Assembly: GCA_014584315.1 (NCBI GenBank) | Contig: JACTNA010000018.1 | Coordinates: 186,001 to 250,000 of the forward strand | Reading direction: 5' to 3' | DNA length: 64,000 bases | Source: Planctomycetota bacterium | GTDB lineage: Bacteria > Planctomycetota > Phycisphaerae > Phycisphaerales > UBA1924 | Shown: positions 1 to 64,000 of the stretch, one piece after another | Layout of the letters: each line of letters begins with the position of its first letter | Position numbering within the stretch: the stretch's first letter is position 1 | Translations under genes and position numbers: made by a program | Notes under the pieces: generated by a model | Databases searched by the model: none | Told to the model about the DNA's origin: nothing | The model's input: only the letters and a program-made list of their open reading frames with translations

Positions 1-116
1 AGCCCCTTGACCTCCTTCTCGATCAACGCACGCACACGCTCCTCGCGCCCCGGAACGCCGGGCGTCTCGCAAAGCCGCCTGAGCAGGTCGAGGTTCAACG
101 CATCACGCTTCGCCAT
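1..116 (-). CDS. M42-family metallopeptidase/endoglucanase, N-terminus only (runs off window)
   Basis: Reverse-strand translation MAKRDALNLDLLRRLCETPGVPGREERVRALIEKEVKG resembles M42 aminopeptidase N-termini (LCxTPGVPGREExVR); truncated by window edge. Confidence 0.65.
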   Translation of the reverse strand, partial: MAKRDALNLDLLRRLCETPGVPGREERVRALIEKEVKG

Positions 117-206
117 TGGGGTTCGCCTTTCAGTATCGCGCCCCCGGCCACGAACGCACGGCCCGCGGACGCGGAGCGGGAAGGGTAGGGTCACGATCGA
201 CCGGAA

Positions 207-665
207 TCAGCGGCCCGCCTGCCGCTCGCGGGCGGCCACCGCCAGCCGGTCGCACCGTTCGTTCTCGGGGTGGTCCGAGTGCCCGCGCACCCAGTTGAAC
301 CGCACCTCGTGCACCGCGAGCAGCGCGTCGAGCCGCTCCCACAGGTCCCGGTTCTTCACCGGCTGCTTGCCCGCCGTCCGCCACCCCCGCGCCTTCCACG
401 CCGCCAGCCACTCGCGCATCCCGTTGAGCACGTACTGCGAGTCCGAGTGCAACTCCACGACCGACGCTCGCCTGAGCGCGCCCAGCCCCTCGATCACCGC
501 CATCAGCTCCATCCGGTTGTTCGTCGTCAGCGGCTCACCCCCGGACGCCTCCTTCTCCACGCCCGTCCGCGCATCGCGCAGGATGTACGCCCACCCCCCA
601 GGCCCCGGATTCCCCGAGCACGCCCCATCCGTGAACAGATGCACCGTGTCGCGCCGTTCGGACAT
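207..665 (-). CDS. rnhA: Ribonuclease H
   Basis: [20 protein letters not shown] ... [13 protein letters not shown] ... SDSQYVLNG ... [14 protein letters not shown] are canonical RNase HI motifs; start at MSERR. Confidence 0.95.
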
Positions 666-712
666 GGGTGGGACTGTAGCGGGAAGACATCGAGGGATGA
701 GGAAGAAGGGAA

Positions 713-778
713 GAGGGATCGAGGGATCGAGGGATCGAGGGATCAAGGGTCAAGGGATCGAGGGATCGAGGGATCGAG
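713..778. repeat. 8-bp tandem repeat (GAGGGATC)n
   Basis: gagggatcgagggatcgagggatcaagggtcaagggatcgagggatcgagggatcgag. Confidence 0.9.
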
Positions 779-993
779 TGAGCGAAGGTCGAGCGTGCCG
801 AGTGCCTCCTTCTCAGAACCGGAGCACTCTGAGGGCGGGGCCTTTCCAGGCGGAGCACGCTCGGGGCCTGAAGGCTCCGGCTCTGAGGCTCCCTCTCCCT
901 TCGCGTCCTTCGCGCCCTTCGCGTTGCAATCCTGAGATGAACGCGAAGTCCGCGAAGAGCGCGAAGAACACGGTTCCGCCCCCGCGCGCCCCC

Positions 994-1064
994 CATCCCT
1001 CCTCCCTCGATCCCTTCATCCCTCATCCCTCGATCCCTTGATCCCTCATCCCCCGATCCCTCCC
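994..1064. repeat. Inverted counterpart of the GAGGGATC tandem (ATCCCTC units)
   Basis: atccctcctccctcgatcccttcatccctcatccctcgatcccttgatccctcatcccccgatccctccccc. Confidence 0.85.
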
Positions 1065-1079
1065 CCGATACCATCGCCC

Positions 1080-4000
1080 ATGCCCAGCCCCGCCGCGCCC
1101 GCATCCGTCGTCCATCGTGTCGAGGTGCGCCCCGCCGACCCGGCCTCCGACCCGCGCGGCCGGCGCGTCCTGGGCGACGCCCGCGCCGCCGGCTACCGGC
1201 TCGACTCCGTCTCGGTCGCCCGGGTCTACCTCCTCGAAGGATCGATCGAAGAAGCCGACGCCGGCGATCTCGCCCGTCGCCTGCTCACCGACCCCGTGGC
1301 GGAACGATCGACACTCGGCGCATCGCCCGCATCCGGCTCGGTCGTCGAGGTCCACCCCCTCCCCGGCGTCATGGATCCGACCGCCCAGACCGTCGCCGAC
1401 GCCATCCGTGATCTGACCGGCGAATCGGTCCGCGTCTCGACCGGCTGGCGCTACGACCTCACCGGCCCGGACGCCCCCCGCGCCGACGAGATCGCCCGCC
1501 GCCTGCTGGCGAACACGGTCGTTCACGCCGTGCACACGCGTCCGTTCCACCCGGACAGCCTCCCCACCGGCCGGCCCGCCGACCAGCGCGTGCGCCACGT
1601 CCCGCTCACCGCGCTGGAGGACGATGCCCTGGAACGCCTCAGCCGCGACGCGCACCTCTTCCTCAGCCTCGACGAGATGCGGGCGATCCGCGACCACTAC
1701 CGCACGCTCGGCCGCGAGCCGACCGACATCGAACTCGAGACCCTCGCCCAAACCTGGTCCGAGCACTGCGTCCACAAGACGCTCAAGAGCCGGATCCGGT
1801 ACCGCAACGGCGAAGCGGCAGAGTGGCAGAGTGGCGAAGTGGCAGAGACGCGCGATCCCCGATCGACTTCCGGCAGGGCCGATCCGATCGACTGGAGCAA
1901 CCGGCCCGGACACACCCTCCACCCCGACGGCTCCGTCGAGATCGACAACCTCCTCAAACGCACCGTCGCCGCCGCCACCCACGAACTCATCGCCGACGGC
2001 GTGGACTGGACCCTCTCCGTCTTCGAGGACAACTCCGGCGTCATCGCCCTCGACGACACCAACGCCGTCTGCATCAAGGTCGAGACCCACAACCACCCCT
2101 CCGCCATCGAACCCTACGGCGGCGCGGCCACCGGCATCGGCGGGTGCATCCGCGACGTCATCGGCACCGGACTCGGCGCCAAGCCCATCGCCAGCACCGA
2201 CGTCTTCTGCGTCGCGTTCCCGCAGAACCGGAACGTCGTGCCAGCCGGGTGCCTGCACCCGCGCCGCGTCCTCACCGAGGTCGTCGCCGGCGTGCGCGAC
2301 TACGGCAACCGCATGGGCATCCCCACCGTCAACGGCGCGGTCTGGTTCGACGACCGCTACGTCGGCAACCCCCTCGTCTTCTGCGGCTGTGTCGGGCTGC
2401 TCCCGCGCGACCGCGTGCGCGGCATGGCACGCCACGGCGACCTCATCGTCGCCCTCGGAGGCCGCACCGGACGCGACGGCATCCACGGCGCGACCTTCTC
2501 CTCCGCCGAACTCACCGACACCCACGCCGACGAGTTCGCACACGCCGTTCAGATCGGCAACGCCATCGAGGAGAAGCGCGTCCTCGACGCCATCCTCAGA
2601 GCGCGCGACGAGCACGGCGAGCCGCTCTTTCACGCCATCACCGACTGCGGCGCGGGCGGATTCTCCTCCGCCGTCGGCGAGATGGGCAGCCGCCTCGGCG
2701 CGGCAGTCAACCTCGACCGCGCCCCGCTGAAGTACGACGGCCTCACCTACACCGAAATCTGGATCAGCGAGGCCCAGGAACGCATGGTCCTCGCCGTCCC
2801 CCCCGAGAACCTCGACGCCCTGCGACGCATCTGCGACGAGGAGCACGTCGAGCTGGCGGTGTTGGGCGAGTTCGGCACTCCAGACAAGGACCTGGTCCTG
2901 CGCTACGGCGACGCGGAAGTCGGCCGCCTCTCGATGGACTTCCTCCACGACGGCCTGCCCATGCCCACACGCGAGGCCGTGTGGAATCCGAAAACGGCAG
3001 AAGCGGCCCGGGGCGCGAAGGGCGAGTCGCGGAGCGCCCCCTCCGTCGCCGACGCCCTCCTCGCGCTCCTCGCCCACCCCAACATCGCCTCCAAGCACTG
3101 GATCATCCGCCAGTACGACCACGAGGTGCAGGGCAACGCTGTCGTCAAGCCGCTGGTCGGCCCCGCCTCGCGAGGGCCGGGCGACGCCGCCGTCCTCGAA
3201 CCCGTCCCCGGCTCCGGCCGAGGCATCGCCATCGCCTCGGGCCTGGCGACCGGCATCGGCGATCCCGCCATCGGCGGCGACCCGTACCTCATGGCCCTCG
3301 CCGCCGTCGATGAGTGCGTGCGCAACCTCGTCTGCGTCGGCGCGGACCCGGCCCGCACCGCCATCCTCGACAACTTCTGCTGGCCCGGCTGCAAGGACCC
3401 CGCCAACCTCGCCGCACTCGTCCGCGCCGCAGAAGGCTGCTACGACGCCGCCAAGGCCCACCGCACCCCCTTCGTCTCCGGCAAGGACTCGCTCAACAAC
3501 CAGTTCACGACCGAGGACGGCCGCACCATCGCCATCCCGCCCACGCTCCTCATCACCGGCCTCGCCATCGTCCCCGACATCGCCCGCTGCGTCACGAGCG
3601 ACGCCAAGCGCCCCGGCAACGTCCTCCTCCTCATCGGCCGGACCTCCCCCTCCATGGGCGGGTCGCACTACCAGCACGCCATCGGCCTCGGCGATCCGGC
3701 CCGTTCGCTCGCCGACGAGGTCGCCGCCCGCGTCGAGTCCGTCGTCGGCCCACTCCCCGAGACCGCCCGCCGGCACGTGGACACGCTGCTCCACGGCATC
3801 GCGCCGCTCGTCGCCGAGCATCTCGGCGAGGCCGTCGCCCTCGGCGCAGCCAAGGCCGAGCAGGCCGTGCGCCGACTGGCGAAACTCGTCGGCCGCGAGA
3901 AGGCCGAGAGCCTCGAAGCCGAGGTCGGCCGCGAGCGCGCCGCCGCCATCGTCAACGCCATCGCCGACGCGGCGAAGCGCGGCTGGATCAGCCCGAGTGT

Positions 4001-4421
4001 CCCGACCATCGACCTCGAACTCGGACCCGCCAAGGCACGCGCCGTCGCCGCCGTCATCGCGGAGGGACTCGCCGCCTCCGCCCACGATTGCTCCGACGGC
4101 GGCACGCTCGTCGCCGTCGCCGAAATGCTCATCGCCGGCTCACGCCCTCAGGCCCCCATCGGCGCGGAACTGACCCACGACCCGGACGATCTCGGTGCCA
4201 CGGCCTGGGCCTTCGCCGAGACCCCGGCACGGTACATCCTCGAGGTCCCCCCCCTCGGCGTCGCCCGCGTCCGCGAGCTCGTCCAGCAGCACGCCCCGGG
4301 AGCCGTCGTCCAGCAGATCGGCGTCCTGGACTTCTCCGGCCGCCTCCGCTGGCCCGCGGCCTCCCTCGACGCCCAGGTCGAGGACCTCGCGCAGGCCTGG
4401 CGGTCCCCCCTCGACTGGTAA
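1080..4421 (+). CDS. purL: Phosphoribosylformylglycinamidine synthase (FGAM synthase)
   Basis: AQTWSEHCVHKTLKSRIRYR, KVETHNHPSAIEPYGGAATGIGG, GKDSLNN, SAHDCSDGG motifs; fused long form. Confidence 0.93.
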   Translation: MPSPAAPASVVHRVEVRPADPASDPRGRRVLGDARAAGYRLDSVSVARVYLLEGSIEEADAGDLARRLLTDPVAERSTLGASPASGSVVEVHPLPGVMDPTAQTVADAIRDLTGESVRVSTGWRYDLTGPDAPRADEIARRLLANTVVHAVHTRPFHPDSLPTGRPADQRVRHVPLTALEDDALERLSRDAHLFLSLDEMRAIRDHYRTLGREPTDIELETLAQTWSEHCVHKTLKSRIRYRNGEAAEWQSGEVAETRDPRSTSGRADPIDWSNRPGHTLHPDGSVEIDNLLKRTVAAATHELIADGVDWTLSVFEDNSGVIALDDTNAVCIKVETHNHPSAIEPYGGAATGIGGCIRDVIGTGLGAKPIASTDVFCVAFPQNRNVVPAGCLHPRRVLTEVVAGVRDYGNRMGIPTVNGAVWFDDRYVGNPLVFCGCVGLLPRDRVRGMARHGDLIVALGGRTGRDGIHGATFSSAELTDTHADEFAHAVQIGNAIEEKRVLDAILRARDEHGEPLFHAITDCGAGGFSSAVGEMGSRLGAAVNLDRAPLKYDGLTYTEIWISEAQERMVLAVPPENLDALRRICDEEHVELAVLGEFGTPDKDLVLRYGDAEVGRLSMDFLHDGLPMPTREAVWNPKTAEAARGAKGESRSAPSVADALLALLAHPNIASKHWIIRQYDHEVQGNAVVKPLVGPASRGPGDAAVLEPVPGSGRGIAIASGLATGIGDPAIGGDPYLMALAAVDECVRNLVCVGADPARTAILDNFCWPGCKDPANLAALVRAAEGCYDAAKAHRTPFVSGKDSLNNQFTTEDGRTIAIPPTLLITGLAIVPDIARCVTSDAKRPGNVLLLIGRTSPSMGGSHYQHAIGLGDPARSLADEVAARVESVVGPLPETARRHVDTLLHGIAPLVAEHLGEAVALGAAKAEQAVRRLAKLVGREKAESLEAEVGRERAAAIVNAIADAAKRGWISPSVPTIDLELGPAKARAVAAVIAEGLAASAHDCSDGGTLVAVAEMLIAGSRPQAPIGAELTHDPDDLGATAWAFAETPARYILEVPPLGVARVRELVQQHAPGAVVQQIGVLDFSGRLRWPAASLDAQVEDLAQAWRSPLDW

Positions 4422-4529
4422 CGCCGAGCCGAACTCGCCGAATCACCGACTTGCACCCGGGACCGCCGCGGGTTCTACTGCGCACATGCCGTGGGGGATC
4501 GGCTCCCCCATCTCACCGTGGAGGACGCC

Positions 4530-6833
4530 ATGACCAGCCACCGCCGCACGACGCGCCCCATGCCCGCAACTCTCCTTGAACACCTCGAAAGCCGCTGCCT
4601 GCTCTCGGGCTACTTCGCCGGCGGCGTGAACTACAACGCCTCCGTCGACTTCTTCCAGGAGTTCGGCCAGTACGACGAGAGCGGCGCGATCCTCTTCGGA
4701 TCACGCACCAGCACCACCGGAGGCTCGCTCACGCCCTTCTCCGACTTCACCTTCGGCGACGCCAACAACTTGTACCAGGGCGCGATCGGCTTCAACGAAC
4801 CCGACCTGTTCTCCGAGCGCACAACCGTCGGCTTCGGCAACCGCCCCTGGGGCTTCTCCTTCGGCTACCAGCCGGACAACTACCACGTCTCCGTCACCTA
4901 CCTGATGAACCAGGCCACCGACCTCGCGGAAGGGCCGGGCTCGCGCGACGGCAACTACTGGTTCAACGGCTTCGTCAACGACGTCGCCAACGACACCTTC
5001 ATGCTCGCCAAAGGTCCCGCGACGATCAGCGGAACCAGCCTCACCGGCGAGCAGCGCTTCGAGGCCGGCGACCCCGTCCCCTTCTCCTACTCCTTCCTCT
5101 CCACCGGCATGTTCCCCGACGGCTACACCCAGTTCGACGGACACTCCTCCATCGCACTCTTCGGCAACTCCGCACGCACCGTCATACAGGCCGACTTCGA
5201 CGGCTCCGACGGCTTCCGCAGCTACTCCCTCGGCATCAAGGTGAACCCGGAAGCCAACCTCCAATCCTCCGACCTGGCGGGCAACATCTACGCCATGACC
5301 CTCGCGGGTTCCCCCGCTCTCGCCGACTTCTTCGGCGTCACACCCACCAGCGACCGCTTCTTCGCCTACCCCGGTGCCCTCGAACTCGCCGACGCCAGCA
5401 CCTTCCGCTACTACTGGCTCCACGACTTCTACGCACAGGGTCGCGACAACGCCCCGGTCGTTTTCGACGGGTCCTACACGGTCAACGGCGATTGGCTCTC
5501 GCTCTCCGCACGCGACGGCGAGCGCTCGATCGGCTTCAAGCTCGGCGACGACCTCTCGACCATGCTCTCGGGACACTACAAGACCTCCCTCCAGGCCGAC
5601 ATCCGATACACCTTCGGCGGTGGAACGCTCATCCGCGACGGCGCGCCGGGCGACTTCCCGGCCGTCGACCTCGGTCCCGGCGACGACAACGACGACCCCG
5701 GCGACGACAACAACGACGACCCCGGCACCCCCAACGTCTACACCTTCTCGTCCGCCTCCGTCGTCGCCGACGACGACGGCAACCATTACGTGATCGCCCA
5801 GACCAACGACGTTCGCCTGATCCGCTTCAACGTGACCCAGCAGGCCGGCGTCGGGCCGTTCACCTTCGGCCTGACCGTCAGACTCACCGACGACGGCCAG
5901 GGACTCAAGTGCTTCGGCGCCAACGACTCCGGCGTTTACATCGTCCGCCGAAGCCCCGCGGGCGAGTGGAGCACACAGAAGATCAACCAGTCCACCGCCG
6001 ACGCCTTCGGCATCACCCCCGTCTCCGGCCTCGACAACGACGGCAACCGCACCTTCGCCGGCTTCAACCAGAACGGCACCCCGCTCCGCTACGACATCAA
6101 CGGCAACGAGGTCGCCACCGTGCTCGACGGCGTCGTCAACCCCGACGGCGACCCCGCCGCACCCACCGCCGTCGCCGACATGCACGTCACGCCGTGGAAC
6201 GCCTGGCACTTCTTCTACATCGACGGCATCGGCGACCTCCGAGTCGTCTGGACCGCCCCGGGGCTGAACACCTACTTCAACAACAACCTCTCCACCAACT
6301 CCGGCCTGCGCAACATCGACGCCACCGGCATCAGCGCCATCACCACCGACTGGCAGGCCATCCACGTCAGCCTCACCGTCGGCAACACCCTCTGGCACGT
6401 CTGGTGGGCGCCCGAACTCGTCGGCAACTGGGTCGCCTCCGACTTCTCCGGCATCTTCGGCGAACCCGCAACCAACCTCCGCCCCGACTCCACCGCGCTC
6501 CACTTCGACCGTGTCACGGGCGATTTCTACAACCTCGCCATCCGCAACGACAACACCGACATCTCCATCTTCCGCTGGGAGTTCGCGCAGGACTGGTCGC
6601 ACCAGACCGTCGGCGGCGATCTCCAGAAGTCCAATGTCGTCGTGCCCGACGGACAGACGCGACTCCTTGGCCGATCCGACGGCAACCTCATCTTCAGCGG
6701 CCGCGTCCCCGTCCTCGGCGACATCCCCATCCTCGGCGGCCTCTACACCGCCCGATCCGAGAGCGATACGACCTCCAGCCTCCTTCTGACCTTGGAGCCA
6801 TTCCTCCAGGACAACGTCTTCGACGACATCTGA
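4530..6833 (+). CDS. Secreted/surface protein with planctomycete LExLESRCLLS-type N-terminus
   Basis: MTSHRRTTRPMPATLLEHLESRCLLSGYF; two regions joined by an acidic linker DDNDDPGDDNNDDPG. Confidence 0.8.
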   Translation: MTSHRRTTRPMPATLLEHLESRCLLSGYFAGGVNYNASVDFFQEFGQYDESGAILFGSRTSTTGGSLTPFSDFTFGDANNLYQGAIGFNEPDLFSERTTVGFGNRPWGFSFGYQPDNYHVSVTYLMNQATDLAEGPGSRDGNYWFNGFVNDVANDTFMLAKGPATISGTSLTGEQRFEAGDPVPFSYSFLSTGMFPDGYTQFDGHSSIALFGNSARTVIQADFDGSDGFRSYSLGIKVNPEANLQSSDLAGNIYAMTLAGSPALADFFGVTPTSDRFFAYPGALELADASTFRYYWLHDFYAQGRDNAPVVFDGSYTVNGDWLSLSARDGERSIGFKLGDDLSTMLSGHYKTSLQADIRYTFGGGTLIRDGAPGDFPAVDLGPGDDNDDPGDDNNDDPGTPNVYTFSSASVVADDDGNHYVIAQTNDVRLIRFNVTQQAGVGPFTFGLTVRLTDDGQGLKCFGANDSGVYIVRRSPAGEWSTQKINQSTADAFGITPVSGLDNDGNRTFAGFNQNGTPLRYDINGNEVATVLDGVVNPDGDPAAPTAVADMHVTPWNAWHFFYIDGIGDLRVVWTAPGLNTYFNNNLSTNSGLRNIDATGISAITTDWQAIHVSLTVGNTLWHVWWAPELVGNWVASDFSGIFGEPATNLRPDSTALHFDRVTGDFYNLAIRNDNTDISIFRWEFAQDWSHQTVGGDLQKSNVVVPDGQTRLLGRSDGNLIFSGRVPVLGDIPILGGLYTARSESDTTSSLLLTLEPFLQDNVFDDI

Positions 6834-6856
6834 CCCCCGACCCCGCTCTCCCCTCC

Positions 6857-6895
6857 GAAGCCCGGCGCGCCCTGTGCGCCGGGCTTCTCTTCTCG
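6857..6895 (+). terminator. Rho-independent-like terminator
   Basis: gaagcccggcgc-gccctgt-gcgccgggcttc, perfect 12-bp stem followed by tcttctc. Confidence 0.6.
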
Positions 6896-6934
6896 ATCGC
6901 CCGCGACCGGAGGTACACTGCCGCCGGGGACGAC

Positions 6935-7567
6935 ATGACCGCCATGCCGCACCGCGACCTGCCCAAGGACGAGCTCTTCCGTTCTCTCGGCTTCGGCGGC
7001 GAGCCGGGCCTGTACGACGCCGCGCTCCGGGAAGCGGGCCTCTCACGCCCCGAAAAGCACGCCATCTCCGCCGCCAAGCGCGACGAGGTGGAGCGCGTCC
7101 TGCGCGAGCAGTTCATCCCCGTGTGCCCACGCGGCGACTGCCGCGCCGCCGCCGCACGGCTCGCCGCGGGCAGGACCGTCGCCCCGGCCGCCGACCCCGA
7201 GGCCTGCGAGGTCTGCGGCGGCTCCGCGAACACCGCCGCCATCGACCGCATGGTCGAGGCCTGCCGCGCCGCCGGGTGGACCCGGCTCTGCATCGTCGGC
7301 GGCTCGCCCGCGACACGCGAGGACGTCCGCCGCGCCGTCGCCGGCCGCCTCGACGTCACCTTCGTCGAGGGCACCTCCTCGCGCACCCTCCGCCAGGCCC
7401 GCGACGACACCGCCCGCGCAGACCGCGTCGTCCTCTGGGGCGGCACCGAACTCGCCCACAAGGTCTCGACGCTCTACTCCGGGCCGAAGGTCATCCAGAT
7501 GGCCAAACGCGGCGTCGCCGCCATGGCCGAGGCCGTCATCGAATCCGCCCGGCGGGCACGACGGTGA
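6935..7567 (+). CDS. Hypothetical protein, possibly DUF2325-like domain after a CxxC region
   Basis: LCIVGGSPATREDVRRAVAGRLDVTFVEG...ARADRVVLWGGTELAHKVSTLYSG; CEVCGG. Confidence 0.45.
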   Translation: MTAMPHRDLPKDELFRSLGFGGEPGLYDAALREAGLSRPEKHAISAAKRDEVERVLREQFIPVCPRGDCRAAAARLAAGRTVAPAADPEACEVCGGSANTAAIDRMVEACRAAGWTRLCIVGGSPATREDVRRAVAGRLDVTFVEGTSSRTLRQARDDTARADRVVLWGGTELAHKVSTLYSGPKVIQMAKRGVAAMAEAVIESARRARR

Positions 7568-7570
7568 GCG

Positions 7571-8185
7571 TCAGGTTTCTCCCCGCGCTTCCCGTTCCGA
7601 CGCGAGTCGCCCGACCACCCGACACAACCGATCGAATGACGGAGACCTTCGCCGACACAGCCCCACGTCGAGCGCCGCCGTGAGTCTCGGCTGCCCCAAT
7701 GTCTCATTGTAGTGCCCGACGAAACGCCGCTGAATCCAGGCTTTCCCGCACCGCTGGCCCTCGGGGTCTTCTGGAACTGCTTCGTGCGGATCAAGATCAA
7801 GGTACTCCGAAAGAGACTCTGCGCTCGCCACGAACCACGTTTCGTACTCGATCTTCGCCAGCGAACAATCAACTCTTACATCGCCTGCCGTTGCCCGCGC
7901 CCAACCGCAAAGCCTCGGCCCTACTTCCGCCGGGCAGTCGCCGTTTGAATCGACCAGCACAAGGACCAACCCCCGTCTCCCGCCCCGTTCGCGCAACTTG
8001 CTTGCCCCGAGACCGACCGCCCTCCGAAGCCCCTCTTCGGTGATCAGTTTCGAGCGCGGATTGCGAATCGGTCGCAAGACCTCGAGAACGTCGCTCGCGC
8101 CGAGCGCACGCCAGATGCTGTCGAGGAGTCCGCGAATCGATTCAACCTCGCCGTGACCCTCCACGATGGGCTGAATGATGAACAC
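7571..8185 (-). CDS. DUF4276 family protein (Toprim-like)
   Basis: IVEGHGEVESIRGLL ... LVLVLVDSNGDCPAEVGPRL ... VDCSLAKIEYETWFVAS matches DUF4276 pattern (VEGxGE, DxDxDCP, AxxExExWFLA). Confidence 0.75.
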   Translation of the reverse strand: MFIIQPIVEGHGEVESIRGLLDSIWRALGASDVLEVLRPIRNPRSKLITEEGLRRAVGLGASKLRERGGRRGLVLVLVDSNGDCPAEVGPRLCGWARATAGDVRVDCSLAKIEYETWFVASAESLSEYLDLDPHEAVPEDPEGQRCGKAWIQRRFVGHYNETLGQPRLTAALDVGLCRRRSPSFDRLCRVVGRLASEREARGET

Positions 8186-8187
8186 GG

Positions 8188-9432
8188 TTAGGGCGCCTCG
8201 CCCGGAGCGTCAAAGTCCAGCTCCATCTGGCGCCGGATGTCCTCGGGGTCGGGTTGCAGTTGATCCATGCGGAGCAGATCACCCGGCGTATAGAGGTGCT
8301 CTCTGATCGCGTCGCGACTGGCACGATCGACCGTAGCGATCTTCGTCTCCCCGACTTCGGACAGGACGACCAGCAGCGAGCCCTCTTCGCCGTTCAACTG
8401 GTCGAGCAGATCGGGGCTGTGGCTCGTCACGACGACTTGCGTTCGCGTCGCCGCCTCGCGCAGGGCATCCATGAGAAAACCGGCCGCGGCAGGGTGCAGC
8501 GCCGTCTCCGGCTCCTCGATGCCCACGAGTCGAACCGGACGCTCGCGCCCGACAAGTTGCGAGACCGCGATGAGAATCCCCAACGCTCGCAGCGTGCCGT
8601 CGGACATGTTCGCGGCGTGAAACCGCCACGAGTGCTTCGAGCCTGCAACTTCCTGCCGGAACTCGAGCGTTTCCCTCGGCCCGAGCGCCACTCGCCCCAC
8701 CTCGGTGACTCCGGGCGCGATCTTCGACAGGTACTCCCGCACGCGCGCCATCACGTCCGGCGAATCCGCCACAAGTCTCGCCACGACACTGGCGACGTTC
8801 GATCCGTCACGATGAAGTAACTCTCCGGCGTCGGGGCTTTGGAGTTCCTTCATCTCCTGGGGATTCAGGTTGTAAAACCCCATCGATCGCAGCGCGTCGT
8901 AAACGACACGAAACTCCGGAAGGGACGACGCGGCGACAAGATACAACCGATCCCCGGAGGCAGGTGGAAACTGCTTGACAGTTGCACCCTTGACGACGCC
9001 GGCCGACACATCATACGACGCTTCAACATCACCGGAGGGTCGCCTGATTCTCAGCTGCTCACGCTTGACCTCGAAGCCGCCCTTCTCCCTTGCAGCCACT
9101 TCGAACCCGAACTCACCGATCTTCAAGTCTGGGAGGCCCAGCTCCAGCCATATCCAGAAATTCCTTGGGTGCCCGGTGCTGCGCCGCCTGACCTCGTCGA
9201 TCCCCCCCCGAGCCTTGATCGCGTGGTCCAACGACGTGTCGAGCGCGTCCGCGACAAAGCGCAACGAGTCGAGAAAGTTACTCTTGCCCGCCCCGTTCCT
9301 CCCCACCAGAAACGTCATGGAACCCAGCGAGAGATCGCACTGCCCGATACTCTTGTAGTTGCGCAGTCGCACTCTGCGGATCAACGGCTCGCCCGAAGCC
9401 GCCGCCAGATTGTCCCCACGTTTCGTCGCCAT
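8188..9432 (-). CDS. AAA family ATPase (AAA_21/OLD-like, ABC-type)
   Basis: VRLRNYKSIGQCDLSLGSMTFLVGRNGAGKSNFLDSL Walker A; MSDGTLRALGILIA signature; LVGIEEPETALHP Walker B; VVVTSHSPDLLDQL. Confidence 0.9.
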   Translation of the reverse strand: MATKRGDNLAAASGEPLIRRVRLRNYKSIGQCDLSLGSMTFLVGRNGAGKSNFLDSLRFVADALDTSLDHAIKARGGIDEVRRRSTGHPRNFWIWLELGLPDLKIGEFGFEVAAREKGGFEVKREQLRIRRPSGDVEASYDVSAGVVKGATVKQFPPASGDRLYLVAASSLPEFRVVYDALRSMGFYNLNPQEMKELQSPDAGELLHRDGSNVASVVARLVADSPDVMARVREYLSKIAPGVTEVGRVALGPRETLEFRQEVAGSKHSWRFHAANMSDGTLRALGILIAVSQLVGRERPVRLVGIEEPETALHPAAAGFLMDALREAATRTQVVVTSHSPDLLDQLNGEEGSLLVVLSEVGETKIATVDRASRDAIREHLYTPGDLLRMDQLQPDPEDIRRQMELDFDAPGEAP

Positions 9433-9458
9433 CGCGTGCTCGGGCGGGCCGCGGCGCG

Positions 9459-10934
9459 CTACCGCAGCCCATACTCCTTGAGTTTGCGGTAGAGTGTACG
9501 CTCCCCGATCCCCAGCAACTTCGCCGCCTGCTCCCGGTTTCCCGCCGTCAGCCGCAGCGTCTCGCGGATCGCACGCTTCTCGAGCGCTTCCAGGCTCGTC
9601 CCCGCGAGCGAACCGCCCGACCCCGCGCTCTCATCGCCGTCGTCCGCCTCCGCCGCCCGCACCTCGTCGGGGATGTGCCGCACGTCCAGCGTCACCTCCG
9701 CCCGCTTCTCCCCCGCCTCCCCCGCCGCCACCACCACCATGTTCTGCACCACGTTCAGCAGTTGACGCACGTTCCCCGGCCACGCGCACGCCGTCAGCCG
9801 CATCAACGCGGCGTCCGTGATCCCGGGCGTCGGCCGGTCCGGCGCGACCTGCTGCGCGTACTTCGCGATCGCGTGCCTGACGATCCGCGGCACGTCCTCG
9901 CGCCGCTCGCGCAGCGGCGGCAGGTGCACGTGCGCCCCGTTGATGCGGAAGTACAGGTCCTCCCGGAACGCTCCCTCGCGCACCATCCGCGGCAGGTCCT
10001 GGTTCGTCGCGCTCACGAACCGCACGTCCGTCTTCCGCGCCTCGTTCGATCCCAGCCGCACCACCTCGCCGGACTCCAGCACGCGCAGCAGCTTCGCCTG
10101 CATCGAGAGCGGCATGTCCCCGATCTCGTCGAGGAAGAGCGTCCCCCCGTTCGCGTACTCAAACACGCCCTCGCGGTCGCGCTCCGCGCCCGTGAACGCC
10201 CCACGCACGTGCCCGAACAACTGGTCCTCCAGCAGGCTCTCCGCCTGCCCCGCGCAGTTGAACGCCACGTACCGCCGCTGCGACCGCGGCGAGTTCCGGT
10301 GCACCGCCTGCGCGATCAGTTCCTTCCCCGTCCCGCTCTCGCCCGTGATGAGCACCGGAATGCCGCTCGCCGCCACGGTCTTCACCGTCCGCAGAATCCG
10401 CCGCATCGGCTCCGACCCTGCGATGATCCCCTCGAACCCGTCGTGCTGCACCAGGTCGTCCAGCGGCCCCGACTCGTGACGCAGCAGCACCGTCTCCGCC
10501 GCCCGGTTCACGACGCCCCGGAATACCTCGAGGTCGAGCGGCTTCTCGACGAAGTCGTACGCCCCCTCCTTGAACGCGGCCCGCGCGGTCGGCACATCGC
10601 CGTGCGCCGTCACCATGACCGTCTCGGCCGCGGGCTGCAACTGCCGCGCCGCCCCCAGCACCAGCAGCCCAGCGTCGCCCCCGTCCGCACCCACGCGCCG
10701 CCCGTCCACCGTCTCCTGCCCGGCCGACCCCGGCATCCGCAGGTCCGTCACGATCACATCGAACGCCCCGCCCCGCAGTTCCGCCATCGCCGCGTCCACC
10801 GAACCGACGATCGTGCAGATGTGGCCCGGCTTGCGAAGGGCGTCCGCCATCACCTCCGCGTGGTCCGGCTCGTCCTCCACGATCAGCACCTGCGCCACCA
10901 GCCGACCCCCGACCTGTCCGTCGCGTTCCGTCAT
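9459..10934 (-). CDS. Sigma-54-dependent response regulator (NtrC family)
   Basis: Receiver domain VLIVEDEPDHAEVM...VIVTDLRMPG; AAA+ GESGTGKELIAQAVH, GAFTGAERDREGVFEYANGGTLFLDEIGDM; Fis-type HTH NREQAAKLLGIGERTLYRKLKEYGL. Confidence 0.93.
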   Translation of the reverse strand: MTERDGQVGGRLVAQVLIVEDEPDHAEVMADALRKPGHICTIVGSVDAAMAELRGGAFDVIVTDLRMPGSAGQETVDGRRVGADGGDAGLLVLGAARQLQPAAETVMVTAHGDVPTARAAFKEGAYDFVEKPLDLEVFRGVVNRAAETVLLRHESGPLDDLVQHDGFEGIIAGSEPMRRILRTVKTVAASGIPVLITGESGTGKELIAQAVHRNSPRSQRRYVAFNCAGQAESLLEDQLFGHVRGAFTGAERDREGVFEYANGGTLFLDEIGDMPLSMQAKLLRVLESGEVVRLGSNEARKTDVRFVSATNQDLPRMVREGAFREDLYFRINGAHVHLPPLRERREDVPRIVRHAIAKYAQQVAPDRPTPGITDAALMRLTACAWPGNVRQLLNVVQNMVVVAAGEAGEKRAEVTLDVRHIPDEVRAAEADDGDESAGSGGSLAGTSLEALEKRAIRETLRLTAGNREQAAKLLGIGERTLYRKLKEYGLR

Positions 10935-10983
10935 GGGCACACAGTCTAGAGGCCCAACGCGACCGCGCGGCCGGCCGAGCCGG

Positions 10984-11529
10984 TCAACGCCCCGCCTCGA
11001 TCGGGTCCACCGCCAGCCTGCGCGCCGCGCACAACGCCACCGCCAGCGCATCCGCCACGTCCGGAGGCTCGGGCGGCCCGGCAAGCGAGAAAAACGCCTG
11101 CACCGCCGACTGCATCTGCTCCTTGCTCGCGTGCCCGAAGCCCGTGAGCGACTTCTTCACCTCGTTCGGCCGGTACTCCACCAGCCGCACCCCCGCCGAA
11201 CGGATCGCCAGCAGCAGCACGCCCCGCGCGTGCCCCATCACGATCGCGGTCGCCGGGTGCTTGTAGTGCGCGAACAGCGACTCGACCGCCACGACCTCCG
11301 GCCGCAGCCGATCGAGCAGCCCTCGGAAGTCCCCGTCCAGTTCCGCCAGCCTCGCCGAGACACTCGCGGCGTCCGGCGGTCGGCGCGTCTCATCCGGTCC
11401 GCGCCCGCGCGGCGCGCCCAACCGCAGCACCCCCGCCTCGACCAGCGCGGGGCGCTCGCCCACGCCGTCCACGCACCCGTAGCCGGTCAGCCGAAGGCCG
11501 GGATCGACGCCGAGCACGCGCACCCCCAC
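10984..11529 (-). CDS. ruvC: Crossover junction endodeoxyribonuclease RuvC
   Basis: RVLGVDPGLRLTGYG; VVAVESLFAHYKHPATAIVMGHARGV; VKKSLTGFGHASKEQMQ; DVADALAVALC. Confidence 0.92.
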   Translation of the reverse strand: MGVRVLGVDPGLRLTGYGCVDGVGERPALVEAGVLRLGAPRGRGPDETRRPPDAASVSARLAELDGDFRGLLDRLRPEVVAVESLFAHYKHPATAIVMGHARGVLLLAIRSAGVRLVEYRPNEVKKSLTGFGHASKEQMQSAVQAFFSLAGPPEPPDVADALAVALCAARRLAVDPIEAGR

Positions 11530-11560
11530 AGCCTAGCGTGCCGCGCCGCGCCCCGCACCC

Positions 11561-13858
11561 TCACGGACACCCGGCGTTGTACCCGTTCAGGAAGCAGACG
11601 AAGTCCACCGAGTTCACCTTGTTGTCGCCGTTGCAGTCGGCCCTCGGGTCGCCCGCCGTGAAAAGGTTGAAGAAGCAGAAGAAGTCCAGCGTGTTGATGG
11701 TCCCGTCGCCGTTGCAGTCCGCGAAGCAAGGCTCGCACCGGCTGGTGATCACCCACGTATCGCCCCGCCGCACGCCGTCGTTGCCGCCGAACACCACCAG
11801 CCGCTGGAACGCAGGCTCGTAGGTCATCGCGTGCAGCCAGCGCGGCGTCGGCCCGAACCGGGTCCGCAGCGTCCACGCCGAACCGTCCCACTCCCACGTA
11901 TCGCCCCGGCGCGACTCCGCGTCCGACCCACCCAGGAGTTGGACGCTCCCCCGGATCGGGTCGTACGCCATCGCGTGCCCGTACCGCGGCGACGGCTCCT
12001 CGCCCGTCACCTCGACCCACGACGTGCCGTCCCACTCCCACGTGTCGCCGAGCCGCGCGCCGTCGAACCCGCCGAACAGCACCACCCGCTGCCGCTTCGG
12101 GTCGTACGCCATCGCGTGCCCCATGCGCGGCGACGGTCCCTCGTTGGCGACCTGCGTCCAGAACGAGCCGTCCCATTCCCACGTATCGCCCCGGTACCCG
12201 ACCGTCGAGCCGCCCCCGAACATCACGATCCGCTGACGCGCCGAGTCGTACGCCATCGCGTGCCAGTACCGTGCGGCCGGTCCCAGCGCGGTCCGCAGCG
12301 TCCACGCCTGCCCGTCCCACTCCCACGTCTCGCTGCTGTAGCCCCCGGACGTGCTCCCGCCGAACAGGATCACCCGCTGCCGCGCCGCGTCGTACGCCAT
12401 CGCGTGGCTCGAGCGCGCCGAGGGCTTGATCGGAGCATCCTGGCCCGCCTGCGACCACGCCGCGCCATCCCACAGCCAGGTGTCGTTGCGGTTGGTGCCC
12501 GTGTGCCCGCCGAACAGCACCACCCGCTGCCGCGCCGCGTCGTACGCCATCGCGTGGCTCGATCTCGCCAGCGGCCCCGTCTCCGCCTCCTTCATCCACG
12601 CCCCGGGGTTCGGCCGGTACAGCGAGATCGCCTCGCCCGTCTCGTTGAGCGTGCGCGCGTTGTTCCGCCCGCTCGTCCCGGTCGCCCGGTTGTCGTACTG
12701 CACGCCCGGATTGGAGAAGTGGTTGATCCGCGTCCCCGGGCTGTACGCCATGATCGTGCGGAACTGCTGCCCGCTCGCCCCGTTGAACCTGTGCCCGAGC
12801 GAGTACGGGAACAGCCCACCCTCCTCGCAGCCGCCGCCGTCGCCGGGAGCGTGGCACGCCCCCTGGTTGTGACCCACCTCGTGCGCGAACGTCATCCCTC
12901 CGAGGGCGCAGTCAAACCGCGTCACGCTGAACCCGAGCCACTCCGGTTCCGGCGTGTTCTCGTACATCAGCCACGCGACACCGCAGTACCAGGGGTCGTT
13001 CGCCATCAGCAACGCGACCAGGTCCGCGTCGTAGGTGTTGCGCCAGTCGTGTACGTAGTCCATGATCCCGTCGGTCGGGTCCGTCACCGCGATCAGGTCG
13101 GCGATCATGTCCCCCGAGTCGTTGTACGCCACCTCCGCGACGTGCACCAGCCGCAACTCGACCTCGATCAGGCTCGCCGTGTACGCCACGTTCGTCGCCG
13201 CCACCGAGTTCGCCGTGATCCCCTCGATCGCCCCGACGCCGCCCGCCCCTTGGCGGGCCTCCGGCGTGTACACCACCATGATGTCCGCCACCCACCCCCC
13301 GTCGCCGCACCCGGCCGCACGCTCCTCACGGACCGCCGGTGCGCCCAGCCCGTGCGCCGCCGGGTCAAGCCCGCCCGCGCACGGCTCGAACGCATCGAGG
13401 TTCAGTTCCTGCGCGACGTGCTCACCCCCCCCCTCCAGCCGAACCTGGAACGCACGCCCGTCCCCCGTCCACAGGTTCGCCGAGAGCACGCCCCGCTGGA
13501 CCGTCAGCACGAACCACCCGTGCGCATCGCCCTGCACCGTCCCGCTCCACGTCGAGCCGAGGTCCCACCACGCCTCCGGCCGCGCGTGCGAGCGATCGAA
13601 CACCACGACAAACGCGGCATCGTCGAAGAACTCGAGCAAACGCGCGCCGCCCAGCGCAAGCCCGTCCAGCGCCGCCTCGTCCACCTCGACCGGACGCTCC
13701 CGAACCACCGTCGCCACTCCACCGATCTGCTCCTGACCGACAGGCGCCAGGATCGGCTCGGGACGCGGTTGAGGCTCCCGAACGCCCTGAGCCCCGACCG
13801 GCACGCCGAGCGCCGCGATCGCGGCAACGAACACGACGAGCGTCACGATCTTCTTCAT
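11561..13858 (-). CDS. Secreted reprolysin-like metallopeptidase with Kelch repeats and C-terminal dockerin-like domain
   Basis: Zn motif HEVGHNQGACH; about six AMAYDxxRQRVVLFGG...DTWEWDG Kelch units; C-terminal CFADCNGDGTINTLDFFCFFN...DCNGDNKVNSVDFVCFLN. Confidence 0.88.
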   Translation of the reverse strand: MKKIVTLVVFVAAIAALGVPVGAQGVREPQPRPEPILAPVGQEQIGGVATVVRERPVEVDEAALDGLALGGARLLEFFDDAAFVVVFDRSHARPEAWWDLGSTWSGTVQGDAHGWFVLTVQRGVLSANLWTGDGRAFQVRLEGGGEHVAQELNLDAFEPCAGGLDPAAHGLGAPAVREERAAGCGDGGWVADIMVVYTPEARQGAGGVGAIEGITANSVAATNVAYTASLIEVELRLVHVAEVAYNDSGDMIADLIAVTDPTDGIMDYVHDWRNTYDADLVALLMANDPWYCGVAWLMYENTPEPEWLGFSVTRFDCALGGMTFAHEVGHNQGACHAPGDGGGCEEGGLFPYSLGHRFNGASGQQFRTIMAYSPGTRINHFSNPGVQYDNRATGTSGRNNARTLNETGEAISLYRPNPGAWMKEAETGPLARSSHAMAYDAARQRVVLFGGHTGTNRNDTWLWDGAAWSQAGQDAPIKPSARSSHAMAYDAARQRVILFGGSTSGGYSSETWEWDGQAWTLRTALGPAARYWHAMAYDSARQRIVMFGGGSTVGYRGDTWEWDGSFWTQVANEGPSPRMGHAMAYDPKRQRVVLFGGFDGARLGDTWEWDGTSWVEVTGEEPSPRYGHAMAYDPIRGSVQLLGGSDAESRRGDTWEWDGSAWTLRTRFGPTPRWLHAMTYEPAFQRLVVFGGNDGVRRGDTWVITSRCEPCFADCNGDGTINTLDFFCFFNLFTAGDPRADCNGDNKVNSVDFVCFLNGYNAGCP

Positions 13859-14123
13859 CGAATCGCCTCCCCGGCGGACCCGCCCGGACGCCGTGCCGCC
13901 GACCCGCCCAGACTACCGACTCCCGTCCCGAAGCGGAACTCCGAATGCCGCAAGAACCGCAGGTACCGGCACATTCCCCCGCCGGGCCGTCCCGGCGGGC
14001 CGTTGTTACATCCTGTGCCGGACCTGCTTCCCAGCCCGTGAGTCCCGCCGCCCTTTCCCGTTCGGTCGGGAGGGGGACCCCCCCCTCGGCCGACGTTCGG
14101 CCGCAACCACAAGGAGTCCGGAC

Positions 14124-15791
14124 ATGCGAACGGTGAACACACTCGCGGCCGCCCTCATCACGGCTGCCGCCCTGACCGCCACAGCCAACGCCCGCAACGA
14201 CTGGCCCATCACGCCGAGCGACTGGAAAAGCCCTCTCCTGAGCACGTACGGCCAGTACTACGAGAACGCCGGAGGGCTGCACTTCCACGAGGGGATCGAC
14301 ATCCTCGTCGCCAAGAACACCGAGTTCAAGGCCCCAGCGTGGATGAAGGACTATTGGGTGCGCGCCGTCAACGACGACGGATACAACTCCGGCATCGTCC
14401 TCGCCGCCAACAAGGAGGGCGAGTACGGCGCGGCCTTCAACGTCTGGCACGTCAAGCCCGAGAAGGACCTCCTCGGCAAGCAGGTCACCGCCGGCATGCT
14501 CATGGGCAAGGTCCAGAAGTTTCCGGTTGCCGACGGGCTGACCCACCTCCACCTCGACTGGGCCAAAGACAAGGACTCCTACGGCGGCCTCGGCCTCGGC
14601 AAGCCGGCGGACGACGCCCTCCATCATCTGACTCCCCCCAAGGAGCACAAGGACACCCACAAGCCCACTGTCGCCGGAGTCCGGTTCCGCGTCGCCGAGC
14701 ACGATCGACTCGGCACGCTGGGCGGCTCCGAAGGCGCTCGCACCGAGACCGAGCGCGACGACAACAACTACTTCCACCTCAAGACGACCGGCGGCCCCGG
14801 CGCAGGCGCGCACATCGTCGGCCTCCGCGCGGCCGCTCGCAACCAGAAGGACGGCAAGACCGACCACGAGGGCAGCGCGGACCTCGACATCATCGCGAAC
14901 GCGTACGACCAGTGGCACAAGGACGGCCGACGCATCGGCGCCAGGAAAATCGGCTTCCAGGCCAAGGGCGTCACCGCCGGCGCGAACACCGGCGCAATCA
15001 CCACGGTTGACTTCCACGGCCGGTTCCTCGGCGCGTCCCAGGATTACGACGCCCTCCGAAACCACGATCTGCTGAGGGCCCTCTTCTCCAACGACGCCCG
15101 GACGAACTCGCACGACGGCTCAGAGGGCGGCAAGGACCGAAACGCCCGCCTCGCCCACTGGTACACCGTCACCAACGCCGACGGCACCGCCACCGTCAAG
15201 AAGGAGAACATGGACCTCTACTGGAACTCCAACGTCAGGAAGGGCGAGGGGATGAAGTGGAACACCCCCAGCGGCGAGGGCAACGCCAACGACGCCGCCA
15301 AGAACGCCAACGCCCTCTTCCCCGACGACTTCTACGACGTCACCATCACCGTCGAGGACTACTCCGGCAACACGACCACCGACACCCAGCGCATCCTCCT
15401 CGACAACTTCATCCAGACCGTCGAACTCGAGAAGACCAACTACGCCATGGGCAAGCCCATCACCATCGACTCCATGCTCAACTTCCTCCCCGACGCCGGC
15501 GTGCCCCTCATGCTCCTCACCGCACACCCCGACCGCAACCTCCCCCTTTCCCTCCAGGGGCACCTCCTCACCTACGCGCCCACGAACAACGACGGCGAAC
15601 TCTTCAACCACACGCTGTCGCCTCTCAGCGAGATCGGCGCCTACTGGCTCGTCGCCGACTACGACGCCGACGACTACTTCACCCGCAGGCTCGACGCCTT
15701 CGACCGCTTCAACGTCGTCCCGTGCCCCGCCACACTCGCCCTCTTCAGCGCCGCCCTGCTGGCCGCGCCCCGACGCCGACGCTCCGCCTGA
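14124..15791 (+). CDS. Secreted protein with M23-like region and PEP-CTERM-like tail
   Basis: N-terminal signal MRTVNTLAAALITAAALTATANA; LHFHEGIDILVAKNTEFKAP, GLTHLHLDW; C-terminal VPCPATLALFSAALLAAPRRRRSA. Confidence 0.65.
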   Translation: MRTVNTLAAALITAAALTATANARNDWPITPSDWKSPLLSTYGQYYENAGGLHFHEGIDILVAKNTEFKAPAWMKDYWVRAVNDDGYNSGIVLAANKEGEYGAAFNVWHVKPEKDLLGKQVTAGMLMGKVQKFPVADGLTHLHLDWAKDKDSYGGLGLGKPADDALHHLTPPKEHKDTHKPTVAGVRFRVAEHDRLGTLGGSEGARTETERDDNNYFHLKTTGGPGAGAHIVGLRAAARNQKDGKTDHEGSADLDIIANAYDQWHKDGRRIGARKIGFQAKGVTAGANTGAITTVDFHGRFLGASQDYDALRNHDLLRALFSNDARTNSHDGSEGGKDRNARLAHWYTVTNADGTATVKKENMDLYWNSNVRKGEGMKWNTPSGEGNANDAAKNANALFPDDFYDVTITVEDYSGNTTTDTQRILLDNFIQTVELEKTNYAMGKPITIDSMLNFLPDAGVPLMLLTAHPDRNLPLSLQGHLLTYAPTNNDGELFNHTLSPLSEIGAYWLVADYDADDYFTRRLDAFDRFNVVPCPATLALFSAALLAAPRRRRSA

Positions 15792-15830
15792 GGCGACGGA
15801 GCCACGCGAGAGAGACGCTCCGCTCGCCCC

Positions 15831-15860
15831 GCCGGCACGCCCTTCACCGGACGTGCCGGC
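15831..15860. terminator. Bidirectional hairpin between convergent genes
   Basis: gccggcacg-cccttcaccgga-cgtgccggc. Confidence 0.45.
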
Positions 15861-15869
15861 ATTCCCGTT

Positions 15870-16487
15870 TCACGTCATCGCGCGAGAGTGCGCCATCGCG
15901 TGCACGACCGCCCGTGCGATGATGTCCGTCTCCAGGTTGACGTGCGACCCCTCCACAAGCCCACCGAGCGTCGTCCGCTCCAGCGTCGCCGGGATCAACG
16001 CCACCTCGAACGCCGCCCGACCCGGCTCCGCCGACGCGATCGTCAGCGAGACCCCGTCCACCGCGATCGACCCCTTCGGCACGACCAGCGGCGTCAGCGA
16101 TTCCGGCGTACGGATCCGCACCCGCCACTCCGGCTCGCGCACGATCCGCTCCACCGTCCCCAGCGCATCGACGTGCCCCTGCACCAGGTGACCGTCCAGC
16201 AGCGAATCCGCCCGCAACGAGCGCTCCAGGTTCACCCGCGATCCGGGCGCCAGCGAGCCGAGCGTCGTGCGCATCATCGTCTCGGGCACCACGTCGAACT
16301 CCAGCAGCGGCAACTCGGCCTCCCGCCCCAGGCAGGTCAGACAGACCCCGCTCACCGCGATCGACTCGCCCGGCTCCGGCCGATGCCACCACCCCTGCGG
16401 ATCGATCCGGAGCCGAAGCCCCGCCGCGATCGGCGTCAGCGAGTCCACCCGCCCCACAGCCTGCACGATCCCCGTGAACACGTCCAA
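15870..16487 (-). CDS. ribE: Riboflavin synthase, alpha subunit
   Basis: MDVFTGIVQAVGRV ... ESIAVSGVCLTCLG ... GHLVQGHVDALGTVERI ... KGSIAVDGVSLTIA. Confidence 0.93.
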   Translation of the reverse strand: MDVFTGIVQAVGRVDSLTPIAAGLRLRIDPQGWWHRPEPGESIAVSGVCLTCLGREAELPLLEFDVVPETMMRTTLGSLAPGSRVNLERSLRADSLLDGHLVQGHVDALGTVERIVREPEWRVRIRTPESLTPLVVPKGSIAVDGVSLTIASAEPGRAAFEVALIPATLERTTLGGLVEGSHVNLETDIIARAVVHAMAHSRAMT

Positions 16488-16655
16488 AGCCTAGAGACCC
16501 GGACCGGCAACCGCCCCAGCCCGGCCTACGCTTGACCAAAGCGGGGGTGGGCCGGATACTGCCGATCCCTGCGGACGGGGCCGGGGTGGACGAACGCCCC
16601 ATCGGCGACAGCCGGCGGCCCCAAGACCCCCCACCCTCGGACACCCGGGAGGCTG

Positions 16656-17858
16656 ATGCGGATGGCACAGCGTGGCGATCGGAAGCGAACGGCCCGGATG
16701 GTTCTGTCGGTCGGGCTGGGGGGCCTGCTGACGCTCGTATCCCTCGGCGGCACGACCGGCTGCACCAGCGACGAAGGCGCCTCCGGCTCCACGACCACCA
16801 CCACCTCCGCCCGCTCCCGCGGTGCATCCACGATCGAGGCACGCCGCAGGGCCTTCCAGGTCAACCACGACGACTGGGCACGCCTCGGCTACCGCCTCGA
16901 CTGGCGCGGTTTCGCCCACGTCGGCCCACGCCAGCACGTCACGCACCTCACCCCATACGACGACATCGTCGTCGTCCACGAGTCCGGCAGCGTCCTCAGC
17001 GTCCTCGAAGCCGACACCGGCGCGGTGCGCAACGCCAACGAACTCGCCACCCCGCTCACGCGCTTCCTCGGCCACGTCCGCGACGGCTCGCGCGTCGTCG
17101 TCTCGAGCGAGTCCGAACTCTTCGCCGTCGACGTCACCACCGGCAATCTCCTCGACCGGAAACCTCTCGCCAAGGTCGCCAGCACCACCCCCGTCCTCTC
17201 CGAGGGACTGATCATCAACGGCAGCCCCTCGGGCGAGGCCTCGGCCTATCTCCTCGGCGCGCCCGTCCGTGCCTGGGCGTTCGGCATGGCAGACCCCATC
17301 GACACCGACCCCGTCCTCATCGGCGATGCCGTCGGCCTCGTCTCGCGCTCCGGCAACGTCGCGTTCCTCGACGCCGCCTCCGGAAGCCTCCTCGGACGCG
17401 CCCGCATCTTCGCCGGCTGCGATGCGACCCCCGCCTCCGACGGCTCCACCATGTTCATCGCCAGCCTCGACCAGTCCGTCTACGCCTTCCACGCGCGCGG
17501 CGGCGAACTCGCCTGGCGCATCCGCACCGCTCGCCCTCTCCGACAGCAGCCAACCCACCACCAGGGCGTCGTCTACGTCGGCACCGAGGACCGCGGCCTG
17601 CTCGCCCTCGACGCCGCCACCGGCGCCGAGCGATGGGCCGCCGCCGGCGTCACCGGAACCGTCATCGGCGTGCGCGCCGGACGCCTCCTCGTCTTCAACG
17701 GCCGCGAAGCCTTCACCCTCGACGCCGACACCGGCGACGCCATCGAGCGAGCCGCACTCCCCGGCGTCGCCATCCTCAGGCCCGACGCCTTCGTGGACGG
17801 CAACCTCTACGCCGTCAGCCCCCAGGGCGTCGTCGCCAAGTTCGTCCCGCGCTCCTGA
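16656..17858 (+). CDS. PQQ-like beta-propeller lipoprotein (BamB-like repeats)
   Basis: Lipobox GGTTGCTS; repeated LDAATGAERWAAAG / VDVTTGNLLDRKPL / YVGTEDRGLLALDAATGA units. Confidence 0.78.
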   Translation: MRMAQRGDRKRTARMVLSVGLGGLLTLVSLGGTTGCTSDEGASGSTTTTTSARSRGASTIEARRRAFQVNHDDWARLGYRLDWRGFAHVGPRQHVTHLTPYDDIVVVHESGSVLSVLEADTGAVRNANELATPLTRFLGHVRDGSRVVVSSESELFAVDVTTGNLLDRKPLAKVASTTPVLSEGLIINGSPSGEASAYLLGAPVRAWAFGMADPIDTDPVLIGDAVGLVSRSGNVAFLDAASGSLLGRARIFAGCDATPASDGSTMFIASLDQSVYAFHARGGELAWRIRTARPLRQQPTHHQGVVYVGTEDRGLLALDAATGAERWAAAGVTGTVIGVRAGRLLVFNGREAFTLDADTGDAIERAALPGVAILRPDAFVDGNLYAVSPQGVVAKFVPRS

Positions 17859-17882
17859 TCCGCCCCCCGTATCATCCGCGCG

Positions 17883-19478
17883 ATGCCCGACCTCGTCCCG
17901 ATCCGTCGCGCGCTGCTTTCCGTCAGCGACAAGACCGGCATCGTCCAGTTCGCGCGAGCGCTCGCGGCGCGCGGCGTCGAACTCATCTCCACAGGCGGCA
18001 CAGCGCGCACACTCGCCGAGGCCGGCCTGGCCGTCACCCCCGTCGAGCGGGTCACCGGCTTCCCCGAGATGATGGACGGCCGCGTGAAGACGCTCCACCC
18101 CGCCGTCCACGCCGGCATCCTCGCCCTGCGCGACCACCCCGACCACGCCGCCGCCATGCGCGCCCACGCCATCGGCGCCATCGACCTCGTCTGCGTCAAC
18201 CTCTACCCCTTCGAACGCACCATCGCCAGGCCCGGCGTTGCACGCGGCGAAGCCGTCGAGCAGATCGACATCGGCGGACCCGCCATGGTCCGCTCCGCAG
18301 CCAAGAACCACGAGTGGGTCGCCGTCGTCACCGACCCCGCCGACTACGCACGCCTGCTCGAAGAGGTCGAGCGAACGGGCGGCGCGACGACCCGCGCCCT
18401 CCGCGCCGACCTTGCGGCCGCCGCGTTCGCCCACACCAGCGCGTACGACGCCGCCATCGCCGCCTATCTCCGCGGCGCCACGCACGAGCCGTTCCCCGAG
18501 CGCCTCCGACTCGCCTTCGAGCGGAGTGCCGTACTCCGCTACGGCGAGAACCCCCACCAGGCCGCCGCGGCATACGCCGCGCCCGCGTGGACCGGCCCCA
18601 GCGTCGTCACCGCCGAGCAACTGCACGGCAAGCCCCTCAGCTACAACAACCTCCTCGACGCCGCCGCCGCGCTCGACCTCGCCATCATGCTCGCAGACGC
18701 CGACCCCGGCCGCGCCGCCGCCTGCGTCGTGAAGCACACCAACCCCTGCGGCGCGGCCCTCGCCGACGACGCCGCGCAGGCCGTCGAACTCGCCATCGCC
18801 GGAGACCCCCTCGCCGGCTACGGCGGCATCGTCGCCCTGAGCGCGGAAGTCGACGCACCGGCCGCCGAACGGCTCTGCGCCGAGGACGCCTTCTTCGAGG
18901 TCGTCGTCGCCCCGTCCTTCGAGTGGGCCGCACTCGAACGCCTCCGCGAACGATGGAAGAACCTCCGACTGCTGCGGACCGGCCACGGCACGCGCCCCTC
19001 GAACACGCTCGAAGCACGCACCATCGCCGGCGGCCTGCTCGTGCAGCAACGCGACGACCGCCCCGGCGACCCCGCCGCCTGGACCCACGCCGCGGGACCG
19101 GCGCCGACCCCGGATCAACTCGCCGCGGCCCGCGCTCTCGAGGCCATCGTCCGCGCCCTGTCCAGCAACGCCGTCGCCATCGGCGGCCCGGCACCGGAGG
19201 GGGGGGGCGTGCGGCTCTTCGGCGCGGGCGCGGGGCAGATGGACCGGCTCGCCTCCTGCCGCATCGCCGCCGAGAAAGCAGGCGTCCTCGCCCGCGGCGC
19301 GATCGCCGCAAGCGACGCCTTCTTCCCGTTCCCGGACGGCCCACGCGCCCTCATCGACGCGGGCGTCGCCATGATCGTCCACCCCGGCGGCTCCAGGCGC
19401 GATGACGAAACGTTCACGCTCTGCCGAGAGCGCGGCGTCACCTGCGTCACAACCGGGGTCCGGAGATTCCGCCACTGA
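17883..19478 (+). CDS. purH: Bifunctional AICAR formyltransferase/IMP cyclohydrolase
   Basis: RRALLSVSDKTGIVQFARAL...ISTGGTARTL; DGRVKTLHPAVHAGIL; LRYGENPHQ; VKHTNPCGAA; DAFFPFPDG. Confidence 0.95.
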   Translation: MPDLVPIRRALLSVSDKTGIVQFARALAARGVELISTGGTARTLAEAGLAVTPVERVTGFPEMMDGRVKTLHPAVHAGILALRDHPDHAAAMRAHAIGAIDLVCVNLYPFERTIARPGVARGEAVEQIDIGGPAMVRSAAKNHEWVAVVTDPADYARLLEEVERTGGATTRALRADLAAAAFAHTSAYDAAIAAYLRGATHEPFPERLRLAFERSAVLRYGENPHQAAAAYAAPAWTGPSVVTAEQLHGKPLSYNNLLDAAAALDLAIMLADADPGRAAACVVKHTNPCGAALADDAAQAVELAIAGDPLAGYGGIVALSAEVDAPAAERLCAEDAFFEVVVAPSFEWAALERLRERWKNLRLLRTGHGTRPSNTLEARTIAGGLLVQQRDDRPGDPAAWTHAAGPAPTPDQLAAARALEAIVRALSSNAVAIGGPAPEGGGVRLFGAGAGQMDRLASCRIAAEKAGVLARGAIAASDAFFPFPDGPRALIDAGVAMIVHPGGSRRDDETFTLCRERGVTCVTTGVRRFRH

Positions 19479-19491
19479 CGCCCCGAAACTG

Positions 19492-19520
19492 TTGATCGGC
19501 GGTGGAAAACCTACTATGAC
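19492..19520 (+). promoter_or_regulatory. Putative sigma70-type promoter upstream of HNH gene
   Basis: TTGATC - 17 nt - TATGAC (ttgatcggcggtggaaaacctactatgac), about 40 bp upstream of the start codon. Confidence 0.45.
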
Positions 19521-19559
19521 ATTGGGGCGGCCGGGCGGGTCAAGGCCGACCGAGGGAGC

Positions 19560-20279
19560 ATGAGCCGGTATCTGGACCAATCTGTCGGGGTTCCGCTCAA
19601 CGAGGCGGACGGCCTCTCGGAGGACGGCTTGCCCCCAGGGGTATCCCTCTGCCTGCCCCGAAACGAGGGCATGTCCGCCAAGGTCCTGGTGCTCAACCGG
19701 CTCTACGTCGCCGTCCGCGTCGTCTCGGCACGCCGCGCCTTCGCCCTCCTCTTCCGCAATCACGCCGAGGTCATCCACGTCGAGAACGGCAAGTACCTCA
19801 ACTACGACTTCGCCACCTGGGCCGAGATCGCCGATCTCCAACGAGAGTTCGAGCCGGCCAAGCACGACTGGGTCCGCACCGTCCGCTGCGACCTCGCCGT
19901 CCCGCGCATCATCCGCCTGCTCGGCTACGACCGCCTGCCCGTGCAGCAGGTCAAACTCAACCGGCGCAACCTCTTCGCACGCGACCGCAACCGATGCCAG
20001 TACTGCGGTTCGTTCTTCCCGACGAGCGAACTCACCATCGACCACGTCGTCCCGCGCGCCCAGGGCGGCGGCGACACGTGGGAGAACCTCGTCTGCGCCT
20101 GCGTCCCCTGCAACGCACGAAAGGGCGGGCGAACGCCCGAGCAGGCCCACATGCGCCTCGTCGAGCCCGCCGTGCGACCCAAGCGCAATCCCATGATCTC
20201 GCTCCGTCTCGGCAGCGAGAAGTACGCCTCGTGGAAGGCGTTCCTCGACGAGGCCTACTGGTCCGTCGAACTCCGCTGA
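19560..20279 (+). CDS. HNH endonuclease
   Basis: [56 protein letters not shown]. Confidence 0.92.
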
Positions 20280-20304
20280 CGCACCGACCCGGCGTCAGCG
20301 GCCA

Positions 20305-20320
20305 GGGCCTTCCCAGGCCC
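20305..20320. repeat. Small palindrome, GGGCCT-TCCC-AGGCCC
   Basis: Same fold as palindromes at 29436 and 50460. Confidence 0.6.
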
Positions 20321-20342
20321 CGTCCAATCGCGCCCCATCCCA

Positions 20343-20627
20343 TCAGCGCGCCATCGCGTCCACCGCCTTCGCCAGCGCGAAGTCCTTCGCCGTGATGCCC
20401 CCCGCGTCGTGCGTGCTCACGGAGATCGTCACCTTGTTGTACCGCACCAGAATGTCCGGGTGGTGCTGCGCCTTCTCGGCGTAGTCGGCCACCCGGTTCA
20501 CGAACCGCATCGCCTGCACGAAGTCCGTGAAGTCGTACGTGCGCTGGATCGCCCCGCTCACCTCCGACCACTCCGGCGTCGAGGCGAGGGCCTCCTGAAT
20601 CTCCGATTCGCTCAGTTTCGTCGTCAC
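20343..20627 (-). CDS. phhB: 4a-hydroxytetrahydrobiopterin dehydratase (PCD)
   Basis: YDFTDFVQAMRFVNRVADYAEKAQHHPDILVRYNKVTISVSTHDAGGITAKDFALA. Confidence 0.9.
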   Translation of the reverse strand: MTTKLSESEIQEALASTPEWSEVSGAIQRTYDFTDFVQAMRFVNRVADYAEKAQHHPDILVRYNKVTISVSTHDAGGITAKDFALAKAVDAMAR

Positions 20628-20685
20628 TCAGCGGCGCTCCCTCGCGGCTCGATGGCCCGGCACAGCAGTCTACCATGCCCGGACC

Positions 20686-21705
20686 GTGAGCGACGAGACC
20701 CGAGAAAGCCCCGCGTTTCCGCACGCGACGCGCGTCACGCGGCTCGCCCCCTCCCCCACCGGCGCGCTCCACCTCGGCAACGCCCGCACCTTCCTCCTCA
20801 CCTGGGCCGTCGCGCGCCGCGCCGGCTGGCGCATCGTCCTCCGCGTCGAGGACCTCGACGGCCCCCGCGTCAAGCCCGGCGCGGTCGAGTCCTGCGTCGC
20901 CCTGCTCGAATGGCTCGGCATCGACTGGGACGACGGGCCGATCGTGCAATCGCACGACCTCGAACCGCACGTCGACGCCATGCGCCGCCTCGCCCGCGCC
21001 GGACTCGTCTACCCGTGCGACCTGAGCCGCGCCGAGATCGAGGCCGCCGCCTCCGCCCCGCACGACGAGCCGTCGAGCGCCGCCCACGAGACGGCCGCTC
21101 CGCATCCGGGCGGTCGAGAGGCCCGCTTCCCTCCCGATCTTCGCCCCCCCCTCATCGCCCGTGACTTCGACGAGCACGAGACCAACTGGCGATTCGCCGT
21201 GCCCACAGGCCCGCCCGGCGTCGTCCGCTTCCACGACGCCTTCGCCGGCCCGCAGTCGCGCTCGCCGGCCGACACCATCGGCGATTTCGTCGTCTGGACC
21301 AAACGCGCCCAGCCCGCGTACCAACTCGCCGTCGTCGTGGACGACCACCGCCAGGGCGTCACCGACATCATCCGCGGCGACGACCTGCTCGACTCCGCCG
21401 CACGCCAACTCCTCCTCTACCGCGCCCTCTCCCTCGCCCCCGAGCTGCGGTACTGCCACCTCCCCCTCGTCGTCGGCCCCGACGGACGCCGCCTCGCCAA
21501 ACGACACGGCGACACCCGCCTCGACGCATACCGCGCACGCGGCGTCCGCCCCGAGCGCGTCGTCGGCCTCCTCGCCCGCTGGTGCGGCATCGACGCCGAC
21601 GAGATCGACGCACGCGAGTTCGGCCGGCGCCTCGATCTTGCTACCATCCCCCGATCACCCGTGGTCATGCGCCCGGAGGACGATGTATGGCTGGTGAACG
21701 AGTGA
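20686..21705 (+). CDS. gluQ: Glutamyl-Q tRNA(Asp) synthetase / GluRS-like
   Basis: TRLAPSPTGALHLGNARTFLLTW (HIGH-like), RVEDLDGPR, YHLPLVVGPDGRRLAKRHGDTRL; short, lacks anticodon domain; GTG start. Confidence 0.85.
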   Translation: MSDETRESPAFPHATRVTRLAPSPTGALHLGNARTFLLTWAVARRAGWRIVLRVEDLDGPRVKPGAVESCVALLEWLGIDWDDGPIVQSHDLEPHVDAMRRLARAGLVYPCDLSRAEIEAAASAPHDEPSSAAHETAAPHPGGREARFPPDLRPPLIARDFDEHETNWRFAVPTGPPGVVRFHDAFAGPQSRSPADTIGDFVVWTKRAQPAYQLAVVVDDHRQGVTDIIRGDDLLDSAARQLLLYRALSLAPELRYCHLPLVVGPDGRRLAKRHGDTRLDAYRARGVRPERVVGLLARWCGIDADEIDAREFGRRLDLATIPRSPVVMRPEDDVWLVNE

Positions 21706-22361
21706 ACGCCCAGGCGTCCGGGTGCAGCCCCGGAGGGGCGTCGGTTTGTAGCCACGGGTGGAGCGACGCCGCGACAGTGGCGGCGCGGAGCCCGTGGACA
21801 CCCTCCCCCACGACACCGAAGCCCCGGAGGGGCCAAGGAGCCTACCCGGCACGCGCACGCCGCCGCGCCGCCGCGACAGTCCTCCTCTCCCTCTTCGCCT
21901 GCCTCGCCCTCCCCTCCTGCTCCGACAAGGCCGTCAGCACGAACGTCGAGAGCGTCCAGATCGCCGGCAGGTGGTTCCACCTCGAACTCGCGCTCGACGA
22001 GCCGACCCGCATGAAGGGCCTCGGCGGCCGCGAGTTCATCGAGCCGGACGGCGGCATGCTCTTCGTCTTTCCCACCGCCGCCAAACGCTCCTTCGTCATG
22101 CGCGACTGCCCGATCTCCATCGACATCATCTTCCTCGATCCCAGCGGCCGCGTCGTCGCCATGCACCACATGGAGGCCGAGGAACCGCGCCGAGAGGGCG
22201 AGTCCGACTGGCAGTACGAGGAGCGCCTCAAACGCTACTCCAGCCGGTTCGACTCCCAGTTCGTCATCGAACTCGCAGGCAACACCCTCGAATCCCTCGA
22301 ACTCGAGACCGGCGACCGCATCCCCCTCGACACGGCCGGGCTGAAGGCGCGGGCGAAATAG
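21687..22361 (+). CDS. DUF192 family lipoprotein; N-terminus overlaps a dispersed repeat
   Basis: WFHLELALDEPTRMKGLGGREFIEPDGGMLFVFP...RSFVMRDCPISIDIIFLDPSGRVV; lipobox ALPSCSD; first ~50 codons are repeat-derived, true start uncertain. Confidence 0.75.
   Translation: MAGERVNAQASGCSPGGASVCSHGWSDAATVAARSPWTPSPTTPKPRRGQGAYPARARRRAAATVLLSLFACLALPSCSDKAVSTNVESVQIAGRWFHLELALDEPTRMKGLGGREFIEPDGGMLFVFPTAAKRSFVMRDCPISIDIIFLDPSGRVVAMHHMEAEEPRREGESDWQYEERLKRYSSRFDSQFVIELAGNTLESLELETGDRIPLDTAGLKARAK
21728..21832 (+). repeat. Solo copy of REP-like double-hairpin repeat
   Basis: ccccggagggg...gtagccacgggtggagcgacgccgcgacagtggcggcgcggagcccgtgg...ccccggagggg; matches units at 48461-49626. Confidence 0.8.
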
Positions 22362-22439
22362 ACCGATAGTCGACCCGGGGTCGGCCCCGAGCGGCAGCGC
22401 GGCGCGCCGCGCGCGGCCGTGCGCCGGAGGTCGACCGAC

Positions 22440-23705
22440 ATGCGCCAGCAACGAATCCTCCTCGTCGCCTCGCCCTCCACCCCCCCCAACGTCCGGGAAC
22501 AACTCGGCGCGTCGATCGTCGCCGCCTGGCCGCGCCAAGGCCGCAAGCCCAACCTCGTGCCCGTCGACCTCGAGCACCTCCCCGAGGCACTCGTCGAGCG
22601 ACCCATCGCCCAACTCGCCCTCGCCGTGCTCGGCGAGACCGAGGGACGCGCCGATGTCGCCCGCCTCATCGACGACCTGATCGCGGCGCGCACCGCCGGC
22701 CTGATCCTGCTGCCGGGCGACGCCGCGGCATCCGCGCGCAACCTCGAAGCCGAGGGCGTCCTCGTCGAATCGTGGGACACCAACCCCGCAGCGCTCGCCG
22801 CCGCACTCCACGCCCTCTGCCAGCGCGAGTGCATGATCGAGCGCCTCGCCCGCGAACTGAACCTCACCCGCGCCGCGCACGGCGGACTCAGCGGGCAGAT
22901 GGCCCAGCTCCACGAGGAACTCAACCTCGCCTCCTCCGTCCAGCGCGAACTCATGCCACGCCAACTCCCCACCGTCGAAGGCCTCGACCTCGGCGTCCTC
23001 TTCCGCCCGGCCGGATTCGTCAGCGGCGATGTCTACGACTGCGTCCGCATCGGCGAACGCCGCGTCGCCTTCCTCCTCGCCGACGCGGTCGGACACGGCG
23101 TCCCCGCCGCCCTCCTCACCATGGTCATCAGCCGCTCGCTCCGTCGCACGCTCGACGACGCCGGCCCGGGGGGCGATGTCGATCCCGCCGACGCCATGCG
23201 CCGACTCAACCGCGACCTCTGCGGCGCGGGCGCGGGCTCGTTCCAGTTCGCAACCGCCGTCTTCGGCGTCGTCGATGCCGAAACCTGGGAGGTCACCGCC
23301 TCCGTCGCCGGCCACCCCTCCCCCCTGCGACTCCGCGCCGGCGCGGTCGACCGCATCCCCGCCGACGGCCCCCTCCTCGGCGTCTTCGACGCCGCCGAGT
23401 TCGAGCAGTCACGCTTCCGACTCGCACCCGGCGAGACCCTCCTCATCTACAGCGACGGGTTCGAGACCGCATTCCCCACCGGCGGCGACAAGCGAACACT
23501 CGGCAAACCCACCTCCGCCTACCTCCGCCACCTCGGCGGCCTCGGCAGCCGCGCCGAGGCGACGGGAAGCGTCGGCGCCGCCCTCATCGAACTCACCGGC
23601 CTGCTCGACGCCCAGTCCGGCTCGCTCCACCAGCGCGACGACGTCACCGCCCTCGCCATCCGCCGCACCGACGCCGCGGCAATCCAGCGCCGCGCAGCCG
23701 CCTGA
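22440..23705 (+). CDS. PP2C/SpoIIE (RsbU-type) serine phosphatase with N-terminal receiver-like region
   Basis: LNLASSVQRELMPRQLP ... FVSGDVYDCVRIGERRVAFLLADAVGHGVPAALLTM ... GETLLIYSDGFETAF ... RDDVTALAIRR. Confidence 0.88.
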   Translation: MRQQRILLVASPSTPPNVREQLGASIVAAWPRQGRKPNLVPVDLEHLPEALVERPIAQLALAVLGETEGRADVARLIDDLIAARTAGLILLPGDAAASARNLEAEGVLVESWDTNPAALAAALHALCQRECMIERLARELNLTRAAHGGLSGQMAQLHEELNLASSVQRELMPRQLPTVEGLDLGVLFRPAGFVSGDVYDCVRIGERRVAFLLADAVGHGVPAALLTMVISRSLRRTLDDAGPGGDVDPADAMRRLNRDLCGAGAGSFQFATAVFGVVDAETWEVTASVAGHPSPLRLRAGAVDRIPADGPLLGVFDAAEFEQSRFRLAPGETLLIYSDGFETAFPTGGDKRTLGKPTSAYLRHLGGLGSRAEATGSVGAALIELTGLLDAQSGSLHQRDDVTALAIRRTDAAAIQRRAAA

Positions 23706-23808
23706 CGAACTCGCGATGAACTCGCGGCGGACAGAGCGACAACCCGTCGCATCTCTCCGCACCTTCGTTCCCTTCGCGTTCACGTCCTTCTGCGCCGCGC
23801 CGACGAGC

Positions 23809-24540
23809 TCACGCGGGCACGGCCGAACGGTTCCGCAGCACCGTGTCCGTCTCCACCAGCCCGTCCTTCAGCCGCACGATCCGCTCGCACCGGTCGGCGA
23901 TGCTGTCGTCGTGCGTGACCATGATGATCGTCATCCCCTGCGCGTGCAGGTCCTCGAACACCCGCAGGATCGCCTCGCCCGTCGCCGAGTCCAGGTTCCC
24001 CGTCGGCTCGTCCGCCATCAGGATCACCGGCCGCGTCACGAGCGCCCGCGCGATCGCCGCTCGCTGCTGCTGCCCCCCCGACAACTCGCGCGGCCGGTGC
24101 CCCACGCGATCCGCCAGCCCCACCAGCGCCATCGCCTCCAACGCCCGCCGGCGCCGGTCCGCCTTCGGCACACGCTGATACACCAGCGGCACCTCCACGT
24201 TGTCCTCCAGCGTCAACTGCGGGATCAGGTTGAACGCCTGGAAGATGAACCCCACCGTCCGACCCCGGAAGTCGGACAACTCCTCGTCCGTCATGCTCTG
24301 GACGTCCTTGCCCGCCAGGTGGTACCGCCCCTCCGTCGGCTGGTCGAGGCATCCGAGCAGGTTCATCAGCGTGGACTTCCCCGACCCCGACGCCCCCATG
24401 ATCGCCACGTACTCCCCACGCCGGATCGTCAGGTCCACGCCCTTGAGCGCCTCGACCATGACCGAGCCGTCCGGCTTGTAGTAGGTCTTCCGCACGCCGA
24501 TCAGTTCGGCGACGGGCGGGGCGTGGGCGGGATCAGGCAT
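23809..24540 (-). CDS. ABC transporter ATP-binding protein (LolD/MacB type)
   Basis: GASGSGKSTLMNLLGCLDQPTEG; LSGGQQQRAAIARALVTRPVILMADEPTGNLD. Confidence 0.92.
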   Translation of the reverse strand: MPDPAHAPPVAELIGVRKTYYKPDGSVMVEALKGVDLTIRRGEYVAIMGASGSGKSTLMNLLGCLDQPTEGRYHLAGKDVQSMTDEELSDFRGRTVGFIFQAFNLIPQLTLEDNVEVPLVYQRVPKADRRRRALEAMALVGLADRVGHRPRELSGGQQQRAAIARALVTRPVILMADEPTGNLDSATGEAILRVFEDLHAQGMTIIMVTHDDSIADRCERIVRLKDGLVETDTVLRNRSAVPA

Positions 24541-24583
24541 GGGATTGGAGTGTAGGTGTTCAGGCGACCGAAGTTGCGGCCGC

Positions 24584-24934
24584 TCACCCCTCCGCATCCT
24601 CCAACTGCAACCCCGCCAGCGCAGTCAGCGGGTCCGGCGCGAACTTGAACACCTTGTCCAAGCCCGTCACCATCAGCACCGACCACACCTCGTCCGTCAC
24701 CGAGCAGACCCGCAGCGAACGCCCGGCGTCGGCCAGCATCTTCCGCAGCCGCAGCAACTGCGCCAGGTTCGAACTGTTCACGTACGTCACGTTCGCGAAG
24801 TTCAGCACCACGTGCGGCATCTTGTCGGGCGGCGCGTCCCCCAGACGCTCAAACAGCGCATTGAACTCGTCCGAGAGCGCAGGCTCGTCCGCCAGTTCCG
24901 CGACGACGATGCTGTCCGACCAGTCGATGGGCAT
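24584..24934 (-). CDS. STAS-domain anti-sigma factor antagonist-like protein
   Basis: HVVLNFANVTYVNSSNLAQLLRLRKMLADAGRSLRVCSVTDEV. Confidence 0.82.
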   Translation of the reverse strand: MPIDWSDSIVVAELADEPALSDEFNALFERLGDAPPDKMPHVVLNFANVTYVNSSNLAQLLRLRKMLADAGRSLRVCSVTDEVWSVLMVTGLDKVFKFAPDPLTALAGLQLEDAEG

Positions 24935-24966
24935 GGCCCCCAGTGTACCGGATCAACCCCGCCCGT

Positions 24967-27669
24967 TCAGGCCGGAGTCTCCTCCCCGTCCCCCTCTTCG
25001 ACACGCTCCACCGCTACCACCGCGTCCCCCGCCTTCAGGCTGACGACCCGCACCCCCTGCGTCCCACGCCCAATCATCGAGATCGACGCCGCCGGCATCC
25101 GAACCAGCAGGCCGCCCCGCGTGATGACCGCCACGTCGTCCCCCTCGCACACCCCCACCGCCGCCACCGACGGCCCGTTGCGCGCCGACGTCCGGATGTC
25201 CACGCGCCCCTTCCCCCCGCGCGACTGCGACCGCGGCTTGCCCGTCTCCGGCTGCACCCGGTACTCGTCCACCGCCGTGCGCTTCCCGTACCCGTTCTCC
25301 GTCACCGTCAGCAGCGCCAGACCGCGCTCCAGGTACACCGGGTCGGTCATCAGGTCGCCCTCCGCGTCCGGCACCATCGGCACCCGCACCGCCCCGATCA
25401 CCGCGTCGCCGTCGCCCAGTTCGATCCCCTTCACCCCCGCGGCCTGCCGCCCCATGTCCCGCGCGTCGTCCTCGTTGAACCGGATCGCCATCCCGTGCGC
25501 CGTCACCAGGATCAGGTCGTCCGACCCGGCCGTCAGCAGCACGTCCAGCAGCGAGTCGCCCTCCTTCAGCCCCACCGCGATGATGCCCGCCCGGTTCACG
25601 TTCGCGTACGCCTTCAGCGGCGTGCGCTTGATGATCCCCCCGCGGGAGATGAACGTCAGATAGTTGCTCCCCGCCTCGAAACTGCTGATCGCCAGGTATG
25701 CGCACGTCCGCTCCCCCTCGCGCAGGTCCAGCAGGTTCACGATCGCCCGGCCCTTGCTCGTCCGCGACATCTCCGGCAGCTCGTACACCTTCAGCCGGAA
25801 CACGCGCCCCGTGTCCGTGAAGCACAGCAGGTCGTCGTGCGTGCTCGCCACGAACAGGTGCTCGATGAAGTCCTCGTCGCGGAAGTCCGAGGCCCGAACC
25901 CCCACCCCGCCGCGACCCTGCGAGCGGTACGTGCTCAGCGGCACGCGCTTCGCGTACCCGTGGTGCGAGATCGTGACCGCCATGTCCTCGACCTGGATCA
26001 GCGCTTCGATGTTGATGTCGCCCTCGGCATCCTCGATCGCCGTGCGCCGCTCCGCGCGGTAGCGCGCCTTCATCTCCTCGCAGTCCGCCTTGATGATGTC
26101 CAGCACCCGCTGCTCGTCGGCCAGGATCGCCTCGTACCCCTCGATCTCCTCAACGAGCGCGCGGTAGTCGCCCACCAGGCGCTCGATCTCCAGCCCCACC
26201 AACTGGATCAGCCGCAGCGCGCCGATCGCGTCCGCCTGCACCCGCGTCAGCGCGATCCCCGCGTCCCCGACCCGCTCCGACATCTCCAGCAGACGCGACG
26301 GGATCTTCGCCGCGTACGGATGCCCCGCCGGAATCCGGAACCGCCGCGCCATCAGCCCGGCGATCGCCTCCTCGCGCGTCCGCGATGCACGGATCAGCCG
26401 GATCACCTCGTCCACGTCGCACACCGCGAAGATCAGCCCCTCCAGCACGTGGGCCTTCTTCTTCGCCTCGCGCAGCAGGTACGCCGTCCGACGCCGCACA
26501 ACATCCGCACGGTGCCGGACGTAGCAGTCGATCAACTCCCGCAGCCCCAGCGTGCGCGGCTGGCGGTTCACCAGCGCGATGTTCATGATGCTGAACGTCT
26601 GCTGCAGCGGCGTGAACTGGAACAACTGGTTCTCGACCACGCGCGGATCCGCACCCTTCTTCAACTCGATCACGATCCGCGTCTGCGCCTCGCGCCCCGA
26701 CTCGTTCCGCACGTCCGCTACGTCCTTGATCCGCTCGTCCCGGATCGCCTCAACGATCCGCTCCACCAGCGTGTTCTGCATCAGCGAGTACGGGATCTCG
26801 TCGATCACCAGCACTTCCCGGTCCCCGCGCCCGACCTCCTCCACGTGCGTGCGCCCGCGAAGCACCAGCCGCCCCCGACCCGTGTCGTACCCCTCCACGA
26901 TCCCCGACCGCCCGTGGATCACGCCCCCGGTCGGGAAGTCCGGCCCCTTCACCCCCAGCCGCGTCACCCTCCCCTCCGCGTCCGTCTCGTCCTGCATCAA
27001 CTCGCGCAGCGTGATCTCCGGATTGTCGATCACGCGCGTGATCGCGTCGAAGATCTCGGTCGGGTTGTGCGGCGGCAGGCTCGTCGCCATCCCCACCGCG
27101 ATCCCCATCCCCCCGTTGATCAGCAGGTTCGGGAACCGCGCCGGAAGCACCAGCGGCTCCTGCAGCCGGTCGTCGTAGTTCGGCTGGAAGTCCACCGTGT
27201 CCAGTTTGATGTCCGCCAGCATGTCCACCGCCGCGTGCGTCATCCGCGCCTCGGTGTACCGCATCGCAGCCGGAGGATCCCCGTCGATCGAGCCGAAGTT
27301 CCCCTGCGGATCGACCAGCGGCACGCGCATCCGCCACCGCTGCGCCATCCCCACCATCGTCGGGTAGATCACCGACTCGCCGTGCGGGTGGTAGTTCCCG
27401 CTCGTGTCGCCGCAGATCTTCGCGCACTTCAGATGCTTGCGCCCCGGACGCAGGTTCAGGTCGTGCATCGCGACCAGGATCCGCCTCTGGCTCGGCTTGA
27501 GCCCGTCGCGGACGTCGGGCAACGCCCGGTCCATGATCGTGCTCATCGCGTACGTCAGGTACGAGTCGCGCAGTTCGTCCTCGATCTGCAACTCGACCAC
27601 GTTGCCGGCGTCGTGCCCGCCCGGAGGGGTCCCGTCGGGCGGGAGAGAAGCGGTGGTGTCGTCGGCCAT
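24967..27669 (-). CDS. gyrA: DNA gyrase subunit A
   Basis: SYLTYAMSTIMDRALPDVRDGLKPSQRRILVAM; GNYHPHGESVIYPTMVGMAQ; C-terminal beta-pinwheel blades. Confidence 0.96.
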   Translation of the reverse strand: MADDTTASLPPDGTPPGGHDAGNVVELQIEDELRDSYLTYAMSTIMDRALPDVRDGLKPSQRRILVAMHDLNLRPGRKHLKCAKICGDTSGNYHPHGESVIYPTMVGMAQRWRMRVPLVDPQGNFGSIDGDPPAAMRYTEARMTHAAVDMLADIKLDTVDFQPNYDDRLQEPLVLPARFPNLLINGGMGIAVGMATSLPPHNPTEIFDAITRVIDNPEITLRELMQDETDAEGRVTRLGVKGPDFPTGGVIHGRSGIVEGYDTGRGRLVLRGRTHVEEVGRGDREVLVIDEIPYSLMQNTLVERIVEAIRDERIKDVADVRNESGREAQTRIVIELKKGADPRVVENQLFQFTPLQQTFSIMNIALVNRQPRTLGLRELIDCYVRHRADVVRRRTAYLLREAKKKAHVLEGLIFAVCDVDEVIRLIRASRTREEAIAGLMARRFRIPAGHPYAAKIPSRLLEMSERVGDAGIALTRVQADAIGALRLIQLVGLEIERLVGDYRALVEEIEGYEAILADEQRVLDIIKADCEEMKARYRAERRTAIEDAEGDINIEALIQVEDMAVTISHHGYAKRVPLSTYRSQGRGGVGVRASDFRDEDFIEHLFVASTHDDLLCFTDTGRVFRLKVYELPEMSRTSKGRAIVNLLDLREGERTCAYLAISSFEAGSNYLTFISRGGIIKRTPLKAYANVNRAGIIAVGLKEGDSLLDVLLTAGSDDLILVTAHGMAIRFNEDDARDMGRQAAGVKGIELGDGDAVIGAVRVPMVPDAEGDLMTDPVYLERGLALLTVTENGYGKRTAVDEYRVQPETGKPRSQSRGGKGRVDIRTSARNGPSVAAVGVCEGDDVAVITRGGLLVRMPAASISMIGRGTQGVRVVSLKAGDAVVAVERVEEGDGEETPA

Positions 27670-27781
27670 TCGGAGGGTCTCACGGGCCGGCGCGGGGTGC
27701 GGTCGGAACGCGCCGGTATGGACCGGAAATCATAGGCAAAACCGCCCCTCGTTTCCCGCCGGAAGAGACCCCCTCTCCGGT

Positions 27782-27804
27782 GGCACAGGCGTCCCGCCTG
27801 TGCC
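27782..27804. repeat. Palindrome ggcacaggcg-tcc-cgcctgtgcc
   Basis: Perfect 10-bp stem with 3-nt loop in the gyrA upstream region. Confidence 0.8.
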
Positions 27805-27819
27805 GAGTTGCAGCCCTTC

Positions 27820-29640
27820 CTACCGCTCCCCATCGCCCCGCGCATCCAACGCCCGGAACGCCTCCGTCAGCGTCAGCAACGCCAGCGCGGTCGCCTCCGG
27901 CGGCATCCGCTGGTCCCACGGCGCGCTCCGGACCCCGAACGCCGCTCGCTCACGATCCGCGTACAGGTGGCACGCCGCCTCGTCCGCCGTCAACTGACGC
28001 ACGAACCGCAGCGACGCCAACAGACGCGACAGTTCCGGCAGCACCCGCTCCGTCTCCGTCAGCCTCCCGTCCGCCAGCATCGTCGCCATGAACGGCAGCA
28101 CGCGCACCGTGTGCCACGTCGGCAGCGGATGCTCCGACCGCGTGAACACCACGCCCCCCACCAGGTCCAGCGAGTCCGCCGTCGCGTCCTGATCCGTCAG
28201 TTGATGCTCCCACACAAGGTCGCGGACCACCCACAACGCCTGCGCCGCCGGAACCTCCCCCGACGGGTGCAACGCCAGCTCCGCCCACCCCAGCCACGGC
28301 AACAGCGACACCACGCTCGCGGCGTCGGTCGCCGCGTACACGGCCCGCAGGTCGCGCTCCACCGCCGCCCCGTCCGCCAGGCCCGCCCCGGCCCGGATCG
28401 CCCGCGCCCAGATCACCACCGCGTCCCGCGCCGATGGCGGCGCGCCAAGCCCCGCGCCGTCCAACCCGACCATCGCCGCGTCCAGCGCATCAGCGAACTC
28501 GCGCACCTCCGCGCCCCCGTTCGCCCCGGCGTCAAGCCGATGCGCAGCCGCCCACAGCAGCGCCACGGACGCCGCGTCGCGCAGCGGGTCGGCCTCCCCA
28601 GGCTCGACCACGGACAGGTCGCCCAGCAGCGACAACGCGAACGACCGTGCCCGCTCGGCGCGCTCCGGCCCCGCCACGCCCGCGTACTCCGCGAGCGCGA
28701 AAGCCACCAGCCCCTGCTGCAGCGGCGGCGCGAACGGCGGCTCCGCCCGGCCCGCCACCGGAAGCAGCGTCCCCACCATCCCGTACCGTCCCGCGTCGCG
28801 CCACCGCCGCGCCATCAGGTGGTCCGCGTAGCGATCCGCAAGCGCCCGCAGGTCGCCCGTGCCGAGCGAGGACCGCTCGACAAGCTTCGCGCCCCGGTAC
28901 AGGAACACCGGCGGCTCGCCCCTGGCCGGGTGCGCGAGGTGAACCGTGCGGAAGCGGTAGAACGCCGCGCCCTCCGTGCGCGCGAGGTCCGCCGGCGAGC
29001 GCGCCCCGAGTTGCGGATCGCCGACCGCCCGCGCCACGAGCGACGACAGTTCGATCTCGAACGGCGCGCCCGACGCGAGCATCTCCGCCGGGAACGTCGC
29101 ACGCCACGATTCGCCCACGCGGACCGCCACGCCGTGCAGCCCCGGCGAGAGCATCGACGACGGGCTTGCCAGTTCCGCTTCCGTCAGCGGCACCAGCGGA
29201 CCCGCGAGCTCGAGCGTCAGTTCCAGCGTCGGCGCCAACGCGACCATCCGATCCCGCCACGTCGCGTCACGCACCACCGACATCCGCTCTTCGACCGCGC
29301 CCATCGCCGCGGACGCCGCCCGCGCGACCCCGTCCCCGCCCGAATCCAGCGACGACTCCCGCGCCAGCACCGCGCCCCCCAGCCGCACCGTCACGCAGGC
29401 CCCAGCGGCGGGGGTCTCCCCCTCTCCGCCGGGACGGGGCCTTTCCAGGCCCCGCTCGGCCGCCGCACGCTCCGGCGCGTCCCACGCCGCGATCCACCAC
29501 TCAACCCGCTGGAACGCCCGCATCGCCTCCGCGGGCGTCGGCTCCCGCAGGCCCTGTCCCGCGGCTTGGACCGCGGTAAACCCGTGCACCGCCACGCACA
29601 ACGCAGCCACGACGCCACACGCCACGTTGTCCCACGTCAA
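27820..29640 (-). CDS. Hypothetical exported protein
   Basis: Long ORF; probable TTG start (LTWDNVACGVVAALCVAVHGFTAVQA) gives a signal peptide; no recognised domain; upstream extension to 29805 is possible. Confidence 0.55.
   Translation of the reverse strand: MTWDNVACGVVAALCVAVHGFTAVQAAGQGLREPTPAEAMRAFQRVEWWIAAWDAPERAAAERGLERPRPGGEGETPAAGACVTVRLGGAVLARESSLDSGGDGVARAASAAMGAVEERMSVVRDATWRDRMVALAPTLELTLELAGPLVPLTEAELASPSSMLSPGLHGVAVRVGESWRATFPAEMLASGAPFEIELSSLVARAVGDPQLGARSPADLARTEGAAFYRFRTVHLAHPARGEPPVFLYRGAKLVERSSLGTGDLRALADRYADHLMARRWRDAGRYGMVGTLLPVAGRAEPPFAPPLQQGLVAFALAEYAGVAGPERAERARSFALSLLGDLSVVEPGEADPLRDAASVALLWAAAHRLDAGANGGAEVREFADALDAAMVGLDGAGLGAPPSARDAVVIWARAIRAGAGLADGAAVERDLRAVYAATDAASVVSLLPWLGWAELALHPSGEVPAAQALWVVRDLVWEHQLTDQDATADSLDLVGGVVFTRSEHPLPTWHTVRVLPFMATMLADGRLTETERVLPELSRLLASLRFVRQLTADEAACHLYADRERAAFGVRSAPWDQRMPPEATALALLTLTEAFRALDARGDGER
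29436..29453. repeat. Palindrome GGGGCCT-TTCC-AGGCCCC inside a CDS
   Basis: ggggcctttccaggcccc. Confidence 0.7.
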
Positions 29641-29776
29641 CGCCCGCCCCCACCCCCGGGCGTTATCGGGCGACCGGACCCCGCTGGCGCGCTGCAAACC
29701 GCGTCCGGCACGGCGCACGCCCTCCCGGCACGCGCGTTGAAGCGTGAGTGGCGGATCGACACCGGGAGAACGGGCC

Positions 29777-29857
29777 TTGAAGTCTCTTCTCACGATCACA
29801 CCCAACCAGCGCCGCGTCGCCCTGCTGGCGCTGCTCAGTTTTCTCGCCCTGTGCTAG
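29777..29857 (+). CDS. Putative small hydrophobic peptide (26 aa), TTG start
   Basis: MKSLLTITPNQRRVALLALLSFLALC*; GGGAG 8 nt upstream; strong U-tract terminator downstream. Confidence 0.3.
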   Translation: MKSLLTITPNQRRVALLALLSFLALC

Positions 29858-29917
29858 GGCGATCGGGCGTGCGCCAGTCTAGTTGAGCGACGCCGGTCCG
29901 GGAGGCAGAGAGAGAAG

Positions 29918-29946
29918 CCCCGGGACTCAACCCCCGGGGTGTTTTT
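29918..29946 (+). terminator. Rho-independent-like terminator on + strand
   Basis: ccccggg-actcaacc-cccgggg-tgttttt. Confidence 0.55.
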
Positions 29947-29966
29947 CGCGCGCACCCGGGCGCCAA

Positions 29967-29997
29967 AGAGAACGCCCCGGGGCATCCATCCCGGGGC
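29967..29997 (-). terminator. Hairpin downstream of rpsA
   Basis: Minus strand ccccggg-atggatg-ccccgggg followed by cgttctcttt. Confidence 0.45.
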
Positions 29998-30025
29998 GAA
30001 GGGTTGCGGGCCGTCTGAACCGGCG

Positions 30026-31786
30026 TCAGGGCATGCGGATCTTGTCACTGCCCAGCGCATCGTGCGCATCCATCCCGCCGCGCTTCGGGCTGGGCGAGGG
30101 GCGACCCGAGTCCTCGTCCCGCTCGTCGCCGCCCGTCGTGTCGCCCCACTGCGCCCGCTTGAGCGAGAGGCCGATCTTCCGGTCGGCCGTATCCACACGC
30201 AGGATCTTGACGTCGATCTCGTCGCCGGCCTTGACCACGTCCTGCGGGTTCTCGACCTTGTGGTCCGCCAGTTCCGAGATGTGCAGCAGGCCCTCGAGGT
30301 CGTCCTCGAGCTCCACGAACACGCCGAAGTTCGTGATCTTCGTCACCGTGCCGCGCACCACCATGCCCGGCTTGTACGCCGACGGGATCGCCTCCAGCCA
30401 CGGGTCCTCGGTCAACTGCTTGATGCCCAGGCTGATCCGCTGCTTCTCGCGGTCCACGTCCAGCACCACGCACCGCACCACGTCCCCCTTCTTCACCACC
30501 TCGTTCGGGTGCGTCACCTTCTTCGTCCACGACATGTCCGTCACGTGCAGCAGCCCGTCGATCCCGGGCTCGATCTCGACGAACGCGCCGTAGTTCGCCA
30601 GGTTCCGCACCGCGCCCTCGACGATCGTGCCCGGCGGGTACTTCTCCCCCACCAGCTCCCACGGGTTCACCTCGGTCTGCTTCATCCCGAGGCTGATCTC
30701 CTGCTTGTTCTTGTCCACGTCCAGGATCACGACCTCGACCTTGTCGCCGGGGTTGAGCACCTCCGACGGGTGGTTGATCCGACGCGTCCACGACATCTCG
30801 GAGATGTGCACCAGGCCCTCGATCCCGTCGTCCAGCCGGACGAACGCCCCGTACGACATGATGTTCACGACCTCGCCCGCGACCCGCGCCCCGACCGGGT
30901 ACTTCTTCTCGATCTCTTCCCAGGGCGACGTCTCCTTCTGCTTCAGGCCGAGCGCGATCTTCTCCTTCTCCATGTCGATGTTGAGGATCTTCACCTCGAT
31001 CTTGTCGTCGATCTTCAGCAACTCGCTCGGGTGGTTGATCCGCCCCCACGACATGTCCGTGATGTGCAGCAGACCGTCGATCCCGCCCAGGTCCACGAAC
31101 GCCCCGAAGTCGGCGATGTTCTTCACCGTCCCCGTGACGATGTCCCCCTCCTTGAGCGTCGAGAGCAGACGCTTCTTCGCCGCGTCGCGCTCCTCCTCGA
31201 TCAACTTCCGACGGCTGATCACGATGTTCCGCCGCTCCGTGTCGATCTTCAGGATCTGCGCACGAACACGCCGACCCACGAAGTCCCCGATCTCGTGCGG
31301 CCGACGGATGTCCACCTGGCTCGCCGGCAGGAACACCGGCACCCCGATGTCCACCAGCAGCCCCCCCTTGATCTTCCGCATCACCTGACCCTCGACGACG
31401 TCTCCCTCCTTCGTCGAGTCGATGATCCGCTGCCAGTTCAGGATGCGGTCCGCCTTGCGCTTCGACAACTGCACAAGCCCGCCGTCCCCCTCGATGCTCT
31501 CCAGCAGAACGTCAACCGTCTCACCCGGCTTGATCTCCAGGTCGCCGAACTCCTCGCGCGGCACCAGCCCCTCGCTCTTCAGCCCCACCTCCAGCACCAC
31601 GTCATCGCCCGCGAACCCGATCACCTTCCCCTTGATGATCTTCCCCGGCGACAGGTCCGCCAGATTGTCCACCAGGAACGCGTCCATGTGCGCGGCCGCC
31701 GGCGACTTGCCCAGCGCCTCCGCCAGCAGGCGATCCGTCTCCGCGTCCGTCAGGCCCAGCGATGCGATCAGCGTTTCGTCAACCAT
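30026..31786 (-). CDS. rpsA: 30S ribosomal protein S1
   Basis: Multiple S1 repeats: GTVKNIADFGAFVDLGGIDGLLHITDMSWGRINHPSELLKIDDKIEVKIL etc. Confidence 0.95.
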   Translation of the reverse strand: MVDETLIASLGLTDAETDRLLAEALGKSPAAAHMDAFLVDNLADLSPGKIIKGKVIGFAGDDVVLEVGLKSEGLVPREEFGDLEIKPGETVDVLLESIEGDGGLVQLSKRKADRILNWQRIIDSTKEGDVVEGQVMRKIKGGLLVDIGVPVFLPASQVDIRRPHEIGDFVGRRVRAQILKIDTERRNIVISRRKLIEEERDAAKKRLLSTLKEGDIVTGTVKNIADFGAFVDLGGIDGLLHITDMSWGRINHPSELLKIDDKIEVKILNIDMEKEKIALGLKQKETSPWEEIEKKYPVGARVAGEVVNIMSYGAFVRLDDGIEGLVHISEMSWTRRINHPSEVLNPGDKVEVVILDVDKNKQEISLGMKQTEVNPWELVGEKYPPGTIVEGAVRNLANYGAFVEIEPGIDGLLHVTDMSWTKKVTHPNEVVKKGDVVRCVVLDVDREKQRISLGIKQLTEDPWLEAIPSAYKPGMVVRGTVTKITNFGVFVELEDDLEGLLHISELADHKVENPQDVVKAGDEIDVKILRVDTADRKIGLSLKRAQWGDTTGGDERDEDSGRPSPSPKRGGMDAHDALGSDKIRMP

Positions 31787-32000
31787 GGTCTTCCTTCGAT
31801 TGTCGGGTCGGCCCCGTCGTCCTGCGGTCGGCGTGCGGAAACCCGGCGCGAACCCCGCGACGACGGGCCTTCGCCCCTCGCCGCGCCCCATCGGGGCTGT
31901 TGCTGACAGGTGGGACCGCCTCCGCGCACGCGGACATCACCAAGCGGGCCGACCACCGAGAGCAGGACGGTAGACCGCCGCAACCCCCAAGGAAAGGCGT

Positions 32001-32372
32001 TCACGACCCCCCGCCCGCCTCCTCACCCCCGCCCAACGCGAGCAGCAGGTCCGGCAGCGCATGGTCGAACGCACCCCGCGTCAGCACCTCGTCCGCACCC
32101 GCCTCACGGGCCGCCTGGAGCCTCGCCTTCTGCACGTGCGGCCCGAACGCCACGATCCGCACCCCAGGCCCCCCCTCAGCCCGCGCCAGCGCGATCAGGT
32201 CCAGCCCGCCCTCCGCCTCCAGGTCCACGATCAACGCCCGCACCGCCGAGTCCGCCAGCCGCGACCGCAGCATCTCCCCGTTCCGGGCCGGGCGGCACGC
32301 GATCCCCAACGCATCGCACGTCGCCTTGATCCGGGTCGCCCACAACAGGTCGGCAGCGGCGTAGAGTATCAC
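32001..32372 (-). CDS. Receiver-like (CheY fold) small protein
   Basis: VILYAAADLLWATRIKATCDALG...RALIVDLEAEGGLDLIALARAEGGPGVRIVAFGPHVQKARLQAAREAGADEVLTRG; GTG start. Confidence 0.6.
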   Translation of the reverse strand: MILYAAADLLWATRIKATCDALGIACRPARNGEMLRSRLADSAVRALIVDLEAEGGLDLIALARAEGGPGVRIVAFGPHVQKARLQAAREAGADEVLTRGAFDHALPDLLLALGGGEEAGGGS

Positions 32373-32584
32373 GGTCGTTCCGGGGAAGTGGAGAGGCCTA
32401 CCGTACAGACTTCGCCGACGCCAGGCGGGCGCCGGACCACAGCCGCGGCGTCGCACCGAAGCGACCACCTCGCAGCCGTTTGGAATGTTCGGCTCGCCGA
32501 CCGCCGATGACAAGGTCGGAAGACAACACCGGCTCGCCCTCCCATCGGCGAGACCGGGGCATGGCACACCCGGACGTTGCACCC

Positions 32585-33958
32585 ATGACACAGACAGCGA
32601 CCCCCGCCGCGAAGCCCGCCCCCGCAGCCGAGCGAGACCCCATCTTCGACGAACTCGGCTTCCCAACCGACCCCGACAACCTCTACCTCCAGACCGTCGA
32701 CACCATGCTCCGCGCGGCGGAACTGCTCGACCTCCGCCACCGCGTCCGCATCATCCTCGCCCAGCCCAAGAACGAGACCATGGTCCACTTCCCCGTCCGC
32801 ATGGACGACGGCCACCACAAACTCTTCAAGGGATACAGAGTCCAGCACAACAACGCCCTCGGCCCCTACAAGGGCGGCCTCCGATTCCACCCCGACGTCC
32901 ACCTCGACGACGTCAAGGCCCTCGCCCTCCTCATGACCATGAAGTGCTCACTCGCCCGCGTCCCCTTCGGCGGAGGCAAGGGAGGCGTCAAGGTCGATCC
33001 ACGCGCACACTCACCCGCCGAGATGGAGCGCATCACACGACGATTCACCTCCGCCATCATGCACCTCATCGGCCCGGACTTCGACATCCCAGCCCCCGAC
33101 GTCGGCACCAACGCCCAGCACATGGCCTGGATCGCCGACACCTACATGATGAGCCAGCCCTCCAACACCCCCAACGACGCTCTCCGCGTCGTCACAGGCA
33201 AGCCCGTCGAGTTCGGCGGCTCCCTCGGACGCGAGAAGGCCACCGGACAGGGCGTCGTCGACGTCCTCATCGAGATGCTCCCGGAACTCGGCATCACGCT
33301 CAAGGACATGCGCGTCAGCATCCTCGGATTCGGAAACGTCGGCTCGTGGGCCGGCCGAATCCTCGACGAACTCGGCGCCAGGGTCGTCGCCGTCATGGAC
33401 CACACCGGCGCCATCCGCAACGACGCCGGATTCGACTGCGAGGCCCTCGCCGCCCACGTCGCCGAAAAGGGCGGCGTCGCCGGATTCGGCAAGAGCACAG
33501 GCGCCGGAGGCAGCCCACGCCTCGGCGGCCAGCCCGTCTCCGCCGACGAGTTCTACAAGACCTCCGTCGACGTCTTCATCCCAGCCGCCCTCGAGCAGAT
33601 GATCAAGGAACGCGAGGCCCGCATGCTCGACTGCAAGGTCGTCGTCGAGGCCGCCAACGCCCCCACCGTCCCCGCCGGCGACCGCGTCCTCAGCGAGCGA
33701 GGCATCGAAGTCATACCCGCCATCCTCGCCAACTCCGGCGGCGTCACCGTCTCCTACTTCGAGTGGGTCCAGAACAAGTCCTGCGTCACCTGGGACGCCG
33801 AAACCGTCGACAAGGAACTCAACCGACACATGGTCATGGCCGCACGACGCACCGTCCTCGCACGACAGCGATTCTCCTGCGACATGCGCACCGCCGCCTA
33901 CGTCGCCGCGCTCGACCACATCGGCAAGGTCTACGCCGTCCGCGGCATCTTCCCGTAA
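32585..33958 (+). CDS. gdhA: Glutamate dehydrogenase
   Basis: YRVQHNNALGPYKGGLRFHPDVHLDDVKALALLMTMKCSLARVPFGGGKGGV; PAPDVGTN; GFGNVGSWAG; EAANAPT. Confidence 0.95.
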   Translation: MTQTATPAAKPAPAAERDPIFDELGFPTDPDNLYLQTVDTMLRAAELLDLRHRVRIILAQPKNETMVHFPVRMDDGHHKLFKGYRVQHNNALGPYKGGLRFHPDVHLDDVKALALLMTMKCSLARVPFGGGKGGVKVDPRAHSPAEMERITRRFTSAIMHLIGPDFDIPAPDVGTNAQHMAWIADTYMMSQPSNTPNDALRVVTGKPVEFGGSLGREKATGQGVVDVLIEMLPELGITLKDMRVSILGFGNVGSWAGRILDELGARVVAVMDHTGAIRNDAGFDCEALAAHVAEKGGVAGFGKSTGAGGSPRLGGQPVSADEFYKTSVDVFIPAALEQMIKEREARMLDCKVVVEAANAPTVPAGDRVLSERGIEVIPAILANSGGVTVSYFEWVQNKSCVTWDAETVDKELNRHMVMAARRTVLARQRFSCDMRTAAYVAALDHIGKVYAVRGIFP

Positions 33959-33986
33959 CCCGCCGGCAACGCCCCATCGTTCGACC

Positions 33987-34022
33987 CAGGCCCGCCGCCC
34001 CCCGCGGCGGGCCTGTTTCCTT
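33987..34022 (+). terminator. Rho-independent terminator after gdhA
   Basis: caggcccgccgc-ccccc-gcggcgggcctg-tttcctt, perfect 12-bp stem. Confidence 0.75.
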
Positions 34023-34033
34023 GCGCACCGCGC

Positions 34034-34576
34034 TCACGCCCCGAACCGCCGCTCCATCTGCTCCCGGAACTCCTCGCTCTTGCCCGGCGCGATCGTCGCC
34101 CACCGCCACCCCTCGCTCCCCACCAGCGCCCGCGACACCAGCATGATCTGCCCCGTGTGGTACGCGCAGTGCGCCACCGCTCGCGTCACCGCCTGCGCCA
34201 CCGTGTGCGGCTCACCCCGGATCGTCACCACACGACCCATGTCCGCCTCCGTGAGCGACCCTACGGCCCCCAGCGCAACCGACCACCCTTCCTCCCAGAT
34301 CGCCATCAACCGCGTCCGAGGCTCGTGCCCCACCACGAACTCCCCATCCCGATGCCGCCACGGCTTCTCGCCGTCCGTGGTCAGAAAGTCCGTGAACCGG
34401 CTCCGCAACGACCCGGCCAGGTGCTTCACGATCACCGACACCGGATTCGTCCCCGGCGCGACCGCCACGTGCAGCCGATCCTCCGGCACCTGCCCCACCG
34501 CCTGCTCCGCCCACCCCTTCTGCTTGCGGAACTCATCGAGCCAAGCCGACCGGACGGTTTCGAGCGTTGGGTGCAT
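34034..34576 (-). CDS. DinB/DUF1572-like protein
   Basis: VIVKHLAGSLRSRFTDFLTTDGEKPWRHRDGEF ... VTRAVAHCAYHTGQIMLVSRAL. Confidence 0.75.
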   Translation of the reverse strand: MHPTLETVRSAWLDEFRKQKGWAEQAVGQVPEDRLHVAVAPGTNPVSVIVKHLAGSLRSRFTDFLTTDGEKPWRHRDGEFVVGHEPRTRLMAIWEEGWSVALGAVGSLTEADMGRVVTIRGEPHTVAQAVTRAVAHCAYHTGQIMLVSRALVGSEGWRWATIAPGKSEEFREQMERRFGA

Positions 34577-34626
34577 GGGTGATCAGCCCTTTGCTGCATC
34601 GTGCCGGCGGCAGGGTGGCGCCGACA

Positions 34627-34989
34627 TTAGCTTCGCTCCGCCGCCGCCGACGCGGAGAGTTTGAGGTCGGCAATCTGAACCATGAGTACCTTCATGCCGC
34701 GATCGCTTCCCTTGGAGTGACGTTCTCCCCGCTCAAAGTACGCGGCCTCACCCGCGCGGAGTTCAACGCGACGGCCGTCGCCACCCGCGACCCAGCCCGA
34801 CCCTTCGACTATGATGAACAGCTGACCGAAACCGGTCGGGTGTTCGCCGATTTGGCCGCCGGGTTCGAACAGCAGCCAATGCACATGAGCCTCGCCATCA
34901 CCGTCAGCAAGGAGCCGACTGGACGCACCCGTGGCCGCAAACAGGCTGATCGGCTCAGCATCAGCAGGGGAGAGCCGGATCAATCGCAT
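34627..34989 (-). CDS. Cupin-domain protein
   Basis: HVHWLLFEPGGQIGEHPTGFGQLFIIVEGSGWVAGGDGRRVELRAGEAAYFERGERHS. Confidence 0.82.
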   Translation of the reverse strand: MRLIRLSPADAEPISLFAATGASSRLLADGDGEAHVHWLLFEPGGQIGEHPTGFGQLFIIVEGSGWVAGGDGRRVELRAGEAAYFERGERHSKGSDRGMKVLMVQIADLKLSASAAAERS

Positions 34990-35389
34990 GTTGACGACTC
35001 CCAACGGCAGGGTGGCGCCGAGGTTCTCGCGCCGTGCCGACGAGATCGGCCCTGCAATCTCGGTGTTCCCGTCCCCGCGACGCGACGCACGCCGCTGCCG
35101 CCGAGCGACGCCTTGTTGCGCCACCAGCCTTTGGCGAGCATACCAGACCGCGAATCCTCCTCCAACCCTCTCCGTGGGCCTGCCGGGCCTGACCTCGACG
35201 CGGCAAGGCCCAAACGCCGGAGTCGTCCAAGCCCGCCGCAGCAACCTGCGCGGAGCGCAACGCGCCCCGCCCGTCGGCACGCCACGGCACCGAGATCGCA
35301 GAGCCGATCTCGGCGGCACGAATCGGACTTCCCGGCGTCACCCCGCCGGAATCGAGAACTGCCCAGCCGTCCCGGAACAGCGCACGAAA

Positions 35390-35411
35390 TGCCCCCCGAA
35401 GGACTCGAACA
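35390..35411. repeat. attL core
   Basis: tgccccccgaaggactcgaaca, identical to 43061-43082. Confidence 0.85.
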
Positions 35412-35767
35412 CCTGCGGTTTCCTTCGGGAAATGCGGGGGTTTCTGAATCGGGCGGCAGCAAATCCGGCAACAAAGGGGGTGGTTTTGTTTTGGTCCCCC
35501 GACGCCCCCGGCGACGCCCACCGATCCCGAGTTGGCGGCGGTAGTCGCGGCATGGCCCGACCTGCCCCCGGCGATCCGGGCGGGTGTGCTGGCGCTGGTG
35601 AAGGCGGCGACCCCCACAACGCCCCCCACGGCCCCGAGCGGGCCGGCTGGCGGGACGGGTGGCCCGACGACGTTAAGGTACTCCCGACCGAACCCGCGCC
35701 CCAAGGGCTGCGGGAACGGTCGCGGCACGGGACAGAGTTTGTTTCTCCAACCGGAAGGCGGCGACGC

Positions 35768-36031
35768 ATGGAACGGATCGCGGTGGTGGACGGGCTGACG
35801 CTGGCGGCGGTCTTGGACCGGATCGCCGGCGGTGGGCGGGTGGTGCTGACGTATGGCGGCGACGACGTGGCGGTAGTGGTCCGGCCCGACGACCTGAGCG
35901 ACGCGGCGACGGCGTACCTGCTGGAAGCGTTGGAGCGGGTGGACCTGTCCGACCTGCTGGCGAAGTTGGACGCCCCGCACCCTGTCACCCCGAACGGTCG
36001 CCCCCAAAGCCCCCCGGCGGGGGTTTCCTGA
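35768..36031 (+). CDS. Small protein of unknown function, Phd/antitoxin-like flavour
   Basis: MERIAVVDGLTLAAVLDRIAGGGRVVLTYGGDDVAVVVRPDDLSDAATAYLLEALERVDLSDLLAKL. Confidence 0.55.
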   Translation: MERIAVVDGLTLAAVLDRIAGGGRVVLTYGGDDVAVVVRPDDLSDAATAYLLEALERVDLSDLLAKLDAPHPVTPNGRPQSPPAGVS

Positions 36032-36068
36032 ATCGACGGCCCAAACTGACCCACGGAAGGGTATCACG

Positions 36069-36707
36069 ATGAACACGAACGAACACGCCCACGCCCCACG
36101 CCCGAAGTTTGACACCCTGTTCGCCGATCCCCGGCACTATCGCGGCGACCTGCGGCTGATGCGCACGGCGATCCGGCGCGGCTGGTTGAACGATGCCCCG
36201 CAAGCGGATCGGGATGCGCTGGTGGCCCGGTTTGAGCAAGCATCCGACGAACGGCGAGCCGACGACCCGGATACGCGGAACTTCCGGGCGCTGCTGGGCG
36301 AGTGTTACGCGATGATCGAACTGGAACGCGCGGACCAAGACCCGCTGCTACGGGCGCTGCGCTATTCGTGGGCTGGTGAACTGACCGACCGCAACACGGG
36401 CCGGCCCCGCGAGCGGTGGCACGTTGCGGACTACCCCAACCGGATCGACGCCAACGAACTACGCCGGCGGGCGAAGGCGGACGGGACGGACCTGCGGACC
36501 CTTCACGCGATCGACGTGCGGCCCGCTGACAAGCCCGACGACCCCGGCGAGCGGATCGCCCTGGCGGTGGTCGCGGACGCCCGATACGGCTGGCGGGTGT
36601 GGCTGGTGTGTCCCCGCTGCAAGTGTCGGCGGGTGCACCTGTATCCCGTGCGGGCTGGCGTGCGGTGTCGGAAGTGTGCGGGCATCGCATACGCGGACGG
36701 CGAATAA
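36069..36707 (+). CDS. Unknown protein with C-terminal zinc ribbon
   Basis: C-terminal VCPRCKCRRVHLYPVRAGVRCRKCAGIAYADGE (CxxC...CxxC). Confidence 0.6.
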   Translation: MNTNEHAHAPRPKFDTLFADPRHYRGDLRLMRTAIRRGWLNDAPQADRDALVARFEQASDERRADDPDTRNFRALLGECYAMIELERADQDPLLRALRYSWAGELTDRNTGRPRERWHVADYPNRIDANELRRRAKADGTDLRTLHAIDVRPADKPDDPGERIALAVVADARYGWRVWLVCPRCKCRRVHLYPVRAGVRCRKCAGIAYADGE

Positions 36708-36755
36708 TCACGGAAACGGGCATCGGGATTGATCCCCCGATGAACGGATCGGGCT

Positions 36756-36787
36756 GGGGTCTTGGCGCTCACTCGCCCCAAGACCCC
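36756..36787. other. Large hairpin in intergenic DNA of the element
   Basis: ggggtcttgg[cg]ctcact[cgcc]ccaagacccc; 10-bp perfect outer stem extendable past a 2-nt bulge. Confidence 0.65.
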
Positions 36788-36819
36788 GCCCGACCGGCCC
36801 GAGAAAGGCGAGTGAACCA

Positions 36820-37995
36820 ATGGCAAGGAAGCCCGCGCCGACGAAGGCGCACGAACCGGAAGCAAGCCCCGCCGATCAAGCGTTCGGTGCGGCCCGCGCG
36901 TTTGTTGAACACCTGGCGACGCTGGCGTATCACGCCCGACACTTTCAACCACGCCCCGACAAGCCGGACGCATGGCAAGACCCGGCGATGACCTACGCGA
37001 TGGCGTTCGTGGCGTGGTTCGACCTGTCGCACCTGCTGACGCCGGCGGTTCGCACCGAAGCCCGCCGGGTGTATCCGCCCGGTTCGCCGGCGATCAGGTT
37101 GGGCAAGGCGAAGCCGACGCCCACGGTGATCGAAGCGGTGGCCGATGAGTTGGGCGTCTACTTCCGAAACACGGTGTACGCGGGCCGGCGGCATCCGTTG
37201 GAACCTGACCGCGAGCGGGTAGCGGACGAAGCGAAGGCCCGCGCGACGGCCCGACAAGTCGCCCAAGGCAAGCCGGCGGAACCGTTCGGCTGGGGCGCGG
37301 ACTTCGATGAACTGATGAAGAAAGAAACCCGCGCGGCGGTGCGGGAACGGCTGGGGATCAAGACGCTGGGCGATGGTTGGATGCTGATGGTGGACGAATG
37401 GAAGAAACAAGACCGCGAGCGGGGAGAGTCGGCGCTATCTCTGCTGCGGTGCGGTTCGATTGACTTCGACGACCTACAGACGCAACTGATACGCGAAGCC
37501 GAAGCGGTGATCGCGGCGGCGAGCAAGCCCAACGCCCCGACGATCGACCCCGCGATACTGGCCCGGCTGGAAGCGGCTGTGGCTGGGCTGCCTGCGGTGT
37601 TGGAGGGAAACCGCGCCGGGTTTGAGCGCGTCGCGGGCGTGATCGAATCACTGGGCGCACGGGATGACGACGAAGCCCCGGCGGCGAAGTTGCCCGAGTT
37701 GAAGGCCCACGATCGGCAAGCGTGGCAACTAGCAACCCTTCACGGGATGACCCAAGACAAAGTGGCGTTGGCGTTGAACAAGGAACACGGGACGACCTAC
37801 ACCCAAGGGCAAGTGTCGCGGATGATCGCCCGCGCCAAGGCCCACGCCGACGCGAACGGGCTGGCCGAGAAAGTGGCGGGACCGATCGACCGACCCCGCA
37901 CCGTTGACCCTGGACGGCTGGAACTTGGGGCGAGAGTCGATAAGCGGAAGCCCCGCCCGAGCGATATGGCGCGGGTGAATGACGACGACGAATAG
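36820..37995 (+). CDS. Element-encoded protein with C-terminal HTH, unknown function
   Basis: Long ORF; C-terminal DRQAWQLATLHGMTQDKVALALNKEHGTTYTQGQVSRMIARAKA resembles a sigma-type/HTH segment. Confidence 0.6.
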   Translation: MARKPAPTKAHEPEASPADQAFGAARAFVEHLATLAYHARHFQPRPDKPDAWQDPAMTYAMAFVAWFDLSHLLTPAVRTEARRVYPPGSPAIRLGKAKPTPTVIEAVADELGVYFRNTVYAGRRHPLEPDRERVADEAKARATARQVAQGKPAEPFGWGADFDELMKKETRAAVRERLGIKTLGDGWMLMVDEWKKQDRERGESALSLLRCGSIDFDDLQTQLIREAEAVIAAASKPNAPTIDPAILARLEAAVAGLPAVLEGNRAGFERVAGVIESLGARDDDEAPAAKLPELKAHDRQAWQLATLHGMTQDKVALALNKEHGTTYTQGQVSRMIARAKAHADANGLAEKVAGPIDRPRTVDPGRLELGARVDKRKPRPSDMARVNDDDE

Positions 37996-38000
37996 CGATT

Positions 38001-38071
38001 GGTATGCGCTCAAAATGCCCTGTTTTCTGCGGGGTATGCGCGGGTATGCGCTGTGATTCGTGGATATGCGC
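38001..38071 (+). repeat. Four iteron-like direct repeats GGTATGCGC
   Basis: Copies at 38001, 38033, 38043 (exact) and 38063 (gatatgcgc). Confidence 0.75.
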
Positions 38072-38119
38072 CGGCAACGAAGGGAAGCCCAATGCGGCCC
38101 CCCGCCCGGAGTATCCACG

Positions 38120-38320
38120 ATGGAACAAGAAACGGAACTGCTGACGGCCCGAGAGTTGGCGAAGCGCCTGCGCGTGTCGCCCGAAACTGTCCGGGCGTGG
38201 GCGCGGCGCGGGTGCATCCCGACGCTGCGGCTATCGCCCAAAGTGATCCGCTACAGCGCCGAAGCGGTGTTGGCGGCACTGTCCGCCACGCCGGCGAAGG
38301 GGGTGGCGCGTGGCAAGTGA
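38120..38320 (+). CDS. Excisionase-family HTH protein 1
   Basis: LLTARELAKRLRVSPETVRAWARRGCIPTLRLSPKVIRYSAEAVLAAL. Confidence 0.8.
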   Translation: MEQETELLTARELAKRLRVSPETVRAWARRGCIPTLRLSPKVIRYSAEAVLAALSATPAKGVARGK

Positions 38321-38519
38321 CACAAACACCCCGACGACGACGGCCCCGCTGCTGGTGGACCGGCGCGAAGCCGGACGGCTGCTGGGCGTGTCGCCCGGCA
38401 CGATCGACAACTTGCGGACACGCGGCGAACTCCCGAGCGTGAAACTGCTGTCGCGTCGGCTGTTCGACGTGGCGGACCTGCGGCGGTACATCGAAGCGCG
38501 GAAGGGGGTAGGCCAGTGA
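38310..38519 (+). CDS. Excisionase-family HTH protein 2
   Basis: LLVDRREAGRLLGVSPGTIDNLRTRGELPSVKLLSRRLFDVADLRRYIEARKG; GTG start overlapping previous gene. Confidence 0.78.
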   Translation: MASDTNTPTTTAPLLVDRREAGRLLGVSPGTIDNLRTRGELPSVKLLSRRLFDVADLRRYIEARKGVGQ

Positions 38520-38689
38520 ACACGCCCCCAAGAAACGACGCGGCCCCGCTGGCGGGCGGGGCTGGCGTCAATGGTCCGAACACTTCACCCGATTCTACGG
38601 CGGTGGTGGCGAGCGGGCGGAAGCGCAAGACCCGTAGCAACTGCCCCGCGACGGTGTGGGTGCTGTCCGAGTTTGCACCCAAGCCGTAA
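38516..38689 (+). CDS. Small basic ORF (57 aa), unknown
   Basis: GTGA overlap with previous stop; MNTPPRNDAAPLAGGAGVNGPNTSPDSTAVVASGRKRKTRSNCPATVWVLSEFAPKP; absent from the supplied ORF track. Confidence 0.4.
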   Translation: MNTPPRNDAAPLAGGAGVNGPNTSPDSTAVVASGRKRKTRSNCPATVWVLSEFAPKP

Positions 38690-38700
38690 GGGGGTGCGGC

Positions 38701-41187
38701 ATGAGCGACCCCGTACAACGAATCCTGACGGCCCTACGCGAACACGGACACGAACCCCGCAAGGCGGGCGCGGGCTGGTGCTGCAAGTGTCCGGCCCACG
38801 ATGATCGGAACCCTTCCCTGTCGATCCACGCCGGCGACGACGGGCGGGCGCTGGTGAACTGCCACGCCGGTTGTACCGTCGATGCGGTGTGCGGAGTGAT
38901 CGGGCTGCGGCCCGCTGACCTGTTCATCCCTGACCCGAGCCGGCGCAACGGACACGCGCCCAAGACCCGGCGACGTGGCGACGGCGACGAAACTACACGG
39001 AAGCCCGCACGCGGCGGGGATTCTGTCACCGTCGCCAGTGACGCCACGGGCGGGCGCACGTTCCCCACGGCCCGCGACGCGGTGGCCGAGTTGGAGCGGC
39101 GGCACGGCGCGCGATCGACGACCTGGACCTACCACGACGCCGGCGGCGATCCGGTGGGGCTGGTGGTGCGGTGGAACACGCCCACCGGGAAAGACGTGCG
39201 CCCGGTGTCGCGGAAGGCGGACGGATCGGGCTGGTGCATCGGCGGGATGCCCACGCCACGCCCGTTGTACGCCCTTCCTGACCTGCTGGCGACGCCGGCG
39301 GCGCGGGTGTTCATCGTCGAAGGCGAGAGAGCGGCGGACGCGGCCCGAGCGGTTGGGCTGCTGGCGACGACAAGCCCGCACGGGTCGAAGTCGGCGAGCA
39401 AGGCGGATTGGTCCCCGGTGGCTGGGCGTGAAGTGGTGATCCTCCCCGACCACGACGACGCCGGCGAGCGGTACGCCGACGACGTGGCGCGGCTGGCGAC
39501 GGCTGCGGGCGCGAAGTCGGTGCGGGTGGTGCGATTGGTTGAACTGTGGGCAGGGATGCCCGAAGGCGGCGACATGGCGGACCTGGTGGAGCATCGCGGC
39601 GGGGACGTTGACCCGATCCGCGCCGAAGTCGAAGCCCTGACGGACAAGACCGACGCGGACACGGTGACACCGGAAGCCCCGGCGGTCCCCGCGTTCACGC
39701 CCTTCCCCGCTGACGTACTGCCCGAGCCGATTCGGGGATTCGTCACCCAAGCGGCGAAGGCGATCGGGTGCGATGCGTCTTACATCGCCCTGCCCCTGCT
39801 GTCGGGGCTCGCGTCGGCGATCGGCAACACCCACCGGATCGCGTTGAAGCGTGGGTGGACCGAGCCGGCGATTGTGTGGACGGCGATCGTGGGCGATAGC
39901 GGTACGGCGAAGTCGCCCGCGCTGGAGTTGGGTCTACGCCCGATCCGCAAGCGGCAACACGACGCGATGAAGGAACACGCGGAAGCGATGAAGCAACACG
40001 CCGACGCGCTGGCGATGCACGAACGCGACGCGGCACACTGGAAGAAATCCAAGTCGGACACGCCCCCGCCGGCCAAGCCCGAAGCGCCGATCGCGGATCG
40101 GTGTTGGACCGACGACGCGACGACCGAAGCCCTGGCGGTGCTGCTGCAACAAAACCCGCGCGGGCTGCTGATGGTGCGGGATGAACTCGCCGGGTGGTTC
40201 AACTTCGACCGCTACGCCGGCGGCAAGGGCGGCGGGGACGCGGCGAAGTGGCTGGAAATGTTCGGCGGTCGCCCGATGGTGGTGGATCGCAAGACGGGCG
40301 GCACGTTGTACGTCCCCCGCGCGGCGGTGTCGATCGCCGGTGGCATCCAACCGGAAACCCTGCGGCGGGCGCTGGGGCAGGAACACCGGGATAACGGGCT
40401 GGCGGCGCGGCTGCTGCTGACCTGTCCCCCGCGCAAGCCAAAGCGGTGGACCGAAGCGGACGTGAACGCGGACACCGAAGCGGCGGTGGCGCTGGTGTTC
40501 GATCGGCTGTTCGGGCTGACGCCGGAAACCGACGACGACGGGGACGAACGGCCCCGGCTGGTGACGCTGGCCGATGACGGGAAGCGGGCGTGGGTGACGT
40601 TCTACAACGAACACGCCGGCGAGCAAGTGAACCTGTCGGGCGACGAAGCGGCGGCGTGGTCGAAGTTGGAGGGGTACGCGGCGCGGCTGGCGCTGGTGGT
40701 TCACCTGACCCGCTGGGCGGCGGGTGACGCCACGCTACGCGATGCGTCGCGGGTCGATGAGGCGAGCATCGCGGCGGGCGTGGTGTTGGCCCGGTGGTTC
40801 GGTGACGAAGCCCGGCGCGTCTATGCGATCCTGGGGGAGTCGGACGAAGGGCGCGAATCCCGCCGGTTGGCGGAGTGGATCGAACGCAAGGGCGGCACGG
40901 CGACGGTGCGCGACCTGACACGCGGCCCACGCGAGTATCGGGGCGATCCCGAGCGGGCGGCGAAGGCGCTGGGCGAACTGGTGGCGGCGGGTGTCGCGGT
41001 GTGGGTTCACGATGACCACGGCCCCAAGGGCGGGCGTCCGACCGATCGGATTCGGCTGGTGTCGCGGCGTGGTGACACCGGCGACGGCGACGAAACCCCC
41101 GTGAACGCCGGGAATCGCGTGGGTTCTGTCACCGTCGCCACGGTCGCCAAGCCCACGAACGCCGGCGACGGCTGGGGGGAACTGTGA
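38701..41187 (+). CDS. Primase-helicase: CHC2-type zinc finger, Toprim-like, DUF3987-type ATPase
   Basis: WCCKCPAHDDRNPSLSIHAGDDGRALVNCHAGC; VFIVEGERAADAARAVG; VVILPDHDDAGERYADDVARLA; AIVGDSGTAKSPALELGLRPI; LLMVRDELAGWFNFDRY. Confidence 0.85.
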   Translation: MSDPVQRILTALREHGHEPRKAGAGWCCKCPAHDDRNPSLSIHAGDDGRALVNCHAGCTVDAVCGVIGLRPADLFIPDPSRRNGHAPKTRRRGDGDETTRKPARGGDSVTVASDATGGRTFPTARDAVAELERRHGARSTTWTYHDAGGDPVGLVVRWNTPTGKDVRPVSRKADGSGWCIGGMPTPRPLYALPDLLATPAARVFIVEGERAADAARAVGLLATTSPHGSKSASKADWSPVAGREVVILPDHDDAGERYADDVARLATAAGAKSVRVVRLVELWAGMPEGGDMADLVEHRGGDVDPIRAEVEALTDKTDADTVTPEAPAVPAFTPFPADVLPEPIRGFVTQAAKAIGCDASYIALPLLSGLASAIGNTHRIALKRGWTEPAIVWTAIVGDSGTAKSPALELGLRPIRKRQHDAMKEHAEAMKQHADALAMHERDAAHWKKSKSDTPPPAKPEAPIADRCWTDDATTEALAVLLQQNPRGLLMVRDELAGWFNFDRYAGGKGGGDAAKWLEMFGGRPMVVDRKTGGTLYVPRAAVSIAGGIQPETLRRALGQEHRDNGLAARLLLTCPPRKPKRWTEADVNADTEAAVALVFDRLFGLTPETDDDGDERPRLVTLADDGKRAWVTFYNEHAGEQVNLSGDEAAAWSKLEGYAARLALVVHLTRWAAGDATLRDASRVDEASIAAGVVLARWFGDEARRVYAILGESDEGRESRRLAEWIERKGGTATVRDLTRGPREYRGDPERAAKALGELVAAGVAVWVHDDHGPKGGRPTDRIRLVSRRGDTGDGDETPVNAGNRVGSVTVATVAKPTNAGDGWGEL

Positions 41188-41633
41188 ACCCGCACCCTCC
41201 CAACCCCCACGAACTCGCCCCGCTGCTGCTGGCCCTTGGGCGGGCGGGGATCGAACTGGCCCCGCACCCGACCGACGCGGGCCGGCTGCGGCATCGCCCG
41301 GCGGACCTGCCCCCCGACCTGTCGTCGCGGCTGCGGATACACCGGGCGGCGGTGGTGGGGCTGCTGGTGGACGGGTACGCCCCCGCCGGCGATGACGCGG
41401 GGTACGTCTTGGGCGAACGGCTGGGCGTGGCCGATGGGTTGGGGATGCCCACGCACCCCGGATCGGTGGCGTGGCTGGTGGCGGTCGGGGAGTCGATGGG
41501 GTGTAGTTGCGGCGTAGCAACGGGTGGGGTACACTTGGGGCATGGCGAAACTGACGAACGCGATTCGGGCGGCGGTGAAGGCGAGCGATCAAACGCCCTA
41601 CGCGATCGCCAAGGGTGCGAACGTGGCCCGTAG
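41184..41633 (+). CDS. Small TubC_N/primase-accessory-like protein
   Basis: NPHELAPLLLALGRAGIELAPHPTDAGRLRHRPADLPPDLSSRLRIHRAAVVGLLVDG; start overlaps primase stop; 3' part overlaps the XRE gene. Confidence 0.5.
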   Translation: MNPHPPNPHELAPLLLALGRAGIELAPHPTDAGRLRHRPADLPPDLSSRLRIHRAAVVGLLVDGYAPAGDDAGYVLGERLGVADGLGMPTHPGSVAWLVAVGESMGCSCGVATGGVHLGHGETDERDSGGGEGERSNALRDRQGCERGP

Positions 41634-41769
41634 TCAACTGTCGCGGCTACTGAGCGGTGAAAGCGGGATGACGGTGGACACGATCGAACGGCTGGCGGAC
41701 TACCTGGGGTTGCGAATCACGATCGAACCCAAGGGCCGCACGAAGGGCAAGACCACGAAGGGACGGTGA
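41542..41769 (+). CDS. XRE-family HTH regulator
   Basis: TNAIRAAVKASDQTPYAIAKGANVARSQLSRLLSGESGMTVDTIERLADYLGLRI. Confidence 0.88.
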   Translation: MAKLTNAIRAAVKASDQTPYAIAKGANVARSQLSRLLSGESGMTVDTIERLADYLGLRITIEPKGRTKGKTTKGR

Positions 41770-41772
41770 CGC

Positions 41773-43218
41773 ATGGCGAGCATCGGATGGGAAGGCAAGC
41801 GGGCGCGCATCGTGTTCCGCGATTCTGCGGGGAAGCAGCAAACCCTGCGGCTGGGCGAGTGTCCGAAGGACTACGCGAGAAGCGCGAAAATGGCGATCGG
41901 GCATCTCGTGATCGCCAAGCGGCATGGGAGCGTGCCCCACCCCGACGCGGTGCGCTGGCTGGGCGGCATCGACGACGTGCTGTACGCCCGCGTCGCGGCG
42001 CTGGGGTTGTGCCAGCCACGGGAGGGCGCGGCGGTGGTGACGCTGGGCGCCTTGCTCGACCGATTCGACGCGGCGGGTGCGGTGAAGCCGACGACGCAGT
42101 ACAAATACCGCCAAGTCGCGGACAGTCTGCGGGCGTTTCTGGGCGCGGATGCCCCGCTGGCGTCAATCACGCCGGCCCACGCCGACAACTGGCGCAAGTC
42201 GATCGCCGAAGCGAAGGCGAACCCCGACGACAAGACCGAGCCGGCCAAGACTCTGGCCCGCGCCACCGTCGCCAAGCGGGTTGTGATCGCAAAGAGTGTG
42301 TTTCGGAAGGCGGTGCGGTGGGGGTTGATCGCGTCCAATCCGTTCGCCGACCTGCGGGCCGGTTCACAATCGAACCCCGATCGCGCGTTCTACGTCACCG
42401 TCGAAACCATCCGGGCGATCCTTGCGGTGTGCCCCGATGACCAATGGCGGGCGATCGTGGCCCTGTCGCGGTTCGCCGGGTTGCGATGCCCTTCCGAAAT
42501 CGTGGCCCTGCGGTGGGGTGACGTGAACTGGGAACGCGGGCGGCTGATGGTGCGATCGGTCAAGACCGAAGGGCACGAAGGCCACGCGGTACGGGTGGTC
42601 CCGATCGCCCCCGAGTTGCGCCCGATCCTGCAAGACCTGTTCGACCGCGCCGAAGTCGGGGTGGAAGCGGTTGTACCCCGGCTGCGCGATCCGGCGATGA
42701 ACCTGCGGACCCAGTTTGAGCGAATCATCGCCAAGGCGAGCGTGAAGCCCTGGCCCCGGCTGTTCCACAACATGCGGGCATCATGCGCGACGGATTGGGT
42801 GGAGCGGTTCCCCGTCCACGTTGTCGCGGGCTGGTTGGGGCATAGCCCGATGATCGCGGCCCAACACTACCTGCAAACCCGCGATGCACACTTCGACCTT
42901 GCGGCGGGTGTTGGGGGTGTCGGGAAGGCGGCAGCAAATCCGGCAACACACACGCGCCAAAGCGCGCCCACGGCGTCAAAGCCCAAAACACAAAACCCCG
43001 AAATCCCTGCGGAAATGGTGGGGTGTGGTGTCGGGTGTGACCCGGTGGAATATGGGAAAGTGCCCCCCGAAGGACTCGAACAGCGGGGCGGGCGGCTTTC
43101 GTGGGTCGCCCTCCGCCGACAGGCCACAGTATACCCCCGATCCGCCGCGGCGGGGACGAGCCTGGCAGCCAGAGGCCGAAGGCACCCCCGCATTGACTGC
43201 CCCCACCCCTCCGCGTAG
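41773..43218 (+). CDS. int: Tyrosine recombinase/integrase; C-terminus crosses attR
   Basis: Catalytic-type motifs RFAGLRCPSEIVAL, LFHNMRASCATDW, VAGWLGHSPMIAAQHYLQT; last ~45 codons are chromosomal sequence after the att core. Confidence 0.9.
   Translation: MASIGWEGKRARIVFRDSAGKQQTLRLGECPKDYARSAKMAIGHLVIAKRHGSVPHPDAVRWLGGIDDVLYARVAALGLCQPREGAAVVTLGALLDRFDAAGAVKPTTQYKYRQVADSLRAFLGADAPLASITPAHADNWRKSIAEAKANPDDKTEPAKTLARATVAKRVVIAKSVFRKAVRWGLIASNPFADLRAGSQSNPDRAFYVTVETIRAILAVCPDDQWRAIVALSRFAGLRCPSEIVALRWGDVNWERGRLMVRSVKTEGHEGHAVRVVPIAPELRPILQDLFDRAEVGVEAVVPRLRDPAMNLRTQFERIIAKASVKPWPRLFHNMRASCATDWVERFPVHVVAGWLGHSPMIAAQHYLQTRDAHFDLAAGVGGVGKAAANPATHTRQSAPTASKPKTQNPEIPAEMVGCGVGCDPVEYGKVPPEGLEQRGGRLSWVALRRQATVYPRSAAAGTSLAARGRRHPRIDCPHPSA
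43061..43082. repeat. attR core
   Basis: tgccccccgaaggactcgaaca, identical to 35390-35411. Confidence 0.85.
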
Positions 43219-43278
43219 CGTTGCGGTCCCCGGGCGGGCCTCTGTTCTGCCGGTCGGGTGCTTCCCGGAGTCGCCACC

Positions 43279-43479
43279 ATGCTTCCCACCCATCGCCAGA
43301 GCCACGGCCGATCCCGCCGACGCCGCTCGCACCACGCCCTGCGTCCCGAGCGACCCACCGTCTGCCCCCTCAGCGGCATGCCCAAACTCCCCCACCGGGC
43401 CTGCAAGGAGTCCGGCTACGTCCGTCCGGGCCTGCGCATCCGCGTGCCCAAACTCGGGATCGGGACGCCCAGAGACTGA
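43279..43479 (+). CDS. rpmF: 50S ribosomal protein L32
   Basis: MLPTHRQSHGRSRRRRSHHALRPERPTVCPLSGMPKLPHRACKESGYVRPGLRI; directly upstream of plsX. Confidence 0.8.
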   Translation: MLPTHRQSHGRSRRRRSHHALRPERPTVCPLSGMPKLPHRACKESGYVRPGLRIRVPKLGIGTPRD

Positions 43480-43487
43480 GAGACAGC

Positions 43488-44522
43488 ATGAGGCTGGCCA
43501 TCGACGTGATGGGCGGCGATCACGCGCCCGACGCCATCCTGAAGGGATGCGTGGACGCGCTCCCGATCCTCGCCCCCGACGACCACCTCGCCCTCGTCGG
43601 CCCGCCACGCATCATCGAGGACTACCTGCACGAACGCGGCGTCCGCGACCCGCGGCTCTCGATCGAGTCGGCCGAGCAGGTCATCACCATGGATGACTCG
43701 CCCGCCAAGGCCGTCCGGGCCAAGCCCGAGTCCTCCATCGTCAAAATGGCCCTCCTCGGCTCGCGCAAGCACGAACGCCCCGCCGACGTCGTCCTCTCAG
43801 CCGGCAACACCGGCGCCTGCGTCTCCGCCGCCATCATGCACATGAAGCGGCTCCCCGGCGTCCACCGCCCGGGCATCGCCGTCACCATCCCCGCCTTCCA
43901 CGGCCCAGTCGTCCTCTGCGATGCCGGCGCGAACCCCGAACCGCGACCCTCGCACCTCTGGCAGTACGGCCTCATGGCCGAGACCTACTCCCGCGTCGTC
44001 CTCGGCATCGCCAGCCCGCGCGTCGGCGTCATGAACATCGGCGCGGAGGAGGGCAAAGGCTCCGACCTCGTCCGCGAGACACGCGACCTCCTCCGCAAAA
44101 CCCCCGGCATGAACTTCGTCGGATACGTCGAGGGCCGCGACTTCTTCGACGGCGTCGCCGACGTCATCGTCACCGACGGCTTCGTCGGCAACACGCTCCT
44201 CAAGATGGCCGAGGGTCTTGCCAAGAGCCTCTTCACAGCCATCGCCCACGAAGTCCTCGCCGCCGACCCCGAACTCGCCATGCAGTTCGAGCCGATCGTC
44301 AAGCGCATCTACACCAAGAACGACTACCACGAGTACGGCGGCGCGCCCCTCCTGGGCGTCAACGGCGGCTTCTTCATCGCGCACGGCTCGAGCGAAGCGC
44401 GTACCATCCGGGCCGCGGTCCGGAACTGCCGCGACTTCGTCTCCAGCCACGTCAACGAGGCGATCGTGGCCCGGCTGGACGAAGTCGCGCACCTCGCCGA
44501 ACCGCAACGGGAGCACGCATGA
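43488..44522 (+). CDS. plsX: Phosphate acyltransferase PlsX
   Basis: RLAIDVMGGDHAPDAILKGCVDAL; LSAGNTGACVSAAIM; VTDGFVGNTLLKMAEGLA; YHEYGGAPLLGVNGGFFIAHG. Confidence 0.95.
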   Translation: MRLAIDVMGGDHAPDAILKGCVDALPILAPDDHLALVGPPRIIEDYLHERGVRDPRLSIESAEQVITMDDSPAKAVRAKPESSIVKMALLGSRKHERPADVVLSAGNTGACVSAAIMHMKRLPGVHRPGIAVTIPAFHGPVVLCDAGANPEPRPSHLWQYGLMAETYSRVVLGIASPRVGVMNIGAEEGKGSDLVRETRDLLRKTPGMNFVGYVEGRDFFDGVADVIVTDGFVGNTLLKMAEGLAKSLFTAIAHEVLAADPELAMQFEPIVKRIYTKNDYHEYGGAPLLGVNGGFFIAHGSSEARTIRAAVRNCRDFVSSHVNEAIVARLDEVAHLAEPQREHA

Positions 44523-45532
44523 CCAGGCCGCAGCCCGCGATCGGCGTCCGCTTCGCGGGCACAGGCTCCGCGGTGCCGGCGCGCGTGCTGACCAACGCCG
44601 ACCTCGAGAAGGTCATGGACACGTCGGACGAGTGGATCGTCCAGCGCACCGGCATCCGCGAGCGGCACATCCACGACCCCGACGCGGGCGAGGGCACCGC
44701 GCCCCTCGGCGCTGAGGCTCTCACCAAGGCCATGGCCGAGGCCGGCGTCACCGCGCCTGAACTCGACCTCATCATCGCCGCAACCATGACGCCCGACATG
44801 CCCACGCCCGGCGTCGCCTGCACGATCGCCGACCGTGTCGGCGCGGGCCAAATCCCCGCCTTCGACATCTCCGCCGCCTGCTCCGGCTTCGTCTACGCCC
44901 TCAACGTCGCCGAATCCATGATGCGCACAGGCGGCTTCCACACCGTCGGCCTCGTCGGCGCGGACTGCCTCTCTCGCCACGCCGATTACTCCACGTTCGG
45001 CCGCGCCACCTCCATCCTCTTCGGCGACGCCGCCGGCGCGGTTGTCCTCCGCCGAACCGACGACGCCTCCAAGGGCCTCCTCGCCCAGATCATGCACTCC
45101 GACGGCGGCGGCGCACGCCACCTCTACATCCCCACGCACCGAGGCCACATGACGCCCGGCGATGAGTTCGACCAGCGCAAACTCGGCGTCGTCCAGATGC
45201 ACGGCCCTGCCGTCTTCAAGTTCGCCGTCGGCACCTTCCCCAACCTCATCGAGGAGACCCTCCGCCGCGCCGGTCTCGCGGCCGAGGACATCGACCACTA
45301 CGTCTGCCACCAGTCCAACTCACGCATCCTCGAGGCCGCCCGCGAACGCTTCGGCCTCCCGCGCGAGAAACTCCACGTCAACATCGACCGCTTCGGCAAC
45401 ACGGTCGCGGCCTCCTGCCCGCTCGTCCTCGACGAACTCAAGCGCAGCGGCCGGCTCCGCGAAGGACACAAGGTCATGTTCCTCGCCTTCGGCGCAGGCC
45501 TCACCTGGGCCAGCAGCCTTTGGCAGTTTTGA
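44519..45532 (+). CDS. fabH: Beta-ketoacyl-ACP synthase III
   Basis: GTGSAVPARVLTNADLEKVMDTSDEWIVQRTGIRERHI; ISAACSGFVYALNVAESM; CHQSNSRILEAARERFG; FGNTVAASCPLVLDEL. Confidence 0.95.
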   Translation: MTRPQPAIGVRFAGTGSAVPARVLTNADLEKVMDTSDEWIVQRTGIRERHIHDPDAGEGTAPLGAEALTKAMAEAGVTAPELDLIIAATMTPDMPTPGVACTIADRVGAGQIPAFDISAACSGFVYALNVAESMMRTGGFHTVGLVGADCLSRHADYSTFGRATSILFGDAAGAVVLRRTDDASKGLLAQIMHSDGGGARHLYIPTHRGHMTPGDEFDQRKLGVVQMHGPAVFKFAVGTFPNLIEETLRRAGLAAEDIDHYVCHQSNSRILEAARERFGLPREKLHVNIDRFGNTVAASCPLVLDELKRSGRLREGHKVMFLAFGAGLTWASSLWQF

Positions 45533-45614
45533 GCCGCTCAACCGCCGACGACCAGGAAACTGCGCCATTGCGGCCGCGATTCGTAGCTGGTGCAGCAAGC
45601 CCCTACACTCCCCC

Positions 45615-46577
45615 ATGAACCCCATCGTCCTCCTCTGCCCCGGCCAGGGCGCACAGGCCATCGCCATGGGACGCGCCTGGCACGACGCCTCACCCGAAGC
45701 ACGCGCCGTCTTCGACGACGCCGAACGCATCCTCGGCTCACGCCTCGGCGCACCCCTCCGCTCGCTCTGCTTCGACGGCCCAGCGGACACGCTCAATCGC
45801 ACCGACGTCTCCCAGCCCGCGATCTTCACTGTCTCCGTCGCCTGCCTGCGCGCCCTCTGCGCCGCCTGGTCAGTCTCGCCCGACGAACTCCCCCTCACCG
45901 CCGCCGCCGGACTCTCCCTCGGCGAATACACCGCCCTCCACGCCGCCGGCGCGATCGCCTTCGCCGACGCGCTCGAACTCGTCACCCTCCGCGGCCGCGC
46001 CATGCAGGACGCCGCCGAAGCCACACCCTCCGGCATGGTCGCCCTCATCGGCGCGGACGAGGCCCAGGCCCGCGCCGTCTGCGACGCCGCACGCGCCGCC
46101 GACATCCTCGTCTGCGCCAACTTCAACGCACCAGGCCAGGTCGTCCTCAGCGGCGCGACCGCGGCCTGCGAACGCGCCGTCAAGGCCGCCGAGTCCATGG
46201 GCCTTCGCGCCCAGCCCCTCCCCGTCGCCGGGGCGTTCCACTCGCCGCTCATGGCCCCCGCCGCCGAGCGCCTCGCCGAGGCCCTCGCACGCACGACGAT
46301 CCGCCCCCCACGCTGCCCCGTGCTCTCCAACGTCACCGGTCTGCCCCACGCCCCGCCGGGTGATACGATTGAGGGCGGCGCCGCCGACTCCATCCGCCGC
46401 CGGCTCGTCGAGCAACTCACGCAGCCGGTCCGCTGGGCGGACTGCGGCCGGTGGCTCGCGGCGAACACGAGCGGGGCCGCCATGCACGAACTCGCCCCCG
46501 GCCGGACCCTCGCCGGGCTGATGCGACGGATCGACCGGGGGTTGAAAGTGGAGGCACACGATGTTCCGAGCGAATGA
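45615..46577 (+). CDS. fabD: Malonyl CoA-ACP transacylase
   Basis: VLLCPGQGAQAIAMGRAW; AAAGLSLGEYTALHAAGA; LPVAGAFHSPLMAPAAERL. Confidence 0.95.
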   Translation: MNPIVLLCPGQGAQAIAMGRAWHDASPEARAVFDDAERILGSRLGAPLRSLCFDGPADTLNRTDVSQPAIFTVSVACLRALCAAWSVSPDELPLTAAAGLSLGEYTALHAAGAIAFADALELVTLRGRAMQDAAEATPSGMVALIGADEAQARAVCDAARAADILVCANFNAPGQVVLSGATAACERAVKAAESMGLRAQPLPVAGAFHSPLMAPAAERLAEALARTTIRPPRCPVLSNVTGLPHAPPGDTIEGGAADSIRRRLVEQLTQPVRWADCGRWLAANTSGAAMHELAPGRTLAGLMRRIDRGLKVEAHDVPSE

Positions 46578-47481
46578 ACGGTCCCGCCACGCGGCCCGCG
46601 GTTTCGGCCTCGCGTGCCTCCTCGCCTCCGTCTCTCTCTCCCTCGCAGGGTGCAGCAAGCCCCCGCCCCCCCCTCCGCCGCCGCCGCCCCCCGCGCCGCC
46701 CCCCCCTCCGCCGCCCGAGCCGGTCGACGCACGCGCCGTCGTGCAGGCGCTCAACGCCAGCGCAGCCGTCCACTTCGTCGAATCCCAGGCCCCCGTCGAT
46801 CGCTCGCTCGCCGAGGCCGTCGTCCAACTCGCCGACGCCTTCGCACGCGGCGACGCGAGCGCCGCCCGCCGCATGCTCGACAAGCCCGCCCAAGCCGTCC
46901 TCGACACGCTCGTCGCCTCCGACGAGTGGACCGAAGCCACCGCGCGCATCGAGGCCGTCCGCATCGTCTGGATCGACGACTACGCACGCTTCAGCGAGTC
47001 CCCCACCGCCGCTTCCGTCGCGCTCGCCATCCAGGAGCCGGGCGCGTCCTACATCCTCCGCTGGGACGGCTCGCGCGTCTTCGACTCCTGGGTCTTCGCG
47101 GGCGCGCCGGCCACACCCGAAGTCCGCGTCCGCGCCACGGCCTGGGACGGACTCTCGCAGGCCGACTACGAGTCCGCCGGCGGCATGACCCTCGCCGAAG
47201 GCGCGAACCCCTTCGGCCTCCCCGAAGAGGTCCTCGCGCAACTCCGCGCTATGGGACTCGACCCAGACAACCTCGACCTCGACGCCATCGAGAAGATGCT
47301 CGCCGACATGGGCGACCAACTCCCCGAGGAGGTCGTCCGCCAGATCCGCGAACTCATCCGCAAACTCCGCGACGCGGGCATCACCCCCGCGGCCTCGCCC
47401 GGGGGCACGCAACAGGAAACCGAGCGCGACCCCCGTCGCAAGAACACGCCCGGCGGCCCCATCACCGTCCCCGGCGGCTGA
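46561..47481 (+). CDS. Proline-rich lipoprotein
   Basis: Lipobox SLAGCSK followed by PPPPPPPPPPPAPPPPPPPEP; start overlaps fabD end. Confidence 0.7.
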   Translation: MFRANERSRHAARGFGLACLLASVSLSLAGCSKPPPPPPPPPPPAPPPPPPPEPVDARAVVQALNASAAVHFVESQAPVDRSLAEAVVQLADAFARGDASAARRMLDKPAQAVLDTLVASDEWTEATARIEAVRIVWIDDYARFSESPTAASVALAIQEPGASYILRWDGSRVFDSWVFAGAPATPEVRVRATAWDGLSQADYESAGGMTLAEGANPFGLPEEVLAQLRAMGLDPDNLDLDAIEKMLADMGDQLPEEVVRQIRELIRKLRDAGITPAASPGGTQQETERDPRRKNTPGGPITVPGG

Positions 47482-47519
47482 TCGACCAACCCCCGACCGC
47501 ACCGCAGGAGAGGCCGAAC

Positions 47520-48269
47520 ATGACCAACGCCGACGACGCCCGCGTGGCGATCGTAACCGGCGCAAGCCGCGGCATCGGCCGCGCCGCCGCACTCCGCCTC
47601 GCACGCGACGGCCGACGCGTTGTCCTCGTGGCCCGCTCCGAAGGCCCCCTCACCGAAGTCCGCGCCGCCATCGAAGAAACCGGCGGCTCCGCTTGGGTCA
47701 AGGCCGTCGACGTCGCCCACGCCGACGCCCTCGCAGCCGCCATCGACGAGGTCGTGAGCGAACTCGGCCGCCTCGACATTCTCGTCAACAACGCCGGCAT
47801 CACGCGCGACAACCTCCTCCTCCGCATGACCGACGCCGAGTGGGACGAGGTCCTCCGCGTCAACCTCACCAGCGCATTCGTCGCCATCCGCGCCGCCGCA
47901 CGTCCCATGATGAAGAACCGCTTCGGCCGTATCGTCAACGTCGGCTCCACCAGCGGCCTGATGGGCAACCCGGGCCAGGCCAACTACGCCGCCGCCAAGG
48001 CCGGCCTCGTCGGACTCACCAAGACCGTCGCCCGCGAACTCGGCTCCAAGGGCATCACCTGCAACCTCATCGCCCCGGGCTTCATCGAAACCGACATGAC
48101 CGCCGGCCTCCCCGACACCGTCGTCGACAAGGTCAAGGACACCATGGCCGTCAAACGCCTCGGCACCCCCGAAGACGTCGCCGCAGCCATCGCCTACGCC
48201 ACCAGCGACGACGCGGGGTACCTCACGGGCCAGGTCATCGCCGTCGACGGTGGGTTGACGATGTACTGA
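47520..48269 (+). CDS. fabG: 3-oxoacyl-ACP reductase
   Basis: VAIVTGASRGIGRAAALRLA; NNAGITRDNLLLRMTDAEWDEVLRVNLTSAF; YAAAKAGLVGLTKTVARELGSKGITCNLIAPGFIETDMT. Confidence 0.95.
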   Translation: MTNADDARVAIVTGASRGIGRAAALRLARDGRRVVLVARSEGPLTEVRAAIEETGGSAWVKAVDVAHADALAAAIDEVVSELGRLDILVNNAGITRDNLLLRMTDAEWDEVLRVNLTSAFVAIRAAARPMMKNRFGRIVNVGSTSGLMGNPGQANYAAAKAGLVGLTKTVARELGSKGITCNLIAPGFIETDMTAGLPDTVVDKVKDTMAVKRLGTPEDVAAAIAYATSDDAGYLTGQVIAVDGGLTMY

Positions 48270-48460
48270 TGAGTGGATGAAGGCAGAGGCGCCCCGGAAC
48301 AGAGCACGAAGCGCAAGCGAGTGCCCGCGCCCGCCAACCCCACGCGCCGCAAACCCCTCCCTCTCCACCCCAGCGGCGTGACTCAACCGCAAGCCACGGG
48401 CAATGCTCCTGGACCCCATCTCCGCTCCGCCAAGTCCTTCAAGAGCGGCCCGATCTCCTC

Positions 48461-48771
48461 TGCCCCTTCGGGGCAGTCAGAAAAGAGGCGATCCACGTCC
48501 ACGGGTTTCGCGGCTGCGCCAGTGGCGCAGTGGAACCCGTGGCGCGGATCGGCCTCTCTCCCCCGCCCCGGAGGGGCGCGGGGTTGTAGCCACGGGTGGA
48601 ACGACGCCGCGCCAGCGGCGAGGTGCAACCCGTCGACGCGAGTCCGCATCTCCATTCCCCCGCCCCGGAGGGGCGCGGGGTTGTAGCCACGGGTGGAACG
48701 ACGCCGCGCCAGCGGCGGAGTGGAACCCGTGGCGCGGATCAGCCTCTCTCCTCTGCCCCGGAGGGGCAGAG
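48461..48771 (+). repeat. Three tandem REP-like double-hairpin units
   Basis: gccccggaggggcgcggggttgtagccacgggtggaacgacgccgcgccagcggcggagtggaacccgtggcgcgg repeated; closes with ctctgccccggaggggcagag. Confidence 0.85.
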
Positions 48772-48794
48772 GGGCTGTCCGCGCGCGGCGTGCG

Positions 48795-49247
48795 TCACTC
48801 AAACACGTAGCGCTCGTCGAACTCTATCCCGTGCAACCGCAGCAGCCGGATCAACTCTGACCTGAAGTCCTCTCTCTCGTGGTGCTCGCGCTGGCCGGCG
48901 ATGTACGCCTTGACCGCGCCTTCCTGCGACTTGCTGACCGTGAAGACGCTGTAACCCTCCTGCCACGCGAACGCGCCGAGCGAGGGGAACGCGTCGTGCA
49001 CCCACTTCGACGATCGCGCCTTCACTGTGCGCATCAGGTCGGACACCGTCGCGTCCGGCCGCCAGCGCAGGTACAAGTGGATGTGGTCTTCGATGCCGCC
49101 GATGTCATACAACACGCCCTTCTCGGCTCGCACGATGCCGCCCATATACGGATAGAGGCGTTCGGCGACGTCCTGTGTGATCCAGGGTTCGCGGCGCTTC
49201 GTGCTGAAGACGAGGTGCAGGAGGATCTGGGAGTAGGTGCCGGGCAT
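48795..49247 (-). mobile_element. tnpA: IS200/IS605-type Y1 (HUH) transposase
   Basis: MPGTYSQILLHLVFSTKRREPWI; HUH-like motif IEDHIHLYLRW; YIAGQREHHERE tyrosine region. Confidence 0.88.
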
Positions 49248-49276
49248 GGGCTTTCTCCGAATATCGTGGATTCCCT

Positions 49277-49376
49277 CCGCCCCTTCGGGGCGGGATGAGA
49301 ATATCGAACTGCCCCCCACGGGTTTCGCGGCTGCGCCGCGCCACCCGTGGCTACATTCCAACGCCCCTCCGGGGCG
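49277..49376 (-). repeat. REP-like unit in inverted orientation on other side of transposase
   Basis: ccacgggtttcgcggctgcgccgcgccacccgtggctacattccaacgcccctccggggcg is the reverse complement of the 48.5-kb unit pattern. Confidence 0.8.
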
Positions 49377-49424
49377 AAGAAGGCCACTGCCCCTCAGGGC
49401 CGAGAGTTGGCTGTCTCACCTCCG

Positions 49425-49523
49425 CCTCGTTCCCCCGCCCCAAAGTCCCGCTCCGTTCCCCCGCCCCAAAGTCCCGCTCCGTTCCCCCGCCCCAAAGTCC
49501 CGCTCCGTTCCCCCGCCCCGAAG
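49425..49523. repeat. 26-bp tandem repeat, about 3.8 copies
   Basis: gctccgttcccccgccccaaagtccc repeated. Confidence 0.85.
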
Positions 49524-49626
49524 GGGCGCACGGCTGTAGCCACGGGTGGAACGACGCCGCGCCAGCGGCGGAGTGCATCCCGTGGGGGCGGATCCGCCTC
49601 TCCCCTCTGCCCGGGAGGGGCAGAGG
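49514..49626 (+). repeat. REP-like unit
   Basis: ccccgaaggggcgcacggctgtagccacgggtggaacgacgccgcgccagcggcggagtgcatcccgtggg... Confidence 0.8.
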
Positions 49627-49869
49627 AACCGTCCGCTCACAGCACAATCAACTCTCCCACCACACGCCGCGCGAAACTCAACGTCCGTGCGCACACCCCC
49701 GACCCAACCCCACCACGAATCCCACGACCGCGAAGAAAAACTTCGCCGCGCCCCAACTCCATCCACGCCATCCCCTTGCGCGCCGCGCCCACCCCGTCAA
49801 CCCGGCGCGCACCGCCCGTCCCCGTGCGCGCGCCGCTGACCGCCTCCCCGTAATACGGAGGCCCGCGCC

Positions 49870-50553
49870 GTGCCCACGCATCTCACCCATCCCACGCTCA
49901 ACGGCCGCGCCTCTTCCGTTCCCAGCTTCCGCGCCGCCTGCCCGCTCCCCGACGTCCTCCCCTCCCACGCCCCGCGCCGCAACGCTCATGTGCCCGGCGA
50001 GCACCCGCCCGCACCCGATCCCGCCCTTCTCAACCCCCACAACCCCCACAACCCCCACAACCCCCACCACCCCCACGACCCCCAAGCCCCAGGCGCGAGT
50101 CCCACGAACCTCTCGTCGAGATCCCACACGCTCCTCAACTTCCTCTCCCGCGTCGGCTTCTCGCTGCGCGAGCTCACCATCGCCTGCGACCTCAGTGCAA
50201 CCGAGACCATCGACTTCATCCACGACCCCGGCGTCGCCGACCGGCTCGACCTGCTCGAGGCCGCCCTGCAGCGCACGCTCAGGCTCCGCCTCCTCAGCGC
50301 GGCCGCCACCGCCGCCGACGAACTCGAGCGGATCGCCACCACCGCCACCGAGCACCCCACCGAGCGCCGACGCGCCGCAACCACCCTCCTCCGCGCCGCC
50401 GTCGCCTCCGCAAACCCCAGGCCCAATCACCCTCCCCCCAACCCCCCCCCTTCCGGGGCGGGACCTTCCAGGTCCCCTACCCCTCCTCCCCCCAGCCCTC
50501 CATCAACGACCACCACCGAACCTCCACTCCCCCCTCAAGCCTCAAGCCTCAAG
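49870..50553 (+). CDS. Hypothetical protein with (NPH)n tract and HTH-like segment (3' end approximate)
   Basis: NPHNPHNPHNPHHPHDP; LNFLSRVGFSLRELTIACDLSATETIDFIHDPGVADRLDLLEAALQRTLRLRLLSAA; ORF continues antisense into the next gene so true 3' end is uncertain. Confidence 0.4.
50031..50091. repeat. 9-bp tandem repeat CAACCCCCA
   Basis: caacccccacaacccccacaacccccacaacccccaccacccccacgaccccc. Confidence 0.85.
50460..50476. repeat. Palindrome GGGACCT-TCC-AGGTCCC
   Basis: gggaccttccaggtccc; compensatory change relative to the 29436 copy. Confidence 0.7.
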
Positions 50554-50561
50554 CCTCAAGC
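50533..50561. repeat. 7-bp tandem repeat (CCTCAAG)4
   Basis: cctcaagcctcaagcctcaagcctcaag. Confidence 0.8.
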
Positions 50562-51863
50562 CCCGACCCCGCGCGCGACCGCCTCTTCCATCGCCTCGCA
50601 GAACCGGTCCACCTCTTCCAGCGTGCTGTACACGCTCGGCGAGACGCGCAGGCCCTCGAACTCCTCGTGCACGATCGCCGTCGTGAAGATGCGGTGCTTC
50701 TCCCACAGCCACTGGTTCAGGGCGGGGCTGGGGATGCCCTCGACCTGCACCGTCCCGATGCCGCACGCCAGGCCCGGCCTGCGGCTGGTGTGGAACCGCA
50801 CGCGATCCATGCCCGCGAGCCGCCCCATCCACCGCTCGCGTAGGTACACCATGCGCGCCTCCTTCCGCTTCGGCCCCAGGCCCTGGTGGAACGTCAGCGC
50901 CTCCGCGATCGCCAGGAAGTTCGCCGCCGGGTGCGTCCCGATCTCCTCGAACTTGCGGATGTCGCCCTCCATCTCCGGCGGCGCGGCCATCATCGGCCAC
51001 AGCCCCGCGATCTTCTCGCGCCGAACATAGAGCAGCCCAGTCCCGTGCGGCGCGAACAGCCACTTGTGCAGGCTCACGCCGTAGTAGTCGCACTCGAGGT
51101 CGGACAGCAGGAAGTCGAAGTGCGCCAGCGCGTGCGCCCCGTCCACGATCACCGGGATGCCCCGCCGACGCGCCATCGCCGCGATCTCCCGGATCGGCAG
51201 GATCTGCCCCGTCAGGTTGATCATGTGGCACGCGAGAATCACGCGCGTCCGGTCCGTGATGTTCCGCTCGAACAGCCGCACCACCTCGGACGGGTCCTCC
51301 GCCGGCACCGGCACCCTGAACTGCCGCAGCACAACCCCCTCGCGCCGCTCGCGCTGGCGGAAGGTGGTGAGCATGCGCGGGTAGTCCTGCGTTGTCGTCA
51401 GGATTTCATCCCCCGGCCTGAGGTCCAGCCCGAGTTGGCAGATCTGGAGCGCCTCGGACGAGTTGCGCGTGACCGCGATCTCCTCCGCATCCACCCCCCA
51501 CTGCCGGGCCAGCCGCGCCCGCACCACCTCCCGACGCGGCTCGAGGACCTGCCACATGTAGTAGGCCGGCGCCTTGTTGGAGAGTTCCTGGTGCTGCCGC
51601 ATCGCTTCCTGCACCCAACGCGGCGACGGGCTGACGCCCCCGTTGTTGAAGTTGATCAGGCTCCGATCGACCGTGAACGCCTCCTGCGCGTGGCGCCAGT
51701 AGGTCTCGTCGCGCGCGATCTCGTCCGGCTCGCCCCTCGTGGCGGCGAGTTCGGCGACGATCTCGGCCGCCGAAGCCCGCGGCATCGGCAACCGCCCCGA
51801 CGCCGCGGCCAGCGCGGCCGCGGGAACGCTCAACGCGCCAAGGAACGCTCTGCGAGATTGCAT
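50556..51863 (-). CDS. Class V aminotransferase, exported (twin-arginine-like leader)
   Basis: MQSRRAFLGALSVPAAALAAASG; FNNGGVSPSPRWVQEAM; VDGAHALAHFDFLLSDLECDYYGVSLHKWLFAPHGTGLLYVRRE. Confidence 0.88.
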   Translation of the reverse strand: MQSRRAFLGALSVPAAALAAASGRLPMPRASAAEIVAELAATRGEPDEIARDETYWRHAQEAFTVDRSLINFNNGGVSPSPRWVQEAMRQHQELSNKAPAYYMWQVLEPRREVVRARLARQWGVDAEEIAVTRNSSEALQICQLGLDLRPGDEILTTTQDYPRMLTTFRQRERREGVVLRQFRVPVPAEDPSEVVRLFERNITDRTRVILACHMINLTGQILPIREIAAMARRRGIPVIVDGAHALAHFDFLLSDLECDYYGVSLHKWLFAPHGTGLLYVRREKIAGLWPMMAAPPEMEGDIRKFEEIGTHPAANFLAIAEALTFHQGLGPKRKEARMVYLRERWMGRLAGMDRVRFHTSRRPGLACGIGTVQVEGIPSPALNQWLWEKHRIFTTAIVHEEFEGLRVSPSVYSTLEEVDRFCEAMEEAVARGVGA

Positions 51864-51891
51864 GGAACGGCTCCGAGAGAGGAATCTGTGG

Positions 51892-53370
51892 TCACTGCGT
51901 CGCCGCGCTGGGGGTGACGACCGGGCTGCGGTAGCCGTCGCGGTCGTACGCGCGGATGCCGAAGAACCAGTTGTCCTTGCTGCGGTTGATGGTCGCCTCG
52001 GTCACGTCGCCCACGTCGCGGACGTGCTGCCACTCGTGGGCCGTCGTCTCGCGCCAGACGACCTCGTACCCCGCCACGTCCGGCTCCGGGCTGGCGTCCC
52101 AGCGCAGCGTCGTGTCGTTCGTCAGGCCCGCGACGATCAGGCGCGGGCGCGACGGCGGCGAGGGAGCGTTGGCCAGATGCACGAGGACCGCCGCGTTCAG
52201 GCGCGTCACGTCCGCGAGGTACTCGGCATCGACGTACTCCGGCAGGTCGCCAAACTGCACGCCGTCCTCGACGCGCGGGTCCTGGTGCTGGCGGTCGTAG
52301 TTCTCGTAGACCTCGACGAAGCGGACGGCCGGCCAGCCGAGTTCGTTGAAGGGCGTGTGGTCCCCGCCGCGGAGGTAGCGGTCGGGCCGGTTGATGAGCA
52401 TGGGCTGCACGGGCGTCGCGTGCTGCCGGGCGACCTCGGCGATGTAGCGGGCCAGGTGGCGGCTGGGCGAGTCGTTCTCGCCGCCATCGCGTCGCAGCAT
52501 CGAGACCCCGAACAGGCGGTTTCGGGCCTCGCGCAGGCGGGACTCCGGCGTTTCAGGCTCCTCGTCGCGGACGGTGGCGGTGCGCGGCTGCTCGAAGAGC
52601 ATCGACACCGGCACGCCCTCGCTGAAGACGCGCACGCGGTCGCGGGCGGATCGGCCCCCGGGCGCGGAGGGGTCGCCGATAGTGTCGTTGTTCAGCACCG
52701 CGCCGATCGTGCGCCCCTGGCGGCGGGCGTTGAGGGCGTGCAGGCGCGCGCCGAACAGCCCCTGCTCCTCGCCCGCGGTCGCCATCAGGACGACCGTCGA
52801 TTCGAGGCGCATGCGCGACAGCACGCGGGCGAGTTCGAGGCACGCGGCGACGCCCGAGGCGTCGTCGTTCGCTCCCGGGGCATCGCCCTCGGCGTCGTTG
52901 CCGTCGCTGGCGCGCGAGTCGTAATGGCCGAGGACGTAGTAGTGCCGCACGCGCGCCTCGGGCGACGAACCGGGGATCTCGCAGACGACGTTGACGACCT
53001 CGACGGCCCGCGCGATGCGCCCGCCCGGCTCGACGGGATGCACGTCGAACCACACCCGCGGCGCGAGATCGCCCTCGCGGCCCGAGTCGGCGACCGCCCG
53101 CTCGAACTCGGCGTGGAGCCAGCGTCGGGCCGCGCCGATGCCTCGGGTGTCGCTCTTGGTGTCGCTGAGCGTGTGGCGGGTGCCGAAGGCGGCGAGCGTG
53201 TCCACGTCGCGGCGCAGGCGCTCCGCGGAGACGGCCTCGAGGGCGGCGGCGACGGTGTCGGCAGGGGGCGCGGCGGGCTGTGCGTGCACGGGTGCGCTCC
53301 AGGCGGCGATGCAGGCGAGCGCGCACGCCGCCCGCCGACGCGGCGAAGGGGCCGGATGTGTGGGTTCCAT
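51892..53370 (-). CDS. M28-family zinc peptidase with C-terminal Fn3-like region
   Basis: YYVLGHYDSRASDGNDAEGDAPGANDDASGVAACLELARVL; GEEQGLFGARLHA; GGDHTPFNELGWPAVRFVE. Confidence 0.9.
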   Translation of the reverse strand: MEPTHPAPSPRRRAACALACIAAWSAPVHAQPAAPPADTVAAALEAVSAERLRRDVDTLAAFGTRHTLSDTKSDTRGIGAARRWLHAEFERAVADSGREGDLAPRVWFDVHPVEPGGRIARAVEVVNVVCEIPGSSPEARVRHYYVLGHYDSRASDGNDAEGDAPGANDDASGVAACLELARVLSRMRLESTVVLMATAGEEQGLFGARLHALNARRQGRTIGAVLNNDTIGDPSAPGGRSARDRVRVFSEGVPVSMLFEQPRTATVRDEEPETPESRLREARNRLFGVSMLRRDGGENDSPSRHLARYIAEVARQHATPVQPMLINRPDRYLRGGDHTPFNELGWPAVRFVEVYENYDRQHQDPRVEDGVQFGDLPEYVDAEYLADVTRLNAAVLVHLANAPSPPSRPRLIVAGLTNDTTLRWDASPEPDVAGYEVVWRETTAHEWQHVRDVGDVTEATINRSKDNWFFGIRAYDRDGYRSPVVTPSAATQ

Positions 53371-53469
53371 GCCGGCGAGTGTACCGAATGCCGCCGGGAA
53401 AGGGCTGCCCCCGCGGTGCGGGGCGTAAGATGGCCCAACGAGGGGCCGCGGCCCGGAGGATCGGCTGGG

Positions 53470-53895
53470 ATGAGCACGCGCCAGAGCCAGGCTCGCGAAG
53501 GGGGCACGAACCGCTGCCGCGGGTCGGAGGCGGTGACGCGCGGCATCCGCGTGGAGGTCCGGCCGACGTACGCCCCGGACCAGTCGCACCCGGCGTCGGG
53601 CAAGTACGTCTTTGCGTACCGCGTGCGGATCTCGAACCAGAGCGACCAGACGGTGAGGCTGCTCTCGCGCCGCTGGCTCATCATCGACGCGGACGGGTGC
53701 GAGCGGATCGTCGAAGGAGACGGCGTTGTGGGTCGCCAGCCGGAACTGGAGCCGGGCGGGCACTTCGAGTACGAGAGTTTCTGCCCGCTGGAGACGGCGT
53801 GGGGGACGATGCAGGGGACGTACTTCTTCGAGGGCGAGACGGAGCCGTTCGAGGTCCGCGTGGCGAGGTTCTACCTTGTGGCGGATGAGGGCTGA
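53470..53895 (+). CDS. apaG: ApaG family protein
   Basis: VFAYRVRISNQSDQTVRLLSRRWLIIDADGCERIVEGDGVVGRQPELEPGGHFEYESFCPLETAWGTMQGTYFF. Confidence 0.93.
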   Translation: MSTRQSQAREGGTNRCRGSEAVTRGIRVEVRPTYAPDQSHPASGKYVFAYRVRISNQSDQTVRLLSRRWLIIDADGCERIVEGDGVVGRQPELEPGGHFEYESFCPLETAWGTMQGTYFFEGETEPFEVRVARFYLVADEG

Positions 53896-54074
53896 AGACC
53901 CAACGCAGAGGGCGCTGAGCGTGGGCGCAGAGGCCGCAGAGAGAGGAACTGGTGAAGAGCAGAGCGGGAAAGCTCGAAGTGGCTTCTCATCCCCACTCTT
54001 CCCCTCTGCGCACTCTGCGTTCCTCCTCCGGGAACTCCGCGTTCGTCCCGTGCGAGGCGTGATAGGCTGACGGC

Positions 54075-54977
54075 ATGAGCGAGCGTGTGCATCCGGGCGT
54101 GCGGCTGCGTGAGGCGATGGGGCGTGGTGTCGTGGCCGCGCCGGGAGCGTTCAACGGGCTGTGTGCGCGCGCGGTGGCGCGGGCGGGGTTTGAGGCGTGC
54201 TACGTGTCGGGGGCGGCGACGAGCGTGTGCGCCGGCGTGCCGGACGTGGGGCTGCTGACGCTGGAGCACTTCACACGCACGGTGCGCGAGGTGGCGGAGG
54301 GGAGCGGGCTGCCGGTGCTGGCGGACGCGGACACGGGGTTCGGCGAGGCGGAGATGGTGCGCCGGACGGTCGTCGAGTACGAGCGAGCGGGGGGCGCGGG
54401 GCTGCACCTGGAGGACCAGGTCTTCCCGAAACGGTGCGGGCACCTGGACGGGAAGTCGCTCGTGCCCGTGGACCACATGTGCGAGAAGGTCGAGTGGGCG
54501 GCGAAGGCGTCGCGCGACTGCTCGGGGGGGGCGTTCATCGTGTGCGCCCGGACAGACGCGCGGGGCGTCGAGGGGTTCGAGGCGGCGGTGGCACGGGCGA
54601 AGGCGTACGTGCGGGCCGGGGCGGAGATGATCTTCCCGGAGGGACTGACGAGCGAGGACGAGTTCGCGGCGTTTGCACGCACGGTTCGCGGGGAGGGCGC
54701 GAACGGGGCACGCAGGCCGTACCTGCTCGCGAACATGACGGAGTTCGGGAAGACGCCGATGATCCCGCTCGGGCGGTTCGGGGAGATGGGGTACGACGTG
54801 GTGATCTACCCGGTGACGCTGCTGCGCGTGGCGATGTGGGCGGTAACGCGGGCGCTGGAGACGATTCGGCGCGATGGCTCGGCGGAGTCGCTGCTGGTGG
54901 AGATGCAGACGCGGCAGGAGTTGTACGGGCTGATCGGGTACGAGCCGGGCAAGGCGTGGGAGTGGCCGGTGCGTTGA
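54075..54977 (+). CDS. prpB: 2-methylisocitrate lyase-like (isocitrate lyase/PEP mutase family)
   Basis: PGAFNGLCARAVARAGFEACYVSGAA; LADADTGFGEAEMVRRTVVEYERAGGAGLHLEDQVFPKRCGHLDGK. Confidence 0.88.
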   Translation: MSERVHPGVRLREAMGRGVVAAPGAFNGLCARAVARAGFEACYVSGAATSVCAGVPDVGLLTLEHFTRTVREVAEGSGLPVLADADTGFGEAEMVRRTVVEYERAGGAGLHLEDQVFPKRCGHLDGKSLVPVDHMCEKVEWAAKASRDCSGGAFIVCARTDARGVEGFEAAVARAKAYVRAGAEMIFPEGLTSEDEFAAFARTVRGEGANGARRPYLLANMTEFGKTPMIPLGRFGEMGYDVVIYPVTLLRVAMWAVTRALETIRRDGSAESLLVEMQTRQELYGLIGYEPGKAWEWPVR

Positions 54978-54995
54978 GAGAGGCGTGGACTCTGC

Positions 54996-55757
54996 ATGAA
55001 CGAACCCCGCCCAGGTCGAGCGTTGCTTGTGCGGGTCGTCGCGTGTGCGGTCCTCGGTGTTGTGACGACGTTTGCAGTGTCCGTCGCCACGAGCGTGCTT
55101 CTGCCATGCCTGAAACTCAGGCAAGAAGAGCACGCATGCATGACCATCCTCCACTCCGACAGGGCGCACGTCTTCGTGCACCGCGTGACTGGCACCGGCA
55201 TGGAACGTCGAATGTGGTTCGACATGCGAGATGTTCTGGTCTGCGGAAACACAATCTACGGCTCCTGCGAGACGCGCGTCGCCACGAGCACCGCGCCCGG
55301 CTGCCCGTTATCCTCCGAACACGCCTCGTGGGGCATTCTCAAAGACGTTTGTACCGGTGAGCGTGATAATGGAGACTACGGCATTGAGGACGCACGTGGC
55401 TGGCCGCGTCTCTCGTTCTGGTGCGCCTTTGAGACACAGGATGGATCACCTCGTCGGCCGGTCGTCGCGATCGCGGGCGGCCTCCCATTCTCGCCCTTGA
55501 ACAATGGCATTTCTTCCAGCGACTTCCGCTGCATCCCGTTGCGGCCGATCTGGCGGGGCGTCGCGCTCAACTCCCTGATCTACGCCGGGCTTTGGACGGC
55601 GCCGGTGTGCATCGTCCCCATGGCGCGGATCGGGGTGCGCCGGCGGCGTGGTCTCTGCCCAAGGTGCGCGTACGACCTGCGGGGCGACTTCGCCTCCGGG
55701 TGCCCGGAGTGCGGGTGGGGGAAGGGGGGGTCGGAGGGCGGGGTCGGCCGCGCTTGA
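54996..55757 (+). CDS. Membrane protein with C-terminal zinc ribbon
   Basis: N-terminal TM segment; RRRRGLCPRCAYDLRGDFASGCPECGWG. Confidence 0.65.
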   Translation: MNEPRPGRALLVRVVACAVLGVVTTFAVSVATSVLLPCLKLRQEEHACMTILHSDRAHVFVHRVTGTGMERRMWFDMRDVLVCGNTIYGSCETRVATSTAPGCPLSSEHASWGILKDVCTGERDNGDYGIEDARGWPRLSFWCAFETQDGSPRRPVVAIAGGLPFSPLNNGISSSDFRCIPLRPIWRGVALNSLIYAGLWTAPVCIVPMARIGVRRRRGLCPRCAYDLRGDFASGCPECGWGKGGSEGGVGRA

Positions 55758-55793
55758 CGCCGGGCGGGCGGGTTTCGGGTATGCTCCCCCCCC

Positions 55794-57140
55794 ATGAGCG
55801 ACATCCATCGTGGGCGGCTGTTCCTTGCCAGTTGCGTGGCGCTGGTCGTGACGGCCATGAGTTTCGCCATCCGCGGCGACATCATGGGCGACCTGGAGGG
55901 CGCGTTCACGCTCTCCAAGACGCAACTGGGCATGATCGCGGGCACGGCGTTCTGGGGGTTCACGCTCGCGATGGTGATCGGCGGGCCGCTGTGCGACGTG
56001 CTGGGGATGAGGCGGCTGGTCGTCATCGCGTTCGTGGGGCACCTCGCGGGCATCCTCATCACGATCTTCGCGACGGGGTTCTGGACACTCTACGCGGGGA
56101 CGGCGGCGATCGGCATCGCCAACGGGTTCGTGGAGGCGGCGTGCAACCCGCTCATCGCCACGGTGTATCCGGGCGAGAAGACGCGGAAACTCAACCAGTT
56201 CCACGTGTGGTTCCCCGGCGGCATCGTGATCGGGGCCTTGGGCGCGTTCGGGCTGTCGGAACTGGGCACGAACGGCGCGGGGCTTGGCGGCCTCGGTTCG
56301 CTCTGGCAGTGGAAGATGGGGCTGATGCTGGTTCCCCTCGTGGCCTACGGCGTTCTCTTCCTCGGGCAGCGGTTCCCGGTCACGGAGCGGGTGGCGAGCG
56401 GGGTTTCGACGGGCGCGATGTTCAAGGAGTGCCTGCGGCCGCTGTTCATCCTGATGATCGCGTGCATGTTCCTGACGGCCTCGACGGAACTTGGGCCGGG
56501 GCAGTGGATCCCGAACATCCTGACCTTTACGGCGGGTGTGTCGGGGATTCTGGTGCTGGCGTGGATCAACGGGCTGATGGCGGTCGGGCGGCAGTTCGCG
56601 GGGCCGGTGGTGCATCGGCTCTCGCCGCCGGGGGTGCTGCTGGCGTCGGCGGTGCTGGCTGGGATCGGGCTGTTCCTGCTGAGCCGGGCGAACTCGGGCG
56701 TGACGGCGTTCGCCGCGGCGACGGTGTTCGCGCTGGGGGTGTGCTATTTCTGGCCGACGATGCTGGGGTTCGTGGCGGAGCGGCTGCCGAAGACGGGCGC
56801 GCTGGGTCTGTCGCTGATGGGCGGGGCGGGGATGCTGGCGGTGGCGTTCGTGCTGCCGATCATGGGGCGGATCTACGACCGGAACACGGACGCGGCGATC
56901 CCGGAGGGGTTCACGCGTGACGTGCTGCTGGCGGCCGCGCCGGAGAGCGCGGAGGCGGGGATGTGGGCGGAGGCGCAGGCGGTCGGCGGCGCGGCGACGC
57001 TGGGGGCCGTCGCCGTGGTGCCGCTGGTGCTGGTCGTCGCGTTCGGCGCGATCTACTTCCACTATCGGAGCAAGGGCGGGTACCGGCCCGAGACGCTCGG
57101 CGACGGCGGCTCGGCGGACGGCGGCGCGGCGCACGAATGA
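55794..57140 (+). CDS. MFS transporter
   Basis: About 12 hydrophobic segments; GTAFWGFTLAMVIGGPLCDVLGMRRLVVIAFVGHL; NGFVEAACNPLIATVYPGEKTRKLNQFHVWFPGG. Confidence 0.88.
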   Translation: MSDIHRGRLFLASCVALVVTAMSFAIRGDIMGDLEGAFTLSKTQLGMIAGTAFWGFTLAMVIGGPLCDVLGMRRLVVIAFVGHLAGILITIFATGFWTLYAGTAAIGIANGFVEAACNPLIATVYPGEKTRKLNQFHVWFPGGIVIGALGAFGLSELGTNGAGLGGLGSLWQWKMGLMLVPLVAYGVLFLGQRFPVTERVASGVSTGAMFKECLRPLFILMIACMFLTASTELGPGQWIPNILTFTAGVSGILVLAWINGLMAVGRQFAGPVVHRLSPPGVLLASAVLAGIGLFLLSRANSGVTAFAAATVFALGVCYFWPTMLGFVAERLPKTGALGLSLMGGAGMLAVAFVLPIMGRIYDRNTDAAIPEGFTRDVLLAAAPESAEAGMWAEAQAVGGAATLGAVAVVPLVLVVAFGAIYFHYRSKGGYRPETLGDGGSADGGAAHE

Positions 57141-57221
57141 GCGCGCGGTTGGCGGCGGCGAGGAGGGTCGGACTCCTACAATCGGCGAAACGGAACCTCG
57201 GACGCTGAAAGGAACCCGACC

Positions 57222-58385
57222 ATGACGACGGCTACCCCCACCCGCGGGCTTGAGGGCGTGATCGCGGGCGAGACGGAGATCTGCTCGGTCGAGCAGGGCG
57301 CGCTGATCTACCGCGGGTACGAGATCCACGACCTGGCGGAGCACGCGACGTTCGAGGAAGTGGCGTTCCTGCTGCTGGTGGGGCACAAGCCATCCGCGGA
57401 GGAACTGCGGTTCTTCAAGGACGAACTGGTGGCCAACCGCGCGCTGCCGCCGCAGTGCGTGGACTACCTGCGGGCGGCCGCGCCGCTGCTGAAACAAGGG
57501 TCGGCGGTGCCGATGGACGTGCTGCGCACGTGCGTGAGCATCCTCGGGAACACGGACGCGGAGAGCCAGGACAACTCGCCCGAGGCGAACCTGCGCAAGG
57601 CGAAGCGGCTGACGGCGAAGATCCCGACGATCATCGGGCACATGCAGAACCTGATCGACGGGCGGGAGATCGTCTCCCTGAACACGGGCGGGGACGCGAA
57701 ACTGGGGCACGCGGCGAACCTGCTGTACCTGATGAGCGGGGAGAAACCGAGCGCGGAGCACGCGCACGTGCTGGACGTGTCGCTGATCCTGTACGCGGAG
57801 CACGACTACAACGCGAGCACGTTCACGAGCCGGGTGATCGCGGCGACGCTGAGCGACATGCACGGGGCGGTGACGGGGGCGATCGCCGCGCTGAAGGGTC
57901 CGCTGCACGGCGGGGCGAACGAGGCGGCGATGGAGATGCTCAAGGAGATGCGGCGCGACCTGGGTCCGGAGAACGACCCGAAGAAGATCGACGCGTGGAT
58001 GCAGCGGGCGTTCGCGGAGAAGCGGAAGCTGATGGGGTTCGGGCACCGGGTGTACAAGCACGGCGACCACCGGGCGTCGCTGCTGCACGCGCTTGGGCGG
58101 AAGATCGCGGAGCGGAAGGGGCCTGAGTTCGTGAGGTTGTTCGAGTTGGGCGAGCAAGTGCAGCGGATCATGGCGGAGCAGAAGCAGATCTACCCGAACG
58201 TGGACTTCCCGTGCGGGATGACGTACTACACGATGGGGATCGCGGTGCCGCAGTACACGCCGATCTTCGTGGCGTCGCGGATCACGGGGTGGTGCGCGCA
58301 CATCATGGAGCAGCACGCGAACAACCGGCTGATCCGGCCGATCGCGCAGTACACCGGGCCGCGCGACCTGAAGTGGAAGGGCTGA
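57222..58385 (+). CDS. Citrate/2-methylcitrate synthase
   Basis: GLEGVIAGETEICSVEQGALIYRGYEIHDLAEHATFEEVAFLLLVG; LYAEHDYNASTFTSRVIAATLSDMHGAVTGAIAALKGPLHGGANEAAMEML; GFGHRVYK. Confidence 0.94.
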   Translation: MTTATPTRGLEGVIAGETEICSVEQGALIYRGYEIHDLAEHATFEEVAFLLLVGHKPSAEELRFFKDELVANRALPPQCVDYLRAAAPLLKQGSAVPMDVLRTCVSILGNTDAESQDNSPEANLRKAKRLTAKIPTIIGHMQNLIDGREIVSLNTGGDAKLGHAANLLYLMSGEKPSAEHAHVLDVSLILYAEHDYNASTFTSRVIAATLSDMHGAVTGAIAALKGPLHGGANEAAMEMLKEMRRDLGPENDPKKIDAWMQRAFAEKRKLMGFGHRVYKHGDHRASLLHALGRKIAERKGPEFVRLFELGEQVQRIMAEQKQIYPNVDFPCGMTYYTMGIAVPQYTPIFVASRITGWCAHIMEQHANNRLIRPIAQYTGPRDLKWKG

Positions 58386-58403
58386 ACGTCGGGGCGGCGT
58401 GGC

Positions 58404-59303
58404 GTGCGGGCGTGGACGCGGGAGGGGCGTGCGGTGGCGTTCCGATTCGGGCGGCGTGAGGAGATCGGGGCCGCGGTGCGCCGGGTCGCGCTGGAGCAAC
58501 TGGCCAAGGCCGAGCGCGCGCTGGCACGGACGGGCGGGGACCACGAGCGGGCGGTGCACGAGGCGCGCAAGTGCATCACGCGGGCGCGGAGCGCGCTGCG
58601 GCTGGTGCGGCACGCGTCGGACGGCGCGTTCGACACGATCAACGCGGGGCTTGGCGAGGCGGCGCGGTCGCTCTCGACCAGCCGCGACGCCGCGGTGACG
58701 CTGGCGGCGTTCGATGCGCTGGCGGGCGAGTCCGAGGGGTCGGCGGGAGTGCGCGAGCGTCTGGCGGGCGGGGCGTGGCAGGACCCCGCGCTGCCCTCCG
58801 ATCGGGCGGTCGAACGCGCGGTGGTCACGATCGGGGCCGCCCGGGACGAGATCGAGGCTCTGCGGTTCTCCGCGGGCGGGTTCGGGCTGATCGAGCCGGG
58901 GCTGCGGCGGGCGTGGCGGCGCGCGCGGCGGGCGATGCGCTCGGCGATGGAGGACCCGACGGACGAGCGGCTGCACGAGTGGCGCAAACGGTGCAAGGTC
59001 TGCCACGCGCACGCGAAACTGCTGCGGCGCATCCGGGCGAAAGAGGTGGAGCGGCTGGTCACGCGGCTGCGCGACCTCTGCACCGCGCTCGGTGAGGAGC
59101 GCGACTTGGCGCTCCTGGCCGAACGGCTGGGGTCGTTGGGCGAGGAGACGGCGATTCGCGGGTTGATCGACGAGGCGTCGCGGCGGCGGGAGGCGCTGCG
59201 TGGGCGGGCGTTCGCGCTGGGGGAGACCGTGTTCGAGCGCGGCGCGCGGAAGACGACGCGTCGGTTCGGCCGGTTGCACGAGCGATGGCGGCATGGCGGC
59301 TGA
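58404..59303 (+). CDS. CHAD-domain protein
   Basis: HERAVHEARKCITRARSALRLVRHA; LHEWRKRCKVCHAHAKLLRRI; CTALGEERDLALLAERL. Confidence 0.87.
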   Translation: MRAWTREGRAVAFRFGRREEIGAAVRRVALEQLAKAERALARTGGDHERAVHEARKCITRARSALRLVRHASDGAFDTINAGLGEAARSLSTSRDAAVTLAAFDALAGESEGSAGVRERLAGGAWQDPALPSDRAVERAVVTIGAARDEIEALRFSAGGFGLIEPGLRRAWRRARRAMRSAMEDPTDERLHEWRKRCKVCHAHAKLLRRIRAKEVERLVTRLRDLCTALGEERDLALLAERLGSLGEETAIRGLIDEASRRREALRGRAFALGETVFERGARKTTRRFGRLHERWRHGG

Positions 59304-59309
59304 CGGCGG

Positions 59310-61100
59310 CTACGGCGCGGCCGAGACGGGCGTGTGGCCTTGCGCCGAGCGCGCGGCCCGCGGAGGCTCGCCGTCGAGCAGTTCGCGGTAGATGGACTCG
59401 ACCTCGGCGACGTGCTCGGGGTAACTGCGCAGGACGCTGGCGTGGTGGATCTCGCGCGGGCTGGGGACCACGACATCGCCGGACACGATGCGGCGGATGC
59501 AGTCGGCGAGGGCGTCGGGGTCGCCGGCGCGGAAGAGGAGCGCGTTGCCGAGGCCGCCGTTGGCGCGGGCGGCGGGCGAGCCGGGCTCGTGGAGCCAGTC
59601 CACGGGGCCGCCGAGGCGCGAGGCGACGATGAACTTTCCGGCGTGGAGGTGCTCGAGCATGACGAGGGGCGAGTTCTCGAACCAGATGTGTGGGAGGATG
59701 CCGACGTCGTACTCTCCGGCGGCGGCGAGGAGCATGACGGTGTCGTAGCCGCCGAGAAAACTGACCTCGGGGTATGGGCTGAGCATCTTTCTGTAGCCCC
59801 AGTCGAGGCCGTAGGCGTGGATGAGGAACTGGCAGCGGCGTCGGACATCGGGTTCGAGCCGTTGGATGGCGCGAGCGAGCACGCCGAGACCCTTGTTGTT
59901 GCGCGTGGTGCCGAGGAATCCGAAGCGAATGGGACGGCGGGCCTCGGCCGGGTTCCACGGGCGTGTTTCGTAGAAGGGGCTGCGGCGTGCGCGGCGGTTG
60001 ATCTGGTCAAAGTGCGGCTGGCCGAGGCGGACGTGGCGGAGGCGCGAGCGTTCGACGCCCATGGACTCGTAGACGCGGCACATGAACTCGCTGGGGGGGA
60101 TGACGAGCGAAGCGTGGTTGAGCGCCTCGATGCCGGCGAGTCGGCGCCGGGCGTAGAGGCCGGCGTCGATGACGCGGAGGTGGAGGTCGCGCGAGGCGAG
60201 GAATCGCTCGTTGGCGTCGAGGGGGGGGCTTCCGAGTTCGTCGATCTTGTCGCGGTCGCGGAGTTGCAGGCCGTGGTCGAAGGTGCCGGGGTGGTCGGGC
60301 GGGCCTGGGTCGAAGCCGCGTGCGGCCTCGGGGTCGGGCTTGACGCGGTCGGCCTGCTCGATGTCCTCGGGGGTGGGCTTGGGTTTGCCCTTGAGGGCGT
60401 CGCGTGCGGCCTTGAAGACGACCTCCATGAGGGCGGCGGTCTCGGGGCCGAAAAGGCGCTCCGCGCCCTGCTCGATGGCGCGGTTGAAGCGGACGGCTCG
60501 CGGGGAACTGGCTTCGAGGCAGCCGACGCAGCGGCGGCCGCCGTCGTAGTCCATGCAGCAGTCGCGTTCCTTGTGCAGCAGGTCGACCTGCGGGCAGACG
60601 TACCAGTAGTTGTGTGGCGTGACGACGACGGGCCTGCCCGTGCGCCGGATGGCCTCGACGACGCTGAGGGCGAAGCCCTCGAGCGAGTGGGCGTGGACGA
60701 CCTCCGCGCCGACCGAGTCGAGCCAGCGCAGCACCATCGCATCGTCGCGGGGCGAGGCGAACTCGTTGGCGACGTGGGCGAAGTTGGTCGAGGCGGGCGA
60801 GAAGTTGCGGCTGTTGACGAGCGAGTAGCATCGCACGCCGCGCCAGGGCTTTTCGTCGCGGATGCGCGGACCACCGATGAGGGAGTAGTCCATGCCGGAG
60901 CGCAGGTACGAGACGCTGTGGCCCGTCATGGCGAGCCCCGCGGCGAGTTCCGTCGCGGACAGGTTGTAGCCGGAGCCCTCGAGGGCCTGAAGGCGGAGTC
61001 GCGCCCAGCCGAGGATGGCGATGCGCAAGGGGCGGTCGGTGCGCGGCCAGCCTTGCGGCGCTCGCTGCGTGCTCGCACTGTTCGGATCGGTGTGTGTCAT
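59310..61100 (-). CDS. GT4-type glycosyltransferase with Cys-cluster insertion
   Basis: GYNLSATELAAGLAMTGHSVSYL; HNYWYVCPQVDLLHKERDCCMDYDGGRRCVGCLEAS; IRFGFLGTTRNNKGLGVLARAI; YDVGILPHIWFENSPLVMLEHLHAGKFIVASRLGG. Confidence 0.88.
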   Translation of the reverse strand: MTHTDPNSASTQRAPQGWPRTDRPLRIAILGWARLRLQALEGSGYNLSATELAAGLAMTGHSVSYLRSGMDYSLIGGPRIRDEKPWRGVRCYSLVNSRNFSPASTNFAHVANEFASPRDDAMVLRWLDSVGAEVVHAHSLEGFALSVVEAIRRTGRPVVVTPHNYWYVCPQVDLLHKERDCCMDYDGGRRCVGCLEASSPRAVRFNRAIEQGAERLFGPETAALMEVVFKAARDALKGKPKPTPEDIEQADRVKPDPEAARGFDPGPPDHPGTFDHGLQLRDRDKIDELGSPPLDANERFLASRDLHLRVIDAGLYARRRLAGIEALNHASLVIPPSEFMCRVYESMGVERSRLRHVRLGQPHFDQINRRARRSPFYETRPWNPAEARRPIRFGFLGTTRNNKGLGVLARAIQRLEPDVRRRCQFLIHAYGLDWGYRKMLSPYPEVSFLGGYDTVMLLAAAGEYDVGILPHIWFENSPLVMLEHLHAGKFIVASRLGGPVDWLHEPGSPAARANGGLGNALLFRAGDPDALADCIRRIVSGDVVVPSPREIHHASVLRSYPEHVAEVESIYRELLDGEPPRAARSAQGHTPVSAAP

Positions 61101-61118
61101 CGGTCGTGCGGTGTCGGA

Positions 61119-62786
61119 TCAGCCGTAGCGTGTCGAGGACTTGTACGGACGGAGTGTAGCGGCGTGCAGCACGCACCGGACGCCCGTGACGAACCATCGG
61201 GCGAGGAACGCGGCGCGACGGATCGGGCCGTCGCGCTCGACCTGGGCGCGGTCGGGCGAGCGTCGATCGACGTGGATGTTCCAACGGCCGCGCGGGAGCG
61301 GGAAGTCGTTCACCTGGTCGAAGACGATGCACGCCCTGACCGGCGTGAGCACGAGCGGCCACTGTCGGCGCAGGCGGGAGAGCCGACTGGGGGCGTAGAC
61401 GACGCGGCGTGAGACGCCCGCGCCTGCGGGGACGTAGCAGCCCGGGACGTCGTTGCGGACGACCTCGACCCATCGCGGGCCTGGGCTGCCGGCGAGGCGC
61501 GCCGCGGCGGCGGCGCGGAGTTCCGCGCTCCAGGCGAGGGAGTCGGGATGGTTGCAGGTGATGACGACGTTCGCGCCGCCGGCGAGCGCTCCGGTGCGCT
61601 CCAGCGCGTCCATGAGCGGCTCGGTGGGCGGGCCTTCGAAGTCGAGTTTGCCCGCGCGGCCGCGGCAGGCGTCGTCGGCGGTGCGGCGGATGATCTCGGC
61701 GTGGAACAGCCGTCGGTGCGTGGCGGCGACGAGTGAGTCCTTCATCAGGCCGGCGAGGCGTCTGAGCGTGACGCGGCGGAGTTCGCGGGGGGGGAGGATC
61801 TTCTGGAGCACCCAGAGGATGTTGCGCTGGGCGTAATAGAGTCGGGCGGGGGTGAGTTTGTGGTGCCAGGGCGTGTGGTAGACGACCGCGTCGAGGTTCA
61901 GCACGACTCGCCGGCCGGCGCGTGCGAAGCGGAGGCACCAGTCGGCGTCGTCGCAATAGATGAAGTATCGCCAGTCCCAGAAGCCGACCTCGCGCACGGC
62001 GGACCAGCGTGCGAGGAGCGAGCAGGCGGAGACGACGTCGACGTCGCGCAGGCCCGAGTATTCGCGCCTGCCCTTCGTGCCGCCGACGCGTTCGGCCCAG
62101 GCCTTGTGCTCGTCGTGGCGCGGGTGCCCGGGGGGGGCATTGTCGGTCATCAGGCCTGTTCGGCGGTCGAAGTAGACGGTGGTCTCGATGGTGGTGTCGC
62201 GGTTGCGGATGTCGACGGTGCGCGAGCCGACGAGGCCGATGGACGGGTCGTTCGTCGCGGCCTCGACGAGTCGTTGCGCCGCGTCGTCGGGCAGGTCGAT
62301 GTCGTCGTCCACGAGCCAGACGTAGTCGGGGGGCGTGGGCGAGTCGGGCACATCGAAGGCGTGCTGGACGTAGGCGAATCCGGTGTTGAAGCCGCCGCAC
62401 CCGCCGAGGTTGTGCGCGTTGCGGACGACGGTGAGGGACCGGAGTCCGGCGCGGTTCGGGCCGCGCCCCGTCGGCGTCGGCTCGGCGAACGCCGGCTCGT
62501 GGGCGTGCTGGGTCGGGTTGGGCACGATGCGCTCGGCACCCCAACGCTCGACGAGCAGCTCCGCGGTGCCGTCGGTGGAGGCGTTGTCGACGACGACGGC
62601 GTCGATGGCGGATCGCGGGAATCGCTGGCGTGCGAGGGCGGCGATCACGTCGCAGACCATGGCCGCGCGGTTCCACGTCACGATGATGACGGCGACGTTC
62701 GGGGGCGGGATCGGGGTGTGCGCATCGACCGCGACGGGGCGTTTCGTGTGCGAAACAGGCTGTGCGGGCGCGGTCGGGTCGCTCAT
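61119..62786 (-). CDS. GT2-family glycosyltransferase
   Basis: NVAVIIVTWNRAAMVCDVIAALARQRFPRSAIDAVVVDNASTDGTAELL; DYVWLVDDDIDLPDDAAQRLV. Confidence 0.92.
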   Translation of the reverse strand: MSDPTAPAQPVSHTKRPVAVDAHTPIPPPNVAVIIVTWNRAAMVCDVIAALARQRFPRSAIDAVVVDNASTDGTAELLVERWGAERIVPNPTQHAHEPAFAEPTPTGRGPNRAGLRSLTVVRNAHNLGGCGGFNTGFAYVQHAFDVPDSPTPPDYVWLVDDDIDLPDDAAQRLVEAATNDPSIGLVGSRTVDIRNRDTTIETTVYFDRRTGLMTDNAPPGHPRHDEHKAWAERVGGTKGRREYSGLRDVDVVSACSLLARWSAVREVGFWDWRYFIYCDDADWCLRFARAGRRVVLNLDAVVYHTPWHHKLTPARLYYAQRNILWVLQKILPPRELRRVTLRRLAGLMKDSLVAATHRRLFHAEIIRRTADDACRGRAGKLDFEGPPTEPLMDALERTGALAGGANVVITCNHPDSLAWSAELRAAAAARLAGSPGPRWVEVVRNDVPGCYVPAGAGVSRRVVYAPSRLSRLRRQWPLVLTPVRACIVFDQVNDFPLPRGRWNIHVDRRSPDRAQVERDGPIRRAAFLARWFVTGVRCVLHAATLRPYKSSTRYG

Positions 62787-62796
62787 GCGGATCGGC

Positions 62797-64000
62797 TCAG
62801 GCGGTCGCGGCGGCGGCCCGGCGGCGCGACGCCTCGTGGATGCACTCAGCGTAGACGGCCTCGACCTCGGCCGCATGGGTCTGGATCGACTTTGGCGGGC
62901 GGACGCCTTCTCGCAGGCGCGTGAGCGTCCACGGCTCGCGGGCGACACGGGCGAGCGTGCGGGCGAGGTCGTAGCGGTCGTTCCCGCGGAAGAGCAGGCC
63001 GTTCTCGCCGTGGCGCACGAAGTCGGGGATGCCGCCGACGGCCGCGCCGAGGACGGGGACGCGGCAGGCGAAGAACTCGAAGACGGTCTGAGGGCCGTTG
63101 TCCCACCAGGTGCTGGGGACGACGCCGAGGTCCTGCCCGCCGAGCATCCACGGGATGTCGCGGTACTCGTAGCCCTCGAACCACCGCAGGCCCGCGAGGC
63201 GCGGCTGGAGTCGGCTGAAGCGCCACTCGGTGCGCTTGCCGCCGAGGGCGTAGACGGAGACCTCGAATCGTGCGAGCACCTCGGGCGTGAGGAGTTCGAG
63301 GGCGTCGGCGAGGACGTGGAGGCCCTTGTACGGGTTGTCGTAGCCCATGAAGGCGAGGCGGACGGGGCGGGGGCGGTCGCGGTCGAAGGGGGGGGGGTCG
63401 AAGACGAGTTCGGCGTGCCGGGCGGCCAGTTCGCCTGCGCGGGTGCCGATGTGCAGCGTGCGCAGCCGCGCCGGGCTGACGCCGAGCGACTCGAACTTGC
63501 GGTGGACGAAGTCCGAGACGGCGAGGACCGCGTCGCAGCGGTTCAGGGCGCGGAGCATGGCGAGTCGGCGGCGGCCGTAGCGCGTGGACGGGTCGGGCGG
63601 GGGTTCGGGGCGCACGTCGTTGCCGAGCGGCTGCCACTCGGGCGAGTCCGGTCGCGGTCGGAAGGCGGCGTCGGCCTCGGTGCGGAGCGCGACGGTTCGG
63701 CCGCGGGTTTCTTCGCCGGGGCGGGGCCGCGGCAGCAGCACGTCGGCCGGCCCGAGGACCGGACGCGCGGCGGGGTCGGGGGCGGTCGGATTGGCGGCGG
63801 GGGGGGGCTGTTCGTTCTGCACGGGCAGCGCGATCGCGCGCACCAGCCGGCCGAGGACGGACGGCGTGCGGGATGGAAGCGCCGGGCCGCCGCCCGTCTG
63901 CGGTGCGAGGCCCGCCCGGCGCAGGCGCTCCTCGCGCGGATCGCAGGCTTCGATGCACCCGTCGCATCGCCTGCCGCCCTCCGCGCTGTGGCACGGGCGA
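62797..64000 (-). CDS. GT4-type glycosyltransferase, partial (N-terminus beyond window)
   Basis: RLAFMGYDNPYKGLHVLADALELL; DLGVVPSTWWDNGPQTVFEFFACRVPVLGAAVGGIPDFV; frame stays open to window end through HSAEGGRRCDGCIEACDPREE. Confidence 0.88.
   Translation of the reverse strand, partial: RPCHSAEGGRRCDGCIEACDPREERLRRAGLAPQTGGGPALPSRTPSVLGRLVRAIALPVQNEQPPPAANPTAPDPAARPVLGPADVLLPRPRPGEETRGRTVALRTEADAAFRPRPDSPEWQPLGNDVRPEPPPDPSTRYGRRRLAMLRALNRCDAVLAVSDFVHRKFESLGVSPARLRTLHIGTRAGELAARHAELVFDPPPFDRDRPRPVRLAFMGYDNPYKGLHVLADALELLTPEVLARFEVSVYALGGKRTEWRFSRLQPRLAGLRWFEGYEYRDIPWMLGGQDLGVVPSTWWDNGPQTVFEFFACRVPVLGAAVGGIPDFVRHGENGLLFRGNDRYDLARTLARVAREPWTLTRLREGVRPPKSIQTHAAEVEAVYAECIHEASRRRAAAATA

Follow-up and report, generated by a model that had tools for sequence, protein, structure and literature searches.

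The PICMIs (phage-inducible chromosomal minimalist islands) of Vibrionaceae are 6.1 kb in size and target fis; their excision requires int, alpA and iolg, and their replication requires the primase (PMC10803314). The window analysed here, a stretch of 64,000 nucleotides of planctomycete DNA, contains an element of the same size class (7.7 kb) that is likewise bounded by direct repeats and encodes a PF00589 tyrosine integrase, AlpA-type HTH_17 proteins (PF12728, with p4 and p5 both above cut-off) and a PF13148 DUF3987 primase-helicase. As in PICMIs, a small gene lies beside int, capsid-remodelling and packaging genes are lacking and defence genes are carried as cargo, here in the relatives of the element. 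Unlike PICMIs, it is integrated at tRNA-Lys(CTT) before rpmF and not in fis, its family uses tRNA and tmRNA genes of planctomycete hosts, and an XRE protein, p3, p8 and a leader RNA are additional. The PICMI definition also accepts serine equivalents of the PF00589 integrase, PF05930 in place of PF12728 and DUF5906 in place of DUF3987. With three of the four PICMI-defining genes present and fis absent, the element would work like a PICMI without being one. Islander-class tRNA islands (PMC4383910) share the tDNA, the displaced tDNA 3′ fragment and the integrase at the tDNA side, but the regenerated tDNA of the window was destroyed by a 52-bp deletion, and the elements described here form a defined family with a replication and regulation block of its own. 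PICIs and P4-like satellites also possess an integrase, an AlpA-like regulator and a primase, whereas neither a dedicated match to PICI, cfPICI or P4 packaging or capsid-redirecting genes (terS, ppi, sid, psu) nor a delta-type gene was recognised in the element. Its features were as follows (window positions).

35390..35411, no strand assigned (the tRNA would read on the minus strand): attL core, a 3′-end fragment of tRNA-Lys(CTT); genome-unique pair, same sequence as the 3′ end of tRNA-Lys in the same-genus genomes G001 and G002
35452..35473, plus: putative left arm-type integrase site, GGCGGCAGCAAATCCGGCAACA; exact repeat of 42927-42948, same sequence in L167
35532..35798, plus: remnant of a conserved left-end ORF, DPELAAVVAAWPDLPPAIRAGVLALVKAA; its frame differs from that of the att-proximal start; cluster C6, shared by 8 elements
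35768..36031, plus: p1, Phd/YefM-like, 87 aa; PF02604 at E 9.5e-5, below cut-off
36069..36707, plus: p2, zinc-ribbon protein, 212 aa, cargo together with p1; PF12760 at E 0.0016, below cut-off
36715..36819, plus: structured leader RNA; three-way junction and pseudoknot (36769-36777 with 36807-36815) over the p3 RBS
36820..37995, plus: p3, 391 aa, helical N-domain and C-terminal HTH, putative domain-swapping regulator; alignments A1 and A2
38060..38320, plus: p4, HTH_17/MerR-like AlpA/excisionase candidate; PF12728 at 6.9e-9, phrog_66 (excisionase) at 4.1e-9
38310..38519, plus: p5, HTH_17 excisionase candidate; PF12728 at 7.7e-10, phrog_66 at 1e-9
38516..38689, plus: p6, small conserved ORF; homologues in L033, L042 and L050
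38656..41187, plus: p7, Toprim primase and DUF3987 helicase, start likely at 38701; PF13148 at 6.4e-72, phrog_2373 at 7e-36, phrog_6088 at 1e-26
41184..41633, plus: p8, conserved protein; 67-82% identity in several elements
41524..41769, plus: p9, XRE/Cro-type HTH protein, ending 3 nt before int; PF13443 at 7e-7
41773..43218, plus: p10, tyrosine integrase; PF00589 at 8e-12, phrog_1 at 4e-38, tail comparison
42927..42948, plus: putative right arm-type integrase site, GGCGGCAGCAAATCCGGCAACA; exact repeat of 35452-35473, same sequence in L167
43061..43082, no strand assigned: attR core; 52-bp body of tRNA-Lys(CTT) missing at the right edge (window compared with G001 and G002)

A preliminary description had placed the ends of a 7.67-kb integrative element at 22-bp direct repeats, and these ends proved exact. 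The repeat TGCCCCCCGAAGGACTCGAACA was found at 35390-35411 and 43061-43082 (start-to-start span 7,671 bp), with no further copy in the 3.33-Mb assembly even at 3 mismatches, and the 3′ end of tRNA-Lys(CTT), on the T-loop side, accounts for 21 of its 22 bp. The description would have been abandoned had relatives possessed no empty site. Both congeners, G001 and G002, possess one: a single core copy each, inside an intact tRNA-Lys(CTT) before rpmF-plsX, with the right flank alignable up to the core and the left flank rearranged. That this is an integrative element is strongly supported by these sequence comparisons and by the presence of relatives with the same gene order at other tRNA and tmRNA genes. 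The second exact 22-bp repeat, at 35452 and 42927, is identical to the arm sequence of L167, a second element at a Lys tRNA, and paired repeats in other elements occupy comparable relative positions (about +37-56 and -108-150 of the cores). Relatives display the full arrangement of a tRNA-borne integrative island, with a tDNA 3′ fragment, the cognate tDNA opposite and the integrase inside; in the window both cores are there and the tDNA body is deleted, leaving a scar at attR where GAAC is joined to AGCGGGG. Since the tRNA body was deleted, the tRNA identity of the repeats was invisible in the preliminary description, which missed the tRNA target, the loss of the tRNA, the arm sites and the structured RNA. 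The same deletion lets the C-terminus of p10 run on across attR. tRNA-Lys(CTT) is absent among the 44 tRNAs of the genome. Judged from the comparison of genomes, the insertion ended in the host's loss of a lysine tRNA gene. We rejected the idea that Int routinely destroys its own tRNA, since the tRNA was kept at 28 of the 29 other integrase loci. The sole exception (L124) had a decayed tRNA-Lys, with a better-preserved copy (94% identical) elsewhere in the genome.

All genes of the element lie on the plus strand, and its composition differs from that of its neighbours, both as initially claimed. GC skew was about +0.1 inside and about -0.2 in the flanks, and third codon positions shifted from G3 0.30 and C3 0.44 in flanking long ORFs to G3 0.45 and C3 0.36 in the element. 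Pfam, PHROGs and PADLOC recovered the expected tyrosine integrase, two HTH_17 proteins (described earlier as Xis-like), DUF3987/Toprim primase-helicase and XRE protein, and they recognised no capsid, portal, large terminase, relaxase or T4SS gene in the element. p4 also matched phrog_57 (small terminase, terS) at 2.4e-7, more weakly than the excisionase family. Among the smaller assignments made earlier, a Phd-like p1 is weakly favoured by its Pfam match, and the TubC_N-like protein (p8) had no Pfam match.

Identity of p1 was 87% to L183 and 78% to L050. Copies of p2 in two other genera were 99% and 94% identical to it; p2 lies in a 1.4-kb block with 92% nucleotide identity to another genus, in which the p3-p4 cassette has been swapped. 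The 99% identity of p2 within this block points to recent horizontal movement. A structure search had been proposed for the unknown proteins. It was carried out for p3, whose AlphaFold model (pLDDT 67.6) had no Foldseek match below E 0.001; the predicted structure of p2 (pLDDT 55.7) was too poor for a fold search. From its HTH and gene position, p3 is a putative regulator. Its N-domain was searched for in genomes with a profile of three closer sequences, a profile of eight diverse ones being too diverse.

Relatives with the same gene order, which the preliminary description had suggested looking for in planctomycetes, were found across Phycisphaerales-type Planctomycetota, where they occupy the 3′ end of tmRNA and of a wide range of tRNA genes. 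The tRNAs concerned were Phe, Ser, Tyr, Lys, Met, Gly, Arg and Val, to which integrase loci added Glu and Leu. The att cores of the family were either short and on the T-loop side (14-26 nt) or long, reaching the anticodon arm (35-67 nt), and the conserved order was attL, arm sites, cargo, leader RNA, p3, HTH_17 genes, primase-helicase, p8, XRE, int and tRNA. The integrase was present in 73 of the 163 genomes of the host family, so these elements are common. The window element thus belongs to a family of phage-satellite-like islands that is large and seemingly undescribed; in the literature searched, which covered the field in part, no satellite family of Planctomycetota was described.

Some decay of the copy in the window is possible, as the left-end ORF, intact in L116 (479-721), is frameshifted and Int is extended. 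Together with the lost tRNA and the PHROG matches of some genes, these traits could suggest the remnant of a decayed prophage. We regard this as highly improbable, since many independent elements of 7-9 kb repeat the same compact gene set, which is not a random subset of phage genes, and the PHROGs search found no structural gene; the conserved family already speaks against it.

The core of HTH_17, DUF3987 and integrase is also that of Bacteroidota mobilizable elements, and the DUF3987 homologues on plasmids included 10 on mobilizable and 6 on conjugative ones among the matches listed. The element could accordingly be an integrative mobilizable element, moved by a helper conjugative system through an unrecognised oriT or relaxase and with no phage involved. 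This is distinctly unlikely: Pfam found in the ORFs of the element neither a relaxase nor a T4SS, the genes by which IMEs and ICEs are defined, p1, p2, p6 and p8 are small, and the p3 fold matched nothing, relaxases included. In phage and plasmid records the primase had partial matches, up to about 34% among the matches listed. A search of IMG/VR for an excised or virion form with the primase, the integrase and p2 yielded two distant integrase matches and none for the primase or p2, and the shorter of the two contigs contains the tRNA, i.e. it is integrated.

The satellite-like nature proposed earlier is supported by gene content, size and the restriction and SIR2-type defence genes carried by relatives; neither a circular form of the element nor a helper phage, cos/pac site or packaging gene was seen. 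The element might instead be a simple genomic island, or an integrative plasmid that replicates itself, and might move without a dedicated helper, through uptake, in vesicles or by generalized transduction. In favour of this are its own primase-helicase and the lack of a visible hijacking gene; PICMIs too have no recognisable hijacking genes. Against it, the gene set and defence cargo match those of satellites, and the conserved multi-regulator block with its leader RNA implies an induced programme. We consider a helper-free element unlikely.

The leader is a strongly conserved RNA of ~105 nt immediately 5′ of the p3 start codon, folding into a three-way junction and a pseudoknot in which an apical loop pairs with the p3 RBS (fold z -4.43). 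Across 35 leader sequences, two-sided changes occurred at 31 of 39 pairs (17.0 +/- 2.0 in shuffles), with 90.3% of cells paired; the pseudoknot by itself had 48 compensated cells against 20.4 +/- 3.6. When the partners were slid, at most 17 pairs had two-sided changes. As sliding abolishes both pairing and covariation, sequence conservation alone and coding constraint were rejected as explanations. Directly after 34 of the 35 copies an ORF began with its start codon, each such ORF having 212 aa or more, and homologues were present in at least 29 of the 163 host-family genomes, upstream of regulator ORFs whose N-termini are unrelated. The conserved structure, compensatory changes and fixed place before an ORF are those of cis-regulatory leader RNAs in general. 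With Rfam covariance models, the region 34500-43600 gave no match at E<=1; on the short leader stretch they gave no more than 18 and 15 bits, on the minus strand, against cut-offs of 84 and 112. The RNA class is apparently undescribed.

Leader RNAs and riboswitches in which a pseudoknot masks the RBS form a general class, e.g. SAM-II and preQ1. The planctomycete leader shares with these the loop-RBS pseudoknot ahead of the start codon and differs in its three-way junction, its lack of an Rfam match and its occurrence in a mobile element family. The 105-bp stretch is also a boundary at which p3-p4 cassettes are exchanged, and origins can have long hairpins, so it could be proposed to act as DNA, serving as an origin, an operator or a recombination hotspot in place of an RNA switch. 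We find this quite improbable, because G-U pairs are common (for instance, one pair is UG in 17 of 35 sequences and another is GU in 10), which favours RNA, the pseudoknot partner overlaps the RBS right before the start codon and the stretch always shares its strand with the ORF. We read the leader as a putative translational switch for p3, a candidate domain-swapping DNA-binding regulator. More tentatively, with the chances falling a little short of even, it may represent a new class of cis-regulatory RNA that hides the RBS of a regulator whose putatively sensing N-domain is freely swapped between elements. It would then switch on induction in a family of planctomycete phage satellites, responding to one shared signal, such as helper-phage infection or a metabolite, upstream of the exchangeable specificity domains.

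Overall we favour, as the somewhat more probable account, a small satellite-like integrative element that docks at a tRNA gene, would follow an RNA-switched programme and would depend on a helper phage for its spread. While the element is quiescent, the pseudoknot would cover the RBS and p3 would not be made. A trigger (a phage-made factor, a metabolite or stress) would open it, and p3, with its exchangeable N-terminal domain and HTH, would then switch the downstream operon. The HTH_17 proteins, as excisionases, would excise a circle together with Int, the Toprim-DUF3987 protein would replicate it and a helper phage would package and spread it in the manner of PICMIs, while the defence genes of relatives would benefit the host. 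If the leader is the switch, it offers a directly testable answer to how such minimal satellites recognise the moment to leave, and its RNA class becomes a candidate for ligand screening. Such an element can also end with the deletion of a tRNA isoacceptor: AAG makes up 82% of lysine codons in the long ORFs of the window, and its decoding would be left to tRNA-Lys(UUU) after the loss of tRNA-Lys(CTT).

The element family is a variant of an already known kind, and the main novelty and most interesting part of the element is a candidate new RNA class, a leader before p3 (a 391-aa protein with a helical N-terminal domain and a C-terminal HTH). The leader begins 8 nt past the zinc-ribbon gene p2 and ends at the p3 start codon; its predicted fold is a three-way junction.

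Predicted leader RNA and its helices
36715-36819, + strand: leader RNA, about 105 bp
36717-36721/36797-36801: helix P1
36722-36727/36736-36741: helix P2
36745-36765/36778-36796: helix P3

The fold has an energy of -59 kcal/mol, against -41.7 +/- 3.9 for shuffles (z -4.43). Its apical loop, UCACUCGCC (36769-36777), has its complement in GGCGAGUGA (36807-36815), a stretch overlapping the ribosome-binding site of p3 (ATG at 36820). In an unfitted MAFFT alignment of 11 sequences, two-sided changes were found at 14 pairs (shuffles 4.0 +/- 1.6, slid partners at most 3). With 35 model-aligned leaders, 90.3% of cells were paired and two-sided changes occurred at 31 pairs (shuffles 17.0 +/- 2.0, slid partners at most 17); relatedness persists in the shuffles; the slide control removes it, although one of the leaders had supplied the structure. 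The pseudoknot, left out of the model used for this alignment, was 85.7% paired, with 48 compensated cells versus 20.4 +/- 3.6. The frequency of G-U pairs favours an RNA over a DNA element. The leader is also 77-99% conserved at places where both neighbouring segments differ between mosaic elements. No family in Rfam 15 matched it.

Using a covariance model, the leader was detected in 29 of the 163 genomes of the host family, and no fewer than 22 of its 39 places were followed, about 3-6 kb further along that strand, by a p10-type tyrosine integrase. It was rare in the rest of the phylum (9/382 genomes, a sample that takes in some family members), where seven of the nine leaders had a DUF3987 primase downstream in the same orientation. 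Of 35 copies, 34 have an ORF of 212 aa or more starting at the leader 3′ end. One related element, L166 (G283:C92), has two leader copies (2696-2807 and 3777-3884), the first preceding a very short ORF (56 aa).

The element lies between two cores, attL (35390-35411) and attR (43061-43082). The preliminary description of 22-bp bounding repeats, a size of about 7.67 kb, genes on one strand and a G/C strand bias differing from neighbouring + strand genes was borne out. The cores are an exact pair without a further copy in the 3.33-Mb assembly, even at three mismatches (chance expectation within the window 0.01), their starts are 7,671 bp apart, every element gene is on the + strand and GC skew reverses inside the element. 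Inward of both cores is another exact 22-bp direct repeat, with copies at 35452 and 42927. Most elements tested have such a direct repeat, one copy lying 37-56 nt inward of the left core and the other ahead of the right core by about 108-150 nt; the window's sequence, GCAGCAAATCCGGCAACA, recurs at similar positions in the independent Lys-type element L167. Coding does not explain the repeat, since the frame differs between the window's two copies: the left one reads GSKSGN, the one within the integrase (Int) AAANPAT. We infer that the repeats are arm-type integrase binding sites. Just left of attL is a MITE-like unit (35005-35348) with 61-nt inverted repeats (77%); a second copy (71%) is at G000:C20:1104-1408 in the same genome, and related ends occur in the same-genus genome G002.

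Integration had also been proposed, with an empty attB as a check, and two same-genus genomes do hold a single core before rpmF-plsX. In both, an intact tRNA-Lys(CTT) gene, encoded on the minus strand, has this core as its 3′ end; this is the empty site. The 52 bases of tRNA body expected after attR (CTTCAACCC...GGGAGGC) are missing from the window, whose flank resumes at AGCGGGGCGGGCGG, exactly like the post-tRNA sequence of both relatives. Because the left flank can be aligned only to within about 185 bp of the core, the left junction is proved approximately; the right one is proved to the base.

ARAGORN found no tRNA inside the window. A whole-genome tRNA search gave 44, among which ARAGORN identified tRNA-Lys(TTT) as the only Lys isoacceptor; both isoacceptors were retained for Gln, Glu, Arg-AGR and Leu-UUR. 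BLAST with the relatives' gene detected no intact tRNA-Lys(CTT) in this genome (97% complete). The gene has probably been lost from this strain, in which AAG, 82% of Lys codons in the window's long ORFs, must be left to tRNA-Lys(UUU). Such a loss is viable, as E. coli gets by with the UUU tRNA alone. The window's Int runs through the scar, with 60 residues beyond match position 421 versus 19 in Lys-type relatives. Destruction of the tRNA as the family's mechanism was rejected, because in 28 of 29 other integrase loci examined an intact tRNA begins 19-122 nt past the integrase match; the loss is thus peculiar to the window's copy. The sole exception, L124, has a decayed tRNA-Lys and a 94%-identical copy elsewhere in its genome. 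L165 (G075:C3), which retains p8, XRE and an integrase at 88% identity, is a remnant next to a decayed tRNA-Lys; a 94%-identical copy is present elsewhere in that genome.

Homologues of p3 were found in 19 of 301 genomes of the order, and p10-type integrases in 73 of the 163 family genomes. The p3-homologue loci follow the order cargo, p3, one or two HTH_17 genes, primase-helicase, p8, XRE and integrase, then a tRNA or tmRNA on the opposite strand; some loci lack one or more of these genes, and some have a different replication protein replacing p7. Core repeats of 14-67 bp delimit elements of 7.2-15.5 kb at tRNA-Phe, Ser, Tyr, Lys, Met, Arg, Val and tmRNA. L116 is a complete 7,687-bp relative in tRNA-Val(CAC), on a MAG contig of Phycisphaerales bacterium OFTM8 (JAJDDM010000035.1). 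A left-end ORF (35390-35798 in the window, where it is out of frame), carrying ...AWPDLPPAIRAGVLALVKAA, is conserved in many elements, and in L116 it starts inside the att core. At L049 (G213:C54, 1-825) tandem elements share one tRNA-Lys(CTT), an integrase ending at the next element's left core.

The window's p2 is 99% and 94% identical to copies in two other genera. Against L183, the related locus in one of these two genera, a 1.4-kb left DNA block is 92% identical and the block past p4 95%; p3-p4 between them differs. Unrelated p3 N-domains are fused to one shared C-terminal HTH, and one N-domain is also fused to unrelated C-terminal HTHs. The N-terminal primase and C-terminal DUF3987 halves of p7 match separate proteins in many genomes, as if the halves had been exchanged. 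Cargo of relatives includes type I, type III and Eco57I-type restriction-modification, SIR2_2/ThsA-like proteins, a UmuC-like polymerase, FTR1 and VWA.

Known satellites include P4, PICI, cfPICI, PLE, PICMI, VEIMEs and tycheposons (PMC11389934). Of the four mandatory PICMI genes the element has three and lacks fis, so it is PICMI-like, not a PICMI. Excision of PICMI115 requires alpA, int and a small int-overlapping gene, and its replication a primase (PMC10803314); here the XRE gene p9 stands 3 nt before int. No relaxase was found in the element, which by that criterion is therefore not an IME.

The element docks at tRNA 3′ ends and carries an excision and replication gene set together with a conserved RNA structure. 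The pseudoknot would mask the p3 ribosome-binding site until a trigger opened it, and p3, a DNA-binding protein with a swappable N-domain, might then switch the operon. The HTH_17 proteins p4 and p5 may serve as excisionases alongside Int, p7 would replicate the excised circle, and a helper phage could package the element.

The window's genome also encodes a second DUF3987 protein (37%) with a p8-like gene (L121, G000:C29:1-4337), at a contig edge upstream of an intact tRNA-Thr(CGT); this is perhaps a second, distant element.
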